64,000 nucleotides of DNA from Cyanidium caldarium (Eukaryota > Rhodophyta > Bangiophyceae > Cyanidiales > Cyanidiaceae), in NCBI GenBank assembly GCA_026184775.1, contig JANCYW010000002.1, forward strand, positions 186,001-250,000, in the 5' to 3' direction. A program made the translations under genes and the position numbers. Positions within the stretch are counted from its first letter, which is position 1, and each line of letters starts with the position of its first letter. Positions 1 to 64,000 of the stretch are shown here, piece after piece. The notes below the pieces were generated by a model. That model was not told the DNA's origin. It did no database searches and saw nothing but the letters and a program-made list of their open reading frames with translations.

Positions 1-296
1 AGCTTGCCCACCCCGTTCGCCGCCACCAAACGCGTTATGGTCCGGATCGCCTCCCGATTGAAGTAACGCCCGTCTCCCCCCAGCACCAGCACTGGCGCTG
101 ACTGCGCCCTGCCGTCCATACCTGAACCGGGTATCTCCGGCAGGGCGTCGAAGATGGACTGCACGAACGCCTCGATGTAGCCCGGCTGCTGGAACACCTT
201 GACCTTTTTGCGCAGCCCGCTGGTACCCATCTTTTGTCCTTCGAATGGCTTGACGCCAAACTGCTTGATGACGAACGATCCCGCCGCGTCTCCCAT
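1..296 (-). CDS. PGM: Phosphoglucomutase, N-terminal part (cut by window edge)
   Basis: This is the first 98 codons of a phosphoglucomutase, which interconverts glucose 1-phosphate and glucose 6-phosphate in glycogen or starch and nucleotide-sugar metabolism. The reverse-strand translation carries family landmarks: GTSGLRKKVKVF near residue 23, QSIFDALPEI, and VLGGDGRYFNREAIRTI followed by AANGVGKL. The active-site phosphoserine loop lies past the window edge. The start ATG at 296 sits in a good context (GCCATGG), and the protein begins at the usual distance from the GTSGLRK motif, so no transit peptide is evident and a cytosolic enzyme is likely. The frame is intact up to the edge. Confidence 0.93.
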   Translation of the reverse strand, partial: MGDAAGSFVIKQFGVKPFEGQKMGTSGLRKKVKVFQQPGYIEAFVQSIFDALPEIPGSGMDGRAQSAPVLVLGGDGRYFNREAIRTITRLVAANGVGK

Positions 297-559
297 GGCG
301 AAAGAAAGCGCAGGCGGGTGATGAGGCACCGTGGTGCTCGACACGACAGAACACGTTCCGCAGCACGACCGCGGGACGTTCCATCGAGCGATCGATCGCT
401 CGCTCATTGCGAATCGACGCGGCGGCGTCGAAAGAGGAGCGGTCGGTGGATGGATACAGAAAAATGCGGAGAGCACCTGTGGACGAAAAGTTAGTTTATT
501 GGCAACGACAAAGCAGTCACCTAGATATGGCGCTCGCTCGGCCATAACGTGAATGCGAC

Positions 560-1651
560 CTAGTGGTTGATGGTCAGGTCGCGTTTCCAGCCCGGAAAGT
601 TGGCGAGGGCAGTGTAGGAGAGGCGCCGGAGCATGTGGCCGACGACGTGTCCCGCTGGCGATGGAGATGCTGGTGCGGTGTCGTCATCGTCGTCGTCGCA
701 AGTGCTCGTATGCGCCCGCAGTGGATGCGCATGCCATTCGGCCTTGGCGGTGCCCAGTGCTTGCATGGCGACCGCACATTGGTGCAGGCGCGTTTGCGTC
801 TGACGGGCCAGCACCAACGGCAGACTGGTCTGGAGGGCGCGCAGGCTGTCGCGCACGATGCGGCGCACTCGGTAGTGGGCGGCGCGCAATTGGCGTTGCA
901 GCAAGCGGCCCTGAGGGGTGTTGGTGGTGAGCATCAGCGGAATGTTGCTGAGATAATCCATGAGCGATACGTCCTGGAACACTGGCTCCAAGTGGTCATC
1001 CGCGAAATAGTCCAATTCCTCATCCAGCGGCGACGCTATCGAATCGGAAGGCACCTCGGCTGCCGTCGGCGGCGAGTGCTGTCGCGACCGCATACGCAGC
1101 GCCCGCAGTCTATTCATCAAGCGGTGCCCCGAGAACAAATACGCGCAGGCAGGGTCGGAGGCCGTTGGCGCCTCCGCCTCACAACGATTCAGGGTGCGAT
1201 GATAGTCAACCCACTCCAACAACAGATCCCGAATGACCGCCGCTTTGCCGTTGGGTGCCCCCAGGTGACCCGCATTCGGCAATGCGGGCGCGGCTGCCGC
1301 AACTTGCGCCTTCATTTGGGCACTTGGAACGTCGGCCGCGTCCGTGCCGAAGCGCCCCCACAGCAACGACCAGCGCCAACCGCTGCGGTTTGTAGCGGTC
1401 ACGCTCGTGGTCGCCTCTGTATTTCGTGGCGCTGCTGCCACCGCCGCCAGCGGCTTCTTGTGAGGCCGTCGCGAACACGCCACCATGCCGCCGTTGTTGC
1501 CTTGATTCACCCCGCGGTGGGGAAGCGGCGACAGTGCCGGCGCCACAAACGCCACCGTGCGCGCGCCACCACCGTCGACACTCTCCACGCCGCCCGTTCC
1601 CTCCACCGTGTACCTCTCCTCAACCAAGTTCTTCGAGTTCATCGAGCCCAT
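560..1651 (-). CDS. Hypothetical protein, 363 aa
   Basis: I do not recognise this protein. The frame is open for 476 codons, but the first convincing ATG is at 1651 (MGSMNSKNL); a shorter start at 1486 (MVACSRRPHKK) would give 308 residues with a basic, Ala/Thr-rich leader resembling an organelle transit peptide. The N-terminal third is low complexity. The middle and C-terminal parts look folded: a helical stretch around LLLEWVDYHRTL, an acidic patch around DEELDYFADD, and a long basic helix with RRIVRDSLRALQ. An Asp run (DDDDDD) precedes the tail, which ends in FPGWKRDLTINH. The opposite strand is also open for 428 codons, but its translation is Arg/His-rich and looks like a shadow. The gene is in tandem with PGM on the same strand. 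Confidence 0.5.
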   Translation of the reverse strand: MGSMNSKNLVEERYTVEGTGGVESVDGGGARTVAFVAPALSPLPHRGVNQGNNGGMVACSRRPHKKPLAAVAAAPRNTEATTSVTATNRSGWRWSLLWGRFGTDAADVPSAQMKAQVAAAAPALPNAGHLGAPNGKAAVIRDLLLEWVDYHRTLNRCEAEAPTASDPACAYLFSGHRLMNRLRALRMRSRQHSPPTAAEVPSDSIASPLDEELDYFADDHLEPVFQDVSLMDYLSNIPLMLTTNTPQGRLLQRQLRAAHYRVRRIVRDSLRALQTSLPLVLARQTQTRLHQCAVAMQALGTAKAEWHAHPLRAHTSTCDDDDDDTAPASPSPAGHVVGHMLRRLSYTALANFPGWKRDLTINH

Positions 1652-2011
1652 TTTGTGCTCTTCCAGACACCACGTCCGCTCGACTCCAAACGCCGCGAAA
1701 ACAAATGTCCGCAGGGTGAAAACGACCGAGTGGCATCGGCACCGGAACGGAAAAAACGGCCGAGTGTCCGGACGCGAAACGTTCCGTTTCCAGAAATTCG
1801 TGGTGCTTTGGGGAAGGTTCCCTGCGTGCCGAGGTTCTCCCGGCGGTGACGTGATCGGAAGCGTCCTCGACGGATCCTCCACGCACTCCACAGATGGCCG
1901 TACACCGCGACTGCCAGCAAAAGGCGCAGGCGACGGTTTACGGAAGTTGCGGGCTGGCACAATCGATGGCGCGCTCCTCGCCTCTATCACTCCCCGACGC
2001 GTCCTCTTCCC
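1652..2011. other. Intergenic, 360 bp
   Basis: This is the space between the 3' end of the ARM-repeat gene and the chosen start of the 363-residue hypothetical gene, both on the minus strand. It should hold the terminator of one and the promoter and 5' leader of the other. I see no RNA gene or repeat. Part of it would be coding if the hypothetical gene used a non-ATG start. Confidence 0.4.
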
Positions 2012-4669
2012 CTATTCTGGCACAGGCAGCGTGAAGGGCACGGCCTGCATCACGTTCTGCTCCTCGCGCACGATATTGGCCACCACCATGTTCGCCAGCA
2101 TGGCCAGCTCGGGCGGTGCCATAGCTGACATGGCCAGGCCGCTCAGGGTGCGTTGCACGCCCTGCGCACGTAGCGCTGCGCGGCCGTTCGGGGTGGTGCT
2201 CAGGTTGCACAACGCCGCCAGCGCATATTGTTGCGACTCGATGTCGCTTGTTTGGGTGGCGTATTGGGCGAACCAGGTGCCAGCGCCGCTGGCGATAAGT
2301 GGATCGTGCAGCTCGAAGTTGTTGGTGAGCTCGGCGGCCGCCAGCAGCGCCGCCCGCGCCGCCTCCGGATCCGTCCGGCGTTGCGCCAGGGCGGTGGCCA
2401 ACACCGCCACCCCACCCGCCTTGGCGATACGCGCGGTGTTCTCCAACTGTTCCGCAAATAGCGACAGAGCCCGCAAGGCATACCGTCGCACGGCCGCATC
2501 CACATCGGCCGCCAGCACCACCGCCGCCTCCACGCCATCCGCTTGTGACGCCATGACGCGCGCCAGACCGCCGAGCGACACGTTAAATACGGCACGCGCC
2601 AGCTCCCGACGCAACACCACATTGCTCAGAAACAAGTTGTCCGCAGTATCGGCACCCGGTTGCGCCCAGGTGCGCGGCAGCCGCAACAGCAACCGCAGCG
2701 CGCCGCGGCTGCCTAACAGATCCAGTTTGGCCGAGTCCATCCGACTCAGGTTGGCCACGGTGTGCAGCACGATCTCGGTCTCCATCGGCACCAACGCCGC
2801 ACCGCTCTGCAACAGAGCGTACAACGCACCACACAAACCTTGATTGCCCAACATGTATAACGCATCGGCGTCTTCGCTGAGGCGGCCGATGAGTGCCAAC
2901 AACGAGCGGCAAGTGCTGGTGGGCAGGCCCACCGCTTCGGTCGCCGTCGCCGTCGCCGCTGCCGTTGCCAAACTGCACTCGCTCAGCTTGCGCACGATAA
3001 ACGACGCGTCGCGAGCGATCAACCGTACCCGAGCGCCCGCCGCGCCCGCCAGCGCCGCGTACGCGTCTAGCGCCGCCGCGGCCATGCTGGGCACGCCGGG
3101 CCGCCGCAGCCGATCTGCACCCTCGAACGATTCGGCCACACGCAGGATCTCCTGATCGGCGCCGTGGAAAATGAGCATCTTGCACAGGTACTCGCCGACG
3201 GCGCCCGGCAACGTGCACAACGAGGCGATGGCCCGGCAGGCACTGCGTTGCGGCACCTCGGCGGCGAGGGCATCGCGCGGACCGCCTGCATCGACCGCAC
3301 CGGTGCCGCTCTCCCGCAACACATCCACCATCGCCTCCAACACGCCGCGTTGCTCCAGACGCATGGCGGCGCGCTTGTCCAGCAACGGCCTGCCGGGCGC
3401 GCCGGTGGACGTCGATGCGCGCTGGGTGGCCATCTCGTGGATGGCTAGGATGGCGAACGTCTGCACCTGGGCGTCGGTGCCCAGACGGATCAGGTCGCGC
3501 AGACGCTGTAGCGCCTCCTCGTCCGTCAGTCGACGTTGCAGACTGACGTGGCGAGCGGCGTTGCGCAATCCACCGCTGGCGTACTTGCGCACCACCGGGT
3601 CACTCGAGGCAGCCGCCTGCAGCAGCGCGTCCACAAAGTTGTGCTGCTTGCTGGCAAAGTCGGGCGCGCGCGTCAAACCGGCCATGCACAGCACGGTGTA
3701 ACGCTGCACCTCACGCATCAACGACGACGACGGCGATGACGACGACGTGCCACTGCTGTGTTCAGCACCATCACGACAAAAAGAGCGATACGCGCATTGC
3801 AAGGTACGGGCAGTAACACCGACTTGACTGCCCGCAAATGTCGGCCACCATTGCTCGTTGAGCGCCAGCGACGACAGCAGCCGCAGACACTGTTCCACCA
3901 GCGCCAGATCGGTCTTGCCCGGGTCCACCGGCTTCATCTCGCCGCCATACCCGAAGAGCCAGCTGCGCCGCCGACCGCCGCAACAAGGTGCCACGTGTCC
4001 GTATCGCTCCAGCACGCGCAGAATGATCGGCACCACATCCAGTTGCAGCAGCGTATCGTGAGCGCTACGTTGCTTGACAATGTCGGCCAGCGCTCGCACT
4101 GTTTTGAGGCGCCTCGGCGCTTCCGCCGGCTCCTCTTCCAACGCTCGCAACAGCGCCTGGCCCACGCCCGCCCGCAACAGGGCGGCGTGGTTGTCCGCGT
4201 CGTTCAGCAACTCCAGCGTCGAGTCTAGCGCGTTGTCGGCGACTCGCACATCGTCCGAGTTGAGATCGTGCACCAGCGCAATCCATCCCGCCTCACCATC
4301 CCGCTTGCTGCTCCCCACACCCGGTGAGGCGGTGCCCTGGATGGCCGCCACCGCCGAATCGCTCTCCGCCGCCACCGCCAACGGCACGCTGAGGCTGACC
4401 AACGCAGCATAGAGCGTCCAGCGCCCGCTCGATGACGTCGCCACCGAGAGCTGTCGCCAAATTGCCGTCGCCGTCAGTCGCTGCAACCGCGTCGGCAGGC
4501 GATCACCTCGTCGTCGTCGCACCGACGCCGCGGCACTCGACGCCGCCGCCGCGCCTAGCCGGGAACCCCGCCCTATCTCTTGCACCCCGTTCCACCGTCG
4601 CTCCGCATACTGCATACACCACGCCCTACTCGCTCGCCCTACTACCTCACGCCACGCTCTTCGCCACAT
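2012..4669 (-). CDS. ARM-repeat protein with organelle-type leader, 885 aa
   Basis: From about residue 130 to the end the protein is a chain of leucine/alanine-rich helical repeats of armadillo type. Examples are ALVHDLNSDDVRVADNALDS, VRKYASGGLRNAARH and ALAALCNLSTTPNGRAAL. The start ATG at 4669 opens a leader with many Arg and almost no acidic residues (MWRRAWREVVGRASRAW), followed by a likely membrane helix near residues 84-101 (LYAALVSLSVPLAVAA). Together these suggest import into mitochondria or plastid with membrane anchoring (inference). ARM arrays bind peptides or proteins, so a scaffold role is likely; no enzyme motif is seen. An alternative start lies at 4615. The gene diverges from the SMPD4-like gene across 234 bp. 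Confidence 0.8.
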   Translation of the reverse strand: MWRRAWREVVGRASRAWCMQYAERRWNGVQEIGRGSRLGAAAASSAAASVRRRRGDRLPTRLQRLTATAIWRQLSVATSSSGRWTLYAALVSLSVPLAVAAESDSAVAAIQGTASPGVGSSKRDGEAGWIALVHDLNSDDVRVADNALDSTLELLNDADNHAALLRAGVGQALLRALEEEPAEAPRRLKTVRALADIVKQRSAHDTLLQLDVVPIILRVLERYGHVAPCCGGRRRSWLFGYGGEMKPVDPGKTDLALVEQCLRLLSSLALNEQWWPTFAGSQVGVTARTLQCAYRSFCRDGAEHSSGTSSSSPSSSLMREVQRYTVLCMAGLTRAPDFASKQHNFVDALLQAAASSDPVVRKYASGGLRNAARHVSLQRRLTDEEALQRLRDLIRLGTDAQVQTFAILAIHEMATQRASTSTGAPGRPLLDKRAAMRLEQRGVLEAMVDVLRESGTGAVDAGGPRDALAAEVPQRSACRAIASLCTLPGAVGEYLCKMLIFHGADQEILRVAESFEGADRLRRPGVPSMAAAALDAYAALAGAAGARVRLIARDASFIVRKLSECSLATAAATATATEAVGLPTSTCRSLLALIGRLSEDADALYMLGNQGLCGALYALLQSGAALVPMETEIVLHTVANLSRMDSAKLDLLGSRGALRLLLRLPRTWAQPGADTADNLFLSNVVLRRELARAVFNVSLGGLARVMASQADGVEAAVVLAADVDAAVRRYALRALSLFAEQLENTARIAKAGGVAVLATALAQRRTDPEAARAALLAAAELTNNFELHDPLIASGAGTWFAQYATQTSDIESQQYALAALCNLSTTPNGRAALRAQGVQRTLSGLAMSAMAPPELAMLANMVVANIVREEQNVMQAVPFTLPVPE

Positions 4670-4903
4670 GGCTCTCCACGACGATCGCACAAGCCGTCGC
4701 ACCGTGTCGCTGGGAGAGCGCGCGCTTGCAGTGAGCGCGCCGTCTGTCGCCAGCGTTCCAACAGCGTGCCGGTGGCCACGTTGCCAAGAGACGGGAATGG
4801 AGGATCGCGACGGACTTTGAACGACAGCAGCACTCGAAGAAGGGGGTCTGGGGACGTACCACTGGCAGGAGGGAACGTCGCTGTCCGACACTGCACCTGG
4901 TTT

Positions 4904-7363
4904 ATGGACGACTGGTTGGGGCGAGCGAGAGGCGGAGCGGGAGAGGGCCACCCGTCCTTTTCCGCGGACCGCAGCGGCTGGTGGAATGGCGGCAGCGGCA
5001 CCTCGGCGGATGACTTGCGCTTGGCGTTGACCGGCGATGTGGCTACGCGAGGCGTGGTGTTGCAGCTGCAGGCGGTGTTTCAGGCGGCTTTGGATGGGCG
5101 CGAGGACTTTCAGGCGATAAGCGGCCTGTTGCCCGACTGCGTGAGCTGTGTGTTCGGGTATTCCCGCGGTGGCACTGGCGGGCCCAGTGGCTGGCTGGAG
5201 CGGGCCGAACTGAGCGACACAGGGGGTGGCGACGTTGCGGGATTGGTGGAGCTGCTCGGACCGCGCGGGCCGCTCTTCCGGTGTCTGCTGCGGTATCACG
5301 CAGAGTATGCGTACGAGTTCCCCCTGAGCAACTTTCCTGCACACACCGTGCGCGAAGTGTGGGCGTTGTGGCGACGCGGTGTCCGCAGGAGTGACGCTAC
5401 ATCGTCGTCTGAGGTTGTCCAACCCGGCGGCGCTGTGCCCAGCACAGCCTCACCGCTGTCGCGGTATCTGGCCGAACGCCTGCACGACGTCCACGGGGAG
5501 ACTGCACGCATCGGCGCTGCCGCCTATTACGTGTTTTGTTTGCTAGCGTATCCACTGTGGCATGAACTGCCCGAGTCGGATGATCGACGGGGAGGTGCGA
5601 CATCGGCGGTGCGGTCGCAGCATGTGTATGAGCGGCTGGTGTTGGCGTTCTGGCGAAATTGTAGCGACCGCGTGCGCGACCAGCAGCTATGCCTGCGTGC
5701 GGGAGGTGCCGAGGACGCGCCCAGTCTGTTTGTGTGCGCGATGCTGGAGTTGTGGTTCAATTGGAATGGTGAACTGGCCGGCAGCAGCGCGTCATGGGCA
5801 CAGGATCGAGGCGCTGCACCGCTGCGCCCGATGGCGTATCGTCCGTTGTCTCGCTTGACGCTGCGCTGTCAGGCTGTGGTGGTGCATGACTTTCTGCAAC
5901 GCCTGAGCCCGGCCGCGCTGTCAGCATCGCTGCCACCGGGCACCGCAGGCGCGCGGAATGGCGGCCGATTATCGGATGCTCGGTCGTCGCCGGGCACGCT
6001 GCTCCAAGCCAGTGCGCTGGAGCCGGGCACACTACGAGGTGCGGACGTGACATCGCTCGCCGCAGCGTTACGCGGGCAGCCGGCCATGTCGGCGCGCGCG
6101 TCGGGCACGCCCGACTCCGATTTCGACGAGCTGTATCGCGGTGGCGGCGTGCCGTGGGCGTCGTGGCTTTACCATCAGTACATCCGTTTCTTTCACCACA
6201 GCATGCACGCAGCGCTGTCTGCAGCCATGGACTTGTCGCCCGAGACCGCAGTCGCCTTGATGCAGCTGTTTCGCTGCTGGCTGCTGCCGTGGGAGGAGGC
6301 GCCGTACTTGCGACCGTCGCCCGGCGAAAGCGCCGGCGGAGCGCATCGCCGCTTGCAACAATTCCTCCAGTTGACCCGGGAGGTGTTGGAACGCCGCGAC
6401 CGACACGACCACCGCTCACGATACGACTCGCAACGATGGGCGCACCTCGTCGAGCAGCGCGCCGCGGCCTATCGAGAGATGTTGGCACTGCTGTTGCGGT
6501 TCATCACCCGGTCGCGGTGCATTCTGCGCAGCGCGGCGGCAATGCTGGAATACCACCGGCTGTACTGTGGTCTGAACAGCCGCGAACTGGAACAGGATTT
6601 GCGTGGGGCGTCGCCCCGCGCCGAACACCCGGAGCATTCGTCGTGGAAGCGACCTGGCCGATGGTCGGTTGTCGATGCCGACGAGCGTTGCGCGGAGGTG
6701 CTGGATCGCGACCAACTGCGAGAGAGCATGCGCGAGCTGCGGGCGCAGATCGAAAAGCGTCTGCTGTCGGGCTGGAGCGCCACGGCGCCCTTTTCCTCGC
6801 GGTCGGCGCGCGAGAAAAGCGAGCATTGGGTGGATCCGTGGGTGCGCCTGTTCGATGATGAGACGCACGATGGACGTCCCGAGATGCCTGCGCAGCATGC
6901 GCCAAACGTCGACGGGCCGGATGCAAGCGCGCCGCTGCTGCCGGAGCGTCTATCGGAGGTGAGTGCATTGGCATGGCCCAGCGACCGGAACGATACCGCC
7001 GACATGCAGCATTCGCCGACGCGGTCAGTGGCGGGCGATGCAGCGCTGGGGGCAACGACGTCATCCCGCAGCGCATTGCGTCTGCGGGGCGGGCGCTCGA
7101 TACCGCGCCTATCACCACAGGGTCGCGAGCAGGTCTTGCGCGGAGAGCGCAAATGCTCCAATCTGGATGTGGTACCGCTGGGGGATGTATGGGACGTGCC
7201 GCCGCAGAGCACCGAATGGGCACCGGCGCTGCGGTTGGCGCACCGGTTGGCCGTCGCCCTGGAGCGCCAGACGGGCATGCGCTGGAACACGCGGTGGCTG
7301 GCGTCGTATGTCGCGCTCCTCTACCTGGGTTTGTTGCTTCTGCTGATGGTGCCGTGGTGGTGA
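4904..7363 (+). CDS. SMPD4: SMPD4-like (neutral sphingomyelinase 3 family) membrane protein, 819 aa
   Basis: The pattern matches the SMPD4 family: an N-terminal helical region with LLPDCVSCVFGYS; then LGPRGPLFRCLLRYHAEYAY followed by EFPLSNFPA, which aligns with the conserved DPRGPMM...FDFPVSYLP block of the human protein; then FVCAMLELWFNW; and near the C terminus LSPQGREQVLRGERK, matching the family's LTPLGRYQIINGLRR segment. The protein ends in a hydrophobic tail (YVALLYLGLLLLLMV), as expected of a tail-anchored ER or nuclear-envelope protein. Human SMPD4 was described as a Mg-dependent sphingomyelinase but is also tied to nuclear-pore and ER integrity, so catalysis should not be assumed. 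The ATG at 4904 (MDDWLGRARGG) is the first ATG that fits; the frame is open further upstream but overlaps the divergent promoter. Confidence 0.78.
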   Translation: MDDWLGRARGGAGEGHPSFSADRSGWWNGGSGTSADDLRLALTGDVATRGVVLQLQAVFQAALDGREDFQAISGLLPDCVSCVFGYSRGGTGGPSGWLERAELSDTGGGDVAGLVELLGPRGPLFRCLLRYHAEYAYEFPLSNFPAHTVREVWALWRRGVRRSDATSSSEVVQPGGAVPSTASPLSRYLAERLHDVHGETARIGAAAYYVFCLLAYPLWHELPESDDRRGGATSAVRSQHVYERLVLAFWRNCSDRVRDQQLCLRAGGAEDAPSLFVCAMLELWFNWNGELAGSSASWAQDRGAAPLRPMAYRPLSRLTLRCQAVVVHDFLQRLSPAALSASLPPGTAGARNGGRLSDARSSPGTLLQASALEPGTLRGADVTSLAAALRGQPAMSARASGTPDSDFDELYRGGGVPWASWLYHQYIRFFHHSMHAALSAAMDLSPETAVALMQLFRCWLLPWEEAPYLRPSPGESAGGAHRRLQQFLQLTREVLERRDRHDHRSRYDSQRWAHLVEQRAAAYREMLALLLRFITRSRCILRSAAAMLEYHRLYCGLNSRELEQDLRGASPRAEHPEHSSWKRPGRWSVVDADERCAEVLDRDQLRESMRELRAQIEKRLLSGWSATAPFSSRSAREKSEHWVDPWVRLFDDETHDGRPEMPAQHAPNVDGPDASAPLLPERLSEVSALAWPSDRNDTADMQHSPTRSVAGDAALGATTSSRSALRLRGGRSIPRLSPQGREQVLRGERKCSNLDVVPLGDVWDVPPQSTEWAPALRLAHRLAVALERQTGMRWNTRWLASYVALLYLGLLLLLMVPWW

Positions 7364-7663
7364 TTGCACGACCCCATAAAGTGGTGGTGGTGGTCTACTG
7401 CGTAAGATGGCCTCCTCTCCCGGCGATATGTCTCCGACAATGGCCGTGTCACACAGGGCGACGCGTCCGCGACGACAACGCCGCTGCCCGGTCCGCGTTG
7501 GACGGGCAGCACCGCGAACAGGTGGTGGGAGAGCTCCGGACGAGGGAATATACCGGAAGGAATAGAGGTTTACTGTTCATTACGAGGAGCACGCGCTCAC
7601 CGCGGTGATTCATGTCTATCCTGCTGGTTTGCTGAGCGATTCCAGTGCAGTCGGTACCTTTTG
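7364..7663. other. Intergenic, 300 bp
   Basis: Spacer between the SMPD4-like and THOC5-like genes, both on the plus strand. It should hold the 3' end of the first and the promoter of the second. A GGT run just after the SMPD4 stop is the only simple-sequence feature. No RNA gene seen. Confidence 0.4.
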
Positions 7664-8425
7664 ATGGACGCTGCGGACGACCTGGAGACGCTGCTGGCGC
7701 TGTGCGAGGTGCTGCAAGCGGCGGTCCGGGCAGTGCACGAGGAGGGAACCAGACCCAAGAGCGCTGACGACGCCGGCGCATCCGATGCGCTGCCGAAGCG
7801 GCGAACGCGCTCGCGGAGGGCGTCACCGACGACGTCGGAAACGTCGAGCGGGAGCACGGCGGCGGCTCTGACAACGACACCAGCGTCCGTGTTGAACGGG
7901 TTGCGAGTCGATCCGGAGGGGCTGCTGGCAATCGTCGTCGAGTTGCAGCGCGTGCATCGACGAATCGCCGAGAGCGCCGTCGAGTCCGAGCGGCGTCTGC
8001 TGGCCGCGCAGCATCACACCGATGCGGTGCGAGCGCGCCAGGCCCGGCTAGCGTACGCCTGCCGCCAGGTCGAGTCGGAGGTGGCGGCGTCGCGGGCATT
8101 GCTGGACACGGCGCAAGTGCCGAATATCATGGGCGGCGAAGATGCGGGGCGCGGCAGCGTCGGCGAACAAGATTACGCGGCGGCGACGGCACGGCTGGAA
8201 GAAGAGCTGGCGGAGCGGCGCCGCCTGCAGGAACATCTGGCAGAGTTGCAGCAACAGTGCAATGCCATGGTGGCAGACCGCCGCCGAACTCGCTGGAGCG
8301 TGCAACAGATGGAGCGGGAGTTGGAACGACTGGAGCACGGCGCAGCGCACCTGCAACGCCTGTTGCCCTCGGCAGCGGGAGAGACGCCGGCCGATGTGCC
8401 GGACGGCGCTCCGTCGCCGAGTTGA
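7664..8425 (+). CDS. THOC5: THO complex subunit 5-like protein, 253 aa
   Basis: THOC5 is a coiled-coil subunit of THO/TREX, which couples transcription to mRNA export. The C-terminal two thirds are long coiled coil. The segment TARLEEELAERRRLQEHL, with the following spacing up to LERLEHGAAHLQRLLPS, parallels the human THOC5 stretch LARLDWELEQRKRL...LSSLQPRL. The preceding CRQVESEVAASRAL...AQVPNI also fits the THOC5 pattern ahead of it. Metazoan THOC5 is much longer; this version keeps essentially only the coiled-coil core, as in compact algal homologues. The start is the ATG at 7664. The downstream convergent neighbour encodes a protein with a UAP56-binding motif, another TREX-type feature. 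A generic coiled-coil protein is the alternative. Confidence 0.68.
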   Translation: MDAADDLETLLALCEVLQAAVRAVHEEGTRPKSADDAGASDALPKRRTRSRRASPTTSETSSGSTAAALTTTPASVLNGLRVDPEGLLAIVVELQRVHRRIAESAVESERRLLAAQHHTDAVRARQARLAYACRQVESEVAASRALLDTAQVPNIMGGEDAGRGSVGEQDYAAATARLEEELAERRRLQEHLAELQQQCNAMVADRRRTRWSVQQMERELERLEHGAAHLQRLLPSAAGETPADVPDGAPSPS

Positions 8426-8485
8426 AGAGCACTGTTGGGGAGTGTGATGGAATTGCGTGGCTCAGGTGACGTCTTCATTTCTCCT

Positions 8486-8860
8486 CTACGAAGCGGAGGT
8501 CGGCGCCGCCCCGGTCTTCATGTACCCGTCGATCTCCATATTCAGCTCCGTGACCGATTTGGGCGCGGCACGCGTCTTCGACTTGCGCCGTCGTCCCCGC
8601 CGGCTCTGGCGGGATTTCCCGGTGGCGGTGTTGGTGCTCGTTGCGACGGCAGCAGCCGTGCCCTTTTTGGGCGGCAAATTCGGCGACGCTTTCGACGGCA
8701 CCTTGACAACTGTCTTTTGGCGCACGCGCTGTTCGCCACTGCGCACCGCACTCTCCTTGGCCGCCGAGAAACGCTCGTGCAACGTCGGCCGGTTCCCGCC
8801 CGGAGTGCGCGCAACGCGTCGCGTCGTCGCGTCGTCGCCCGGCACTCCGCGCAGCGGCAT
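8486..8860 (-). CDS. Small basic protein with C-terminal UAP56-binding-like motif, 124 aa
   Basis: A short Arg/Lys/Ser-rich protein. Its only recognisable piece is the C-terminal KSVTELNMEIDGYMK, which resembles the C-terminal motif of ALYREF/Yra1, UIF and CHTOP (LDxELDxYM) that contacts the RNA helicase UAP56/Sub2. A basic stretch (GRRRKSKTRAA) just before it could bind RNA. There is no RRM domain, so this is not a standard ALY protein; UIF- or CHTOP-like adaptors also lack an RRM. The only in-frame ATG is at 8860 (MPLRGVPGDD). The stop lies 61 bp from the THOC5-like stop in convergent orientation. A role in mRNA export is inferred from one short motif and the neighbour. Confidence 0.55.
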   Translation of the reverse strand: MPLRGVPGDDATTRRVARTPGGNRPTLHERFSAAKESAVRSGEQRVRQKTVVKVPSKASPNLPPKKGTAAAVATSTNTATGKSRQSRRGRRRKSKTRAAPKSVTELNMEIDGYMKTGAAPTSAS

Positions 8861-9152
8861 CACAAACGCGAAAGGGTAGCTAGACTCAAGAAGAACGCCG
8901 CACGTTCTCCACAGGTGTCCCGAAACTGCCAACGGACGAACCTACGTCGACCAAACGTTGACGCCCATACACTCCCTGCTCGCTACGCTCTCGGTGACGC
9001 TCGCCGTCAAACCACACACTCGCCGAGTGTGCACCGCGCTCGCCCGAACGCGTCCACGGCGGAGAACGGCCTCGCGCCGTCGGCGGACGGTTCGGTCGGC
9101 GGACGGGTCGGCACTTGCCGTCCGCGCTCGTCGGATCGCCGGTTCCGCGGCC

Positions 9153-10124
9153 ATGCAGAACGATGACGTCATCTGGTCGCTCATCGGCAACAAGAACTTT
9201 TGTAGTTACAAGGCGGAGACGCGGCGGGAGAACGAGGCCTTCTGTCGCAACCGGTTCAACGTCACCGGGCTGTGCAATCGGCAGTCGTGTCCGCTGGCCA
9301 ACTCGCGCTACGCCACCATCCTCGAGCGAGAGGACGGCGTGCTGTACCTTTATATGAAGACGATTGAGCGGGCGCACACGCCATCGCAGTTGTGGGAGAG
9401 GGTGCGGCTGTCAAATTCGTACGAGCAGGCGCTGGCGCAGGTGTCGAAGCGCCTCAAGTACTGGCCGGCGTTTTTGGTGCACTGCGCCAAGCAGCGGCTC
9501 ACCAAGATGGTGGAATACCTGGAGCGCAAGCGCAAGCTCCGCATGCAGCCGCAGCCGGAGCTGGTGCCGATCAAGAAAAAGACGGAGCGACGGGAGCGGG
9601 TGCGGGAACAGCGGGCGCTGGCATCGGCCCAGTTGGAGCGCTCCATCGAGGGCGAGCTCACGCGGCGTCTGCAGCGCGGTGCCTACGGCGATCTGTACGC
9701 ACAAGGCCAGTTGGATATGGAGCGGGTGCACGAGGCGAACGAGCTGGAGCAACAGGCGGAGGTGCTGGCGAATGGCAAGGCACAGGCGCTGTACGAGGTC
9801 GAGTCCGAGTCGGAGGCGGTATCGGAGTACGAGATGGAGGAGGAGTGGGACGATGAGCTGTCGGCCGATGCCGAAACCGACGACATCGAAGAGGCGCACC
9901 GTGCACATGAAGAGAGTGCGCGTCACTTTGACTTTGATGACGACAACGATATCGAGGACGCGGTGCGCAGCGACGCGGATGAGGATGCGGCCCGAGCGGC
10001 GCTGCAGAGGCGCGCTCGGCATCGGCGGGCCGACCGCAGCGGTGTGCCCGACGGAGCGACCACCCGACGACGACGGGGCCGCAAGGTGGAATGGGAGGTG
10101 GAACACGAACGGGAAAACAACTGA
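9153..10124 (+). CDS. MAK16: MAK16 ribosome biogenesis factor, 323 aa
   Basis: MAK16 is a nucleolar protein needed for 60S subunit assembly, in early pre-60S particles with Rpf1. The N terminus is close to the family consensus: [20 protein letters not shown], then [24 protein letters not shown] with the conserved cysteine set, [11 protein letters not shown], and [15 protein letters not shown]. The middle contains the typical [18 protein letters not shown] helix. The C terminus is acidic ([15 protein letters not shown]) and ends in a basic [14 protein letters not shown] tail. The length is near that of yeast and human MAK16 (about 300). The ATG at 9153 gives the canonical N terminus. The stop is followed closely by the next plus-strand gene. 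Confidence 0.95.
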
Positions 10125-10281
10125 GATGAGCATGATGAGGGTGGTAGGAACCGGACGGGGCGGGGCGCAGCATCGTCGAGAATGTCGCGGCTGCCGCGAG
10201 GCGAGTTTTGCGGGGTGCGGCGCCGATTTGAAACGGCGGCGCGTTTCTCCCTCGAGGACACCTGAACGCCGGCGCGCGCTC

Positions 10282-11409
10282 ATGGAGGGACTGAGCACCA
10301 CACTGCAAGAGTGCCTTCATGAGTTTAGTGTGCTGGCCGACGAGGACTTGCTGGTGTCAGAGGGGCGCGGTGTTGGCGGGGGCGGTGGCGCTCGCGCCGG
10401 CTGCACCCGCGGCTTGGCGCGAGATCAAGTGGCCGACGCGCGAGCGCCAGTCACCAGGGCGGTAGAGGGAGGGGGTGTTGGAGGCGTTTCGTCCGAGGCG
10501 CCGGTGGCGCCCTTGCTGGACGAGGCCAAGGCGTTCCTATCCGATCACGACTACCTGCGGCTGACGCTGTCGGACGACAGATTGCAAGAGCACGTCGAGC
10601 AGCTGGTGCAGCGGCTGGTGCGGGCGCTCGAGGCGGCACAGCGGCAAGTGACGGTGTTGGAGGAGGAACGACACCGACGGCCACTGTGCGCTGCGGTCGT
10701 CCCGGCGACTGACGTCGACACGGCCGCGCTCCCGGGTGCTCGACAGACGGAGCTGTTGCGGCTGCAGCTGGACGCGGCCAAGAGACAGGTCAGTGCAGTA
10801 CGACGCGAGTGCGAGCAAGTGCAGCGGCTGTGCGATGAGGTATGCGAGGAAGTGGAGCGGCAGCGGCAGATGCGCCGCGAGCAAGACGTCGAGCTGCGTC
10901 GCGTCAACGGACAGCTGGAGGATTTGTGTGACGAGAGCATCGCGCGGGCCAAGACGCTGCGACACGAATTTGAGCAGGCGCTGGCACAGGAGCGCGAGGC
11001 ATCCGCCTCGTTGGGCAAACAGTTGGAGACGGAGCGCGCGGAGACGCAGCGGCTACGCGAGGAATGTCAGCGCCTGTCGCAAGCGTTGGCTGAGATGCGG
11101 GAGCGCGGCGGGACGATGAGCACCTCGGAAAGGTATGAGGAGCCGGCGTTACGGATCCGCGCCGAAGAGCCGCTGTTGGAGCGTCGATATGAGACGCGGG
11201 CAACGCCGGTGCGCGCTCAGGCCATCGGCACGAAGCGCGCAGAGGAGCCGGCGCTGTCATTTTCGCCGACGCGCTGCAACAACCCCAAGCATCGCGCGCT
11301 GTTCTATCGCCTGCACGAGGTGATGAAGGAGCGCGACTTGTGGATGCAAGAGTCGCGCGCCCTGGCGCGCAGTCTGTCGTTCTTGAAACGCAGTTTTCAT
11401 TACGGGTAA
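10282..11409 (+). CDS. Coiled-coil protein of unknown function, 375 aa
   Basis: Not recognised. After an N-terminal segment starting MEGLSTTLQECLHEF and a glycine-rich linker, residues from about 80 onward form a long, strongly charged coiled coil full of Glu, Arg and Gln heptads (for example VRRECEQVQRLCDEVCEEVE and LETERAETQRLREEC). A short C-terminal block after residue 325 (NNPKHRALFYRLHEVMKERD and LSFLKRSFHYG) looks conserved and may be the functional end. An earlier ATG at 10126 would add 52 Arg/Gly-rich residues, but it lies 1 bp after the MAK16 stop and leaves no leader, so 10282 is preferred. Cytoskeletal, centrosome-like or vesicle-tether roles are all possible. Confidence 0.68.
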   Translation: MEGLSTTLQECLHEFSVLADEDLLVSEGRGVGGGGGARAGCTRGLARDQVADARAPVTRAVEGGGVGGVSSEAPVAPLLDEAKAFLSDHDYLRLTLSDDRLQEHVEQLVQRLVRALEAAQRQVTVLEEERHRRPLCAAVVPATDVDTAALPGARQTELLRLQLDAAKRQVSAVRRECEQVQRLCDEVCEEVERQRQMRREQDVELRRVNGQLEDLCDESIARAKTLRHEFEQALAQEREASASLGKQLETERAETQRLREECQRLSQALAEMRERGGTMSTSERYEEPALRIRAEEPLLERRYETRATPVRAQAIGTKRAEEPALSFSPTRCNNPKHRALFYRLHEVMKERDLWMQESRALARSLSFLKRSFHYG

Positions 11410-11765
11410 CAGCGCGTGAGCAAGTCGCGACGATCCGTACGGCAACCGCGTCGAGCAGCGAGTGTGCATGCGCACCCGTCGATGCCCGTGTGGTGCTCGC
11501 GGCATCCTCTACGTCTGCTCTTCACCGATGCACCCAACTCGTGGCCGGATGACGATTTCCATATTAGCTCTATCTGCAGGGGCGCCAACCAACTCCCCGA
11601 GGATGACGCCAACAGAATACCACCCATTGAAGCTGACGGCAACGAGTCGGGAGCAACGAGCGAGAGCGAGCGCTCGCAGGACAGGCGGCGATACCCTTCC
11701 GCTCGCCCCCCGTAAACACCCGGGGAGACAGGCACACGCTACGCGCTCATTCCGTCCGGTCTCCC
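11410..11765. other. Intergenic between convergent genes, 356 bp
   Basis: Both flanking genes end here, so this region holds their 3' processing signals. Short open frames on both strands are not convincing. No RNA gene or repeat recognised. Confidence 0.4.
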
Positions 11766-12626
11766 TCAAAATGCCCGGCCGCTGCGTCGCCGCCCGCTGT
11801 ACTTGCTGGGCGGTCGCACGGCCTTGCCTTGGCGTGCTTGACGTTGCTTCTTCCGCTCGATGTATTCACGCGTGCTGTGTGTTGCTCCGGCCCGATTCCG
11901 GCACCGTCTCTGCCGCCGCCTTTGAAAATCGATCGCCACGTTCCCCTCCGTATCCTCCTCCAGCGGCTGCAGGCTTCCGTCGCCGGGCTCGGGCGGGCCG
12001 GCGCGCAGCGCCAGGTAAAACTTCTTGGCACGGGTGCTGTGCGGATAGTCCACCAACAGGCCGCCACTGAACCCCGCTACTCGCGCCTGTTCCAGGATCA
12101 TGCCGATCTGCGCCTCGCCGCTCGGATAGAACTGCAGGGCGGCGCGGGCACCCTTGCGCAAACTGGCGTACAGCGTGGTGAAAAACTGACGCAGGCGCCG
12201 TCGAGGCTCATGCTCGGTCCGGTCCGCGTTGCACAGCCATTGCAACGCTGAAACGCTGATGGCGCCGTCAAATACGCCTATGCGAAACGGCAGCCCGGCG
12301 CCCATGTCCAGTTGCACCGCGTCGCCGTCCACGTCGCGCTCCACCGCCACCGTCAGCATAAACTCCGACACGTCCACACCCACCCAGTGGTGGCCGGCGT
12401 CGGTTAGCACGTCGCCACTCAGGCCGGTGCCGCAGCCCACGTCGAGGAACAGCAGCGGTTCGCCGGGCGTGCCCGGCGGGGACACCGGCGACGCCAACTC
12501 CAGCGCTCGCTGCGCGAGTCGCGTCTGCGTCTCCACCAGGTGCGAGTTGGAGAGGTACTTGCGCGCTTCGTCGGCATTGTAGTAGAATTGCGGCGGCGCC
12601 GCATACTCCGGGCGCGTACCGGTCAT
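11766..12626 (-). CDS. BUD23: BUD23/WBSCR22 18S rRNA (guanine-N7) methyltransferase, 286 aa
   Basis: BUD23 methylates a guanine in 18S rRNA with Trm112 as partner and is needed for 40S maturation. The sequence opens RPEYAAPPQFYYNADEARKY, the family's N-terminal signature. It carries SAM motif I near residue 61 (LFLDVGCGTGLSGD) and the following acidic strand (WVGVDVSEFML). Other marks are GAISVSALQWLCNAD, KGARAALQFYP, and GFSGGLLVDYPHSTRAKKFYL. The C-terminal tail is basic with REYIERKKQRQARQGK, matching the family's nucleolar-targeting end. Human BUD23 has 281 residues, so the length fits the ATG at 12626. Confidence 0.95.
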   Translation of the reverse strand: MTGTRPEYAAPPQFYYNADEARKYLSNSHLVETQTRLAQRALELASPVSPPGTPGEPLLFLDVGCGTGLSGDVLTDAGHHWVGVDVSEFMLTVAVERDVDGDAVQLDMGAGLPFRIGVFDGAISVSALQWLCNADRTEHEPRRRLRQFFTTLYASLRKGARAALQFYPSGEAQIGMILEQARVAGFSGGLLVDYPHSTRAKKFYLALRAGPPEPGDGSLQPLEEDTEGNVAIDFQRRRQRRCRNRAGATHSTREYIERKKQRQARQGKAVRPPSKYSGRRRSGRAF

Positions 12627-12881
12627 CAACGTGGAGCGAGAGGCCGCGGGGAGCGAGAGGACGCGCGGAGCCAGAACGGCGTGTGAGGGGACAACTCGAA
12701 TGGAGGCTGCGAGGTACCGCATCGGACGAGAGGACGCGGTGTACCGGCGGTGGGCCAGCACTGAGCATACGCCAAGCAAAATAGGCGTGTGTACGACACG
12801 AGCGCGAAAGCCAAGTAGAGGGGGTGTTGAGGAGCATGTCGCCGAGTCGCCTGGAGACATCCCACCTGCTCCAGCATGCAT

Positions 12882-15167
12882 TCACGCTTCTTCGTCACCC
12901 TCTTCTTCTTCTTCATCGGCTTCGTGTAGCCACTGCAGGAACGGCGCCAGCTGGTCGACACAACGTTGCGCCGGCTCCGCCGCGGTGTGACAGCGCACGG
13001 CGACCGCCTCGGCTCCGCCAGCGTGCCAGGCGACGATGGCGTCCTCGTCGCACACCTCCGTGTCATACAGCAGCTGCACGATGTACGAGAAGAGCGGAAA
13101 CAGCGCAGGGTGCGCGTACACGCACCGATACACGGCATCGAGCACCCGGCGCGGATCCACCAGGCTGGGCACAAAGCGGCGCAACAGCACTGCCCAATCA
13201 CGAAACACCGCTTGCAACACCGTCGGGCCGTCGGCATCCGTTGCCATGCGTCGCTGCGCGTGCGCCAACAGTCCGTAGGTGATACCGTCGACCAGCTCTT
13301 CGATAGCACAGTTGTACACCATGCGCAGGCTGTTCAGTTCGAGGTAGGCGTTTTCGGGTGCGCTCGCCTCCCGAATGGTTTTTTCGACGGTGTCGTCAAT
13401 CTCCGCGTACAGACGCTGCCGACAGGCATCGATGGACGTTGGTGCTGACGGCGGCGCCTCGGCGACACTATCGGCCGCGTCTGACGCGGAGGTGTCGCTG
13501 ACCGATGAAGTGTCACGATCCGATGCCGCCGCCGCCGCCGCCGCCTCTGAGCTGAGCAGCCGGGCAAACGGGTTTTGCCGATTGGACTGCACGTTCAGCT
13601 TGCGCACCACGTACATCCCGTCAGCCGGCGCATCTCGGCTGTGATCCGTGTCCGATTGCAGTTCCGGATCGCTGAACAGCTCCACCGCCGGATACTCGTT
13701 TGCAGGCCGCTCGTCTCGGCGCGACACCACTGGGCGCTCGGTCGATGCCGCCGTCCACCCCTCGTTCTCGCTATCGCACTCGTCGCTGACCTCTCCCGCG
13801 TCACGATAGCTGTTGCGCTGCTCCAGCGCAAAGCCACTGGGCACGGCCGTGCCCTCGGCCACTGCCACACCACGGCCGACCACGCTGCCAGGCCCGACGC
13901 GTGCCCGCTTCATCACACGAGCGCCGTCCGCTACCACCGCGCCGCATACCGTGCAGCCGTTCTCCAACACCACCGCATCTAGCAGGATCGAGTGCTCTAC
14001 TACGACGTCGCTGCCCACATGCACATCGACACCGAGCACCGACTGCACGATGCGCGAGCGACGACCTATCACCGCGCCGGATGCCAGCGCGCAACGCCCC
14101 TCCACCACGGCCTCGGGGTGGATCTGCGCATCGGGGTGATGCGGTGGCGACCACGAGCGTCGCCCCGGATGCAGCATCACCTGCGCGCCGCCCAGCAGAG
14201 GGCGCGTGATGCCTGGCGCCCACTCGTGCAGCAAGTCCCGCGTCACCTGCAGGTACGAGGCGTAGTCGCAGATGTGTGCTCCGTATGCTCCGGTGGCGTC
14301 CAGATCCTCCAAATACACGCGGTTGCCCAGCAGTTCGCTCTCGCCGCTCTCCAGCTTGCCGCGCAGGTAGTCGCGTGTGTGCTCGTAGTCGAAGTTCTCA
14401 CGAAACTCCACCAGCACCTCCGGCGACAGCACGTCGATGTGGCAGTCACGCATGCCGCCCATCCAATCGATGCAGCTGTGTTCTCGAAACAGTTGCGCGT
14501 CGAGGGCAGCGTACTTGTCGGTGCTGGCGCGCTCCCGGTACCGCAACAGCTGTCGAGTGCGCGGATCGACGGCCACCAGCAGGTCATCGCATCGGCCGTC
14601 GGCGGCATGCGCCAGTGTGCCCGCCTTGCAGAAGAGACAGGCGGCCGACCAGTTGTTGTCGCCTTCTCGGCGCTGCCGATGCCGCTGGACGACGTGGCGG
14701 AGGTCGGCGCTGCACAACGACAACGCGTTCATCAGAATAAAGTCGTGCGCCGGTCGCCAGTGCTCCTTCTGATCGAGCTCGCGCAGCGCCTCGCCGCAGC
14801 TGAGCCAGCCGCGATCCGCCCCGACCAACACCTGCGCGCGTAGCTGCGGCGCATAGCGCTGCTGGTACTGCGCCAGCAGCGCCTCCACTTCTTGCGCGTA
14901 GGCGGCACAAGCGCCCACCAACATGATTCGCACCTCTTGCACGCCGCTGCGCGCCAGGGTTTGGAGGCCGTAGGCCAGGATGGGCACGTTAAGGAGTGGC
15001 ACCAGGCACGCAGGCTGATCGCCCGCGCCTAGACCGGGCAACACCTCATGTACGGTCCGGTCGATCAACACCACCGCCAGCAGCTCGTCGGCGGCGGCCT
15101 GCGAGAGCGGCGCCCAGTCGGTCTGGCCAGTGGATGGAGGTTTTCTGGTGGATTGTGACTTGCTCAT
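12882..15167 (-). CDS. EIF2B5: Translation initiation factor eIF2B subunit epsilon, 761 aa
   Basis: This is the catalytic subunit of the guanine-nucleotide exchange factor that recharges eIF2 with GTP. The N-terminal nucleotidyltransferase-like domain begins LLAVVLIDRTVHEVLPG and contains LVPLLNVPILAYGLQTLARSG. A left-handed beta-helix of hexapeptide repeats follows (for example VVEHSILLDAVVLENGCTV). An acidic linker leads to the C-terminal HEAT-like W2 domain (LNSLRMVYNCAIEELVDGI...), which ends in aromatic/acidic boxes (FLQWLHEADEEEEEGD). The length is near yeast Gcd6 (712) and human (721). The ATG at 15167 (MSKSQSTRKPP) opens a short polar N terminus. It is tandem with BUD23. Confidence 0.94.
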   Translation of the reverse strand: MSKSQSTRKPPSTGQTDWAPLSQAAADELLAVVLIDRTVHEVLPGLGAGDQPACLVPLLNVPILAYGLQTLARSGVQEVRIMLVGACAAYAQEVEALLAQYQQRYAPQLRAQVLVGADRGWLSCGEALRELDQKEHWRPAHDFILMNALSLCSADLRHVVQRHRQRREGDNNWSAACLFCKAGTLAHAADGRCDDLLVAVDPRTRQLLRYRERASTDKYAALDAQLFREHSCIDWMGGMRDCHIDVLSPEVLVEFRENFDYEHTRDYLRGKLESGESELLGNRVYLEDLDATGAYGAHICDYASYLQVTRDLLHEWAPGITRPLLGGAQVMLHPGRRSWSPPHHPDAQIHPEAVVEGRCALASGAVIGRRSRIVQSVLGVDVHVGSDVVVEHSILLDAVVLENGCTVCGAVVADGARVMKRARVGPGSVVGRGVAVAEGTAVPSGFALEQRNSYRDAGEVSDECDSENEGWTAASTERPVVSRRDERPANEYPAVELFSDPELQSDTDHSRDAPADGMYVVRKLNVQSNRQNPFARLLSSEAAAAAAASDRDTSSVSDTSASDAADSVAEAPPSAPTSIDACRQRLYAEIDDTVEKTIREASAPENAYLELNSLRMVYNCAIEELVDGITYGLLAHAQRRMATDADGPTVLQAVFRDWAVLLRRFVPSLVDPRRVLDAVYRCVYAHPALFPLFSYIVQLLYDTEVCDEDAIVAWHAGGAEAVAVRCHTAAEPAQRCVDQLAPFLQWLHEADEEEEEGDEEA

Positions 15168-15890
15168 GGCGGGATGTTGAAGCTCTCGAGAGAAGATGGA
15201 ATAAGAATGTCTCCTGGCGACGAGGCTGTGTGACCTACCAAAATTCGCACGGATCACACCCGCGTCGTGGAGTAGGAACAGCGGCGGCGGACAAGAGACG
15301 CGCTCGACGTCGCGTTCGGGTGACGAGCGTCAAGACACTCCAAGGGCGAGGTGAGCGTGCAACTCCGGACAGGCGGGATGAGGTGACCGAACGTTCGTCG
15401 GGCGCAGGGTGGAGGTGGAGGTGGTGCGCGTGCTGCAAGCGATGTAATATGAGGCGCTGACAAGGTCCACTCGGGAGCTGTTGCTCGTTCCCCTCCAGGG
15501 CGGTTGCGACACGGACGCGAGTCTCTGGCAGGGCAACGATCCCCTACCCCGTCGTGCTCTTCGTAGCGCCGTGCACACACCACTGTGGCACTCCCTCCGT
15601 CCTCAACCGGTACGCCTGCAGTGCAGCTGTCTCCCTCGAGCCGTTCGTCACGACGCGTCACGTCTCGCGCCCGCACGGGAGATTTTTCCACGACCGAAGC
15701 GCCCCCGCTCGACCGATCGGTGGCAATCGCGCGCCGCTTCCGCGACACGTGAGGGAGCGAATCGACCGGTGAAATCGGCCGTGCCATTTTACCGTCAACG
15801 CGCGCTTCACCGTCAAGCCCTTTCGCAGCGCAGGAGGCTACACGTAAGCGGGTAGCTTTTGGGTTGAGCGTGCGCACCACTCAGAAATCC
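15168..15890. other. Intergenic, divergent promoter region, 723 bp
   Basis: One of the longest gene-free stretches, between the divergent starts of eIF2B-epsilon and a small hypothetical gene. A 208-codon minus-strand frame spans it, but its translation is a Pro/Arg/Ser mix without ATG support and looks non-coding. I found no tRNA-like fold. An uncharacterised ncRNA cannot be excluded. Confidence 0.4.
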
Positions 15891-16271
15891 ATGTCTCCCG
15901 AGGCGGGAAATGACCCCCAACCTCTGGATATGAGTTCGAGCGGCGCGTCGTCGAGGTATACGGCCCCCAGCGCGCGTGCCGCGGACAGCGTGTTGGGCTT
16001 GGCGCGCTTGGAACGGCTGTTGCTGGAGATGCGCCGGGAACGCTCCTGCCGGGAGGAGCGCGCGGACGATGCGGCGTTGCCGGTGGCGGCAGCAGGGGAT
16101 GACACCGGGGCCGAGACGCCCGCCAAAGCTAGCTCGTTTGTCACCACGGACGACGACGAATTCGAAGGTCTGCACTTGACGGCGTTCACCGGGCAGGCCA
16201 TGTCGCTGAGCAAGTCGGGCGTCCACTGCGACGCGAGCGAGGCGGAAGCCCGCAAACATCCATCCACCTGA
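15891..16271 (+). CDS. Small hypothetical protein, 126 aa
   Basis: Not recognised. The ATG at 15891 gives MSPEAGNDPQPLDM, then a Ser/Ala-rich stretch, a helical LGLARLERLLLEMRRER segment near residues 37-55, and a C-terminal acidic motif DDDEFEGLHLTAFTGQAMSL that looks like a short linear motif. Codon use (GC-ending codons, Glu/Arg/Leu-rich helix) resembles neighbouring genes, which is the main reason for calling it. Minus-strand frames overlap the same bases but have no better support. It would be a mostly disordered adaptor-sized protein. Confidence 0.4.
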   Translation: MSPEAGNDPQPLDMSSSGASSRYTAPSARAADSVLGLARLERLLLEMRRERSCREERADDAALPVAAAGDDTGAETPAKASSFVTTDDDEFEGLHLTAFTGQAMSLSKSGVHCDASEAEARKHPST

Positions 16272-16944
16272 AGAGGCGGGGAGCCAAAGCGGGCGCGCGC
16301 TGCCGTCCGCGTGTATCGACGGTATCGACGTATCCGGCACGCCACACGATACCCGTGTATCCTAGTTGCGGCCGTGGGGAACAGGAGGGTTGGCGTGAAA
16401 ATATGAGGAGAGGAAACCGGTGGCCAGGACCGAGTGCCAACGCCGACCTGCCATTCCATCTCACCAACGCACGCGGCAAGCCAGAAGAGGCAGGGCACCT
16501 CGACGCCTGCCGCGCCCAGCGAGCTGTACCGCATCGCGACCAACTCCCGTGCGTGTAGCCGTTCGCACGGCTTTCCGGCCTGAGCCGAGACCGCACGAAC
16601 CCGTTCCGATAAACACGGCCCTGCCATTGTACCGTAGCAACCGCCTGAAGGACACAGCGGAATGCTGTATCGCCATAAGGGGGACACGCCTGCAGCTTGG
16701 AGGCTGTGGAGCTCTTTCGTCTCCCTCTCCGCTGCTCTACCCGAATCGTTGGTCTCGCGGCACTCCTGCCCTTCCTCTTGCGCCAGTCAGGTCGCGCCAC
16801 ACGCTGACGCGCTCGCGCTTCCGTTTCCTGTGCGCAACACGCCACAACCGTGGTGGGAGACGCTGGTCGCGCCGGAGGAGGCACTTTGGCTGCCGCGCCC
16901 CAGATTTTCTGGTGAGTGCCTGCCTCATCTTTCCGTGAAAGTTC
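16272..16944. other. Intergenic, 673 bp
   Basis: A long spacer upstream of the deoxyhypusine hydroxylase gene. Open frames on both strands are short or look like shadows. A GTGAGT sequence at 16912-16917 resembles a splice donor, but no matching upstream exon was recognised. No RNA fold identified. It may hold the DOHH promoter plus an unrecognised RNA. Confidence 0.4.
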
Positions 16945-17943
16945 ATGCCGCCGATTCACTCCCTTGAGGCGATGCGGCAGCGGCTCTTGTCGCCGCGCAC
17001 ATCGGTGGCCGATCGCATGCGCACCATCTTCGGCCTCAAAGGAGTGGGCACCGACGGCGCGGTGGACATCTTGTGTGAAGCGCTGCTCAACGACGGCGAG
17101 ACGTCCGTGCTGGTCAAGCACGAGCTGGCGTACGTGCTCGGACAGATGCGCAACCACCGCGCCAACGCCACCTTGAAGCGGGTGCTCGGCTCGCGCACCG
17201 AAAACTCCATGGTGAGGCACGAGTGCGCCGAGGCGCTGGGCGCCATCGCCACCGACGACGTGGAGGCGGCGCTGCAGGTGTATGCCGGCGATCTGGCAGA
17301 GGTGCCCGAAGTGCGCGAGACGTGCCAACTGGCACTCGCCCGAGTGCGATGGTTGCGAGCACGTGACCCAAAGTCGTCAGACCGACCGACCGATACGCGC
17401 GGTTCTGGTATCGATCCGGTGTTCCTGTCGGTGGATCCCGCACCGCCGCTGCCCGTCACTCCAGCGTCGCCGGACGTGCAGGCGCTCCGGGCGATGCTGC
17501 TGGATGCGCGGGCGCCGCTCTTCTCCCGCTACCAGGCCATGTTCAGTTTGCGCAACCTGAACACCGACGAGTCGGCGCTGGCGCTGTGCGACGGACTGCT
17601 GCTGGACCGCAGCAGTGCCCTGTTCCGCCACGAGATCGCCTTTATCATGGGACAGACGTGCCGCGAGTGCACCCTGCTGGCCCTGGCCACCGCGCTCAAC
17701 GACCCGCGCGAGCACCCGATGGTGCGACACGAGGCCGCCGAGGCCATCGGGGCCATCGGTACCCCTGCCGCCACCCGACTGCTGCAGCAACGACGGGCCG
17801 ATGCGGAGCGGGTAGTGCGCGAGAGCTGCGAGGTGGCGCTGGATATCGCCGAGCACGTCACCAGCGACGAGACGCATTACGCGGACGTGCTCTGCCCTCT
17901 GAATGCCACCCCCAGCTCCGCGACGGAAGGGCTGCACCTATGA
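16945..17943 (+). CDS. DOHH: Deoxyhypusine hydroxylase, 332 aa
   Basis: DOHH is a di-iron HEAT-repeat enzyme that completes hypusine on eIF5A. Two symmetrical halves are visible. The first carries the metal-binding His-Glu motifs KHELAYVLGQM and RHECAEALGAIA; the second carries RHEIAFIMGQT and RHEAAEAIGAIG. The conserved hinge LSVDPAPPLPV and the end motif RVVRESCEVALDIAEH are also present. Human DOHH has 302 residues, and this one has a slightly longer N terminus and linker. The ATG at 16945 is the first that fits. Its 3' end is 36 bp from the convergent Sec1-like gene. Confidence 0.96.
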   Translation: MPPIHSLEAMRQRLLSPRTSVADRMRTIFGLKGVGTDGAVDILCEALLNDGETSVLVKHELAYVLGQMRNHRANATLKRVLGSRTENSMVRHECAEALGAIATDDVEAALQVYAGDLAEVPEVRETCQLALARVRWLRARDPKSSDRPTDTRGSGIDPVFLSVDPAPPLPVTPASPDVQALRAMLLDARAPLFSRYQAMFSLRNLNTDESALALCDGLLLDRSSALFRHEIAFIMGQTCRECTLLALATALNDPREHPMVRHEAAEAIGAIGTPAATRLLQQRRADAERVVRESCEVALDIAEHVTSDETHYADVLCPLNATPSSATEGLHL

Positions 17944-17979
17944 TATCCCTTTAGGCGACTGCTCCATGGCCGCGATGCA

Positions 17980-20900
17980 TTATGGCTCTGTCTCCTTCCC
18001 CAGCTGCATCAGTTCATCCATAAATTGGCGGGGCGTCAGCAGCGACGTGCCACCGATGACCACCTGCAGGTGGCATTGTTGCGCGAGAGCGTACCCCAGC
18101 TGCACCTCCGCCGCACACACACCACCCAGCACCAACAGCAGAAACTTTTCGTCGGATGCAAAAGCCGCAGCGGCGGCCGGTCGAGCGGCATGCCCGACGC
18201 TCTGGCTGCGACCGGCGCTGACACTGCGTGAGCGCTCGCGTTTGCGCTGCGACCGCGCCGGACGCGGCGAGTTGGCGGTGCGGGCGCCAGCGGCAGGGCC
18301 TTGCGGGGAATCCAACGCGGTAGCGGCGGCGGCGGCGGCGGCGCCGAACTCCTTGGGCGAATCGGCCTCGTTATCGGTGTCGTCGTCGTCATCGACATCC
18401 GACGGGGCGTCCCGCTCGCCCAACACGCTCGGATAGCTCCACACGCGCTCGCCGGTGCGCCGATCCGCTTCGATGTACTGCAGGAAGATGTGCCGCAAGA
18501 CGGGCTCGAACGCCATGGCGTCGCGGCTGTGTGCCCGTCGGCGAGCGCTCTTGGCGCGACGGCGTCGCCGTGCTCGCGCCGCTTTGCACGCCAGTTTGGC
18601 GGCGTTCATCCGGTCCAACAGACCACGGGCGGCGGCGCGCACGTACGCCCGCATCTCCTCGGTGAAGGCCGGAGCGGCATCTAGCAGCGCCGACCAGCCG
18701 GTGGGATCGCGCGCCGCTGCATACAGCAACAGCACGCGCATCTGGTCGTGCGGTTGGAAGCGGTCGGCACGCAGCACGCTCTCGACGCGCCGCTTCAGCG
18801 AGGCGGTGCTGACGCGTCGACCATCGGATGCGCGTCGCCCACTCACCAGTTCGTCCTCCAGCGGCAGCAGCTCCGGCAGATGCCGCCGGTCGTATTCGCG
18901 CAGACACTGATTCACCGCGCTGATATGCCACTCCAGCTGGCGGATGCGTTCGAAGAGGTCGGGCGTGCCACGCGCCAACTCGCCCAGCTCACGCAGCGAC
19001 AAGTTGTCAGTGCAGATACGGCCATTTTTCGCGGTTGACCGCGCCAACAACTGGCCGACAGTGTCGGTGTGCAGTAACGCGTCCAGTTCGTTGGAGAGCG
19101 CTTCGGCGGCGTCGACCAGGTCGGCATCGCGCAGCCGTCGCCACAGCCGATCGTTCGGCGGCGGCCAGGCGACGCCCGATGCCGGCTCGCCGGATGCCTC
19201 CGCCAGACACGCTCGATAGGAGCGGAGATGCATCAGCGGGGTGAACGGATCGATGGCACGGTCCACCAGGATGGCGTGCACGGCGCTGCCGCCGCTGCCG
19301 CTGCCAGCGTAGGTGGAGGTGAATTTGGGCACTCGCGGCAGCAGCTGCTGCGAGGCGTACGCCTGGGCGGCGCGTGCCACCTGGATGGCCGGCTCGTTGG
19401 CCGCGCTGCTGGTGTGCACCTGAATCCAGGGCAGTTCGTCGGTGTCGATACCGCAGCCGAGCGCGTGGAACACGGTGCCGATCTCCTGACCGAGCGTCTG
19501 CGTCAGCTGCGGGCGCGCAGCGGCGCTGCCGTACAACAGCGGCAACATGTGTCCCGGACAACTCTCCAAGCTGATCAGCCGCTGCTCCATGGCCACGTAA
19601 TCGACCTGCAGCGGTGGGAAGCCGGCGCGGTCCAGCGCCAGCCGTTGCACCAGCGTATCGTGGCGGTCGTCAGTGCCGTCCAGCGTCCGTGTCAAGTACA
19701 CGCGCTGGGCGCATTGCGGGTCGCGCTGGGCGGCCACTTGGATGAGATGCGCAAACGAGCGCTCCACCGGCGACAAAAAGTAAATGGTGGAGAGCGGCAG
19801 GCTGTGGGCGGCGGAACAGGTCTCCTCCAGCGCCTCCACTAGCGTCACACCGCGGCCGACCAGCTCGGAGTGGCGCGCCACCGCCGACAGAATGCGCAGC
19901 GTGCGCGAATCCACCACCAGCACGCGCCAGCCGTTGGCCTGCGGGCGCGCACACTCCAGCAACTTGTCCAGGGTCAGCCGCCGCGTGTTGGCCAGGATGG
20001 AGAATCCCTCGTCCGACTCCGACTCGTCATCGGCCTTCAGGACGAAGTTGCTCTGGTCGGTGGGCAGCGGCGGCGGCGGCAGCGGCTTCAGCAGGCCACC
20101 ATCGCCGTTCAGCGTTTTTCCGGCTGCATCGCCCTGCAGGAACACCTGGCCGTCGCGGAACACCAGCCCCTGCTCGGCCAGGTCGCCGTCGAATGCGGGT
20201 GTGACGACTGCATCGGCCGCACCGCCTTTGGCGTGCTGCAGGCGACGACGACGGCGATGACGCCGTATCCACCACCCCAGCACGACGACAGCGATGAGCG
20301 CCAACACTCCCAACGTGACCCCCACCGCAATGCCCGCCGTGGCGCCGGCGTTGCCGCTGCCGGAGCTGCTCGTCGGCGACGGCTCAATGACCGTGGGCAG
20401 CGTGGCATTGCGGTTGCACTCCACTGCGCCCAATCGGGTGCCGCTGGCCAGCGAGCCACCGCACACGTAGCGGTCGAGGCGGTTCTGGAAGGTCTGCAGT
20501 TGCGCCGCATTCACGACGCCGGCGTACTCGGCGCGCACCGAGCCCGAGCGCAGGCCGACCAGCGCCAGTGGCGGCTGCGACAGCAGTAGTTGCCGCGTGT
20601 TGGCTCCGTCCAACAGCGCCCGGGTCACTGCACTGTTGGCGTCGGCGGTGAACTGATGCAGTTCGATGTCGGTGAAGTGTAGCGTGAACACCACTCGCTC
20701 GCTGCCGGCGCCCTGAAAGGATGGCAACGGCAGCACCGTGGCCAGTGGGGCTGCGGTCGTGGTCGCCGACGAGGCGGCGCTGCTGACCGCGCCGGTGGTG
20801 GGCGGTGGCAGCGGTGAATGCGTGGCGCTATCGCCCGTCGCCCGCCGCACCTCGATGTTGGCGTAGCGCACGCCCGGATTCCGGGAGTTGAACAACGCCC

Positions 20901-21624
20901 AAGTGCCGCGACGCAACGAATCATCCTCGGCGCTGATAATGCGCTCCCCGTCCACATAGATACGCAGACTGCTGCCGCGGCACTCGGCGCGGATATTCAC
21001 AAAGCTGCCGAACGGAAAGGCCGGGGCGCCGGAGGCGCGCGCCACCGTCGACCACCGGCCGTGCACTTTCTTCTGCAGCTCGCGCACCGCCGGCAGCACG
21101 GAACCGGCACCGGGCGATGGCGTTACCCCGGGCGCCAGCGATGTGCCCTCGGTGGTGGAGCGCGACCGCCACACGAAGCGATACGCATTGTCCGCATCGA
21201 CAAGGCGAAACATCACCCCGATCGGGCCGGGAAACAGCGCATTCACATCCACCGACAACGAGTAATCGGTCCAGTCGCTTGCGCCATCGCCACGATACTC
21301 TAAATAGGTGCCCGCGAAGGGGTCGGTGGCGCCAGCGCCCGCGTACACGTTGCGAATTTGCGCGGCCACCGCCCCGCTGCGATACCGCTCGCCGTCGGAC
21401 GCCACGTCACTAGCAATCCACTCCGACGGCACTCCGACGGCACCCGTATCCACCGGTTTGAATAGAGAAGAATTCAATGAACACACCGGACTGTGGCAGG
21501 AGCTGAACGTGGTGGAGAAGAGCACCGCACCGGTGGCGCCCTGCACACCCAGCCACGCGCCAGCCCATAGAATAAGCAAGACAGTCCCCCATATCCATAG
21601 CCCGGGCGCTCTGCACGCGCCCAT
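17980..21624 (-). CDS. Receptor-like Sec1/Munc18 protein: signal peptide, lectin-like ectodomain, membrane span, SM domain, 1214 aa
   Basis: Residues 1-30 form a signal peptide (LWIWGTVLLILWAGAWLG). Residues about 33-262 resemble a LamG/concanavalin-like beta-sandwich (SDWTDYSLSVDVNAL, GVMFRLVDADNAYRFVW, LRIYVDGERIIS). A second module spans about 308-408 and may be SEA-like (HFTDIELHQFTADAN ... VRAEYAGVVNAAQLQTF). A clear membrane helix lies at about 430-452, followed by RRHRRRRR. From about 548 to the end runs a full Sec1/Unc18 domain: WRVLVVDSRTLRILSAV near its start, VDRAIDPFTPLMH, RVLLLYAAARDPTG, FEPVLRHIFLQYIE, LLLVLGGVCAAEVQLGYAL and LTPRQFMDELMQL at the end. SM proteins clasp SNAREs for membrane fusion and are normally soluble; the match is closest to exocytic Sec1. 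One unbroken frame from the ATG at 21624 covers everything, so a fused gene is read directly. Confidence 0.88.
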   Translation of the reverse strand: MGACRAPGLWIWGTVLLILWAGAWLGVQGATGAVLFSTTFSSCHSPVCSLNSSLFKPVDTGAVGVPSEWIASDVASDGERYRSGAVAAQIRNVYAGAGATDPFAGTYLEYRGDGASDWTDYSLSVDVNALFPGPIGVMFRLVDADNAYRFVWRSRSTTEGTSLAPGVTPSPGAGSVLPAVRELQKKVHGRWSTVARASGAPAFPFGSFVNIRAECRGSSLRIYVDGERIISAEDDSLRRGTWALFNSRNPGVRYANIEVRRATGDSATHSPLPPPTTGAVSSAASSATTTAAPLATVLPLPSFQGAGSERVVFTLHFTDIELHQFTADANSAVTRALLDGANTRQLLLSQPPLALVGLRSGSVRAEYAGVVNAAQLQTFQNRLDRYVCGGSLASGTRLGAVECNRNATLPTVIEPSPTSSSGSGNAGATAGIAVGVTLGVLALIAVVVLGWWIRRHRRRRRLQHAKGGAADAVVTPAFDGDLAEQGLVFRDGQVFLQGDAAGKTLNGDGGLLKPLPPPPLPTDQSNFVLKADDESESDEGFSILANTRRLTLDKLLECARPQANGWRVLVVDSRTLRILSAVARHSELVGRGVTLVEALEETCSAAHSLPLSTIYFLSPVERSFAHLIQVAAQRDPQCAQRVYLTRTLDGTDDRHDTLVQRLALDRAGFPPLQVDYVAMEQRLISLESCPGHMLPLLYGSAAARPQLTQTLGQEIGTVFHALGCGIDTDELPWIQVHTSSAANEPAIQVARAAQAYASQQLLPRVPKFTSTYAGSGSGGSAVHAILVDRAIDPFTPLMHLRSYRACLAEASGEPASGVAWPPPNDRLWRRLRDADLVDAAEALSNELDALLHTDTVGQLLARSTAKNGRICTDNLSLRELGELARGTPDLFERIRQLEWHISAVNQCLREYDRRHLPELLPLEDELVSGRRASDGRRVSTASLKRRVESVLRADRFQPHDQMRVLLLYAAARDPTGWSALLDAAPAFTEEMRAYVRAAARGLLDRMNAAKLACKAARARRRRRAKSARRRAHSRDAMAFEPVLRHIFLQYIEADRRTGERVWSYPSVLGERDAPSDVDDDDDTDNEADSPKEFGAAAAAAATALDSPQGPAAGARTANSPRPARSQRKRERSRSVSAGRSQSVGHAARPAAAAAFASDEKFLLLVLGGVCAAEVQLGYALAQQCHLQVVIGGTSLLTPRQFMDELMQLGKETEP

Positions 21625-22255
21625 AACACTGTACACGATATGATTCCCTCAATGAACGCAAACGGTTCTACAAAGCACTGCACAATCACGCTCTGTGTGC
21701 AAGTACAGCGAGAAACTCCGAAAAGTGCGTTGGAGATGCATTCTGCCGGTGACAAGCACCGCGCGTCGGACACCAATTCGGGGATGCGGGCGCGAATGGA
21801 TCGGCGAATTGTTCTTGGCGGGCGCCGGGTTCTGTTTGCGGGTTCCGTGTTGGGTGAGGGCGCGACGAGAATGCTGGAATAGGGCGGGGAATGGGCCGGA
21901 GGGAGAGATATCGGTATCGGTATGTTGCAGTCTATTTGGGGAATGGGGGCATCGTTGAAACGGGGAGTATGAAGGGAAAACGGGCGGATCGTTTGGGAGG
22001 CGTATTGCGGAAGAGATGTTCGGCACCAGAGTTCTTGTACTCCTCGGTCTGAGGTGCTCTCCATTGCATCACGGCAAGCTGGACGGTGGATGTGAGCGCT
22101 CCCTAAAAAGCTCTTGCTCGCAAGCACACGCATGGCGCTTCCGCACGCTTTCTGATCGGATTGGGCGTTTGCGTTGCAGGGTGTTCCGAAACGCACGCCC
22201 TTTACTGGACTTGCCCCTACTCGTCTCTACTTTCACCTCATCTTGTCCGCACCTC
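21625..22255. other. Intergenic, divergent promoter region, 631 bp
   Basis: Spacer between the divergent starts of the Sec1-like and COX7C-like genes. It is visibly less GC-rich than the genes around it and has more A/G runs, as expected of non-coding DNA. Open frames on both strands start without convincing ATG context. No RNA gene recognised. Confidence 0.4.
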
Positions 22256-22549
22256 ATGTCGCTCGCAGGGCACGCGCAGCGTCTGGTGCGGGTGGCGGCG
22301 AGTCGCGGTTACGGGTCAGCGGCACCGGCGCGCCGGGCGTTGCACAGCACGCGGACGTCGATGGCCTCGCAGGGCCACGGCCACGGCCACGGCCACGGCG
22401 GGGACGACTACATGCACAAGCCGCTGTTTGATCTGCGCAATATCAGCAGGGTGAAGACAGCGTTCTGGATAGGCTCCGGGGTGGCGACGGCGCTCGGCCT
22501 CCCATTTTTCATGGTGTACGTGGCTCAGAAGCGGGCGGGCATCTTGTGA
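22256..22549 (+). CDS. Small mitochondrial membrane protein, cytochrome c oxidase subunit 7C-like, 97 aa
   Basis: The ATG at 22256 opens a typical mitochondrial presequence (MSLAGHAQRLVRVAASRGYG) rich in Arg, Ser and Ala with no acids. A His-Gly repeat (GHGHGHGHG) follows, then a short hydrophilic segment (HKPLFDLRNISRVKTAF) and one membrane helix (GVATALGLPFFMVYV) ending QKRAGIL. This single-span plan and the LPFFMVYVAQKR end resemble COX7C/yeast Cox8, where the helix is followed by a basic tail. The match is by architecture more than by residues; another small respiratory subunit is possible. Confidence 0.6.
   Translation: MSLAGHAQRLVRVAASRGYGSAAPARRALHSTRTSMASQGHGHGHGHGGDDYMHKPLFDLRNISRVKTAFWIGSGVATALGLPFFMVYVAQKRAGIL
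22373..22399 (+). repeat. GGCCAC hexanucleotide repeat inside coding sequence
   Basis: About four copies of GGCCAC encode an alternating Gly-His run just after the presequence of the COX7C-like protein. His-Gly runs can bind metals, but this may be simple-sequence drift. Confidence 0.75.
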
Positions 22550-22735
22550 GGGCGCTGGCAGGCCCAGCACTGCAGGGGCCGTGAACGAAGACGAGGAGGG
22601 AGTGGATGATTTTGGTGTTTCATAAATTACTCTGGAACGAAAATCGACTCTGGCCAACCAAGCGCCTTGACGGCTCCGCCCGGCTCTCACACTTCGCGCC
22701 ACATCCGTGGCCGGAGAGCTCGGCTGCCGTCCCTC

Positions 22736-23305
22736 TCAAATAGATCGCTCGGGGAAGGAGAAGATCGGTCGCAGCAGCTGTCGACGGGTCGCGCCCGTAC
22801 CCACCTCTTTCGCGGCCGCGTCGAGCGTGCGCTGCACCGCAAGCGGCGGGTGCAGCCCCAACTCCTCCACCCGCGCCCACCGCTCCAGGCGGCTGAGGCC
22901 CACGCAGGGACCGTACCACACGTTCAGGTCAAAGGCGCGCAAGGCATCCTCGTCAGCTACGGACGTGCCCGAATCGCCGTTGCCCTCCGCCTGCGATATC
23001 CGGGGTGCTGCTGCGGCAAACCGCGGCATGGCAGCGCCTTTCTGAGGCGTCTCTCCTGCCAAACTTGCTTGGCGTGATCGCGATCGCTGTCGACGCGGTG
23101 ACGGCGTTTGCAGGCCCGTCGGCACACGCGACGCTGCCTGGGCCGCCCGCACATCCGTCTGCGGCAAGTGCTTGCAGGTGCTCGCCTCCACTGTTTTATC
23201 CGTTCTTCGTTTCGAGGATGCCCGGGTTGTACGGGATGTCTCCTCGCCTCGAAATGGCGTCCTCCGAGTCTTTCCACCGCTTGCAGCCTTCCTCTTGGGT
23301 GCCAT
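22736..23305 (-). CDS. POLD4: DNA polymerase delta subunit 4 (p12), 189 aa
   Basis: The C-terminal block ALRAFDLNVWYGPCVGLSRL followed by ERWARVEELGLHPP matches the conserved end of POLD4 (human FDLAWQYGPCTGITRLQRW...GLEPP), the smallest subunit that stabilises DNA polymerase delta. The N-terminal 120 residues are basic, Ser/Thr/Lys-rich and disordered (MAPKRKAASGGKTRR), fitting a nuclear protein. It is longer than human POLD4 (107) because of this tail. The start is the ATG at 23305; upstream frame without ATG was not included. It diverges from eIF6 with only 157 bp between start codons. Confidence 0.88.
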   Translation of the reverse strand: MAPKRKAASGGKTRRTPFRGEETSRTTRASSKRRTDKTVEASTCKHLPQTDVRAAQAASRVPTGLQTPSPRRQRSRSRQASLAGETPQKGAAMPRFAAAAPRISQAEGNGDSGTSVADEDALRAFDLNVWYGPCVGLSRLERWARVEELGLHPPLAVQRTLDAAAKEVGTGATRRQLLRPIFSFPERSI

Positions 23306-23462
23306 GCGTGCTGCTCGCGGTGTTCCGTGCAGAACTGCGGGAAACACCGACGCGCATCCCCGATTTCCCGCAAGCGGAGCGATTCGGTGTCTGCGGCGGC
23401 GCCCTCGAACGCGACAACGCTGCACGGAGCCCTGCACCTTGTAGAAAACATCTTCCCAGCTG

Positions 23463-24209
23463 ATGGCGTTGAGGGCGCAGTTTGAAAACTCGAATGAGGT
23501 GGGGTGCTTTGCGCGCCTCACCAACGCGTACTGCCTGGTGGCGGTGGGTGGCAGCGAGGCGTTCTACTCGCTGTTCGAGGCGGAGCTGGCGGACCACATC
23601 CCGGTGATCCACGCGTCCATAGCCGGCTGTCGAATCGTCGGACGACTCTGTGTAGGCAACAAGAACGGGCTACTGGTGCCGAACACCACCACGGACCAGG
23701 AGCTGCAGCATATTCGCAACTCGCTGCCGGACGCCGTGGCGGTGCAACGGTTGGAGGAGCGGCTGTCGGCGCTGGGCAACTGCGTGGCCTGCAACGACTA
23801 CGCGGCGCTGGTGCACCCCGATTTGGACCGGGAGACCGAGGAGATTGTGGCCGACGTGCTGCAAGTGGAGACGTTTCGACAGACGCTGGCTGGCGAGGCA
23901 CTGGTGGGCAGTTACTGTTACTTCACCAACCAGGGCGGCTTGATCCACCCGATGAGCCGCATCGAGGACCTGGACGAGCTGAGCGGCTTGCTTCAGGTGC
24001 CACTGGTGGCGGGCACTGTCAACCGAGGCAGCGAGGTGATTGGCGCCGGCGTGGTGGCCAACGACTGGATCGGATACTGCGGTTTCAACACCACCTCCAC
24101 CGAGCTATCGGTGATGGAGAGCATCTTCAAGCTGCGCTCGTGGGACGGTGCGCAACGCGATGGCGACCAGGACGACTTGCGCACCTCGCTCATCGATACG
24201 TTGGCCTGA
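23463..24209 (+). CDS. EIF6: Translation initiation factor 6, 248 aa
   Basis: eIF6 binds the 60S subunit, keeps it from joining 40S too early, and is needed for 60S maturation. The protein begins [20 protein letters not shown], a near-universal eIF6 start, with [79 protein letters not shown] and [12 protein letters not shown] all conserved. The pentein beta-alpha repeats are complete. Length equals yeast Tif6 (245). ATG at 23463. Confidence 0.98.
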
Positions 24210-24467
24210 ACGGGAGTGGGAGTTGCAGGGTGCTCGCCTCGAGAGGAGAGGTGGGTGGGGCGGTGGTTACGATGCGTGGCACTTCGCAGCCGCCGCTGCC
24301 TTATTTCTAAACCCGAGTTCCACCGTCGCGTGTATTCTGGCAACCGACGCCTCTCCTCTCAACCGGGAATGTGCGGTTCATCTGCCCGTCCCGCCGCCGG
24401 CCCGCAAACTCCGCAACAGGCTTGTCGTTCTCGCTGACGACCGGGAGGAGAGCATTCTGCGGTCGGC

Positions 24468-27400
24468 ATGGTGGAGGACTCTCCGCGTTTACGAGGGCAG
24501 AAGCGCGCCGACTATGCCGCGCTGGCCGGGCGCAAAGTGCTGGTGTCGCCGGCACCGCTAGCGTCGCAAAGCGGCGCGACCGGCCACCCGAGTCCGCGGC
24601 TAGCGCACTTGCCGCTGTTGCGCTTGGCAGGGGCACCGGCCACGACGGCGGCGCCCATTCAGCAGCAGGTGATAGCGGTATCGGCCGGTTCGGATGCGCC
24701 GATGGCCGCACTGGGTGAGAGCCTCCCGCTGCGCGATGTGCAGTCGCTATGTCTGGCGGTGCTGGACGCGCGGCTGTCGGAGCGCTTGCGGGAACTGAGC
24801 CGGCGGGCAGGAGCTTCACGCGACGAGCACCGGCGGCAGGCGCAGCGCACCGAGGCACGCATCGTGCGGCACTTGAAGCGCAAACGGGCGCGCGAAACGG
24901 AGTTGCCGCGAACATCGCTGGCGCCGACCGAGACCGGCAGCGTGGACACGGAGGTGGCGCTGGCGTCGCACGGCGGCACCGTGGACTCGGTGTCGGAGGT
25001 CGATGCGGGGCCGGCGCGATCACGCCGCCGATCTGGTGAGCGGTGGCGGGCGGACGCCCCGGCCAGCACTGCCGACGGCCAGGAGTCGACCGCTGGCCTG
25101 GACGGGCTGTCTGAGGAGGCGCTGCGGCTGGACGCGGTGGTGATGGAGTTTCGCGACGGCGAGCGCGACGGCGAGCGCAGTATTGAGGACGCGCTGATCC
25201 GCCGGGCGGTGGAAATCCGCAAGCGCAACTTTGAGTTGGCACGCGAGCGGCTGCCCAAGCAGCCCGAGGCACCGCGCGGCAAGACGCACCACGACTATTT
25301 CCTGGAGGAGATGGTGTGGCTGGCCACCGACTTTCGGGAGGAGTCCAAATGGAAGACGGCCGCTCGCAAGCGCCTGCTCAAAGCGCTGGAAAAGTATCAC
25401 GCGGAGAACATACTGCGGCAGGAACGCGAGGCGGAGCGGTTGGAGCAGCAGCGCCGGCGGGTGGCGCGGGTGCTGGCGCGGTCGGTGCGCAAGTTCTGGG
25501 AGCACATCGAGCGCCTTTACGCCCGACACCGCGAGGACGTGGATGCGCGCCTGCAAAAGCTCCAGATGGAGCGGCAGCTGCAGCAGCTGGTGCAGCGCAC
25601 CGAGCAGTACACGGAGGTGATCGCGCAACGCGTGGCCGGTGCGGTGGACAGCGCTGCCGGCCCGATGGCGCGAGACGCGGACGAGAAGAGGGAGGTCGCC
25701 GAACTGCAGCCGCCGACGGTGAAACCAGAAGACGTGGATACCGCGGACCGATCCGGGACATTGTCGTCGTCGTCGTCGTCGCCGGAGACGCTTGAAATGG
25801 ACGCCGCCGGAGAGGATGCATCGCGGGCGTCGAGCAGCGAATCGATGTCGGTGGAGGCACCGGATGCGGCGACAGCAGACGAGGCGGATGGCGTGGAAGC
25901 GGGTGCGGCGCGAGCGTTTGAGCAGCTGCTGCAGGAGTACTCGCTGAAGAGCCGCATCGCAGTGCCCGTGGACAATCACCAAAGAGATGAGCGCGACGGC
26001 TCTGGCCTTGATACCTCCTCGGTCATGGCCAACGGGGCGGTCGCGGTGCCACCAGACGCCCAGCACCGTTTGGAGGCGTCGCTGGACGATTCACTGCTGA
26101 CGCGGGTGCTGCTCATCCGGGAGCCGCCGCTCTTCCGCGGCAACTTGCGCGACTACCAACTGGACGGCGTGAATTGGATGGCGGCGTTGCACGAGAAGCG
26201 ACTGAACGGCATTTTGGCGGACGAAATGGGCCTCGGCAAGACCGTGCAGACCATTGCGCTGTTCGCCTGGCTGGCATCGGAGATGCACGAATGGGGTCCG
26301 CACCTCTGCGTCGTGCCCACCTCGGTGGTGCTCAACTGGGAGACCGAGTTCAAGAAGTTCTTTCCCGGCTGCAAAGTGCTCAGCTACTTTGGCTCGGTGA
26401 AGGAGCGGCGGGAGCGGCGTCGCGGCTGGACCAAGCCGGAGGCATTCCACGTGTGCATCACCTCGTACAACGTGGTGCTGCAAGATGCACGCATCTTCCG
26501 GCGCAAGCGCTGGAACTATCTGGTGTTGGACGAGGCACAGAACATCAAGAATTTCGAGAGCCAGCGTTGGCAGACGCTGCTCACCTTTCACGCCAAGCGG
26601 CGGCTGCTGCTCACCGGCACGCCGCTGCAGAACTCCCTGATGGAGCTGTGGTCGCTGCTGCATTTCCTGATGCCGAGCGTGTTCCACAGCCACACTGAGT
26701 TCAAGCAGTGGTTTCACGCGCCGATGCAGCAGTTTGTGGAGGGCGCCGCGGCACTCGCCGACGAGCTGGTGTCGCGTCTCCATCGGGTGTTGCGGCCTTT
26801 CATTCTGCGGCGGGTGAAACGCGATGTGGAGCGCGCACTGCCGCCCAAGAGCGAAGAGGTGGTGCTGTGTCGACTGAGCAAGCGGCAGCGGGAGCTGTAC
26901 GACGACTTTATGGCGCGCGCCTCCACCCGCGAGAAGCTGGAGAGCGGCAATTACCTGTCGGTGATGAACGTGCTGATGCAGTTGCGCAAGGTGTGCAATC
27001 ATCCGGACTTGTTCGCCGGGCGGCCGATCGCGCAGCCGTTCAGCAGCGCAGAGGCCATCACGTTGCGGGTGCCGCTGCTGGCACGGGAGGTGGATATCGG
27101 TGGGCGCAGCGCTCGGTTGCGCGTCATCGACGAGAGCGCTGCCGAAGCGGATTGGCAGCGAATGGCGGCGTTGTCGGCAGCGGCACGGCTGTTGGGCGAA
27201 TCAGAACTGCAGAAACAGACGGCAACGCGGGTTGGAGATGGAGACCGGACCGCGAGCGCGCCGTTCAAGTGGTGGAAAGAATGCCAGGCCGTTGAGGCGG
27301 AGGATGCCTGGCAGCTGCGGCGCCTCAGTTGCTCGGCGCCGGTGCCGCATGCCGTGTACGGCGCTGACTGCGTGGCGCGGTTGACGCTGCGCGATGATCA

Positions 27401-29891
27401 CGTCGAGCGGCGCCCGACGCTACCGCATCTGTTCACCACCGTGGAGGAGGTGGCCGAGCGCGCTGTCGACGAAGCACTCCCCTTCGCCTTGTGTGCCGTG
27501 CGGGCGCGCGCGCCAGTGCCCGTGCTGCAGTCCGCCGCGGAATTCCGGTATCGCCGCGAACGGCACGTCCCCCGCGCGGTCCACTACCTACTGTCACTGT
27601 GGCGGCCGCTGGGCGCCTACTCCGAAGTGGTGTTCCCGGATGCGCGTCTGCTGCAGTGGGATTGCGGCAAACTGCAGGAGATGGCGGTGCTGCTGCACCG
27701 CCTGCAGGCCGGCGGACATCGCGCGCTCATCTTCACCCAGATGTCGCGCATGCTGAACATCCTGGAGCAGTTCTTCAGCTTGCATCGCATCGCCTACCTG
27801 CGCATGGACGGCTTCACCAAGACCGACATGCGCCTGCGACTGTGCGAGCGCTTCAATAGCGACCCGCGGTATTTCGCGCTCATCTCCACCACCCGCAGCG
27901 GCGGCGTCGGCCTGAACCTGACCGGCGCGGACACGGTGATATTCTACGACTCGGACTGGAACCCGACCGTCGACGCGCAGGCGCAAGACCGCTGCCATCG
28001 CATCGGACAGACGCGGCCGGTGCGGGTGTACCGGCTCGTGTCGGAGTACACGGTGGAGGAGAATATATTGCGCAAAGCGCGGCAGAAACGGCAGTTGGAG
28101 AGTGTGGTGATCAGCGCCGGCTCGTTCACCACGGAGACGTTGCAGCGGCTGCACCCGCTGGAGCTGGTGGATGCGTCGTTTCGGCCGAGCATGGAGACCG
28201 ATGCGGACGGGCGGTTGCGCGTCGGTCTGTTGGAAGCGGAACAGGAGCGCGTGGAGATGGAGGTGTGGCGCAACGGCGGCAGCGGCGAGGACGACGAGGA
28301 TGAAGTGGCGGCGCGGACGGCTGAGGTCGCCGAGCGCCAACGGGAGGCGTGGGAGTTTGCCGACGACGACGACGACGACGATGGCAATCAGGAGAGTGAG
28401 AAGAGGCAGGATGCGGTCGTTGGGATGGCGGAGCGTGTGTCGCCGTTGCAACGGCTCGCCATGCAGCTGTACGTGCAACATCGGGGAGAGTGGAGCATCG
28501 TCGAGCAGCCACGGACGGATGGAGACGACGCGGCATCCCAGCTCGCGTACCGCGTGGACCGACGCCCGTACCGCAGTGTGCAAAAAAAAGAGCCCGGGGG
28601 TCTCGCCATCTATCGCCCACCCGCCGAGGCCCCCGGTGATCTGGTATTCGATAGGGAGACGGGCAGTGAGGATGCGCTCTTCTTCCCGCACGCGTATGCG
28701 CGACTGGCCCGCTGCGGCATGCCCACCCGGCGGCAGCGTGAGCGGCTGACGGCATTGAGCGGCGCGGCGCGTCGACGCGGCGGTCCGGCGATGACCGATC
28801 TCACCGGCCAGGTCAGCGCCAGCAGCAGCCGCGAGAACAGCGAATCGGCGCGGGCGGTGGTGCAGAACCGCGTGCAGGACGGCGCGATATCGGCGGTGCC
28901 GGAGAAGCGGGCGCGCTTGGCGTCGATGCGACCATCGGCGTCGACGTCGTTGCCGCTGCCGCCATCGTCGTCGTCATCGTCGTCGCCGTTGTCGGCCGAG
29001 AACGGGGCGGCGGCACCTCCAGGTGCATATCCGCGGCCGATATGGAGCGACGAGGAGGACCGACTGTTGTGGGCGTTGGCCAAGCGCTTGGGGGTGAACG
29101 CGGCGCTGATCGCCGACGCGCTGGCGATACACCCGCTGTACCGCGTCGGGCACTGTCCGCCGCGCACGCCGTCGCAGGTGGAGGAGCGGTTGGCGACGCT
29201 GCGGACCGGTGCCGGTCGGCGGTGGGGCGGCTGGGCCAGCATGCCCACCTCGCCCACCTCCCCGACGACCACGTTCTCTCACACGGCGGTGACGCCGATG
29301 GCGATCGGGGCGGGCGAGTCGCCCAGCGCGACGCGGACGCAACTGCACTGGGCGGCGTTGCAGTCGGCGGTGAATCAATCGTTGGCGGGGCGGGCGCGGG
29401 CGGGAGAGCGCGGCCGATCCCACCGGGCGACGCCGCCGACCGCCTCATCGGCGGCGCCGAACGGGTTGGCGGTGCCCGTCGCCCACGCATCCCACGAGCG
29501 GGTGGTGCAGACGACACTGCCGCAGGTGGCGCGCGCCTCGCCGCGGGATCTGGCGTTCACGCTGCCGGTGTCGTCGCGCCATCGCGCCGGGGTGAAACTC
29601 GAGGAGGACATGAGGCGCCGCCGGCCGTTTATTCGCAACCCCGGCGCCAATGCCATTTTGCGACGCATGCAGGCGCAGGCGGTGGTGGCGGCGCGCACCT
29701 CGCGTCCGGGCGCGTCCGGTGAGAGTTCAGCGCCGACCGGCCATTCGTCGCATCGGAATAGCGCCGGCGATTCGACGAGCAGCACGCACCCGCCATCGTC
29801 CACCGGTGGTGCCGATGCCCCCGGTCCGCGGGAGCGCCCCGGCAGGTGGCCGATGCCGGCGCCGCCCGATGCCCGCCGGCGAGCGACGTGA
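24468..29891 (+). CDS. SWR1: SWR1/SRCAP-type chromatin remodelling ATPase, 1807 aa
   Basis: SWR1 exchanges H2A for H2A.Z in nucleosomes using ATP. Domains in order: a disordered N terminus; an HSA domain near residues 270-345 (HHDYFLEEMVWLATDFREES), which binds actin/Arp subunits; a Snf2 ATPase from about 560 with LADEMGLGKTVQTIALF near 583 and an LDEAQNIKN box near 686 (DEAQ rather than DEAH, typical of the INO80/SWR1 branch); a family insertion; a C-terminal helicase lobe near 1077-1200 (FTQMSRMLNILEQF, STTRSGGVGLNLTGADTV, QAQDRCHRIGQTRPVRVYR); and a SANT-like domain near 1524-1575 (IWSDEEDRLLWALAKRLGV). The SANT domain points to the plant PIE1/animal p400 form. No intron. Start ATG at 24468. 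Confidence 0.95.
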   Translation: MVEDSPRLRGQKRADYAALAGRKVLVSPAPLASQSGATGHPSPRLAHLPLLRLAGAPATTAAPIQQQVIAVSAGSDAPMAALGESLPLRDVQSLCLAVLDARLSERLRELSRRAGASRDEHRRQAQRTEARIVRHLKRKRARETELPRTSLAPTETGSVDTEVALASHGGTVDSVSEVDAGPARSRRRSGERWRADAPASTADGQESTAGLDGLSEEALRLDAVVMEFRDGERDGERSIEDALIRRAVEIRKRNFELARERLPKQPEAPRGKTHHDYFLEEMVWLATDFREESKWKTAARKRLLKALEKYHAENILRQEREAERLEQQRRRVARVLARSVRKFWEHIERLYARHREDVDARLQKLQMERQLQQLVQRTEQYTEVIAQRVAGAVDSAAGPMARDADEKREVAELQPPTVKPEDVDTADRSGTLSSSSSSPETLEMDAAGEDASRASSSESMSVEAPDAATADEADGVEAGAARAFEQLLQEYSLKSRIAVPVDNHQRDERDGSGLDTSSVMANGAVAVPPDAQHRLEASLDDSLLTRVLLIREPPLFRGNLRDYQLDGVNWMAALHEKRLNGILADEMGLGKTVQTIALFAWLASEMHEWGPHLCVVPTSVVLNWETEFKKFFPGCKVLSYFGSVKERRERRRGWTKPEAFHVCITSYNVVLQDARIFRRKRWNYLVLDEAQNIKNFESQRWQTLLTFHAKRRLLLTGTPLQNSLMELWSLLHFLMPSVFHSHTEFKQWFHAPMQQFVEGAAALADELVSRLHRVLRPFILRRVKRDVERALPPKSEEVVLCRLSKRQRELYDDFMARASTREKLESGNYLSVMNVLMQLRKVCNHPDLFAGRPIAQPFSSAEAITLRVPLLAREVDIGGRSARLRVIDESAAEADWQRMAALSAAARLLGESELQKQTATRVGDGDRTASAPFKWWKECQAVEAEDAWQLRRLSCSAPVPHAVYGADCVARLTLRDDHVERRPTLPHLFTTVEEVAERAVDEALPFALCAVRARAPVPVLQSAAEFRYRRERHVPRAVHYLLSLWRPLGAYSEVVFPDARLLQWDCGKLQEMAVLLHRLQAGGHRALIFTQMSRMLNILEQFFSLHRIAYLRMDGFTKTDMRLRLCERFNSDPRYFALISTTRSGGVGLNLTGADTVIFYDSDWNPTVDAQAQDRCHRIGQTRPVRVYRLVSEYTVEENILRKARQKRQLESVVISAGSFTTETLQRLHPLELVDASFRPSMETDADGRLRVGLLEAEQERVEMEVWRNGGSGEDDEDEVAARTAEVAERQREAWEFADDDDDDDGNQESEKRQDAVVGMAERVSPLQRLAMQLYVQHRGEWSIVEQPRTDGDDAASQLAYRVDRRPYRSVQKKEPGGLAIYRPPAEAPGDLVFDRETGSEDALFFPHAYARLARCGMPTRRQRERLTALSGAARRRGGPAMTDLTGQVSASSSRENSESARAVVQNRVQDGAISAVPEKRARLASMRPSASTSLPLPPSSSSSSSPLSAENGAAAPPGAYPRPIWSDEEDRLLWALAKRLGVNAALIADALAIHPLYRVGHCPPRTPSQVEERLATLRTGAGRRWGGWASMPTSPTSPTTTFSHTAVTPMAIGAGESPSATRTQLHWAALQSAVNQSLAGRARAGERGRSHRATPPTASSAAPNGLAVPVAHASHERVVQTTLPQVARASPRDLAFTLPVSSRHRAGVKLEEDMRRRRPFIRNPGANAILRRMQAQAVVAARTSRPGASGESSAPTGHSSHRNSAGDSTSSTHPPSSTGGADAPGPRERPGRWPMPAPPDARRRAT
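28361..28382 (+). repeat. GAC trinucleotide repeat inside SWR1
   Basis: A run of GAC codons encodes an aspartate tract downstream of the helicase lobes, in an acidic region that may help contact histones. Confidence 0.7.
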
Positions 29892-29904
29892 AGCGATCCC
29901 ACAT

Positions 29905-31305
29905 CTACACCCTGCGGGCGCCCTCGAACAACGACCGCCATAAATACGCCTGGCTCAGCAACATCGTCACATCGTCCTCGTTCCACTCCGCCGTGGGCAA
30001 ATGCTGCAGAAACATCACCATCTCCTGAAAGTCGAGTCGCTGCAGCGTCGCCGAGAAGCGCTCCACCAGCGCCGCGCACACGTACACGTGAAACGAGGCG
30101 AACGCGCCCTGCTCGCTCAGGTACGCATCCCACAGGCGCAGCACCAGCGGGAAGGGAAACTCGCGCACCAGCAGGCAATTCATCCACCGAAAGCTAAACT
30201 GCATAAAGTCGATGCCGCAGCGGTCCAGGTGGTCACACAGCGGGGCGTCGACGCGTTGGATGAGGTCGCGCAGGTAGCGCACCCGTTTCTGAATGCCCGG
30301 TTGCGCGAAAGTGTACTGATCCTGAACGGTACTCAGCAGCGCGCATAGACACCAGTAGGCGTCGGCTTCGGCCAGCGGCAGGGCGGTCGCGCCGGCAGCA
30401 TCCAGGCTCTGGTCGTGGGGTTGCACTCGCGACGGGTCGTGGTCGGCATAGCAGACGTACAGCAGCGGCAGGAGGATGTCGTTCATGCCCTGCACGTAAC
30501 CGGATGCCGGGTGGCGCACCGACCACAGCTGCAGGATGCGCTTCATGGCAGCCTGCATCTCGGCGGTGTGGAAGAGGCGGTGTGCGGGCGAGGTGCGTGG
30601 CACATCCATGTCGATCTGGCGTCGGGAGGCGGATGCCTCCGCGGAGACGGGCAGGGATGGCGGGCGGGGTGGGCGGCCGGCGGACGAGAGCAGTTCCTCC
30701 GCAGACCGCCAGTATTCGTCACGTTGCCGCTCCAGCACGCGCGCCACGCGGTCTGCCCGCGTCGGACAGTATCCGAGCAGCAGTTTCCAGACGATGGCGC
30801 GGTGTGCGGGCTGCACCCCGGCCCACGACCGTTTGCGCAACAGCGAGGTGTCTACCGTGGTGGAGAGGAGAGGCGGCGGGGAATCACCTGCAGGTCGCAG
30901 CGGCAACCACGTCCACTGCCGGAACGTCTCTAGCAACAAACCGAGCTCGTCGGAGGACGAGGCCGCCGCGCCGTGCTGCCGCGGCGTCGTCGTCGTCGTC
31001 GTCGGTGCACTTGCCCGGTCCGTCGATCGCCCTCGGGTCGGCACTACCTCCGTGGCCCCGTCTCGCCTCTCCGATTCCACCGCGTGTCCGCCCTCATCTT
31101 CCGCCCACCAGGCCCGTCGCCACACGCCGCTCAGCAGCGCGTCCTTCTCGGCGAACGCCGCCTCCAAGTGCCCCAGCGTCCCCACAGCGCCCTCACCGCG
31201 GATGGACAGCGGCCGACTTGTTCCCGTGTTGCGAGCCGAATCTACCTCTGCAGCAGCAGTCGCATCGCACGTCTGGTCAGTGATATCCCCTCCCTCCCAC
31301 TCCAT
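29905..31305 (-). CDS. GYP1: TBC-domain Rab GTPase-activating protein, GYP1/TBC1D22 type, 466 aa
   Basis: GYP1-type TBC proteins switch off Golgi Rabs such as Ypt1/Rab1. The TBC domain fills the C-terminal two thirds: SWAGVQPAHRAIVWKLLLGY, the arginine-finger motif QIDMDVPRTSP, RILQLWSVRHPASGYVQGMN containing the glutamine finger, a DAYWCLCALLSTVQDQYT block, and FRWMNCLLVREFPFPLVLRL followed by WDAYLSE. Both catalytic fingers are present. The N-terminal 150 residues are disordered. The first ATG is at 31305 (MEWEGGDITD); the frame continues upstream only with a non-ATG start. The stop is 13 bp from the SWR1 stop in convergent orientation, and the start diverges from NAA10. Confidence 0.9.
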   Translation of the reverse strand: MEWEGGDITDQTCDATAAAEVDSARNTGTSRPLSIRGEGAVGTLGHLEAAFAEKDALLSGVWRRAWWAEDEGGHAVESERRDGATEVVPTRGRSTDRASAPTTTTTTPRQHGAAASSSDELGLLLETFRQWTWLPLRPAGDSPPPLLSTTVDTSLLRKRSWAGVQPAHRAIVWKLLLGYCPTRADRVARVLERQRDEYWRSAEELLSSAGRPPRPPSLPVSAEASASRRQIDMDVPRTSPAHRLFHTAEMQAAMKRILQLWSVRHPASGYVQGMNDILLPLLYVCYADHDPSRVQPHDQSLDAAGATALPLAEADAYWCLCALLSTVQDQYTFAQPGIQKRVRYLRDLIQRVDAPLCDHLDRCGIDFMQFSFRWMNCLLVREFPFPLVLRLWDAYLSEQGAFASFHVYVCAALVERFSATLQRLDFQEMVMFLQHLPTAEWNEDDVTMLLSQAYLWRSLFEGARRV

Positions 31306-31512
31306 TGCCGTCCAATCTTCTTGTCGGCGCCTCTCATCCCACGGGTCGCTGCCCGTCGCCGAGCCCTGCGCGCAGGGCACGTTGCGTCCGTCCGACGCGC
31401 GTGCGGCGGCTCGCACCCTGCTGACCGGTGGTGGGGGCGCCTCAGCGGTCACGGGTGTGGCGCTGCTCCGTCCCTGCACACGTGAACACTCCTCAAGACC
31501 AACGGCAGCGGT

Positions 31513-32205
31513 ATGGTGAACATACGACAAGCACTGCCGAGTGATCTACTGGCGGCGCAGCAGTGTAACCTGCTGTGTCTGCCGGAGAACTACGCCATGC
31601 GGTACTACCTGTACCACCTGTTGGCGTTTCCGCACCTGCTGTATGTGGCCGAGGACGGTCCGGACAACGTGGTCGGCTACGTGTTGGGCAAGTTGGAGTG
31701 GTCGCAAGAGGTGCCGCGGCCGCAGGAGCGGCGAGAAGATCAGGAGGCGGAATCGCGAGGAGAAGAGGCGCCGCAGGACGCCCAGTCGCTGCCGCAACCA
31801 CCGAAACCGCGACGACGACCGAAACAGCCGCAGAGACCGAGGCACGAGCCGGCCGCGGTGTCGGAGGCGCGCGGCCGAGGCAAGGCGGTTGCCGTACAGC
31901 ACGGCCATATCATCTCGCTGGCAGTGCTGCGCTCCCACCGTCGCCTGGGACTGGCGCAGCGACTGATGCAGACGGCGCACCATGTTATGCGGCAAGTGTA
32001 CCAGGTGCCGTTTGTGTCGCTGCACGTGCGCGCCAACAACGAGGCTGCCAAGCACCTGTACATGCACACCATGGGATACGTGCTGCACAAGGTGGAGAAG
32101 CAGTACTATGCCGACGGCGAGGATGCACACGAGTTGCGGCTGTGGCTTGCGTCTGAACCTACGCGGGACGCCTCGAATAACGGGCCGCAGTCGAGCCGGG
32201 CCTGA
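31513..32205 (+). CDS. NAA10: N-alpha-acetyltransferase 10 (catalytic subunit of NatA) with insertion, 230 aa
   Basis: NAA10 acetylates nascent N termini at the ribosome exit with NAA15. It begins MVNIRQALPSDLLAAQQCNL, then LCLPENYAMRYYLYHLLAFP and LYVAEDGPDNVVGYVLGKLE, all close to the consensus. The acetyl-CoA motif RRLGLAQ lies at about 143-149, followed by VSLHVRANNEAAKHLY and YYADGEDAHEL. Between residues about 66 and 128 there is a roughly 60-residue charged insertion rich in Gln, Arg, Pro and Glu, where other NAA10 proteins have only about a dozen residues before HGHI. The insertion is in frame, has no splice-like borders and is likely a disordered loop. ATG at 31513. Confidence 0.94.
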   Translation: MVNIRQALPSDLLAAQQCNLLCLPENYAMRYYLYHLLAFPHLLYVAEDGPDNVVGYVLGKLEWSQEVPRPQERREDQEAESRGEEAPQDAQSLPQPPKPRRRPKQPQRPRHEPAAVSEARGRGKAVAVQHGHIISLAVLRSHRRLGLAQRLMQTAHHVMRQVYQVPFVSLHVRANNEAAKHLYMHTMGYVLHKVEKQYYADGEDAHELRLWLASEPTRDASNNGPQSSRA

Positions 32206-32468
32206 GGGAAGAGGAGCACCAGAGGGAGCAGAGGGGATGCGGGGGGGATACCTCCCCACTGTGCATGTAAAGCCGTCGCTCCGCAATGTGCAGCATGCTG
32301 GAGGACACGCCAGAGACGCGTCCTCTGCTCATCTCGCGGCCAACCCGGGCTGCGGGCACGTGGTGGACCCTCGCAAAGCGTGTGCCGCCGGGAGTCGTTG
32401 CGACGTGGAGGCGTTGCCGCGTGGGGAAAACATAGAACTTGACGGACGGCCGATTGGTCACCGCCAGC

Positions 32469-33272
32469 ATGCAACGGTGGCGAGAAGCGAGTACACCTGA
32501 GGGGGGCAAGGACGAAATCGAGCGAGCTTTCCAGCGGTGGGCAGCACCGTCATCGCCGGTGTCGCCTGCGGAAACGCAGCGCGCTGCGGACCGAGCCATC
32601 GAAGAGCGCTTGGCGGTAGGCACCGCGCCGCCCGCTGCCGATGCCACCTCGGCCCACGGCCATCTCCCCACATCCTCCTTTTCATCCCCTTCTCCATCTC
32701 GAAAGGCGCGCAAACTGGCGCGACCGAGCGTGCTGCAACTGAAGCTGCACACTCGGTATCCGTCGCTGGTGGAGCCGTGGGACGCGGCTGCGCCCGACTG
32801 GCCCACTTTACTGCAACTGAAGGGCACGCGGCATACGGTGCCAGTGCCGCCGCACTGGCGGTACAAGCGAAAGTACTTGGCGAACAAGCGCGGGTTGCCA
32901 GACCATTCGCTGGCGCACCTGCACCAGGTCGTGGAGCGGCTGAAGCAGTCGCTGGCCGCTGGAGAGGCAGTGGCGACGCGCCGTGCAGCGTCCTATCGGC
33001 TGCGCGAGCATGGCGACGTATATCAAGAGTTGGATGAGTATGATCCGTTGCGCGGCTGCCACCATCAACCCGGCGTCTTGTCGGACGCTTTGCGACAGGC
33101 GCTCGGTATGCCCGTCGGCGTCCACGCGGCCGTGGCGCCGCCGTGGCTACCGATGTTTGCGCGCTTCGGTCGACCGCCCGCCTACCCGTACATGGAGCGG
33201 GCGGCAGCTGTGGCCAGGGCATCGCGCACCGCGCCGATGTTTCCCCACTGGGGCGCCTGGAGCCAGCCGTGA
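32469..33272 (+). CDS. SF3B2: Splicing factor 3B subunit 2 (SAP145/Cus1), reduced form, 267 aa
   Basis: SF3B2 is part of the U2 snRNP SF3b complex that holds the branch point. Conserved landmarks: KLARPSVLQLKLHTRYPSLV and WDAAAPDWPTLLQLKGTR, then VPVPPHWRYKRKYLANKRGL (the DUF382 core), a short YRLREHGDVYQELDEYDPLR, and PGVLSDALRQALGMPVGVHA with PPWLPMFARFGRPPAYPYM (the PSP domain). It stops shortly after HWGAWSQP, so the long acidic C-terminal half of the 895-residue human protein is missing. The start is the ATG at 32469. A minimal SF3b protein fits an organism with few introns. Confidence 0.92.
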   Translation: MQRWREASTPEGGKDEIERAFQRWAAPSSPVSPAETQRAADRAIEERLAVGTAPPAADATSAHGHLPTSSFSSPSPSRKARKLARPSVLQLKLHTRYPSLVEPWDAAAPDWPTLLQLKGTRHTVPVPPHWRYKRKYLANKRGLPDHSLAHLHQVVERLKQSLAAGEAVATRRAASYRLREHGDVYQELDEYDPLRGCHHQPGVLSDALRQALGMPVGVHAAVAPPWLPMFARFGRPPAYPYMERAAAVARASRTAPMFPHWGAWSQP

Positions 33273-33342
33273 CGAGACAGTCACACGGGTCGCGATCCCC
33301 CCGTCCTCACACGATGGCATCCGCTGGTTGCCTGCCGCGGTC

Positions 33343-33612
33343 CTAGCCGGCTTTAAACAATAGGATAGCAATCTGATCGAGGTAGAAGTAGATGAAGCAG
33401 CCGGCCTCGTGCGTTACATACGATCCAAAGTTACGCCCCACGATGCAGTGCCACGTCGGCCCGAACCGCGTATCGAATTCCTTCTTGATGCACGACGCCA
33501 CATCCTTCTCCACGTGGTACTGCTCGATAGCGTCCGCGGCCACCTGGAGCGCGACGCTCTGCCGCTCCTCCGGCATGTCCACCGACTTGATGAGACACTT
33601 TCGCTCTATCAT
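33343..33612 (-). CDS. DYNLL: Dynein light chain LC8, 89 aa
   Basis: LC8 is a dimeric hub that binds short linear motifs and dimerises partners, including dynein intermediate chain. The sequence [20 protein letters not shown], then [40 protein letters not shown] and ETGCFIYFY-like end ([21 protein letters not shown]) is near identical to the family over its full 89 residues. The ATG at 33612 gives the standard start. No dynein heavy chain is in the window; if this is a cyanidiophyte, which are reported to lack dynein motors, its partners would be non-motor proteins (inference). It converges with SF3B2 across 70 bp. Confidence 0.96.
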
Positions 33613-34064
33613 AATGAAGTTGGAAGTGCGCGTCGGGGACTCGTATCCCCTCCTAGCGTGCTCCCGGACGTCGTTCGTGGTGTCGGAGCTGCGGGTGTCC
33701 TGGCGCACGCCAGCTCCCGCGTCGCTCTCCTGTCGGACCGCCTGGCTCGCGCCCCTGGACGTCAGCGAACGTCCTGGTTTCTGGGGGCCTTTGCGCGCGC
33801 GGAATGCCGCTGTCCGCACGCCCTTTCGTTCCGTGTTCAATACCTCTGGTAGCCTTTTCAGTGTGCACGGTCCTCTCTCACTCTGCCGGAATTCTCCACG
33901 GCACGCGGAAACCCCGCACACCGCACGGGGAGCTGCACGCAGCGCGCCCGCCAGCGCGCACGCGATGCCGCAGCGGGCGCGCAGAACCGAGTGGGCGCGA
34001 AGCGGTCGCTCTTCTCTGTGAGTGTGTGTGTGTGTGGCTTTGGGCTGCTCGCCCCACGGGCGCT
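33613..34064. other. Intergenic, divergent promoter region with GT run, 452 bp
   Basis: Lies between the divergent starts of LC8 and the HEAT-repeat gene. A TG dinucleotide run at about 34019-34035 is the only simple repeat. The HEAT frame is open across much of it, but only through a non-ATG start. No RNA gene recognised. Confidence 0.4.
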
Positions 34065-35672
34065 ATGGCCGCAACGGGAGCATCTGTGGAGGAGGTGGAG
34101 GCGTGGCTGCGAACCGGGGAGTTTGTGATGCTGCAGCGCGCACTGGAACGGACTCGACACGCCCGTCAACGACAGGGGGAGGAGGGCAGCGCGGTGGACG
34201 CATCGACTGTCTGGACCGATCCGCAACGATTCCAACTGTGGCTGCGGGGCGTGTCGCAGCTATGTGAGGCGGTGGCAGCGCGTCGCTATGGAGCGTGCGG
34301 GGCGTTGGCGGCGCTGATGCACGGCGGTCGGCGATTTCTGGCGCCGATGTTTTACGGGCCGCACCGGGCAGTGGCGTGTGAGCGCGCACGACCGCCGAGT
34401 CGAATCAAGTCGGCGCGCTCGTTTGTGTCCTTGTCCGAGTATTGTCGCGTGTTGTTGGATGGGGCGTATGTCAGTGTGATGCGGGCGCTGTCGGGCACGA
34501 CGGACGCCCAGACGTCCCAGGAAATGAGTGTCGCCGACGGTCGCAGCGATCCCGTCTGGCTGACGCAGGCATTGCGTTGTGCCAGCGTTCTGGTGCGCCA
34601 CAGTCCTCGCGGTTACCTGCAGGGCGCCACGGCGCCGCGCCACCTGTTTCGAATCATCTGCGACCAGTACGCCCTGCGCCCAGATGCATCCAACCGCACG
34701 GTGCAGGCGGCGGCGCTGGCCAGCCTGGGCGACATGCTGCCGTATGTGCCCGAGCCGGTCGATTTGCTGCCGCTGCTGCAGTGCCATACCCATTGGAAAC
34801 AACCCGAAGTGTTGTCCTTGGTGTGCAAGGTGCTGGCAGAGCGCGCTCGTGCCGGCGAGAATCGGCCATCTGGGGTGGGCGTGCCGCTATCGTTATGTGC
34901 AGGTATGGTGGACACCTTGATGACGTGTGCGGATGCGCCGGAACTGCGTCTGCATGCTGCGCGCATACTGGCCGAGCTGGTGCGCTCAGCGGACGCCGCG
35001 CACGTCGTGCCCCCGCGTCTGTGGCACGCCGCCCTCAGCGACCCGTATCACGCGGTGCAGGCGGCGGCGCTGGATTGTGTCGGTCAACCGGGCTGCCCGA
35101 CGCTGGAAGTGGTGAATGGAGAGACGCTCGATGCCCTGCTGCTTCGCGCGACCACGCATGCCGCGGCTCAAGTGCGTGCTGCCGCCTGCCACGCTCTGGC
35201 GCGATATGCCAACGAGCCGACGCATCAGGCCCTCGAATGCCTGACGCGGGCGATGCAGGCCGACGGCAATAGCCGTGTGCGCCTCGCCGCTACCGAATCT
35301 CTCGCTCAACTGCTCTCCCGGCGCAACGGTCACAGCGAGGCGTTTCTCGGCCAGCATGAGACACTCGAGTATGCGCTGAGGGCGCTGCGACGGACGCCCG
35401 CCGCTCCAGCATCCGCTCCGCTGTGCACCCTCCTGTGCGCATGTTTTGACAGTCACCATGAACAAGAAATCGTGGACGCGCTGCTGCAGCGCCTCGGCGC
35501 CTTGCGATCACCGCGCTGGCGCACGGCGACCCTGCGAACACTTTACGCCTGCCGCCCACAGCTGTCCACCGATATCTGGGAGCAGCGGGTCGCGCCGATA
35601 CTGATCAGGACAGAGGGGACTCCCGGCGCTGCCTGCAAGAATCCCATAGCGAACTGTCATCCACAGTTCTGA
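34065..35672 (+). CDS. HEAT-repeat protein, possibly HEATR6-like, 535 aa
   Basis: Almost the entire chain is alpha-helical HEAT repeats. Examples are RTVQAAALASLGDMLPYV, LSDPYHAVQAAALDCVG, AAAQVRAAACHALARYANEP and GNSRVRLAATESLAQLLS. The arrangement (an N-terminal helical block with LMHGGRRFLAPM and LSEYCRVLLDGAYVSVMRAL, then regular repeats) recalls HEATR6-type proteins, but this rests on pattern only. HEAT arrays are scaffolds for protein or nucleic-acid binding; no catalytic motif is visible. The ATG at 34065 (MAATGASVEEVEAWL) is the first plausible start; the frame is open further upstream without an ATG. Confidence 0.75.
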   Translation: MAATGASVEEVEAWLRTGEFVMLQRALERTRHARQRQGEEGSAVDASTVWTDPQRFQLWLRGVSQLCEAVAARRYGACGALAALMHGGRRFLAPMFYGPHRAVACERARPPSRIKSARSFVSLSEYCRVLLDGAYVSVMRALSGTTDAQTSQEMSVADGRSDPVWLTQALRCASVLVRHSPRGYLQGATAPRHLFRIICDQYALRPDASNRTVQAAALASLGDMLPYVPEPVDLLPLLQCHTHWKQPEVLSLVCKVLAERARAGENRPSGVGVPLSLCAGMVDTLMTCADAPELRLHAARILAELVRSADAAHVVPPRLWHAALSDPYHAVQAAALDCVGQPGCPTLEVVNGETLDALLLRATTHAAAQVRAAACHALARYANEPTHQALECLTRAMQADGNSRVRLAATESLAQLLSRRNGHSEAFLGQHETLEYALRALRRTPAAPASAPLCTLLCACFDSHHEQEIVDALLQRLGALRSPRWRTATLRTLYACRPQLSTDIWEQRVAPILIRTEGTPGAACKNPIANCHPQF

Positions 35673-36009
35673 TTATCCATTCACCCCCGGAATACAGCAC
35701 GACCCCCACCCCCACCCCCGATGATCAGCCTGGCACCCCATTTTCCCCCTCCCGCGGCTCATCCTCTGCGTTCCCCGCCGCTGCTCTCCCTCCCTCCCTC
35801 TCCCTCTCCCTCTCTCGGGCATTTTCCGCATCGGACGCTCCCGGACGCGCTCGATCGTTGCGCGCCGCATGTTCGGCTCGCGAGCGATGACGGCCGTCGC
35901 TGCAGTGAGACGGACGCGGTTGCCCGCAGGCACCAGCTGACGTTGCCCCCACCCGAGCAGCCCTGCAGTGGAACAACAGGCGCGCGCGCGCACTCTTGTT
36001 GGTGGCGTC
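35673..36009. other. Intergenic with C-rich and CT-rich tracts, 337 bp
   Basis: Between the HEAT-repeat gene and the phosphate carrier, both on the plus strand. It holds an ACCCCC repeat near 35700-35720 and a long CCCT/CT tract near 35783-35816. Polypyrimidine tracts near promoters are common; no specific element is assigned. No RNA gene recognised. Confidence 0.5.
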
Positions 36010-37236
36010 ATGAACTTGTTTGGGAGTTTGACTTCTCTGTCGAGCGTGCCTCTGATCGATCGTGTGGAGTCGATGCGGCGTCAGCGGCAACAACGACAGC
36101 AGCAGCAGCAGCAGCAACGGGTGGAGGCTGTCGCCCTTCAACCGCAGGGGCTGGCGTTCCATTCCGAATCGGCGCCAGTGTGGATGATGCAGCTGCGGAC
36201 GGTGTCGGCGGGTGGCAGTCGCGGCGGCGGGGACACTGCGCCATCGGCTACGCCGCCGCCGGTGGGCAAGTGGGCGGCCGCCTCCGCCCACGAGAATCCC
36301 ACGCTCGGCACGTACCTCAAGTTCGCCCTGGCCGGCGCCATCTGCTGCAGCGCGACGCACTCGGCGGTGGTGCCTATCGATGTGGTGAAGACGCGACTGC
36401 AGTTGTCAGATCGGTATCACGGCATGACGCATGCCGCGCGCACCATCGTCAAGGAGGAGGGCGCAGGTGCGCTGCTGACCGGGCTGGGCCCGACGACGGT
36501 GGGCTACTTTCTGCAGGGCTGGTTCAAGTTTGGGCTGTACGAGTACTTCAAGCGGTTGTACTCGGAGATGGCGGGACCGGAGCGGGCGGAGCGGGCGCGC
36601 TTCGGCATCTGGTTGGCGGCGGGCGGCACGGCGGAGTTTTTCGCCGACTTGGCGCTGTGTCCGATGGAGGCCACGCGCATCCGTCTGGTGAGCAAGCCGG
36701 ACTTTGCTCCCTCTCTATCGACAGCGTTCACGAAGATCCTCACCGCCGAGGGGTTACGCGGCTTTTACGCCGGCCTGCTGCCGATCCTGCTCAAGCAGAT
36801 CCCGTACACCATGGCCAAGTTTGCGGTGTTCGAGACCAGCTCCGAAGCGATCTACCGCTCGCTGGCGGCGATGGGCAAACCGAAGAGCGAGCTGGGTGAC
36901 CCCACCAAGCTGATGGTGTCACTCAACTCAGGTATTTTCGCTGGGCTGGTGGCGGCGGTGGTATCACAGCCGGCCGATACGGTGTTGTCCGTGATCAACA
37001 AACACCAGGTGAGCGGCAGCATCGCGCAGGCCACCGTGCGAATCATCCGCGAACTCGGGTTCCGCGGTCTGTTCCGCGGCCTCGGCACGCGCGCCATCAT
37101 GGTGGGCAGTTTGACCGCCGGACAGTTTTTCATCTACGACGGCATCAAGCAGTTGTTCGGCGTGGCGCCGCCGGCCAAGAAGGAGGAGGTGCCGGCGATA
37201 GCGGCCGATTTTGCCGCCGTACAGCAGTCGCAGTGA
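36010..37236 (+). CDS. Mitochondrial phosphate carrier (SLC25A3/MIR1 family), 408 aa
   Basis: Imports phosphate with protons into the mitochondrial matrix for ATP synthesis. Three carrier repeats are present, each with its signature: VVPIDVVKTRLQLSDRYHGM, CPMEATRIRLVSKPDFA and QPADTVLSVINKHQVSG. The third (PADTVLSVINK) is specific to the phosphate-carrier branch rather than ADP/ATP carriers. GYFLQGWFKFGLYEYFK and LPILLKQIPYTMAKFAVFE also match that branch. The first about 100 residues form a leader with a Gln run and Ser/Arg-rich sequence, longer than in yeast, probably a cleavable presequence. The ATG at 36010 (MNLFGSLTSLSS) is preferred over an upstream GTG. Confidence 0.95.
   Translation: MNLFGSLTSLSSVPLIDRVESMRRQRQQRQQQQQQQRVEAVALQPQGLAFHSESAPVWMMQLRTVSAGGSRGGGDTAPSATPPPVGKWAAASAHENPTLGTYLKFALAGAICCSATHSAVVPIDVVKTRLQLSDRYHGMTHAARTIVKEEGAGALLTGLGPTTVGYFLQGWFKFGLYEYFKRLYSEMAGPERAERARFGIWLAAGGTAEFFADLALCPMEATRIRLVSKPDFAPSLSTAFTKILTAEGLRGFYAGLLPILLKQIPYTMAKFAVFETSSEAIYRSLAAMGKPKSELGDPTKLMVSLNSGIFAGLVAAVVSQPADTVLSVINKHQVSGSIAQATVRIIRELGFRGLFRGLGTRAIMVGSLTAGQFFIYDGIKQLFGVAPPAKKEEVPAIAADFAAVQQSQ
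36097..36117 (+). repeat. CAG trinucleotide repeat in the phosphate carrier leader
   Basis: About seven CAG/CAA codons encode a glutamine run in the N-terminal leader, outside the conserved carrier domain. Confidence 0.75.
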
Positions 37237-37501
37237 GGGAGTATGTATGGCGCACGTTATGAAAAGAATAAAACGAGAGAAGATGCGGAAGAGAGAGGAG
37301 ATGTGTTGTCGGTGCTGGAGTTGAGGTTTCTGTCGGCGATGGGTGCGTGTGTCTGCTGGACGCGGAACGCCGGAACCCGAGCGCCGTGCCACCGAGAGAT
37401 GCGCGCCCGCTCGACAAAGCGAGCGCGTAGCGCACCTGGGCACGCCCACCCGGTGGTGAGGCAGCGGAGGAGGAGACACCTCTCTTATTCCTCACCGGAA
37501 A

Positions 37502-38533
37502 ATGCAATTGGGAGAATGGACGGGCAGGCTCGGGGATGAGCAGCTGAGAGGGATACTGGTGGCGCTCTCCGATGCGTTTGCGGAGGTCGCTCGCGCTCTG
37601 CGACAGGATGGCTCTCCGGGAGATGACACCGTCTCTACGTCTTCACCGACGTCGCACAACGTGTTCGGTGACGAACAGTTGGCGGTAGACGTGCTGGCGG
37701 ATCGGCTGGTGCGCGATCGCCTGTTGCGGCAGCCGGGCGTGTCGCTGGTGACCAGCGAGGAGGACACCGCGGAGACGCGCAGCGCCCACGGCGGGGAGTA
37801 TGCGGTGGCGTACGACCCACTGGACGGCTCATCGGTACTGGGGTGCAATTTTGCCGTCGGTTCCATATTCGGCATATGGCGCGCCACGGATACGCTGGTG
37901 GGCAAGAGCGGCAACGACATGGTGGCCGCCGGATGCGCCGTGTACGGCCCGCGCACCCAGATGGTGTTTGCCGTGCGGCCGGAAGGTTACAAGATGCCGG
38001 AAGAGGCAGTGGGCGCGGTGGAATTCATTCACCTGCCCTCATCCGCTGTCGGCACGGCTCCCGGTGCATCCAGCACACCGAATACGGTCGGCAATATCCC
38101 ATGGCGACATCTGCGCACATTCGACCGCAATGCCCTCACCGCCTCCACCGCCAAAGTGTTCGCCCCGGGAAACTTGCGCATGACCGCCACGCTGCCCAAC
38201 TACGACGCGCTGGTGCGGCATTGGATGGCGGCGCGGCTGACGCTGCGGTACACCGGCGCGATGGTGCCGGACGTGTACCAGTTGCTGGTACGCCGAGGCG
38301 GCATTTTCTGCAATCCGAGCCCGGCGGCGGACGCCAAACTGCGCCTGGTGTACGAGGTGCTGCCGCTGGCGTTTCTGGTGGAATCCGTGGGCGGCACCAG
38401 CTCCGATGGGCACGGCGATGCGGCACCGCTGCTGTCGCGGCGCATTGCGGACGTGTGCGAGCGCACGCAAGTGGCGCTGGGTTCACCAGAAGAAGTGGCT
38501 CGGTTTGAACGCACCCTCGGCGCACTGGATTGA
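37502..38533 (+). CDS. Sedoheptulose-1,7-bisphosphatase-type enzyme, 343 aa
   Basis: The FBPase/SBPase fold is clear: EDTAETRSAHGGEYAVAYDP, then LDGSSVLGCNFAVGSIFGIW with the metal-site motif DPLDGSS at residues 105-111. The specific match is to SBPase rather than FBPase: KVFAPGNLRMTATLPNYDAL, LRYTGAMVPDVYQLLVRRGG and KLRLVYEVLPLAFLVESVGG with SSDGHGD align with plant SBPase blocks (MFSPGNLRAT, RYTGGMVPDVNQI, LLFEVAPLGLLIENAGG). SBPase drives ribulose-bisphosphate regeneration in the Calvin cycle. Unlike plastid SBPases there is no transit peptide: the ATG at 37502 starts MQLGEWTGRLGDEQL, and no in-frame ATG lies upstream before a stop. A cytosolic enzyme, or one acting on several sugar bisphosphates, is possible. 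Confidence 0.88.
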   Translation: MQLGEWTGRLGDEQLRGILVALSDAFAEVARALRQDGSPGDDTVSTSSPTSHNVFGDEQLAVDVLADRLVRDRLLRQPGVSLVTSEEDTAETRSAHGGEYAVAYDPLDGSSVLGCNFAVGSIFGIWRATDTLVGKSGNDMVAAGCAVYGPRTQMVFAVRPEGYKMPEEAVGAVEFIHLPSSAVGTAPGASSTPNTVGNIPWRHLRTFDRNALTASTAKVFAPGNLRMTATLPNYDALVRHWMAARLTLRYTGAMVPDVYQLLVRRGGIFCNPSPAADAKLRLVYEVLPLAFLVESVGGTSSDGHGDAAPLLSRRIADVCERTQVALGSPEEVARFERTLGALD

Positions 38534-38534
38534 T

Positions 38535-40454
38535 TTAGGATGGCAGAGACGGGCGCGACCGTTGCTCCAAGAGGCGAATGTAGCGCGTTTGCTGTTGGCA
38601 GTGCGCGACCAGGTCCGGCATCCGCATGGCAAACGCCAGTTGACGGTTGGTGATGGCGAATTCGGAGTGGACGATGGGTAGGCACCGGTGCGACCGCGTC
38701 CCATTGGCGTCCGGTTCGTGCTGCCGCCAAGTGCCGTTTCGCTCTGCTTGTGCGAGCCACACTTCATGGAACCCGTCGCCGCCGAAACATACCACCCGAC
38801 CCCACACTGGACGGCCCGCCTCGAACAGCGCACATTCCGCAGTGATCGCAAGTGGTGGTGGTGGTGGTGGTGGTGGTGTCGAGTCGCTGACGGCTGCAGG
38901 GGCGCCTCCGGTTGGGGTGACTCGAGAGATGCGCAGCAGGCGTTTGGGCGAGGAAGAGGAGGTGGTGGCGGTGGCGGTGGCGGCAGTGTGGTGGACGCGC
39001 CGGCCGGGCCATGTCGACCGCCGCATCGAGGGTGATGCTGGCGCCCCCGGCGTTGGCCAGTGCGAGCAGCATTCCACGCGCCATTGCATGTCGAACAAGT
39101 GCACCACGCCCGGCACCGAAGTGACGGTCCACGGCGGCAGCAGCGCACAAGGCACTCGGTCGATATCGCCAATGGTATGGCGATCGTCGGGGCCGCTCGG
39201 TGGTTCTCGTTGGGGCTCTGCGGATGCGCCGGCAGTGTCGGCCAGACAGGCGCGTATCTCTGCCTGCAGCGCGGTGAGCGAGGCGGCATGGGAGACGCAG
39301 GCGACGGAAGTGATTGGCGCCTGCTCACCACCACCACCACCACCATATTGCATCGCCTCCTCCGCTTGTTGCCATAGGCGTTGGGCGCGATCGCGTGCAT
39401 CGCCCCACTTGTCGCGGCTGGCCTGGTGTCGACGCACTGCCGCCGCCACATCCGCATCCGTCTCCGCCATGACGCGTTCCAGCAGGGCCCGCACCCGTCG
39501 GCTGATGTGCTCGCGTTCCAGCAACAGCGCCTCGGTGGCAGATTCGCTGGCGCTGATGTGCGCGTCTAGCTGCTGGATGCGTTCGCGCAGATGTCGTGCG
39601 TGCTGCTGCAGCGATGTGCGGACATCGACGAGGCGTTCGCGAGCCCGCCGCACGTCGTGTTGACGATGTTGCGCGTCCGGCAGCGGCGCACAGCACTCGG
39701 CACAGATGAAGCGCGCGCAGGTGGCGCAGTAGTAGCGCAGCGGTTCGTGTGGATGATCCGTGCAGCAGAGTTGGGTGGCGGGAGGGGAATGTGGCGGGAT
39801 GTCGGGGAGCGGCGTGTTGCGGCGGGCAGGACGAACGGCGACGGTGGCAATATCGGAGAAGGAACTGTCTCGCGCTCGCTGCAGCATCTCTTGTAAGCCG
39901 CGCGCCACCACCAGCTGGTGATACGGCACCACCCGGCGACAGTGCGGACAGGCGCGCTGCATCCGTGCAGAGGGAGATGTGGTGGATGGGGAGCGCTCGT
40001 CACACCACCATCGCGCGGCACACTCCTGGCACAGCATGATACCACACGAGGGGCACAAGAGGGGACGGGTGGGCAAGTCGGCACACACCACACACTGCAG
40101 ACAAGATAAAGGATGCGTCTCCGGCGGTGCGGGTGGGCGTTGGAGCCCCTCCGAAGCGCTGTCGACGTTCTCTGCCAACTCTTCTGCCCCTTCACCGTCG
40201 GTCATTTCACACAGACGGGCTAGTCGAGTTACGAGCTGCATCCACTCGACCGGTTCTCTGGCGGTGAAGGGGGACGGCAGCCCGAGGGAGACATCCTCCG
40301 TCCCGCTGTCGTCCGACACGCTCGGTGAAGTCCATCCCGGCGCGCTGGAGACGGCGGACACGGAATCTTCACGCACCACTCGTACCTCATCATCGTCTGT
40401 GCTGTACAGTGAGTCATCCGATAGAGGTATTGGATTGCGAGCGAAGAGAGGCAT
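38535..40454 (-). CDS. TRIM-like protein: RING, B-box, coiled coil, possible MATH-like C terminus, 639 aa
   Basis: Residues about 118-172 form a RING finger (CVVCADLPTRPLLCPSCGIM, CQECAARWW, then CPHC), the mark of a ubiquitin ligase. A B-box zinc domain lies at about 229-268 (CCTDHPHEPLRYYCATCARF then CAECCAPLPDAQHRQHDV). A coiled coil follows at about 270-370 (ERLVDVRTSLQQHARHLRER). This RING-B-box-coiled-coil order defines the TRIM/RBCC family. The C terminus (WTVTSVPGVVHLFDMQWRVE, LRISRVTPTG, VVCFGGDGFHEVWLAQ) could be a divergent MATH domain as in TRIM37; this is tentative. The N-terminal 110 residues are acidic and disordered, with poly-Pro and poly-Gly runs elsewhere. The start is the ATG at 40454. 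Its stop is 1 bp from the SBPase stop. Confidence 0.83.
   Translation of the reverse strand: MPLFARNPIPLSDDSLYSTDDDEVRVVREDSVSAVSSAPGWTSPSVSDDSGTEDVSLGLPSPFTAREPVEWMQLVTRLARLCEMTDGEGAEELAENVDSASEGLQRPPAPPETHPLSCLQCVVCADLPTRPLLCPSCGIMLCQECAARWWCDERSPSTTSPSARMQRACPHCRRVVPYHQLVVARGLQEMLQRARDSSFSDIATVAVRPARRNTPLPDIPPHSPPATQLCCTDHPHEPLRYYCATCARFICAECCAPLPDAQHRQHDVRRARERLVDVRTSLQQHARHLRERIQQLDAHISASESATEALLLEREHISRRVRALLERVMAETDADVAAAVRRHQASRDKWGDARDRAQRLWQQAEEAMQYGGGGGGEQAPITSVACVSHAASLTALQAEIRACLADTAGASAEPQREPPSGPDDRHTIGDIDRVPCALLPPWTVTSVPGVVHLFDMQWRVECCSHWPTPGAPASPSMRRSTWPGRRVHHTAATATATTSSSSPKRLLRISRVTPTGGAPAAVSDSTPPPPPPPPLAITAECALFEAGRPVWGRVVCFGGDGFHEVWLAQAERNGTWRQHEPDANGTRSHRCLPIVHSEFAITNRQLAFAMRMPDLVAHCQQQTRYIRLLEQRSRPSLPS
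38852..38879 (+). repeat. TGG trinucleotide repeat (poly-Pro on the minus strand)
   Basis: About nine TGG units, read on the minus strand as CCA codons, encode a proline run in the C-terminal part of the TRIM-like protein. A second, shorter CCA run near 39326-39346 encodes glycines in the same gene. Confidence 0.75.
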
Positions 40455-40729
40455 CAGCGGGCGTGATCCCGTAGCGTTTGAAACGAGTGAGAAGGAATTG
40501 CCGAACGCGCGCGCCGCATTGGGGCGCCCCAACCGTTCAAGGTCGCCGGTGGCCACCGAGGTGTACTCATTCGTCTGGTGGAAACGGGTTTATGGAAGAG
40601 CGCTTGATGTGCCATAACCACTTGACATGTTGCATGTGCCGTTTCTGACCGCAGCGGTTGACCGGGCTCGGCCCGAGGTGCTCTCGCCTCAACGCCCACT
40701 GGGTGCGCGGTGCCAAAAAGTGTGTGTCG

Positions 40730-40803
40730 TATCGGCGGCGCGACTCGAACGCGCGATCTTTCGCGTGTGAAGCGAACGTCTTAACCGTCTGGACCACGCC
40801 GAC
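40730..40803 (-). tRNA. trnV-CAC: tRNA-Val (anticodon CAC)
   Basis: The minus-strand sequence folds into a complete 74-nt cloverleaf. The acceptor stem pairs GTCGGCG with CGCCGAT, with one G-U pair at the end, and the discriminator is A. The D stem GTC/GAC encloses a loop containing GG. The anticodon stem TTCGC/GCGAA encloses TTCACAC, giving anticodon CAC, which reads the Val codon GTG. The variable loop has five bases, and the T stem GCGCG/CGCGC encloses TTCGAGT. The 3' CCA is not encoded, as in eukaryotes, and there is no intron. It lies in the divergent region between the TRIM-like and BAR genes. GTG is a heavily used codon here. Confidence 0.95.
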
Positions 40804-40981
40804 TGGACTCTCCCTCCCATCTCCGCCTCCTCTCGTGCACGCGACACGCTTGCCAGCGCACGTCTGTGTGCTCGACTCGAACAGCTCATAAACACGCATT
40901 CGCGGACGAAATGCGGACGCGCGCGCTGCGCCCCGTCTCGCGATTCCGCTTGTCTCCGTTTCCACCGCTCCCCACCTCCCC
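40804..40981. other. Short divergent region between the tRNA and BAR gene
   Basis: About 180 bp holding the promoter of the BAR-domain gene. The tRNA's own promoter elements (A and B boxes) are internal. On the other side, 40455-40729 is the 5' region of the TRIM-like gene. Nothing else is recognised in either part. Confidence 0.4.
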
Positions 40982-41917
40982 ATGTCCTCCGAGCCGCACA
41001 ATCGTTCGGTGGGCACCTCGGTGTCCTCCCTCTATTCCAAGGCCAAGCAGCGGGTGTTGAATCGGCTGGGCCGGCGGACGCACCTGACGCGCAACCCCAA
41101 GGTGGACTCGCTGAGCGACATTCAGAGCGGCATCAGCCACGACGAGGGCAAGTTGGCTTCGCGCATCAACGCTTACCGCCGGGCGCTGCGGGACGCTTCT
41201 ATAGCTGGCATGGATCTGCAGCTGGCATACCTGAATATTTACAAGAAAAACGTCGGTTCGCTTCGGTTCAGTCCGGACGGCAACGAGTACGCGCGCGAGC
41301 CCACCGCCGCCCAGGCGCACTACATTCAGACGCTGGAGCGGGAGTTGAACGAGATGGAGGTGGCGGTGAAGCGCGAGTTGGAGCGGTTCAACGCGCGCCT
41401 GAAGGACTACGCCGGCCACCCGCTGACCAACAAGTCTATCGAGGAGGAGGACGAGCTGCAGCGAATCGACTCGCTGAAGAACGAGTACAGGAAAGCGCGC
41501 ACGGTGTACAGCGACCGAGCCATTGAGGTGGAGGCGGGCGGCACCAACCAGGCGGCGCTCACCGAGAGCTACCAAGAGTACATGCGTAAGAGCGAGATGT
41601 TGTGCGAGGAGATGATCCGGTACCAAGATCGGGTGGCGCGGGAGATTGGCAGCAAAGTGCGGGGCTTTTTCGAGGCGCAGTGTAAGATATATGGCGCGCT
41701 GAACGAAAAGTACCAGGCGTTGTTGCCGCTGGCGCGCCAAGTAGAGTCGCTGCCGAGTCAGGCCACGCCGCCACCGTCCTGGCAGCGAGATGGGATGGGT
41801 GATGACGACGGCGGCGACGTGGTCGGCGGCGGTGCCGGAGGGGGTAGCTTGGCCATACCCGCGCCGCGCAATCCGTCGCCGCGCTCGGCAGATACAGTGA
41901 ACTTGTTCGACGACTGA
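40982..41917 (+). CDS. BAR-domain membrane-curvature protein, 311 aa
   Basis: The chain from about residue 20 to 245 is a long helical bundle typical of an N-BAR/amphiphysin-like domain. It includes SLYSKAKQRVLNRLG with a basic amphipathic start, RINAYRRALRDASIAGMDLQ, YIQTLERELNEMEVAVKREL with ERFNARLKDYA, RIDSLKNEYRKARTVYSDR, and ESYQEYMRKSEMLCEEMIRY with FFEAQCKIYGALNEKY. BAR dimers sense or bend membranes in endocytosis and vesicle formation. There is no SH3 domain. The tail is Gly/Pro-rich and ends in an acidic aromatic motif (DTVNLFDD) reminiscent of clathrin/adaptor-binding peptides (inference). ATG at 40982. Confidence 0.88.
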   Translation: MSSEPHNRSVGTSVSSLYSKAKQRVLNRLGRRTHLTRNPKVDSLSDIQSGISHDEGKLASRINAYRRALRDASIAGMDLQLAYLNIYKKNVGSLRFSPDGNEYAREPTAAQAHYIQTLERELNEMEVAVKRELERFNARLKDYAGHPLTNKSIEEEDELQRIDSLKNEYRKARTVYSDRAIEVEAGGTNQAALTESYQEYMRKSEMLCEEMIRYQDRVAREIGSKVRGFFEAQCKIYGALNEKYQALLPLARQVESLPSQATPPPSWQRDGMGDDDGGDVVGGGAGGGSLAIPAPRNPSPRSADTVNLFDD

Positions 41918-41939
41918 CGAGCGGTTGCGGTAAACCTAT

Positions 41940-42338
41940 TCAATTCGCGCTGCCGTTTCTCCGACGTTCCCGCAGCCGCGCCACCTCGATGCAGTAAAAC
42001 TGTCCGCGCGGTACCAGCACGGTGTTGTCGTCGGTGTACGCCAGTTCGTCGCGGATCCGCAGCAAAGTGCCAAAATTCCAGTCGTCCGGTAGCAGCTCTT
42101 TGACGACGCCCTCCAGCAACTGGCGCCAGGCAACGCGCGCCTCGGGTCGCTTCAGCTCGGTGACGTCCAGCGGATCGACGGCCAGGTGCGGGAAGCGCGC
42201 TCGAAACGCCCCGTAAAGCTGATCGTCAAAGGGCGTCAGGGGCGTGTGATGGCGAGTTTGCCAGTGTTGCTCGGCGAATTGCATCGCCTGTACGGCCCAT
42301 TCCTCCTCCAACCCAGGTGCGTTGCCGTAGGGATCCAT
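41940..42338 (-). CDS. PBDC1: PBDC1 family protein (yeast YPL225W/Chp1), 132 aa
   Basis: PBDC1 family proteins are small and widely conserved; the yeast member is reported as a dedicated chaperone helping fold eEF1A. The sequence carries MQFAEQHWQT, then DDQLYGAFRARFPHLAVDPL, ELKRPEARVAWRQLLEGVVK, DWNFGTLLRIRDELAYTDDN and TVLVPRGQFYCIEVARLRE, matching the human blocks DEIYEAFRTDFPDLKV, FNFGTLLRLD and FVPRIQFFAIEIARNRE. The start is the ATG at 42338 (MDPYGNAPGLEEEW); the human C-terminal acidic repeats are absent. Tandem with YAR1 upstream on the same strand, 130 bp apart, and convergent with the BAR gene. Confidence 0.93.
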   Translation of the reverse strand: MDPYGNAPGLEEEWAVQAMQFAEQHWQTRHHTPLTPFDDQLYGAFRARFPHLAVDPLDVTELKRPEARVAWRQLLEGVVKELLPDDWNFGTLLRIRDELAYTDDNTVLVPRGQFYCIEVARLRERRRNGSAN

Positions 42339-42468
42339 GCAGTGGAGGCGCGGGGCGACAACCCCGAGTCGGATCGGTGGCAAGGAGACCGCCGCGAGGA
42401 TCACGCGGGCCGCCGGAATACAGAACGATACGAGGATTGGAGCCATACCACACGGAGAAGGCACTGCC

Positions 42469-43068
42469 TCAGTTCGTGGCATCGGCGGGCGACTCTTCCG
42501 CATCGAGCCAGTCGGAGGCATCGGCTGTGGCTGTTGTGGCGCCGGTGTGCCTCTCCATATGCTCCGCCAAGAAGGCACACACCTCGTGCCGCTGCGCCTG
42601 CTGTGCCTCGTCCAGAGCGGTGTTCCCGGAGGCGTTGCGGGCCCACGGGTCGCACACCGAGTCGATGCTGTTGGCGGCGCGCTCCGCAGCATCTCCTGCC
42701 CGTAACAGCGCTTGCACGCACGCCAGCTGGCCGTTCATCGCGGCCCAGTGTAGTGCGGTGTTGCCGCGTTGATTGCACACGCTGGCGTCAGCGCCGCGCT
42801 CCAGCAACAACTGGACGATGGAGGCGTGCCCGTTGGCACAGGCCATATGCAGCGCGGTGTTGCCGCTCGACTCCTCGGCGGCGTTCACAAAGTGGGATCT
42901 TGTCGTTGCATCGGGCCACATGGCGTCGGACGTAAGCGACGCCACCCCATCCGCATCCCCGAAACGCGCATAGTCCCGCAGCTCGGCGGCCATATCTTCC
43001 GCTTGCAGGAGCGCGGTTTGCAGGGGTGAGGCCCGGGCAGCGTCATCAGGTCGGAATTGCCCAGACAT
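42469..43068 (-). CDS. YAR1: Ankyrin-repeat protein, YAR1-like (uS3/Rps3 chaperone), 199 aa
   Basis: Two canonical ankyrin repeats are plain: SSGNTALHMACANGHASIVQ, LLLERGADASVCNQ, RGNTALHWAAMNGQLACVQA and LLRAG. A third imperfect repeat follows (DPWARNASGNTALDEAQQAQ RHEVCAFL). The size (199 versus 200 residues in yeast Yar1), the order of repeats, and the third repeat beginning with DP and ending in an EA helix all match Yar1, which guards newly made Rps3 on its way to the nucleus. The N-terminal helix DYARFGDADGVASL fits too. The tail is short and acidic. A generic ankyrin protein is possible, since this fold is common. ATG at 43068. Confidence 0.75.
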   Translation of the reverse strand: MSGQFRPDDAARASPLQTALLQAEDMAAELRDYARFGDADGVASLTSDAMWPDATTRSHFVNAAEESSGNTALHMACANGHASIVQLLLERGADASVCNQRGNTALHWAAMNGQLACVQALLRAGDAAERAANSIDSVCDPWARNASGNTALDEAQQAQRHEVCAFLAEHMERHTGATTATADASDWLDAEESPADATN

Positions 43069-43308
43069 AAGTCTCGTTTTGTGATACGAGAAGTAGTGTT
43101 CACGGTGGAATTGATCAAGTTGCCTCGCACCCGTGGTGCCGGAAAGCTTCGGTGAGATTCTCGTCCATTCCTCCACGGGCACCACCAGCGCCCGAGTCGA
43201 ACCGCCGCACAGAAAAACCGGCCAGCGCGGCATTTTCCTCGCGCGCGTTTCGTCGCGTTTGCGGCTCTTGCACCCGACGACAACCCATCCGCTCCCGTGG
43301 GCACTCTG

Positions 43309-44085
43309 ATGACCTCACCAGACAGCTCCCTTTCCTTCGTTCCAGCGACATGCCCGGCGCGTCGCCTTGGAGGGTTAGGTAAGCGAGCTGGGGCGCGGTG
43401 CGCTTGGCGCATGCAGCAGCAGCAGCAGCCGTGCCGCTGCTCCCGCCGGGAGCTACTGCTCCAGAGTGTGGGCGCGCTATTGGCCGCGGTACCAACGCTA
43501 ACCAAGTCTCCCGCTGCTTCCGCCGCCATAGGGTTCCCGGGCGTCGGCGCACCGTCCGCCACCACCGCTCCCGCCCAATCACTGCCTACTGCTGTAGACG
43601 CGGTGTTCACCGGCCCGAGGGAGGTCGGCCTCACCTTCAAGTACCCCTCTCAGTGGAAAATCAAACGGAAGCTCATCAAGACACACCTGTTTGAAGTGCT
43701 GGTGGTGTCTGATACCGACTCCAGCTCGTCGGTGGGCGTGGTATGCGACCCGGTGCGTATCGAGCGGGTGGTGGACTTTGGCACGCCCGAGGATATCGGC
43801 AAGCGGGTGATCGAGTTGGAGAAGAAGAAGGACGGGGTTCTGTCGGCGGCGCTGATTCGCACGCGCAGCCTTCCAGGCACTGGCCCGACGCAGCCGACCT
43901 ACTACATCTGCGAATATCGCGTGAACACCACGCGAGGCGGCGACATGCACTACATGGCCAAGGTGACCATCGCCAACAAACAACTGTACGTGCTCACCGC
44001 CCAGGCCAAAGAGCCGAACTGGAAGTCGCTGAACCGGGTGTTCCAGCAGATGGTGGACTCGTTTCAGGTGACGCCCAAGACGTGA
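43309..44085 (+). CDS. PsbP-family thylakoid lumen protein, 258 aa
   Basis: A two-part leader marks a nuclear-encoded lumen protein: residues 1-40 are Ser/Arg-rich like a plastid transit peptide, then a twin-arginine signal (CSRRELLLQSVGALLAAVP) ending in ASA near residue 72, where lumen processing is expected. The mature part begins with FTGPREVGLTFKYPSQWKIK, a PsbP hallmark, followed by FEVLVVSDTDSSSSVGVVCD, DFGTPEDIGKRVIELEKKKD, YYICEYRVNTTRGGDMHYMA and KVTIANKQLYVLTAQAKEPN. Length and motifs place it among PsbP-like (PPL) proteins that assist photosystem II assembly or the oxygen-evolving complex. The start is the ATG at 43309. Direct proof of photosynthesis in this organism. Confidence 0.92.
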   Translation: MTSPDSSLSFVPATCPARRLGGLGKRAGARCAWRMQQQQQPCRCSRRELLLQSVGALLAAVPTLTKSPAASAAIGFPGVGAPSATTAPAQSLPTAVDAVFTGPREVGLTFKYPSQWKIKRKLIKTHLFEVLVVSDTDSSSSVGVVCDPVRIERVVDFGTPEDIGKRVIELEKKKDGVLSAALIRTRSLPGTGPTQPTYYICEYRVNTTRGGDMHYMAKVTIANKQLYVLTAQAKEPNWKSLNRVFQQMVDSFQVTPKT

Positions 44086-44202
44086 ACCGCGAACGAGCAC
44101 GTGGGTACCTTTAACTGTTCCTCCCCGGATGCTATCGCTGATAACCGTAAACGATACCATGAACTACACGCCTGCCTCCGCGGCATGCTTTTATGCAATC
44201 CC

Positions 44203-45690
44203 TCACGAGTCACCGACTTTTTTCGCCGTTCTGTCGCCGCCCTTGCCGTACACGGGCTCCCCGATGAACGCCACCAACAAACTGCGGGTGGTCTGCACGC
44301 GCACCAGGCGAAAGCCGCACTGCTCCATGAGCGCCGCCATCTCCTCCTTACTACGTTCACGGCTGCGGAATATGACATGCATCACCTCGTCGGTCATCGT
44401 GCGACCTTTTTCTAGTGGGGCGCCGCGCGGCGCCATATCGCAACTGCTCTCCAGGATCATCAGCTGCGCGTTACGGGTATCGCCGATGGCCGCCCGTATG
44501 GAACGCCCGATCTTGACGCACTCTTTCGTCCTCCAGTCGTGCCAGATGTTGCGCATGAGGTACACGTCGCCGGGCGCTGCGGGCGGCAATCCCACGCCCC
44601 GCAGAAAGTCGCCCGCCGCAAAGCTCACCCGCCCGCCGCTCACCGCCTCGGCACGTTCCGGCTTTTCGTTCCAATAGTTGCGGGTGTGCTCGATCACCGA
44701 TGGCAGGTCGAAAATGACCGCTCGCACCGCATGCCGCTCCATGATGCGCTCGCACATCGTCCCGTTGGCGCCGCCAATATCTACAATGCGGAGGTAGCGG
44801 CCCCAATCGATGTCATCCAACAGCGCCTGTACGGCCACACTGTCCACGTTGCGCATGGCGACGTGAAAGTTGTCCCAACGATCCGGATGCTCGGCGAAAT
44901 AGCTCCACGCGTCGTGACCGTGCAAGCGCTCGAAAGCGGACGGGGTATCTTGGAAGTCGGCGCCCACCTCGGTGTCGACCTCGCTGGGCTTGAGGTCGGC
45001 GCGTTTCGCCTCCGTCATGCTGTCGTAGAGCAGATGCGCTGCCGGTGCCACATCGACAGCCTGGTGGATGACCATGCCGCGCACGCTCTTGGGGTGCTCG
45101 GCGCGCAGCACCGCCGATACGGCATTGTTGCGCCAGAGCCGCGCCTCCAGAGCGGATTCTGCCGCGGCATCCCCCCGCGTCGGCGGCGAATATGACTCGA
45201 AGTATCCGTAATTCTCCAGCGTGCGCAACACCCGAGCAATAGAGGTGGCGTCGCGGCAACCGACCGCCTCGCCAATTTGCACCGCGGACATGCCACCACC
45301 GTTCCTACCCAGCACACCGGCGATATCCAGACGCGCTGCCACACCTAGACAAGCCGACAGCAAATAAGCCAGAGAGTCCAGCAGTGCCCGCTGCGGAGGC
45401 GGAGGTGTGCCCACGCCATAGTAGGCGCTCAGCGTAAAGAGCGGCCACGGCGGCGATTGGCCGGCGAGGGGATCGACGAGCAGAGACGCCTCGTACTGTT
45501 TACCTTCCTCCGTGCCCGACGAAGTCGCCCGCGACTGCCAGCGAGACAAGAGCGTCGATTTGATGAAGGTGAGGAGCGAGGACATGGTCGCCTGGGATGC
45601 TTCCCTGAGAACACCGCTCCACAGCGCGAACGTCCTCCATGCCACGTAGCGAATCCGCCGCGACCGACCGTGTCGCAAGCCCGACGTCAT
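44203..45690 (-). CDS. SAM-dependent O-methyltransferase (COMT/ASMT/hydroxyneurosporene type), 495 aa
   Basis: Has the plan of plant-type O-methyltransferases: an N-terminal winged-helix dimerisation region (LAYLLSACLGVAARLDIAGV, then SIARVLRTLENYGYF) followed by a SAM-binding domain with motif I LRIVDIGGANGTMCERIM, RAVIFDLPSVIEHTRNYW, RVSFAAGDFLRGVGLP, VYLMRNIWHDWRTKECVKIG, and a QLMILESSCDM strand. The family methylates small phenolic, indole or carotenoid substrates; the substrate here cannot be told. Two ATGs compete: 45690 opens an Arg-rich leader (MTSGLRHGRSRRIRYVAWRT) that could target an organelle, and 45585 (MSSLLTFIKST) gives 460 residues. The longer is chosen with modest confidence. 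The C-terminal tail is basic and extends past the usual end. Confidence 0.85.
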   Translation of the reverse strand: MTSGLRHGRSRRIRYVAWRTFALWSGVLREASQATMSSLLTFIKSTLLSRWQSRATSSGTEEGKQYEASLLVDPLAGQSPPWPLFTLSAYYGVGTPPPPQRALLDSLAYLLSACLGVAARLDIAGVLGRNGGGMSAVQIGEAVGCRDATSIARVLRTLENYGYFESYSPPTRGDAAAESALEARLWRNNAVSAVLRAEHPKSVRGMVIHQAVDVAPAAHLLYDSMTEAKRADLKPSEVDTEVGADFQDTPSAFERLHGHDAWSYFAEHPDRWDNFHVAMRNVDSVAVQALLDDIDWGRYLRIVDIGGANGTMCERIMERHAVRAVIFDLPSVIEHTRNYWNEKPERAEAVSGGRVSFAAGDFLRGVGLPPAAPGDVYLMRNIWHDWRTKECVKIGRSIRAAIGDTRNAQLMILESSCDMAPRGAPLEKGRTMTDEVMHVIFRSRERSKEEMAALMEQCGFRLVRVQTTRSLLVAFIGEPVYGKGGDRTAKKVGDS

Positions 45691-45834
45691 GCGGTTCAGC
45701 ACGCATCAGCGCGCGCTGTAGTTTACAGAGCAGCCCCAGCGGGCATGCGACGCCGCACTCAGATACCTTCTCCATCAAGCAACGACCCCATTTCCTGGCA
45801 CGGACGTGTGCCCATTCACAAACCACGCTCTTTC

Positions 45835-46701
45835 TCACTGGGTGATACATCGCGACAAGAGCGCGCTCCCGCTGGGACTGGGCGATACCTTCTCATCCGC
45901 CCAGTCAGTAAAGCGCCTGGGCGGCGAAACGCCCTGCCCACTGCTGCTTCGTCGGTTCGCGCCGCTCTGTTTGCCGTCTCGACGCTCATATTGCTCCCCG
46001 GCTGGTGCAGTTCTCAGCGGCCGACCTGAGGCATCCTCCGCGCCCTGCACTCCATCCTCTGTCTCTTCTTTCTCCTCTTCCTCATCGTCATCGTCAAGAC
46101 CGTCCGCACCCGCACGATCAATCTCCTCCAGCAGCGCTCGAAATACCTCCAGCGTGTTCGCGCCGGTCTTGGCACTGCATTCACAAAACGCAGCGTCCAG
46201 CAGCCGCGCCGCCTGCTCACCCTGATCCCGGGTCACCTCCCGGTCGGACGCGTAATCGATCTGGTTGCCGACCAGGATGCGCGGCACTTGCTCGCTGCCC
46301 AAGGTGGTCAGCAGCCGGTCGTTGATGTACTGCGCCATCTCGAACGAGGTTGCATCGCGCACCGAATACAGCAGCACATAACCGTCGACGCCTATCGTGG
46401 CCTGCGCGCCCAGCGGCGAGAACTCGTCTTGTCCCGCCGTGTCAATCACCTCACAGGTGTACAGCTGATTGTCGCGCCCGCGGATGGCGGTCTGATAGGT
46501 GTCCTCGATGGTGGGCAGGTATGACTCCGGAAACGTGCCCTCACACAGACGAATCGTCAGCGCCGACTTGCCCACACCCCGAGCACCCAGTACCGCGATG
46601 CGTCGCACCAGGCCGAGGCCCACCGAACCCGAAGTCAGCGCCGACGTCAGCTCGTTGCCCACTCGATCACCCGCACGCCCCGTCGTCGCCGCCGCGGCCA
46701 T
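45835..46701 (-). CDS. RHEB: Rheb-like small GTPase with extended tail and CaaX box, 288 aa
   Basis: The GTPase core runs from about residue 33 to 205. The P-loop is GARGVGKS, with Arg where Ras has Gly12, as in Rheb. Then come TIEDTYQTAI in switch I, DTAGQDEFSPLG in switch II (DTAGQDE is the Rheb form), ILVGNQIDY (NKxD as NQID) and ECSAKTG. Rheb activates TORC1 and is regulated by TSC. After the core comes an about 80-residue acidic and Ser/Arg-rich linker, unusually long, ending in CITQ, a CaaX box whose final Gln predicts farnesylation. The start ATG at 46701 gives a 30-residue N-terminal extension. A divergent Ras is the alternative. Confidence 0.82.
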   Translation of the reverse strand: MAAAATTGRAGDRVGNELTSALTSGSVGLGLVRRIAVLGARGVGKSALTIRLCEGTFPESYLPTIEDTYQTAIRGRDNQLYTCEVIDTAGQDEFSPLGAQATIGVDGYVLLYSVRDATSFEMAQYINDRLLTTLGSEQVPRILVGNQIDYASDREVTRDQGEQAARLLDAAFCECSAKTGANTLEVFRALLEEIDRAGADGLDDDDEEEEKEETEDGVQGAEDASGRPLRTAPAGEQYERRDGKQSGANRRSSSGQGVSPPRRFTDWADEKVSPSPSGSALLSRCITQ

Positions 46702-47015
46702 GGGCGACCAGGCAACAGAGTCAGGCCACCAGAAAGCGTCGGGTGGCTTATCGCACTCGCCACTACACTCTACTTGGCATCCAATGCCAGGAAACACCCT
46801 CTGTTCCGCGCTTTCACCACGTCTCACTGAAAGGGGAGGTCGAAAAACGCACCCGTGCTCGGTGTGCTCTTCGCGGCCATCGGTGGCGCTGGCCACGCCG
46901 CCTCGCAGGAAACGGTGTGGTCGGCGGTGCTCGGGGACGGTGCACCGCAGCTCCTGGCCCGACCCATCTGCGTGGTACGTGCTTGTCACATTCGTGCCCG
47001 AGAATTCTCCTCTCG
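46702..47015. other. Intergenic, divergent promoter region, 314 bp
   Basis: Lies between the divergent starts of the Rheb-like gene and the acidic hypothetical gene. Frames from both are open into it without ATG starts. No RNA gene or repeat recognised. Confidence 0.4.
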
Positions 47016-47846
47016 ATGCCGCGGCTGGTTCAAACTGCCCTGACGGAGTACGCTTTCCTGGCAGGGGAACCGGAGGGACGGCTGGCGGTGCCCACCGAGC
47101 GCCTGGAATGGGCGGCGTCGAGTCGCACCGGTGCGCTGGACTGGCCGGCGATGGGATCGTACCGGTTGGATTTCGAGCACGGGCGGGATAACGGCTTGCG
47201 CCAGGATCAGTTGCGAGTTATCGTTGACGAGTTGCAGCCGTTGGTGCCGTCGGCACGCCGGGCGCAGCGCCAGTGGAGCGATCGAGCGCCACCGACGGAC
47301 GAGGAAGATCGGAGAGGCGCCGGTGCTCGACGGCGTCTGCGCCGAGTCGGCGCTCCAGCAGACAACGATGGAGACGCGGCGTTGTGGTGCTTGCCGCCGG
47401 AGCTGCTGTCACCGCGTATGCGCGACGTGTGGAGGCGGCGACTGGACGATGCCATCGGTCGCATGCAGGCGCTGGTGCGCACCACCGCCGGCGTCACCCG
47501 TGCAGGCGCTGATGGCGCTCGATCCGGGGCGGCACCGCACAAACGCCCGCGAACAAGCCTGGGACCACTGCGTTCGGCGGCGGTATCGACCGAGAGCAAG
47601 CCGGTCCCGACTCGCGATGAGGATACCGACGCCGCGCGCGACGAGCCCGAGGAGCACCACGACGAAGACGAGGTGCGGCAACCGGCACGTCCGCGTCGGG
47701 TGAAGACCGAAGAGAGCGACGACGGAAACGCCGTCACGAGCAGTGCGGAGACGTCCGCATCGGAGTTGGAGTTTGAAAAGGTCGACGACGACGAAGAGTA
47801 CGACGACTCGTTGGCATCGGATGCCGAGCACGAACCGGTGTATTGA
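47016..47846 (+). CDS. Hypothetical protein with acidic tail, 276 aa (weakly RPC7/Rpc31-like)
   Basis: Not firmly identified. From the ATG at 47016 it reads MPRLVQTALTEYAFLAGEPE, a middle Arg-rich segment with WCLPPELLSPRMRDVWRRRL, and a C-terminal third that turns strongly acidic with a basic patch (ARPRRVKTEESDDG) and ends FEKVDDDEEYDDSLASDAEH EPVY. An acidic tail ending in an aromatic residue and an LPxE-like helix in the middle recall RNA polymerase III subunit RPC7/Rpc31, but the resemblance is slight and could be chance in low-complexity sequence. Probably nuclear and largely disordered. Converges with HflX 41 bp away. Confidence 0.6.
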   Translation: MPRLVQTALTEYAFLAGEPEGRLAVPTERLEWAASSRTGALDWPAMGSYRLDFEHGRDNGLRQDQLRVIVDELQPLVPSARRAQRQWSDRAPPTDEEDRRGAGARRRLRRVGAPADNDGDAALWCLPPELLSPRMRDVWRRRLDDAIGRMQALVRTTAGVTRAGADGARSGAAPHKRPRTSLGPLRSAAVSTESKPVPTRDEDTDAARDEPEEHHDEDEVRQPARPRRVKTEESDDGNAVTSSAETSASELEFEKVDDDEEYDDSLASDAEHEPVY

Positions 47847-47886
47847 GGAGGTAGTTGAAGGCATTTACTCGTGACGGAGCGCGTCA

Positions 47887-49779
47887 TCACTCCTCTGGCG
47901 CCGTGTGCCCCGGGCGCCAGCGGTGCCGTCCGCGCGCTAACTCTTTCCAATCCTCTTCGCGACAAGACACTTGCGCTGGCTGTCCTGCGCGATACACGCG
48001 CTGAACAGGCGGTGGCGACTGTGGCGATGCTGGACGTTGCGTCTGGGCTGCGGCCTCCATCTCCCACTCCAATGCCCGCATACGCGCGGCACCTTCGTCC
48101 CATTCCTCCGCTACTTGCTGCTCTCCATCGTCAACGCGCCGCTCCTCGCGCTCCGCACCTCCTCTGCTCACGGCGTACGCTTGCAGACGGCTGGCCAACC
48201 GCAGCGGCACGCGCCCGCACAAGTAGGTGCCCTCGGGTCGATGCTCCAGCCTCTCCCGCACGCCGTGCACGTGAAACGCATCCACCAGCGCGCTCTGCGA
48301 GTACGGCACCACGCACTCCACCCGCTCCAGCATGTTCTGTATCAACAGCTCCACTTGCTGCGTCAGCTCGGGCAGGCCGTCGCCGTGCAGCGCCGAGATC
48401 GGCACGATCGGCACCGCCTCGGTGGACCGCTCGACGGCCTCCAGCGCCACCGAAACCGCATCCGGCACCTGATCCATCTTGTTCCACACCACGATGCGCG
48501 GCTTGCTGCGCAACACGCCCAACTCGTCCAGCACCCGCTCCACCGTGGCCGCCTGCGCCCGCCATGCCGCGTTCGCGCGGTCGACCACGTGCACGATGGC
48601 GTCGGCTTCGACGACTGCCTCGAGGGTGGCTCGAAATGCCGCCACCAGCGCCGTGGGCAGCTTTTGAATAAACCCCACCGAATCGGTGAGCAGCACCTGC
48701 GGCGTCAGTTCGCTGCCACGCAGTTGCGCGCGCCGGGTGGTCGGGTCCAACGTGCAAAACAGCATCGGGTCGGCGAACACGCGCGCCGAGGTCATCGCAT
48801 TCAACAGCGTGCTCTTGCCGCTGGAGGTGTAGCCGGCGAACACCAAATTGGGCACCTCATTGGCGATGCGACGGCTGCGATGGCGGGCGCGCTCCTCGCG
48901 CACCTTCTCCAGCGTCCGTTTGATCTGGGCGATGCGCACGCGGATCAGCCGCCGATCCACCTCGATCTGTGTCTCGCCCGGGCCGCGCATGGCCACGCCC
49001 TGTCCACCGCTCTGTCGTTCCAGATGCTGCCATAAGCGCGTCAGCCGCGGTAGGCGGTACTCCAGCAGCGCCAACTCCACTTGTAGGGCGCCCTCGCGAC
49101 TCATGGCGTGCTGCGCGAAAATGTCCAAGATGAGCGCGGTGCGGTCGATCACTTTGATGCCGGCGCGCTCGCCGCCGAAGGCGATTTCCAGCGCGCGCTG
49201 TTGCGACGGCGACAGCTCATCATCCAGCACGCAGGTGTTGGCGCCGACGGCGGTCATGGCGGCGCGCACATCGGCCACTTTGCCGCTGCCGATGTAGGTG
49301 CCGCTCTGGACGCGCTCCAGGCGTTGCGTGGTGGAGCCGACCACCTCCAACCCGGCAGTGCGACACAGTTCGGCCAACTCATCCAGTGACTGCTCTAGGG
49401 TGATCTCAGCTGCAGGCAGGGTTTCGCCCGGGGCGTTCCACTCGCGTTTGAGCTCCACGCCCACCAGATAACACCGCTCGGCCGGACCCATCGGCGAGCG
49501 CGACCGCCACGGTGGTATGGACGGGTGCGGCGGGTCATCGATACGGGCGAGAAGGTAACGGTGCGAACGGAGCGGGTCAAGCGAGTGCGACCGGGTGAAA
49601 CGCGGGTCCCGCGTCGGGGAGACGCCCACTGCTCGACGCGCGCGCTTGCGACAAACTGGCCCGCAACCAGCCAGCGACGACTCGGAAAGAACGATGCGAC
49701 GGTGGGGAGCATGGTTCCCGGTGGAACATTTCGTCCAGAATCCGGCGTGAAATCCCACTGACGCCGGTTGCGCCACCAT
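47887..49779 (-). CDS. hflX: HflX-family ribosome-associated GTPase, probably organellar, 630 aa
   Basis: HflX splits or rescues stalled 70S ribosomes. The N-terminal HflX domain is complete: CYLVGVELKREW, ELAELCRTAGLEVVGSTTQR, GTYIGSGKVADVRAAM, VLDDELSPSQQRALEIAF, VIDRTALILDIFAQHAMSRE GALQVELALLEYRLPRL and GGQGVAMRGPGETQIEVDRR. The GTPase domain follows: VFAGYTSSGKSTLLNAMTSA, FCTLDPTTRRAQL, LLTDSVGFIQKLPTALVAAF, VVWNKMDQVP (NKxD) and PISALHGDGL. A long charged C-terminal extension of about 130 residues is unusual. The ATG at 49779 adds an about 100-residue Arg/Ser-rich leader suggesting plastid or mitochondrial import; an ATG at 49950 is possible but sits 30 bp from the upstream stop. Confidence 0.93.
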   Translation of the reverse strand: MVAQPASVGFHAGFWTKCSTGNHAPHRRIVLSESSLAGCGPVCRKRARRAVGVSPTRDPRFTRSHSLDPLRSHRYLLARIDDPPHPSIPPWRSRSPMGPAERCYLVGVELKREWNAPGETLPAAEITLEQSLDELAELCRTAGLEVVGSTTQRLERVQSGTYIGSGKVADVRAAMTAVGANTCVLDDELSPSQQRALEIAFGGERAGIKVIDRTALILDIFAQHAMSREGALQVELALLEYRLPRLTRLWQHLERQSGGQGVAMRGPGETQIEVDRRLIRVRIAQIKRTLEKVREERARHRSRRIANEVPNLVFAGYTSSGKSTLLNAMTSARVFADPMLFCTLDPTTRRAQLRGSELTPQVLLTDSVGFIQKLPTALVAAFRATLEAVVEADAIVHVVDRANAAWRAQAATVERVLDELGVLRSKPRIVVWNKMDQVPDAVSVALEAVERSTEAVPIVPISALHGDGLPELTQQVELLIQNMLERVECVVPYSQSALVDAFHVHGVRERLEHRPEGTYLCGRVPLRLASRLQAYAVSRGGAEREERRVDDGEQQVAEEWDEGAARMRALEWEMEAAAQTQRPASPQSPPPVQRVYRAGQPAQVSCREEDWKELARGRHRWRPGHTAPEE

Positions 49780-49980
49780 GGCATCGGCCGTGACCGCTTC
49801 CCCGCAGGGACCAGCCGAACGGCAACACCGAAAGCGTACAGGTGGCCGGATTGCGCGCGGTGGACGTCGCGTGCGCTGCACTTTGTGGGAGGAGGCAGCA
49901 GACGCGACATCGGCAGCAAGTCGATTCGGTAAGCCTTGCTGTTCTTTCATGTTCCTTACTTCGTGTACCACATGTTCCGT

Positions 49981-52470
49981 TTATCGCTGAGAGGGAGATG
50001 GGCGTGAGAGTGCCGTGGAGAGCGGTGGTGCGCCATGGCGTGGGATGCCCGCCGTCGACGGGCTGCGTCGGTGCTCGCTGAGGAAATTGTGGATGGCGCG
50101 CTCGCGTTGTGGGTCCGCGTCGCGCGAGGCTGCTCCTGGTGACGCATTCGTGGCGGGAGCATGAATGGCCGCCGGTGTGCCGGGGATATCCACCGCCTCC
50201 CGTCGTGCATGCTCTTGTTTGGCGTTGCGGGCGACCTGCGCCACGCGCTGCTTCTCCCAGGCGAAACCGTCGTAGCCGATGAGGGTGCCCTGGCGCAATC
50301 GCTGCTCTCGGCGGTTGTGTGCCAGTTGCTGCAGATCGAGAACGCGCCCACCTTTGCCGGGCTCGAAAACGTCGCCGCCGACAGCGGGCGGCCGGTTCGT
50401 GGCCGTGCGGTCGGTGCGCGCCCGCGTGGATTGTAGAGCGGTCGGGCAGTCGGCGTCAGCAGTTTGCACACTTCCGAACGATGCCGACAGCGGTGGAAAG
50501 GCATCGCCAGAGGGGGAGGTACCACCGACAGCCCGCCGCACCGTGGAGGCGTGGGTGGGCAGGTCGGCTGCGGACAACTTCACCGCTGCCGCTGCTGTCG
50601 GCGTCTCGGTCGTTCGCTGTGGAGCGGGATGCGATGCAGCGCCCTGAGGCAACGCTGGAAAGTCGCCCGCCTGCCAGACCGCTCCACCGCTTCGCCCGGT
50701 CGGCCGGCGGAATGCGGGCGCGTTGCCGTTGCGCGCCACCACGTTCGACAACAGTGGTGCATGCGGCGCTGGTGACGGTGGCGGTGGTGCGGCAGCGGTG
50801 GCGTGGGACGTCACCCGCAGTCCCGGGAAGCGTCGTTCGCACGCCTCGATCAGTGCCTGTCGCGGCTCGGCATCCGGTTGCAGCACGCTCACTTCGCCCA
50901 ATACCTCCGCCAGCTGGCGTCCATCCACGCCGTTGTCAAGCAGGATGCGTTGTAACGCGCCGATGCACTGATCCGCGCTTAGGCGCTGCTGCAAGAAATC
51001 CACGCAAGTGCGCTGGAACGAGTTCACCGACGCTGACGAGGCGCCGCCACCGCCGCTGACATCAGGGCGGCCTTGCCAGTATTCCCCCAGGCGCTGCATC
51101 AGCGCGTCGCTGCGGCGTTGTCGCTCCTCAGCCGATTCGGGCACGCGAAAAGCTGGCATTTCCGTCGAACGATGGCTGCGGTGGCCGCGCTCTGCCCCCG
51201 ACCTGTCCCCATGCTCCTCCTCTCCTGAAACCGCTGTTCCCGTCGCTGGACGAGCGCCGGCAAATACCACCGCCCCGCCGGAGAATCCTCGTCGGCGTGC
51301 TCGTGCCTGTCGCTCCACATCCCCCATTGTCCCGCCCTGCTCGTGGCGTCCGTTCGGCGTCCGACTCGCGGCAGCAGTACGCTCGTCTGAGTGCAGATCG
51401 CGCAACGAGATGGTGACCGGCTGCGGACGCTCGCCAGGAGCACGACCGCCGCCACCGGCCGACCGGCGTCCTCCGTGTCGATGACTGCCACCACCTCCAG
51501 CACCACCACATACCTGCGCCTGATGCGCTTGCAAGTCGAGGCGCGTGGCAAACACCACCCCGCGACATCCCTCCGCTTCGCACATGTAATGCTCGGCACG
51601 GTAGTGCTCCTCCAACTCCCAATAGTTACGATAGTAGACGTACAGTCGGCCGGCCCGTTCACACAAGAAACACGTGAAATGTTGCTTGTTGAGGTGCTCG
51701 TACAAGGCGTCGTCGTCGTAACAGTAACGACCGCAGAAGCGACACAGCGGGTGCTGCCGTCGCAAATGCTCCTGAATGCCCATGCGCACCGCTGAGTTGG
51801 CCGTGCCCTTCTTCGCCGGCGCCTCGCCAGCATACAACTCCAGCTCCGACAGGTACTTGCGACCCGATTTGAGGCACACGTTGCACAACACCGCGGCATC
51901 GTGCTCCCGCCAGATGTGTTGCTTCAGAGCCGCCAGCGAGCGCTGCGGCTGCTCGCATGCCCGACACACCGCGCTTTGCAGTCGGCAAACTTGCTGAAAG
52001 AGTGGCTCATCCAAAAACACCATCCCAGAGGCGCGGTCAGTGTACCCGCCACCGCTCTGACCTCTCGCCTCCATGGCCGCCGCGAACGCGTCCCCTCGCG
52101 AACCGTTGCTTCTGGCGAAGGACGCGTCCGCACCCATCGCCACCACCTCCGCCGCCGATGCCTTGCACACTACACAGTGGCGCACGCCGTACAGCGTCCG
52201 CAGGCGGTGCATACACCATACGCAGGTGGGATGGCCACACGGGCCGAACGCCCACGCCCTCGCCTCCTCAGCACACACCAAGCAGCAGTGGTCATCCACC
52301 ACCGCCGTTTCATCCTCTCCCGGGCAATGTCCCGACGCGGCGTCGCGCCCTCGCGTCTCCCCCACTGCTGCCTCCCGCCCCGACTCGCTCCCGTCTACCG
52401 CCCCCTCCCCGGTCCCCGCACCCGACGACTCCCCCGCCCGCACTGCCCAGTCCGTCAACCGCTCCCACAT
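49981..52470 (-). CDS. ZNF598: ZNF598/Hel2-type RING ubiquitin ligase (collided-ribosome sensor), 829 aa
   Basis: ZNF598/Hel2 recognises collided ribosomes and ubiquitinates 40S proteins to start ribosome quality control. The RING near residues 62-103 reads CCLVCAEEARAWAFGPCGHP then CVWCMHRLRTLYGVRHCVVC. The family C2H2 zinc-finger array follows: CRACEQPQRSLAALKQHIWR, CNVCLKSGRKYLSELELY, LRRQHPLCRFCGRYCYDDDA, LYEHLNKQHFTCFLCERAGR and YYRNYWELEEHYRAEHYMC. This arrangement is specific to ZNF598/Hel2. The rest is long and disordered, with a proline-rich part and a C-terminal region bearing conserved-looking WQAGDFPALPQ and AFPPLSASF motifs. The ATG at 52470 (MWERLTDWAVRAG) is the first that fits. 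Confidence 0.94.
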   Translation of the reverse strand: MWERLTDWAVRAGESSGAGTGEGAVDGSESGREAAVGETRGRDAASGHCPGEDETAVVDDHCCLVCAEEARAWAFGPCGHPTCVWCMHRLRTLYGVRHCVVCKASAAEVVAMGADASFARSNGSRGDAFAAAMEARGQSGGGYTDRASGMVFLDEPLFQQVCRLQSAVCRACEQPQRSLAALKQHIWREHDAAVLCNVCLKSGRKYLSELELYAGEAPAKKGTANSAVRMGIQEHLRRQHPLCRFCGRYCYDDDALYEHLNKQHFTCFLCERAGRLYVYYRNYWELEEHYRAEHYMCEAEGCRGVVFATRLDLQAHQAQVCGGAGGGGSHRHGGRRSAGGGGRAPGERPQPVTISLRDLHSDERTAAASRTPNGRHEQGGTMGDVERQARARRRGFSGGAVVFAGARPATGTAVSGEEEHGDRSGAERGHRSHRSTEMPAFRVPESAEERQRRSDALMQRLGEYWQGRPDVSGGGGASSASVNSFQRTCVDFLQQRLSADQCIGALQRILLDNGVDGRQLAEVLGEVSVLQPDAEPRQALIEACERRFPGLRVTSHATAAAPPPPSPAPHAPLLSNVVARNGNAPAFRRPTGRSGGAVWQAGDFPALPQGAASHPAPQRTTETPTAAAAVKLSAADLPTHASTVRRAVGGTSPSGDAFPPLSASFGSVQTADADCPTALQSTRARTDRTATNRPPAVGGDVFEPGKGGRVLDLQQLAHNRREQRLRQGTLIGYDGFAWEKQRVAQVARNAKQEHARREAVDIPGTPAAIHAPATNASPGAASRDADPQRERAIHNFLSEHRRSPSTAGIPRHGAPPLSTALSRPSPSQR

Positions 52471-52925
52471 CGACACTCTCCAGTATGTATTCAGTGATCC
52501 TACCGCAGTTGCTGCTCTCCCCCGATGACAAGCGGTGCCTCCCACGAGCACCCACACCCACACAGCCTCGCTCTCGGGGTGACGACCTCCAGCAACGCCA
52601 TCCCCGCAACGAATCCGTTCATCGCGCCGGTTCCATCCCGTTCGCGCATCGTGACGGCCCGATCGATGGCGCCGTGTGGCGCACGCGGTCGATCGGCGCG
52701 CCGTGGACATGTCTTGTGCGTGCGTGCGTGCGTGTGCGTGCGTGTGTCGCGAGCACGACACGCCGGCACTCGAGCACTGTCGCCAAGAGGCAGACTAGGT
52801 CTCGTGGTGATACGGGGAGTTCGTGTGGTGGCGAGGAGGCAGGTTGTGGAGAGCGTTGTGCTGGGGACTGCACCCTCAGTAGGGACGGAGAGGGCGCGGT
52901 GTGCGCCGACGTGTTCGGTGGGTGC
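52471..52925. other. Intergenic, shared divergent promoter with GT/CG run, 455 bp
   Basis: Holds the promoters of ZNF598 (minus) and LSM14 (plus). A run of CGTG and TG units near 52706-52747 is alternating purine-pyrimidine sequence, a type able to form Z-DNA. Frames from both genes are open into it but lack ATGs. No RNA gene recognised. Confidence 0.5.
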
Positions 52926-53808
52926 ATGGACGGGCGCGGAATGGCCGGCGGTGGGCCGATGCAGGCACCACCGCCGCCGCCGCCGCCTGTTGGCGGGGGA
53001 GTTGGTATGCCGCTGGGACCACCGCAATTTATCGGTTCGCGGATAGCGCTCTTGTCCAAGATGGATATTCGGTACGAGGGCATTCTCTACAACATCAACC
53101 CGCAGGACAGCACGGTGCAGCTGCAGAGCGTGCGCTCGTTCGGCACGGAGGGGCGAGTGCGGGCTGACGGGGGACCGCCGGTGCCGCCGTCCCAAGACGT
53201 GTACGACTTTATTGTGTTCCGCGGTTCGGACATCAAAGACTTGAAAGTGTTGGTGCCGGCGCCGTCGGGGTATATGCCGCCGCCGCCACCGTCGGGGCCG
53301 TTGTACGGGCCAAGCGGCGGGATACCGGATACGACGGGGCGGTTGGGACCGGGAGTACCAGGTCCGCCACCGCCGCCCTCGATGGGCGGTATACCGCCAT
53401 CGGCGCCGCCAGCTTCGTCGGCACCGAGAGCGGCCGCGCCGGTTTCGGCACCGCCGGCGTATGCGGCGGGCAGTGCGGGCATGCCGGTGCTGCGGACAGC
53501 GCCGCTGACCGCAGCACCGACCGCGGCGAGGGGTGTCGCGGCGCCTCCGGCAGCGGCCAACGGGGTTGCCGCACCGCCACCGTCGCGCGATATCGCCCCA
53601 CGCGGAGCACTACCGCCGTCGCCGCCGAAAACTACCGCTACCGCGGACACAACCGGCAATTTACCGGCGACCGCCAACAGGACCGAACACCGTGCACCAC
53701 CCTCCGAACGCCAGGCGACACCACGCAGTGGCGCACCGCGCGCCACCCGGGCGCCAGCGCCCGCTCATCGACCCGACCGACACAATGCGCCGCGTGCCAA
53801 CCGGACGA

Positions 53809-53852
<44 letters not shown>

Positions 53853-54278
53853 ACCGAGGAGTTCGACTTTGCGTCTATGACCGAGAAACTGGAAAAGACG
53901 CGCCTGGAAGAGCACGATATTTTAGAACAGATACGGGAGGCGCCCAGAAAGTACGACAAGGATGCGTCGTTCTTCGATTCACTGGGCGTAATCGACGCGG
54001 CGAGTGCACCGCCCCAAGTGGCGGACGCTGCCCACCAGGGCAGTTCGCACCAGGATATGCGCCGCCGGAACATCGAGACGTTCGGCGAGGCGGGCACGCG
54101 ACGGCGCTATCCGCCGCCGCGGGGTGGGGCAGCGCGCGGTGGCCGCGGCGGGGCATCGCGGCCGTATCGCGGTCGTCGCCGTTATCCGCCGCGTCCCACC
54201 GAGGCCGCGACGAATCGTTCCGGCGAACCGAGGGAGCGGCGGCCGCCACCGCCGTGGTCCACCACCGCGTCGACGTAG
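52926..54278 (+). CDS. LSM14: LSM14/Scd6/RAP55 mRNP protein, 450 aa
   Basis: LSM14/Scd6 represses translation and promotes decapping in P-bodies. All family parts are visible: an LSm14-type domain at about 35-110 (FIGSRIALLSKMDIRYEGIL followed by YNINPQDSTVQLQSVRSFGT and DVYDFIVFRGSDIKDLKVL), a long Pro/Ala-rich linker, a DFDF-like motif (EEFDFASMTEKLEK), an FFD box (DKDASFFDSLGVI), a TFG box (RRRNIETFGEAG), and RGG/Arg-rich C-terminal repeats. The domain order is canonical. The start ATG at 52926 gives a Gly/Pro-rich N terminus before the LSm domain. The FFD and TFG boxes bind Edc4 and DDX6 in animals. Confidence 0.96.
53814..53850 (+). repeat. GGC trinucleotide repeat in LSM14 (poly-Ala)
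   Basis: About twelve GCG/GGC units are read as an alanine run just ahead of the DFDF-like motif in the LSM14 protein. Ala runs in this family are linker-like; length is likely to vary between strains. Confidence 0.8.
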
Positions 54279-54350
54279 CCAGAGATACGGGTCGAGCACG
54301 GCGGGAGTGCTTGACGCGCAACGCGGTGACGGCCACAGCCGACTTTGGCG

Positions 54351-55265
54351 CTAGGCACTGGCCGCCAGCTGTGCTTGCAATCGCTCCAGAAACGCCGGTT
54401 GCAGCATATCGGCCGGCGGCACGGCCTCACTCCATCGACACACTGCACGAATGCTCTCCACGGAAATGCTAAAGCACGACACGTCCAGTGCCAGAATGGC
54501 GTTGCGCACCCGGCACAACGCCAGTGCCTGAGGGCGACTCGGCGCTGTCACCCCGCCGACCGCCGCATCCGTCGGCATCTCCGCCGCCATCTCCTGCTCC
54601 TCATCCTCGCCGCCATCCAGCGCCGTCGCCTCGCTCTCCACATACACCCACACGTAACCGTTCACCCCAAGCACTGCCGCCATGCCCGCATACCCCAGCG
54701 ATACCACATGTCGCGTCGACCGCCGTATGTGCGCCGGGCACACCGCCACCAACACCCCCCGTTGCCGCAGTCGCCCCAGCCGCCCCTGGATGCGGGTGTG
54801 CAGCATCATCGTGCCGTCGGCTTTCACCTCTTGCACCTCGGCACTGATCAAATCCCGCTCCGCGTATACCGCTCGCATGTTCAGCTCATCTTCCGGGGTG
54901 CGTCGGCGCTGCACACCGCCCGGCAGCGGTATGGCCGACAGTAGCAGCGCGGCGTCCTGGCGCGCCTGCACGTCTACCCGCCACCGCCGCGAGGATATCT
55001 GTACCTGGGTGACGCGCCCCACCACCACATCACCCACCTCGGGCACGTACCGCCCGCGCAGTGCCCGCACTGTCACCAGTTTGTTGATGCGCTCCACGAC
55101 GCCCGCCTGCGTGGCCCGCAGCGTGCTCGCGCGGTCGTGCGCCGACTGCCGCGTGCCGTGCCCGCGCAGCGTGTTCACCTCCGGCGCGTGAATGGCATCC
55201 CCGGGTAGTACCAGTGGTGCCGGGGAAGGTAACGAGCGTGTCGTGGCGCTCGGCGCGGTGAACAT
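54351..55265 (-). CDS. RRP4: Exosome subunit RRP4 (EXOSC2), 304 aa
   Basis: RRP4 is one of three S1/KH cap subunits of the RNA exosome. It starts with an N-terminal strand segment (LVLPGDAIHAPEVNTLRGHG), a consensus RRP4 feature. The S1 domain has GRYVPEVGDVVVGRVTQVQI and RWRVDVQARQDAALLLSAIP. The KH region then reads RRTPEDELNMRAVYAERDLI, SAEVQEV and an LGYAGMAAVLGVNGYVWV block corresponding to the family's GxNGxIW motif. The insertion between KH strands (EDEEQEMAAEMPTDAAVGG) is extra. Human RRP4 is 293 residues, so the length fits. ATG at 55265. Confidence 0.93.
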   Translation of the reverse strand: MFTAPSATTRSLPSPAPLVLPGDAIHAPEVNTLRGHGTRQSAHDRASTLRATQAGVVERINKLVTVRALRGRYVPEVGDVVVGRVTQVQISSRRWRVDVQARQDAALLLSAIPLPGGVQRRRTPEDELNMRAVYAERDLISAEVQEVKADGTMMLHTRIQGRLGRLRQRGVLVAVCPAHIRRSTRHVVSLGYAGMAAVLGVNGYVWVYVESEATALDGGEDEEQEMAAEMPTDAAVGGVTAPSRPQALALCRVRNAILALDVSCFSISVESIRAVCRWSEAVPPADMLQPAFLERLQAQLAASA

Positions 55266-55424
55266 GGCGTGATGGGCGGGGGTGCGCCCGTCGAACCCAC
55301 CGACGCGCAGTAGGGTGCGGCTTCCGCGCTACGGTGACACAACCGACCTGCCTCCGGTGATCACCCCCGTTCCCCCTCCTCTCATCCTCTCTGTCTCTCT
55401 TCCTTTCCCGACTTTTTCCTCTCT

Positions 55425-57065
55425 TTACCACACGTCGATGTCTCGCACCTTGTTGAAGATGCTTTTCGTGGTGCCCTCCGGCAGCGGGATGTCGTCGTCG
55501 GAGATGAGCGGCCACAGGTCGTCCAACGGCGACGGGATGTCGTAGCGCGCAGAACGCATGGTGTCGTACACGTCGGTGACCATTTGGGCTAGCGGGCCGT
55601 AGGCGTGTGCCTGGCGGGCGGTGAGGAAGGCGCTCAGTGCACCGATGTTGATGATGACGTCATCGGTGGAGTCGCGGGTGACGCGCTGGATCACCCGCGC
55701 GTCCTCGTCGTCGGTGGCCGCCGCCATCTCCGCGGCCGTCTCGTTGCCGCCGTCCTCGACGGCGGCGCCGGTGGCGAACACCTCCCCCAGCAACAGGTAT
55801 TCGCGCGGCAGTTGCGTGCGCAGGCGTGACGACCGCAACAGCGCGTTGCGCACCGCCATCAGGCCGTACACCACCGTCTCGTTGACGCTCTTCGGATGGC
55901 GTTGACGCCTCCGCTGCCAGGCGGCCAACGCCGCATGCACCACCAACCAGAAGGCGGCGGCGTGCATGGTGTCGAGCGGCGACAGCACCCGCTCCACCAA
56001 CTCCACCAGCTGCGTCTCGGAGCGCACATCCGGCTGCTCCAACACCGCGCGCAGCAGCGCTTCGCATTGGCGCAGCGCCCGAGCCATCGGCTGGTCGGCG
56101 ATGCGGAGCGCCAGCATCAGACGCGCGCGCAACATCTCCAGCTGCAGCTCTTCGTCGCGCTCGCCTCGGGTGCCGACGCTGATCTTGAGCGCGGTGAGGC
56201 CGTACAAAAAGCGGAAGTCGAAATAGTGTCGATTCACCACCACAAAGTGAATGCCGTCCAGTTCCAATCCGTGTGCGGCCACTCGATTGAGCGCCACGGC
56301 CAGCTCCTCGTCCACCAGCAGCTGATCCGAGAGGGACTTGACGGGCGCGCCCTCGGCAGCGCTGCTGCTGCTGCCGCTGCCGCTGCCGCCGCCGTTGAGG
56401 GACCAGTGCGGCGCGGCCTCCTCCATCTCTTTCCGATCGGTATCGCGCACCAGCCGTTGCCGCGCTTGTGACACCACCTCCAACAGGCGCATACCCGGTG
56501 GCAATCGGTGTCGAGCGATGACGTCGGCATCGATCTCGGTGGCCTCCTTGGAGGTGGCCTGCGTGATCACCTCCCGATTTTTCAGCTGCTCCAACACCAC
56601 CTTCATGTACGAGGAAGGCGTTCGGTCCATCTGTTGGGTGTTCTTCTCGATCAGCTCCGGGGTGGCGTCGTCAAAGTCGTGGTCCTCGACCGACACTGCA
56701 TGCTCGCCCAGCGCCTCCCTGCGCATGTCCTCCGCTTCGTCGGGCTCGGGCCAGTCCGGCCCCGGAAAGTCCTGAATATTCTCCAAATCCAAATCCAGTT
56801 CCCAATACGGCTTACCAGACTTAACGTACTCTTCGGTGACGTTGCCGATGAGCTCCTGCGCCTGTCCCTCTCTCGCGGCCGCCAGTCGGCCGTCGGTCAC
56901 CGTCGTCGGCGCTGCCGCGCCATCGCCGCGCTCAGCCGCCGTCTCGGTCCCAGTGGCGCGCGGCTGGCCCGCGTCTTCAGGCGGCGCCGGCGCTGGCGAC
57001 TGCGGCTGCGGACGACGCTTGGCGCTGGCAGCTCGGGCACTGTCCTTTTTGGGGCGCTTGCCCAT
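55425..57065 (-). CDS. Hypothetical conserved-looking protein, 546 aa
   Basis: Not firmly recognised. From the ATG at 57065 (MGKRPKKDSARAASAKRRPQ) it has a basic disordered start; then YWELDLDLENIQDFPGPDWP and a run of acidic helices; then a middle block with LVDEELAVALNRVAAHGLEL and FRFLYGLTALKISVGTRGE; and a C-terminal helical region (LVELVERVLSPLDTMHAAAF, VVYGLMAVRNALLRSSRL). It ends KSIFNKVRDIDVW. The helical topology faintly recalls plastid endoribonuclease-E-like plant proteins, by memory only. An upstream in-frame ATG at 57377 would give 650 residues with an acid-poor leader containing an early Phe, as in red-algal transit peptides, so plastid targeting is possible. Confidence 0.72.
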   Translation of the reverse strand: MGKRPKKDSARAASAKRRPQPQSPAPAPPEDAGQPRATGTETAAERGDGAAAPTTVTDGRLAAAREGQAQELIGNVTEEYVKSGKPYWELDLDLENIQDFPGPDWPEPDEAEDMRREALGEHAVSVEDHDFDDATPELIEKNTQQMDRTPSSYMKVVLEQLKNREVITQATSKEATEIDADVIARHRLPPGMRLLEVVSQARQRLVRDTDRKEMEEAAPHWSLNGGGSGSGSSSSAAEGAPVKSLSDQLLVDEELAVALNRVAAHGLELDGIHFVVVNRHYFDFRFLYGLTALKISVGTRGERDEELQLEMLRARLMLALRIADQPMARALRQCEALLRAVLEQPDVRSETQLVELVERVLSPLDTMHAAAFWLVVHAALAAWQRRRQRHPKSVNETVVYGLMAVRNALLRSSRLRTQLPREYLLLGEVFATGAAVEDGGNETAAEMAAATDDEDARVIQRVTRDSTDDVIINIGALSAFLTARQAHAYGPLAQMVTDVYDTMRSARYDIPSPLDDLWPLISDDDIPLPEGTTKSIFNKVRDIDVW

Positions 57066-57714
57066 GGCCAGGGTGAAACCCGCGGGCCACCTCGGTGCCG
57101 CCTCCCCCCGCCACACCGTCACAGCCGACCCAGCAGCACGCACCGTCGCCGCCCCCGCACTCCATACCACGGTTCGGTGGCGCGAGAGGGAAAGCGGTCC
57201 GCCCAGCTGCCGGCCGCGTGTGCCGGACGCCCAGCCCGACCGACCGGCGGCCGGAACAAACGCCAACGGGTCGCCACCTTGCCCGGAAAAAGAGCCATCC
57301 GGACAGCAAGGTTTCTCTAAAGCAATGAGGGCAAAGCGCGCCTGACACTCGCCACGACACACTCCTCTCGGCTCCATGACGAAGGCAGCGTCGCGCAAGG
57401 CAGGCGACTGCACCGCAAGGACGCGAAAGTCGTCCAGCAGACGCCGCGGCCTCCGAAATCCGCCCCATCGCGCACCCGAGCGGGAGCGGATGCGCCGGAG
57501 GGGCGCGGTCGGAGACCACCACGGCGGACACGCATATGCATCACCAAGTGTGAGAGAGAGCGTCGGTGCCAGTTCTCCGCTCCTTTACACTCGGTAAGGA
57601 CATTCTACTGTCCATCCTTGTCCGTATCGGATATTCATCAAGCTCTCCGAGAGACACCTCCCAGCCCACAGTGCGCCCCGTGCTTTGCGCCTCGCACTCC
57701 CATCTCCCACGCTC
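57066..57714. other. Intergenic, 649 bp (may include a transit-peptide coding part)
   Basis: Spacer between the 546-residue hypothetical gene and the uL11m gene. Bases 57066-57377 could code a plastid leader for the hypothetical gene if its upstream ATG is used. The rest has no clear coding sequence, RNA fold or repeat. Confidence 0.4.
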
Positions 57715-58182
57715 CTACACCGACGCATCACGGTCGTCCACGATGCGCACACCCACACTTCGTGCTGTGCCCAACACGCACTTGCACAGACCGCGCAGCG
57801 GGACGTCTTGCAGGTGATGGTCCTGTTGTTTGATGCAGGCGATCTCGTATACCGCCCGCAACCCGACCGGTTCGCCGACATACTGGCGTCCGGGCTGGGC
57901 GCTGCCCTTGTCGACACCGGCCGCCCGCAGCAGCAGGTACGCCACGGGCGGCGTGCGCGTCACAAAGGTGAACGTGCGATCGGTGTACGCGGTGATGACC
58001 GTCGGGAGTGGTGTGCCCTGCCGAACGTTCTCCGTCGCCTTGTTAAAGTCTTTGCAGAATTGCATAATATTCAGTCCCAGCTGACCCAGGCGCGGTCCCA
58101 CGGGCGGTCCCGGTGCGGCCTTGCCGGCCGGCACCAGCATGCGCAGCACTTGCCGCACCGCCTTGCGCCCCACCGGTGGCAT
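57715..58182 (-). CDS. MRPL11: Mitochondrial ribosomal protein uL11m, 155 aa
   Basis: uL11 forms the GTPase-associated stalk base of the large subunit. The sequence [20 protein letters not shown] with [20 protein letters not shown] is the universal uL11 start; [22 protein letters not shown] matches the RNA-binding domain. The features IMQFCKDFN and the [11 protein letters not shown]...[23 protein letters not shown] end are of the mitochondrial form (MRPL11), not the plastid form, which is usually plastid-encoded in red algae. No separate presequence is present after the ATG at 58182, as in some mitochondrial L11 proteins. It diverges from the proteasome alpha4 gene. Confidence 0.92.
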
Positions 58183-58450
58183 GGGAAGAACTGAGCCCGG
58201 AACCTTCCGTCTCAGACGCAGTCGATCGCCAGGGCGTTCGATCAGAAGATGGGGATGCGTGTTATGCTCTCGTTGTGACGCCAAGCCCTCCTCACCGCAT
58301 TCTCCGGGCCATGAGCCAGCCCCGTCCAACCGTGAACCGACGCGCGGCTCGCACCCCCAGCGCGATCCGGTGGACGCGCAGCGAGCGTTTCCGCACGCGC
58401 GGAGTTGCCGCTCTGTGGACCGCGCATCCGCCCATCGATCACCAAACTCC

Positions 58451-59260
58451 ATGTCCCGTTATGACCGGGCGATCACCGTATTCTCACCCGACGGTCACCT
58501 GTTCCAAGTCGAGTATGCACTAGAGGCAGTGCGCAAGGGCACGACGGCGGTGGGGGTGCGCAGCCCGGAGGCGATCGTGCTGGCGGTGGAGAAGAAATCC
58601 ACCGCCAAGCTGCAGGATCCGCGCACGGTGCGCAAGGTGGTGATGCTGGATCGGCACCTGGTGATGACGTTTGCGGGGTTGACGGCGGACGCGCGCGTGT
58701 TGACGAATCGGGCGCGGGTGGAGTGTCAGTCGTATCGGTTGACGGTGGAGGACGCGCCCTCGGCCGAGTACATCACCAAGCACGTGGCGCAGCTGCAACA
58801 GCGCTACACGCAGTCGGGCGGCGTGCGGCCGTTCGGTCTGTCGACGCTGATCGCCGGCTTTGACATGGACGGCACGCCGCGCTTGTTTCAGACGGAGCCA
58901 TCGGGCACGTACTTGGAGTGGAAGGCGAGCGCCATCGGGCGCAACGCCAAGACCGTCCTGGAATACCTGGAGAAGCATTATCGGGCGGCGGGCGAGGCGG
59001 ACGCGAGTACGGACAGCGCCGCGCTGATCACCACCGAAGAGCAGTGCTTGCAGCTGGCGGTGCGGGCGCTTCTGGAGGTGGTGGAGGGCAGTGGCAAGAA
59101 CGTGGAGATTGTGGTGTTGCGACGTAGTGGCGAGATCGTCGAGCTGAGCGACGAGGTGGTCGAGTCGGTGGTCAGCCGTGTGGAACGGGAGAAGAAGGAG
59201 GCCGAGGAGGAGAAGCGGCGGCGACAAGCGCTGGCATCGGACGGGAGCATGGGCGTGTAG
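58451..59260 (+). CDS. PSMA7: 20S proteasome subunit alpha4 (PSMA7/Pre6), 269 aa
   Basis: The protein opens [36 protein letters not shown], the alpha-subunit signature, where the [12 protein letters not shown] start and [12 protein letters not shown] are typical of alpha4. [56 protein letters not shown], and [20 protein letters not shown] follow in order. The C terminus has the usual charged helix ([14 protein letters not shown]). The length is near 248-260 in other species. ATG at 58451. Confidence 0.96.
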
Positions 59261-59329
59261 AGAGGGGGACAAGTGTGCGCGGAGGTGGACACGGTAGAGA
59301 GGAAGGTGCTGTGGCTTCCGAGCGTCTCA

Positions 59330-60508
59330 TCACGAAGAGCGCAACACTTGCACGCTGTTCTCTTCACTTTGTTCATCGCGCACCATCTTTACGACGGTGC
59401 CGCCGCCGACGCAGACGTGCTGGCGATAGAGCACAATCGCTTGGCCGGGGGCGGTCGCCGGCGCCGGGCCGACGGAGCGGATGTGCAGGCGCGGACGCAT
59501 GGCCGCCTCGGGAGCACCGATGCAGGTCACTGTGCATGGCGTCAGGTGGTGACGATGCCACGCCCGATACCAATAGCGGTCGCTGGATGCATCGGCGACA
59601 CCGCAGGCGCGTTCCGCATCGTGCCGCGAGGACCATAAATCGAACGCCTCCACCTCGTAACCGCGACACCGTAGCCGCGGATGCTCCCGCCCCGCACACA
59701 CGTGCATGAGACGCGCGATGGGGTCCTTGTCGCACACGTAATACGGTCGGGACATGCCGCTGAGGCGTGCGCGCTGTCCCACGGTCCAGTACGGCGACAG
59801 CTGTCCGACGCGCCGTCCGGTGTCGACATCCACCGCGGCGTAATCGCCACCTGCCAGAACGTAGTCGTTGAGAAACGAGGCGATCGACTTGCGATTGCCG
59901 ATAAAACAGATGCCGCGGGTGGATCGTCGCTCCGCGTTGGGCAGGCCGATGCGACGCGCCAATGCGCGCACTGCCTCCTTGTCGGGCATGTCACCGACCG
60001 GGAAGAGCACGCGATGAAAGGCCGCCGCCGGTGTGGCCGCCAAAAAGTAGGTCTGGTCCTTGAGGTCGTCGTGTGCTCGGCACAGGTGTCCATGCACCAA
60101 ACGCGCGTGGTGGCCAGTGGCCACATAGTCGCCGAGGCCATCGACCGCCCGCCGAAACACACCGAATTTGATGCGCCGATTGCAGACGAGATCCGGTGAA
60201 GGCGTCTCACCGCGACTGTACGCTTCGAGGATGTGCGGCACGAACACCGACTGCCAGTACTCTCGCGTCAGGTCGATGAGGCGCAGATCCTCCAACCGCA
60301 AATGCTCCGCCACGCGTTGCGCCATGATATAATCGGCGCTCGCAGTACACTCTCTGCTGCCGCTGGCATCGGCGTCGTCGCCAGGCCACCACGGCCGCAT
60401 AAACGCGCCCACCACCCGGTAGCCCAGCTCGCGCAACCGATACGCCGCCACCGCCGAATCCACCCCGCCCGACAATGCCACCACCACCCGCTGCGCTGAA
60501 GCGCTCAT
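59330..60508 (-). CDS. TRMU: tRNA-specific 2-thiouridylase (MnmA/TRMU), 392 aa
   Basis: Thiolates the wobble uridine of Lys, Glu and Gln tRNAs. The PP-loop VVVALSGGVDSAVAAYRLRE is at the N terminus, as in MnmA. The first catalytic Cys is in SPDLVCNRRIKFGVF; YVATGHHARL and LKDQTYFLAATPAAAFHRVL follow; the second Cys is in TRGICFIGNRKSIASFLNDY. The C-terminal beta domain includes GQLSPYWTVGQRARL, and VGPAPATAPGQAIVLYRQHV matches the MnmA RxxPxAPGQ motif. The ATG at 60508 gives no leader, so the organelle target is unclear; mitochondrial and plastid enzymes of this type exist. Its stop is 69 bp from PSMA7, convergent. Confidence 0.95.
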   Translation of the reverse strand: MSASAQRVVVALSGGVDSAVAAYRLRELGYRVVGAFMRPWWPGDDADASGSRECTASADYIMAQRVAEHLRLEDLRLIDLTREYWQSVFVPHILEAYSRGETPSPDLVCNRRIKFGVFRRAVDGLGDYVATGHHARLVHGHLCRAHDDLKDQTYFLAATPAAAFHRVLFPVGDMPDKEAVRALARRIGLPNAERRSTRGICFIGNRKSIASFLNDYVLAGGDYAAVDVDTGRRVGQLSPYWTVGQRARLSGMSRPYYVCDKDPIARLMHVCAGREHPRLRCRGYEVEAFDLWSSRHDAERACGVADASSDRYWYRAWHRHHLTPCTVTCIGAPEAAMRPRLHIRSVGPAPATAPGQAIVLYRQHVCVGGGTVVKMVRDEQSEENSVQVLRSS

Positions 60509-60823
60509 GACCGCTACCGTTGATGCGGGAAGGATGCGCCGTGGCGTCAGTTAGGGTGGTCATGCGGTGGAGGTGGAGCGCAAGGCCAGAGGAGGAGGCC
60601 GCGCCACCCTGCCACGGGTTGCGCGCCGAGCGGCACGCGCCCTGCAGTCCGGCGCGACGGGTCTGCACAATCTTGTTTCATATCTCGGGCACGTGGGGAG
60701 TTGCCGCCATTTCGTCACGGCTCGCCCCCTCCTGTTCGGTCACACGCGACCGCCCCGCACGCATTCCGCGGCACGCTTTCCGCTCCGGCCTCGTCGGGTG
60801 CTCCGGTTCCCGTGTCTGCGCTC
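60509..60823. other. Intergenic, divergent promoter region, 315 bp
   Basis: Between the divergent starts of TRMU and the enoyl-ACP reductase. A FabI frame is open through it without an ATG. No RNA gene or repeat recognised. Confidence 0.4.
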
Positions 60824-61846
60824 ATGTCGCCTGCAACGTCGTTTGTGGTGCACAGCACGCTGGGAAACGCCAAGGCGTACCATCGGGTGTCGGGATGTTG
60901 GTCGAGTGCGTGGGTATCGGGCACGCCGAGAGCGCGGCACTCGGCGAGATGGCCCCGGCCGCGCGGCCGCATCGGCCACCGCCTTTCCGTGCCGCTGCGC
61001 CTGCAATCCAACGAGGCGCGTTCGCCGCTGGTCGATCTGCGGGGTAAGCAGGCGCTGGTGACCGGCATCGCCAATCAGCGCTCGATCGCCTTCGGCGTGG
61101 CACAGGCGCTGAAGCAGGCCGGCGCGGAGATCGGCGTGGCGTATCTGCCCATCAACGAGCGCGCCGAGAGCAAGATCGCCAAGCTGGTGGAGCCGCTATC
61201 GCCCACGCTCATGGTGCCGTGCGATGTACAATCGCGCGCCAATATGGAGGCGTTGTTCGATACCATGCGACAAAAGTGGGGCGGTCTGGACATTCTGGTG
61301 CACTGCCTGGCGTTCGCCGACCGAGGCGATCTGGAGGGCGACTTTAGCAAGACCAGCCGCGACGGATTCCATCTGGCGCTCGGTGTCAGCACGTATTCGC
61401 TGATTGAAATGTGCGGCCTGGCGAAGCCGCTCTTCCGGAAGAATGGCTCGGTGGTGACGCTCACGTACCTCGGTGCCGAGCGCGTGGTGCCTAATTACAA
61501 CGTGATGGGCGTGGCCAAGGCCGGGCTGGAGTGCTCGGTGCGATATTTGGCCTCGGAGCTGGGACCGCAACTGGGCGTGCGGGTGAATGGTGTGTCGGCC
61601 GGGCCGATACGCACGCTGGCGTCGTCGGCCATCGGTGGCATCACCACCATGATTCGCAACGTGGAGATGAATGCACCGCTGCGGCGCACGGTCACACAGG
61701 AGGAGGTGGGCAAGACGGCTGCGTTTTTGCTCAGCGAGGCCGCCTCGGGCATCACCGGCCAGGTGCTGTATGTCGACTCCGGTTACGCCATCATGGGCTC
61801 GCCGGTGTTCGGCGACGGAGCGCCCGGCGGGGGCGCAGGCGGGTAG
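60824..61846 (+). CDS. fabI: Plastid enoyl-[acyl-carrier-protein] reductase (FabI type), 340 aa
   Basis: Catalyses the last reduction of each type II fatty-acid elongation cycle, with NADH. The mature domain begins LVDLRGKQALVTGIANQRSI with AFGVAQALKQAGAEIGVAYL; LMVPCDVQSRANMEALFDTM; GLDILVHCLAFADRGDLEGD; GSVVTLTYLGAERVVPNYNV; and MGVAKAGLECSVRYLASELG, which holds the active-site Tyr and Lys (NYNVMGVAKA). GIRTLA-type SAGPIRTLASSAIGG and the C-terminal GQVLYVDSGYAIMG complete the fold. The leader from the ATG at 60824 (MSPATSFVVHSTLGNAKAYH) is acid-free with an early Phe, fitting red-algal plastid targeting. FabI-type enoyl reductase is the triclosan target class. Confidence 0.95.
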   Translation: MSPATSFVVHSTLGNAKAYHRVSGCWSSAWVSGTPRARHSARWPRPRGRIGHRLSVPLRLQSNEARSPLVDLRGKQALVTGIANQRSIAFGVAQALKQAGAEIGVAYLPINERAESKIAKLVEPLSPTLMVPCDVQSRANMEALFDTMRQKWGGLDILVHCLAFADRGDLEGDFSKTSRDGFHLALGVSTYSLIEMCGLAKPLFRKNGSVVTLTYLGAERVVPNYNVMGVAKAGLECSVRYLASELGPQLGVRVNGVSAGPIRTLASSAIGGITTMIRNVEMNAPLRRTVTQEEVGKTAAFLLSEAASGITGQVLYVDSGYAIMGSPVFGDGAPGGGAGG

Positions 61847-61922
61847 GGCGGTCGGTAGCAGCTTCTAGAGGGCGGCGCGGACGAAGCACGTTGCACCAGG
61901 CAGGTGCGCCCAGCTTGTCGGT

Positions 61923-62807
61923 TCAGGCCGTCCCCCCGTTGGCGTGCTCGGTGAGCAGCTGGCCGGTCTCGGCTGCAGGGATATTCTCGTCGCCCACGCT
62001 CAGCCGCACCGCGCGCCGTATATCGGGAATGGAGCGCGCCTCGACGAACATCGCCAGCCACACCTGTCCCCTCGGCGCGACAGCCGTTCGCTCCAGTCGC
62101 AACACGTGGGTGGCGATGGCGTGCTGGTAAAACGCATCATCTAGGATCGATGCAAAGGTGTAGCCGGGGGTAGTGCGTGGCGTCTGCTGCCGCTTGGCCT
62201 GCTTTCGCTGACGGACACCGCGGCGGCGCTCACTGTCGGGGCGCCCGACGTGCGCCCGGCCCACATGCACGTACCGCGTAAACGCAAACGGGCTGTTCGC
62301 CGGCGCGTCGCGAGTGTCGTCCTCGACGGCCCACTGCAGTTCGTCGAACAGTGCTTGCAGTAGCCACGGGAAGAGCGCTGCCGGGAAGTTGAGCAGCGGC
62401 GTGCCAAACACGATCCACCCGGTGCCGGTCGGCTCGAACGGCGTCGCCGGCAATACCTGCGCGTGCGCCGCATACGACAGACACGACAACACACCCAGCG
62501 GTGCCTCATCCAAAAGCACCACGGTGCCGACGCGAGTTTGTCGGCAGACCGCGGCGGCGAGCGCCTCGGCGTGCGGGCCGTACGCGTCGAGCAGGGCGGA
62601 CACTTGAGGTTGGATGTCGGCAGCGGGATCCCGGAACGCTACCGATGTGTGAACCGTAGAGCCGCGAGACTGGGACGAGCTGTCAGAGAGCGAGCCAGTG
62701 TCGGAGGTGCTGGAGGATGCACCACTGGGTGAGGACGACTCGGAATCGCTGATGTCGTCGGGAGACGCTGCCGGCCGTGCCCGCCGGCGCCTCCTCTGCT
62801 TGGTCAT
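61923..62807 (-). CDS. BCP1: BCCIP/Bcp1 family protein, 294 aa
   Basis: Bcp1 escorts uL14 (Rpl23) to the nucleus in yeast; human BCCIP is also linked to cell-cycle control. After an acidic Ser-rich start (MTKQRRRRRARPAASPDDIS DSESSS), the folded region reads HTSVAFRDPAADIQPQVSAL LDAYGP, VGTVVLLDEAPLGVLSCLSY, FPAALFPWLLQALFDELQWA, FTRYVHVGRAHVGR and FASILDDAFYQHAIATHVLR LERTAV, ending GQVWLAMFVEARSIPDIRRA. These align with BCCIP blocks (IGSVI..., FGFISLLNL, YFYLL..., EEFFYEKAI). The length matches human BCCIP (314). The ATG is at 62807. Converges with FabI, 76 bp apart. Confidence 0.78.
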   Translation of the reverse strand: MTKQRRRRRARPAASPDDISDSESSSPSGASSSTSDTGSLSDSSSQSRGSTVHTSVAFRDPAADIQPQVSALLDAYGPHAEALAAAVCRQTRVGTVVLLDEAPLGVLSCLSYAAHAQVLPATPFEPTGTGWIVFGTPLLNFPAALFPWLLQALFDELQWAVEDDTRDAPANSPFAFTRYVHVGRAHVGRPDSERRRGVRQRKQAKRQQTPRTTPGYTFASILDDAFYQHAIATHVLRLERTAVAPRGQVWLAMFVEARSIPDIRRAVRLSVGDENIPAAETGQLLTEHANGGTA

Positions 62808-63257
62808 GGATCCGTCAACCAGAGAGCACTGACGCGAAGCGTGAGAGGAGCGTCCGTGGCGCTGGGAGCGTTGTTCAGACTCCAGCAGAGTTCACCAGGA
62901 TGATGAGGCGGCAGTGCTCGGGTGCGTTGTTCGACGTTGCGAGGCCGACGACTGGCACGCGCCGAGACGGAGGCGGCGTCCACGGGACAAGAATGGAGGG
63001 GGGAGCCGCAGACGCGTGGCCGTTTGAGCATGAATCGTCTCTTGTTTATGGCAAATAGCTGGCAATGTGTATGCGACTGGCACCGGCACGAATGCGTACC
63101 CTCCCGACACCCCGATGCAGTGCCCACCGCAACCCCCGTCAAGCACCTCAGCGCTGCTCGGCAAACCGCCCCACGGCCTCCCATCCGGGCGATGCGGAGT
63201 CCGCCCTCCACGTGCTGCAGCGGACGCGCGCCTCGCCGCTCTCCCCGCCCATCTGCA
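62808..63257. other. Intergenic, 450 bp
   Basis: Tandem spacer on the minus strand between the 3' end of the bZIP gene and the start of BCP1. It should hold the BCP1 promoter. Open frames on the plus strand run through it but look like shadows. No RNA gene recognised. Confidence 0.4.
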
Positions 63258-64000
63258 CTATCGCTCCGGCTGACGAGCATCGGTGTGCAGCGAGCGCAAC
63301 AGGACACTGTCGTCGGCGCCGGTGGGCAATTCCGCCACATCCATCAGACCCAACAGCTTCGCGGTGTCGCTCTCCTTCTCACGCAACCAGCTCACCTCGG
63401 CCTGCAGCTGTTGGGTGCGGGCACGCAACTGGGCCCTCTCCTTCTCCGCCACATCCACGTTGCCCTGGAGGCGACGTATCATTTCGTTCATCTCCCGCTT
63501 CAACGCCATGACTTCAATCTGCAGCTGCGCGTTCTGTTCGCTGAGAATGCGGTTACGCGCCTCGAGGTCGCCGACGATGGCGCGCCGTCGCTCCCGGGAG
63601 GCAGCGGCCGCTTGGCGGTTGCGTTCGGCGCGCAGTCCCTCAGCGACGCGTTCGTGCCCCGCGCGCGTTGCACCCGATGGTGGTCGTGGCGGCGGTGAGT
63701 ATGCCTCCGCATCGACTCGTCGCCGGCGCATCGCCGCATCACCCGGTGAGGTTTTGGTGTGGGTGGCCGCCGTCGCCACTGAGGCCGCCGCAGCCGCGGC
63801 ATCCGCGGCCGTCAAAATGCCGCTGCGGTGGGGTGTGACCGGGTTGCCATCAGGGCGCATCGGGTTCAGCAGTGCACCCGAGGCGCCCGCTGTCGCGCCA
63901 TTGAGCAGCGCCAGCGGCGGACTGCCTCGTGTGTAGAACGGCGAGCGTAGCCGCGCCCGTTTGCTCGGCGGACCCGTGCTGGGTGTGCCCCCAGCGCCAT
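63258..64000 (-). CDS. bZIP transcription factor, C-terminal part (cut by window edge)
   Basis: A basic region GLRAERNRQAAAASRERRRA carries the bZIP signature N-x(2)-A-A-x(3)-R adapted as NRQAAAASR, followed at once by a leucine-zipper coiled coil (IVGDLEARNRILSEQNAQLQ with IEVMALKREMNEMIRRLQGN and WLREKESDTAKLLGL). The frame stays open to the right edge with no stop, and the upstream translation (PSKRARLRSPFYTRGSPPLA) is coding-like, so the true start lies beyond 64000. bZIP proteins bind DNA as dimers to control stress or metabolic genes; the target cannot be told. An in-frame ATG at 63860 could give a 200-residue version, but the 5' extension favours a longer protein. Confidence 0.87.
   Translation of the reverse strand, partial: GAGGTPSTGPPSKRARLRSPFYTRGSPPLALLNGATAGASGALLNPMRPDGNPVTPHRSGILTAADAAAAAASVATAATHTKTSPGDAAMRRRRVDAEAYSPPPRPPSGATRAGHERVAEGLRAERNRQAAAASRERRRAIVGDLEARNRILSEQNAQLQIEVMALKREMNEMIRRLQGNVDVAEKERAQLRARTQQLQAEVSWLREKESDTAKLLGLMDVAELPTGADDSVLLRSLHTDARQPER

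Follow-up and report, generated by a model that had tools for sequence, protein, structure and literature searches.

Sequence comparison places an ectodomain, a predicted membrane helix and a Sec1 domain in one open frame of the hot-spring red alga Cyanidium caldarium, and this order is conserved in another assembly and in a distant orthologue. The gene lies on the minus strand of the window (the whole stretch of 64,000 nucleotides that was analysed) at 17980..21624, where a single uninterrupted frame runs from the ATG at 21624 to the stop at 17980 and encodes a putative type I membrane-anchored SM protein of 1214 aa. SM proteins are universal SNARE partners and are regarded as soluble, and the known members of the Sec1/Munc18 family are soluble or peripheral; this usual trait is absent from the window protein, which has a predicted helix and a signal peptide. 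The first-pass annotation held that no SM protein of this plan had been described, with which literature searches agree as far as the available text of the sources goes, and the expansion of SM genes itself is already in print (PMC13353863).

It could be supposed that such a frame is an artefact, either an assembly join or a frame spanning two genes. The first reading of a single ORF is insufficient to exclude a join and the GC-rich genome holds many long spurious ORFs; nevertheless, this explanation is very improbable. For 1222 open codons to arise by chance at the local composition the probability is about 1.4e-12. A homologue search recovered from another assembly a 94% identical protein of the same fused order (P0002, 1192 aa), and a distant orthologue (P0003, 1329 aa, from a metagenome cluster of 31 sequences) repeats this order and bears both PF06439 and PF00995 in its precomputed Pfam annotation. 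The paralogue C9 is likewise one frame, matching both the ectodomain and the Sec1 half of the window protein, and the plan is also found in C12/P0008 and others. The C. caldarium genome has an intron count under 50, according to the accessible part of the source (PMC9812998). An assembly artefact or a chance ORF is ruled out by C9, P0002/P0003 and the open-frame probability. The order read at first from this one frame (signal peptide, lectin-like region, SEA-like module, helix, Sec1) recurs in P0002, P0003 and C9, and the assembly join, named beforehand as what would overturn that reading, is rejected on the same three proteins. No species with the ectodomain and Sec1 halves as separate genes was seen among the homologues examined, which are not an exhaustive set.

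The predicted signal peptide occupies residues 1-30 (21535..21624; this and all further features are on the minus strand), its hydrophobic core at 9-27 agreeing by hydropathy with the first-pass assignment, and hydrophobic N-termini are present also in C9, C12, C1, C3, P0003 and P0008. Residues 33-262 (20839..21528), at first called a LamG/lectin-like region, are modelled by structure prediction as a lectin-like concanavalin-type jelly roll whose nearest solved folds are CBM66 and the thrombospondin C-terminal domain. The model supports a jelly-roll fold of the PF06439/CBM66-like kind, and PF06439-bearing proteins align with this module in homologue searches; the better lectin model was built from six rows, including some of proteins that bear PF06439, and may thereby be biased in favour of this fold. 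The PF06439 score remains below the curated cut-off (16.1 vs 26.8 bits; 25.4 for P0003). Thus the module resembles CBM66, PF06439 (3-keto-disaccharide hydrolase) and thrombospondin C-terminal jelly rolls in its predicted fold, whereas it differs from them in falling below the Pfam cut-off and in being fused to an SM domain instead of an enzyme. From the fold, glycan binding by the ectodomain may be expected.

The second module, residues 300-402 (20419..20727) with an invariant G-S-V at 361-363, is 50.5% identical in P0003 (52/103); C9 has it too, as does a kinase of receptor type on C7. It is real and conserved in these three relatives, but its identity as SEA, suggested at first as possible, obtained no significant match: Pfam gave no SEA match at E 1 for the window protein, and profile searches of the PDB gave nothing significant (best E 0.019 for 2lyi, the other 0.13). 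One PDB search was made with each of two alignments, the first with misaligned C1 and C3 rows that were dropped from the second. The order of strands and helices and the position of G-S-V fit SEA, but in a model of pLDDT 42, and the model of the whole ectodomain is poor (pLDDT 42.2). On C7 the SEA-like module and a helix precede a protein kinase; the window protein shares the type I plan with such lectin or SEA receptor kinases, whereas its cytosolic output is an SM domain and not a kinase.

The membrane helix, placed by the first-pass annotation at about 430-452 with a polybasic stop-transfer, is found at residues 431-449 (20278..20334; mean Kyte-Doolittle 2.78). It is followed by GWWIRRHRRRRR, with the stop-transfer IRRHRRRRR at residues 453-461 (20242..20268), and a basic flank after the helix is shared by P0003, C9, C12 and C1 and is weaker in C3. 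Behind it lies a putative cytosolic linker, residues 462-559 (19948..20241), with 28.9% identity to P0003 over 462-555 (24/83). By hydropathy the protein has an N-terminal signal peptide, one helix and basic residues on the cytosolic side, as expected of type I proteins; a third, weaker peak (1.78) is seen at 1162-1180, inside the Sec1 part. Of the ectodomain cysteines 5/5 are kept in P0003 and 3/5 in C9, and of those in the cytosolic part 1/11 and 2/11 respectively, while D+E make up 8.1% of the ectodomain vs 12.1% of the cytosolic part. The type I topology proposed at the outset is supported by orthologues, paralogues, fold prediction and cysteine pattern. It would make the Sec1 domain cytosolic, with the ectodomain lying either in the lumen of the secretory pathway or beyond the plasma membrane.

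The Sec1/Munc18 domain comprises residues 560-1214 (17983..19947). PF00995 is matched at residues 568-1204 over profile positions 2-575 of 575 (E 2.2e-41, 143.2 bits vs a cut-off of 30.7), the best PDB relatives are Munc18-type syntaxin-binding SM proteins (4cca, E 5.7e-24), and every match of the window protein in a panel that also includes Sly1, Vps45 and Vps33 is a Sec1 protein, none being from the other three groups. By best matches and tree it belongs to the exocytic-type branch, and its domain is homologous to that of Sec1/Munc18-1 proteins (STXBP1/2/3, yeast Sec1, plant KEULE) across the full Pfam profile; it is unlike them in having a signal peptide, an ectodomain and a membrane span before the domain and an altered domain-3 segment. 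The C-terminal Sec1 motif claimed earlier is present (LTPRQFMDELMQL, from residue 1196). The description of the domain as complete and exocytic-type holds for the full profile and the Sec1-type matches, but "complete" is too strong: residues ~1011-1150 are polybasic or of low complexity, and in the alignment they lack the YELSRYxP-like segment that the soluble Sec1 rows have. Near that position a polybasic run (residues 1014-1035, 18520..18585) is inserted, and an arginine-rich run is found in P0003 and C9 as well.

These features bring in the possibility that the SM domain of the window lineage has decayed and is retained as a cytosolic adaptor or scaffold, in a protein that acts mainly as a surface lectin or adhesin and no longer has a SNARE function. 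The missing segment and the polybasic insert speak for it, as do the window Sec1 score (145.6 bits in the locus search), which is the second-lowest among the 10 loci over cut-off, and the comparison with P0003, in which residues 33-425 are 44.4% identical (163/367) vs 34.9% for the Sec1 core (152/435). In contrast, the entire Pfam profile is still matched, the C-terminal motif is retained and against P0002 the Sec1 core (97.3%) is not below residues 33-425 (95.4%), and decay is considered unlikely. The pattern of a better conserved ectodomain comes from one comparison only, window vs P0003; in C9 the ectodomain is 28.9% identical to that of the window protein vs 32.9% for the Sec1 core, and in the C12 lineage Sec1 is clearly better conserved than the ectodomain. 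Judged from the alignments, the Sec1 half of the window/P0003 lineage is derived and fast-evolving (23.9% identity in Sec1 domain 1, 33/138) and lacks the YELSRYxP-like segment, therefore ordinary SM activity of this lineage is doubtful. The window copy may no longer bind SNAREs in quite the canonical way, or the SM half of its lineage may have a modified SNARE partner; since conservation against P0003 is higher in the ectodomain than in the Sec1 core, outside recognition may be the more constrained function.

In the C. caldarium genome 10 SM loci exceed the Pfam cut-off, and there is one marginal, Vps33-like piece on C7. Seven loci are Sec1-type, all scoring best against fungal or Naegleria Sec1 proteins in the panel with Sly1, Vps45 and Vps33, and in all five of them searched against the PDB syntaxin-binding/Sec1 chains rank first. 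An N-terminal hydrophobic segment, ectodomain, helix and Sec1 domain are present in 5/7: C2 (the window gene), C9, C12, C1 and C3, the last three having ectodomains other than that of the window protein before the helix. With at least five receptor-like SM genes in C. caldarium, uniqueness of the window gene is ruled out; soluble Sec1, Sly1, Vps45 and Vps33 coexist with the membrane-type proteins. C12 has a Cyanidiococcus orthologue, and two further homologue proteins show the plan in shortened form. Among the 24 profile matches listed, a helix is found in eight (P0004-P0008, P0010-P0012), P0009 is N-terminally truncated and 15, including those of fungi and Naegleria, are without helix. So far, every helix carrier of assigned source among the matches listed appears to be from Cyanidiophyceae, the homologue searches giving a lower bound for the distribution outside this class. 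A third search, which missed P0003, added no fused protein among the matches listed, and none of the matches listed was an orthologue assigned to Cyanidioschyzon or Galdieria.

The first tree (27 rows including Sly1, Vps33 and Vps45) was distorted by long branches, the long Vps33 branch falling inside the window group (88/81), which is read as an artefact. The second tree has five rows fewer, as it leaves out the genome's own Vps33, Sly1 and Vps45 together with one Vps45 of metagenomic origin and the Sec1 of Metschnikowia. The marginal C7 piece and P0004, P0009, P0010, P0019, P0020 and P0022-P0025 are in neither tree. In the resulting Sec1-only tree of 22 rows the window protein is placed within a Cyanidiophyceae Sec1 clade (98/99). 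A single clade of all membrane-anchored SM proteins is neither supported nor rejected (AU p 0.097), and in the best tree the soluble C17:58k protein stands beside window/C9 (91/83); long branches are those of C3, P0003, C17:58k and C1.

Concerning possible partners, profile searches found four SNARE-domain and four synaptobrevin loci over cut-off in the genome, prokaryote controls matching below cut-off (two in the SNARE search, one in the synaptobrevin search). The sister gene C12 is head-to-head with a longin R-SNARE, which could be chance. An Exo70 profile search of the genome gave no match, and its control likewise gave none; the relative Cz. merolae is without most exocyst subunits. According to the accessible text of a paper from 2026, Cyanidioschyzon, Cyanidiococcus and Cyanidium have 10 SM genes apiece (PMC13353863), and these are very probably the same as the 10 loci over cut-off here. 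There, SM genes are differently expressed in the walled diploid and wall-less haploid phases, 6/10 C. caldarium SM genes (not individually specified) being diploid-biased, and only 1/2 of its SYP1 genes passes the phase threshold (PMC13353863). The same text covers counts and phase bias and calls KEULE membrane-associated, and its main part uses "transmembrane" twice, in the methods and reference list, never of SM genes (PMC13353863). As to anchoring, an artificially membrane-anchored Munc18c peptide fragment is described, in the text available, as stimulating fusion in vitro, but not when placed on the vesicle membrane (PMC9547204).

The explanation regarded as somewhat probable is that these genes form a type I membrane-anchored SM set, in which a surface- or wall-binding ectodomain couples the state of the wall or surface to secretion. 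In the growing cell wall, which is rich in protein, the ectodomain would bind glycan or matrix, and once bound would place, hold or switch the Sec1 domain at secretion sites, where this domain might template or hold plasma-membrane Qa-SNAREs of SYP1 type. With the Sec1 domain so positioned and acting on Qa-SNAREs, coupling the wall or surface state to secretion would need neither a second messenger nor a separate tether. The function is inferred, and a role in wall-related secretion is probable. The ectodomain might instead face the lumen and bind glycoprotein cargo in the manner of ERGIC-53/VIP36, the cytosolic Sec1 domain licensing carrier fusion, but such a cargo receptor is considered unlikely. 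In the preferred reading of a wall- or surface-sensing set, the receptor-like build and at least four sister genes with the same plan mean that outside signals might act directly on secretion. A more tentative extension is a Cyanidiophyceae receptor class with SM output, where binding of an outside ligand or matrix would act directly on SNARE assembly, one molecule gating exocytosis according to the state of the wall or surface. The hosts are genetically tractable and SM expression depends on the phase, according to the text available (PMC13353863), therefore the idea is directly testable. If it is true, natural and conserved membrane-spanning SM proteins with varied ectodomains would represent a new outside or luminal control of membrane fusion, and would offer a natural test of what membrane anchoring does to an SM protein.

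The SM gene of the window is read from the minus strand as one open frame of 1214 codons (ATG at 21624, stop at 17980), and at this composition a run of 1222 open codons has a chance probability of about 1.4e-12. The genome comprises 8,787,356 bases in 20 contigs, in which the window is C2:186001-250000; GC across the window is 62-70%, and C. caldarium 063 E5 was reported with 8.79 Mb, 65.7% GC and fewer than 50 introns (PMC9812998). Such a single-exon gene is ordinary in C. caldarium because introns number fewer than 50 genome-wide and the DNA is GC-rich. The protein has an apparent signal peptide (residues 1-30, hydropathy), a jelly-roll module (33-262), a stalk rich in Ser, Thr and Pro (263-299), a second conserved, SEA-like module (300-402), a membrane helix (431-449, hydropathy) with RRHRRRRR directly C-terminal to it, and a Sec1 domain (568-1204) matched by the whole Sec1 profile (E 2.2e-41), whose closest solved structures in the PDB search are syntaxin-binding proteins. 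This order in a single frame is the one read by the first-pass annotation.

The fusion also occurs in P0002 (another assembly, 94% identical to the window protein) and, with identical order of parts, in P0003, which stands for 31 clustered metagenome sequences; in the C. caldarium genome a paralogue on contig C9 matches both the ectodomain and the Sec1 half in a single frame. Judged by these comparisons, the join is genuine and old. Between the window protein and P0003 residues 33-425 share 44.4% identity (163/367) and the Sec1 core (560-1010) 34.9% (152/435), with 23.9% in its domain 1 and 40.1% in residues 701-1010. The predicted ectodomain is the more conserved part in this pair, but this is no general rule: ectodomain versus core identity is 28.9% versus 32.9% against C9 and 95.4% versus 97.3% against P0002, and the C12 lineage shows the reverse, with the core at 59% and the ectodomain at 30-41%. 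Five of five ectodomain cysteines of the window protein are kept in P0003 and three of five in C9, against 1/11 and 2/11 of those in the cytosolic part, a pattern which fits an ectodomain in an oxidising space and a Sec1 side in the cytosol.

The second module, called possibly SEA-like at first, proved conserved, with 50.5% identity (52/103) between window protein and P0003, and it recurs in C9. Module and helix also precede a protein kinase (PF07714) on C7 (E 2.4e-10 across both), which suggests that the module was swapped between SM and kinase outputs. The kinase, at L012:1954-4587 (minus strand), is an 877-aa receptor-type protein whose module and helix resemble those of the window protein. 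R, G, S and V of the motif RxGSV are unchanged in all four rows of the module alignment, and a low-confidence model puts G-S-V in a turn joining two strands; SEA domains undergo autocleavage at a turn between two strands. Pfam and PDB profile searches gave no significant match, therefore SEA identity is a lead, not a finding.

Ten Sec1-domain loci exceed the Pfam cut-off in the C. caldarium genome, plus one marginal. By closest solved relatives, Sly1 lies on C14, Vps45 on C12:261k, Vps33 on C19 and a soluble Munc18-type protein on C17:244k. All seven Sec1-type loci score highest against the Sec1s of a comparison panel (four Sec1s, Sly1, two Vps45s, Vps33), and syntaxin-binding/Sec1 chains rank first in the PDB for the window protein, C17:244k, C3, C1 and C17:58k. 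Five of the seven (C2, the window gene; C9; C12:190k; C1; C3) carry an N-terminal hydrophobic segment, ectodomain, helix and Sec1 domain, so the plan is that of a gene family, not of a single gene. C2 and C9 have lectin-like and SEA-like ectodomains, C3 (1228 aa if translation begins at the upstream start, weaker basic flank behind the helix) and C1 EGF-like stretches recognised by eye (Pfam EGF matches of C1 are under the cut-off), and C12 (on a contig of 408,225 bases; P0004, CDCA_CDCA12G3433) a Ser/Thr/Pro stalk. Ahead of its helix the C1 protein (L031:4360 to L011:5890; 2176 aa as read) carries several ectodomain units, an EGF-like stretch and a stalk of Thr-Pro repeats that is very long; a stalk of the same design recurs in a frame nearby (L011:6601 onward). 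On C5, L044:178-1659 encodes EGF-like stretches and a helix like that of the window protein, with no evident SM or kinase domain. A 901-aa protein on C7 (L030:999-3704; Sec1 match of 23 bits, under threshold) is perhaps a very divergent Vps33-like SM. Among the 24 profile-search matches listed, at a hydropathy threshold of 2.2, a strong helix precedes Sec1 in eight (two from Cyanidiococcus), P0009 is a truncated model of the C12 type, and the remaining 15 have no helix there. The SM gene expansion has already been published (PMC13353863), in whose main text 'transmembrane' occurs twice, never about SM proteins. Searches of the open PMC library for membrane-spanning or red-algal SM proteins, mostly at the level of listings and with few subscription papers covered, yielded no description of this plan, in agreement with the first-pass statement that none was known.

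In the Sec1-domain tree all Sec1-type rows of C. caldarium, Cyanidiococcus and close kin form one group (support 98/99), containing window, C9, P0002 and P0003 (98/95) and C12, C1, Cyanidiococcus, P0005-P0007, P0011 and P0012 (94/93). A single clade of all anchored SMs is compatible with the data (AU p 0.097), though the best tree differs. The helix-free Sec1-type protein at L014:887-3916 (C17) adjoins the window/C9 branch (91/83); it starts MGNALCG, which resembles an N-terminal acylation signal. In the alignment a YELSRYxP-like segment is kept in C12-type proteins and both soluble paralogues (N replacing P in C17:58k), as in fungal and other Sec1 rows; it is partial in C3 and absent from window, P0003, C9 and C1. 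Sly1 and Vps45 rows lack it too, therefore it is a Sec1 feature, not a general SM feature. With the segment missing and arginine runs near its position in window and P0003, the window gene is a derived SM, set apart from the family plan. One of the two main rivals to a role linking wall or surface with secretion is a drifted SM kept as a scaffold.

As possible partners, four SNARE-domain and four synaptobrevin loci exceed the cut-off. A longin-synaptobrevin R-SNARE gene (L042:788-1627, C12) lies head-to-head with the anchored sister SM gene (L010:2527-6573), about 0.2-0.3 kb away. According to PMC13353863, six of ten C. caldarium SM genes are diploid-biased; both SYP1 syntaxins of Cyanidiococcus and of Cyanidioschyzon are specific to a phase, while C. 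caldarium has a diploid-biased SYP1 and a second that is only slightly higher in haploids, below threshold; its authors suggested SM-SYP1 action in building the wall. Cz. merolae keeps all four SM classes and misses most exocyst and HOPS subunits (PMC1810245; PMC6784791 likewise for exocyst scarcity). An artificially anchored Munc18c fragment was reported to stimulate fusion in vitro, not from the vesicle side (PMC9547204). The other main rival is a luminal cargo-receptor role. Because of the SNARE partners, phase bias, few tethers and effect of anchoring, we lean towards the anchored SM proteins of these algae coupling secretion to recognition of the wall or surface, which would be their most likely role.
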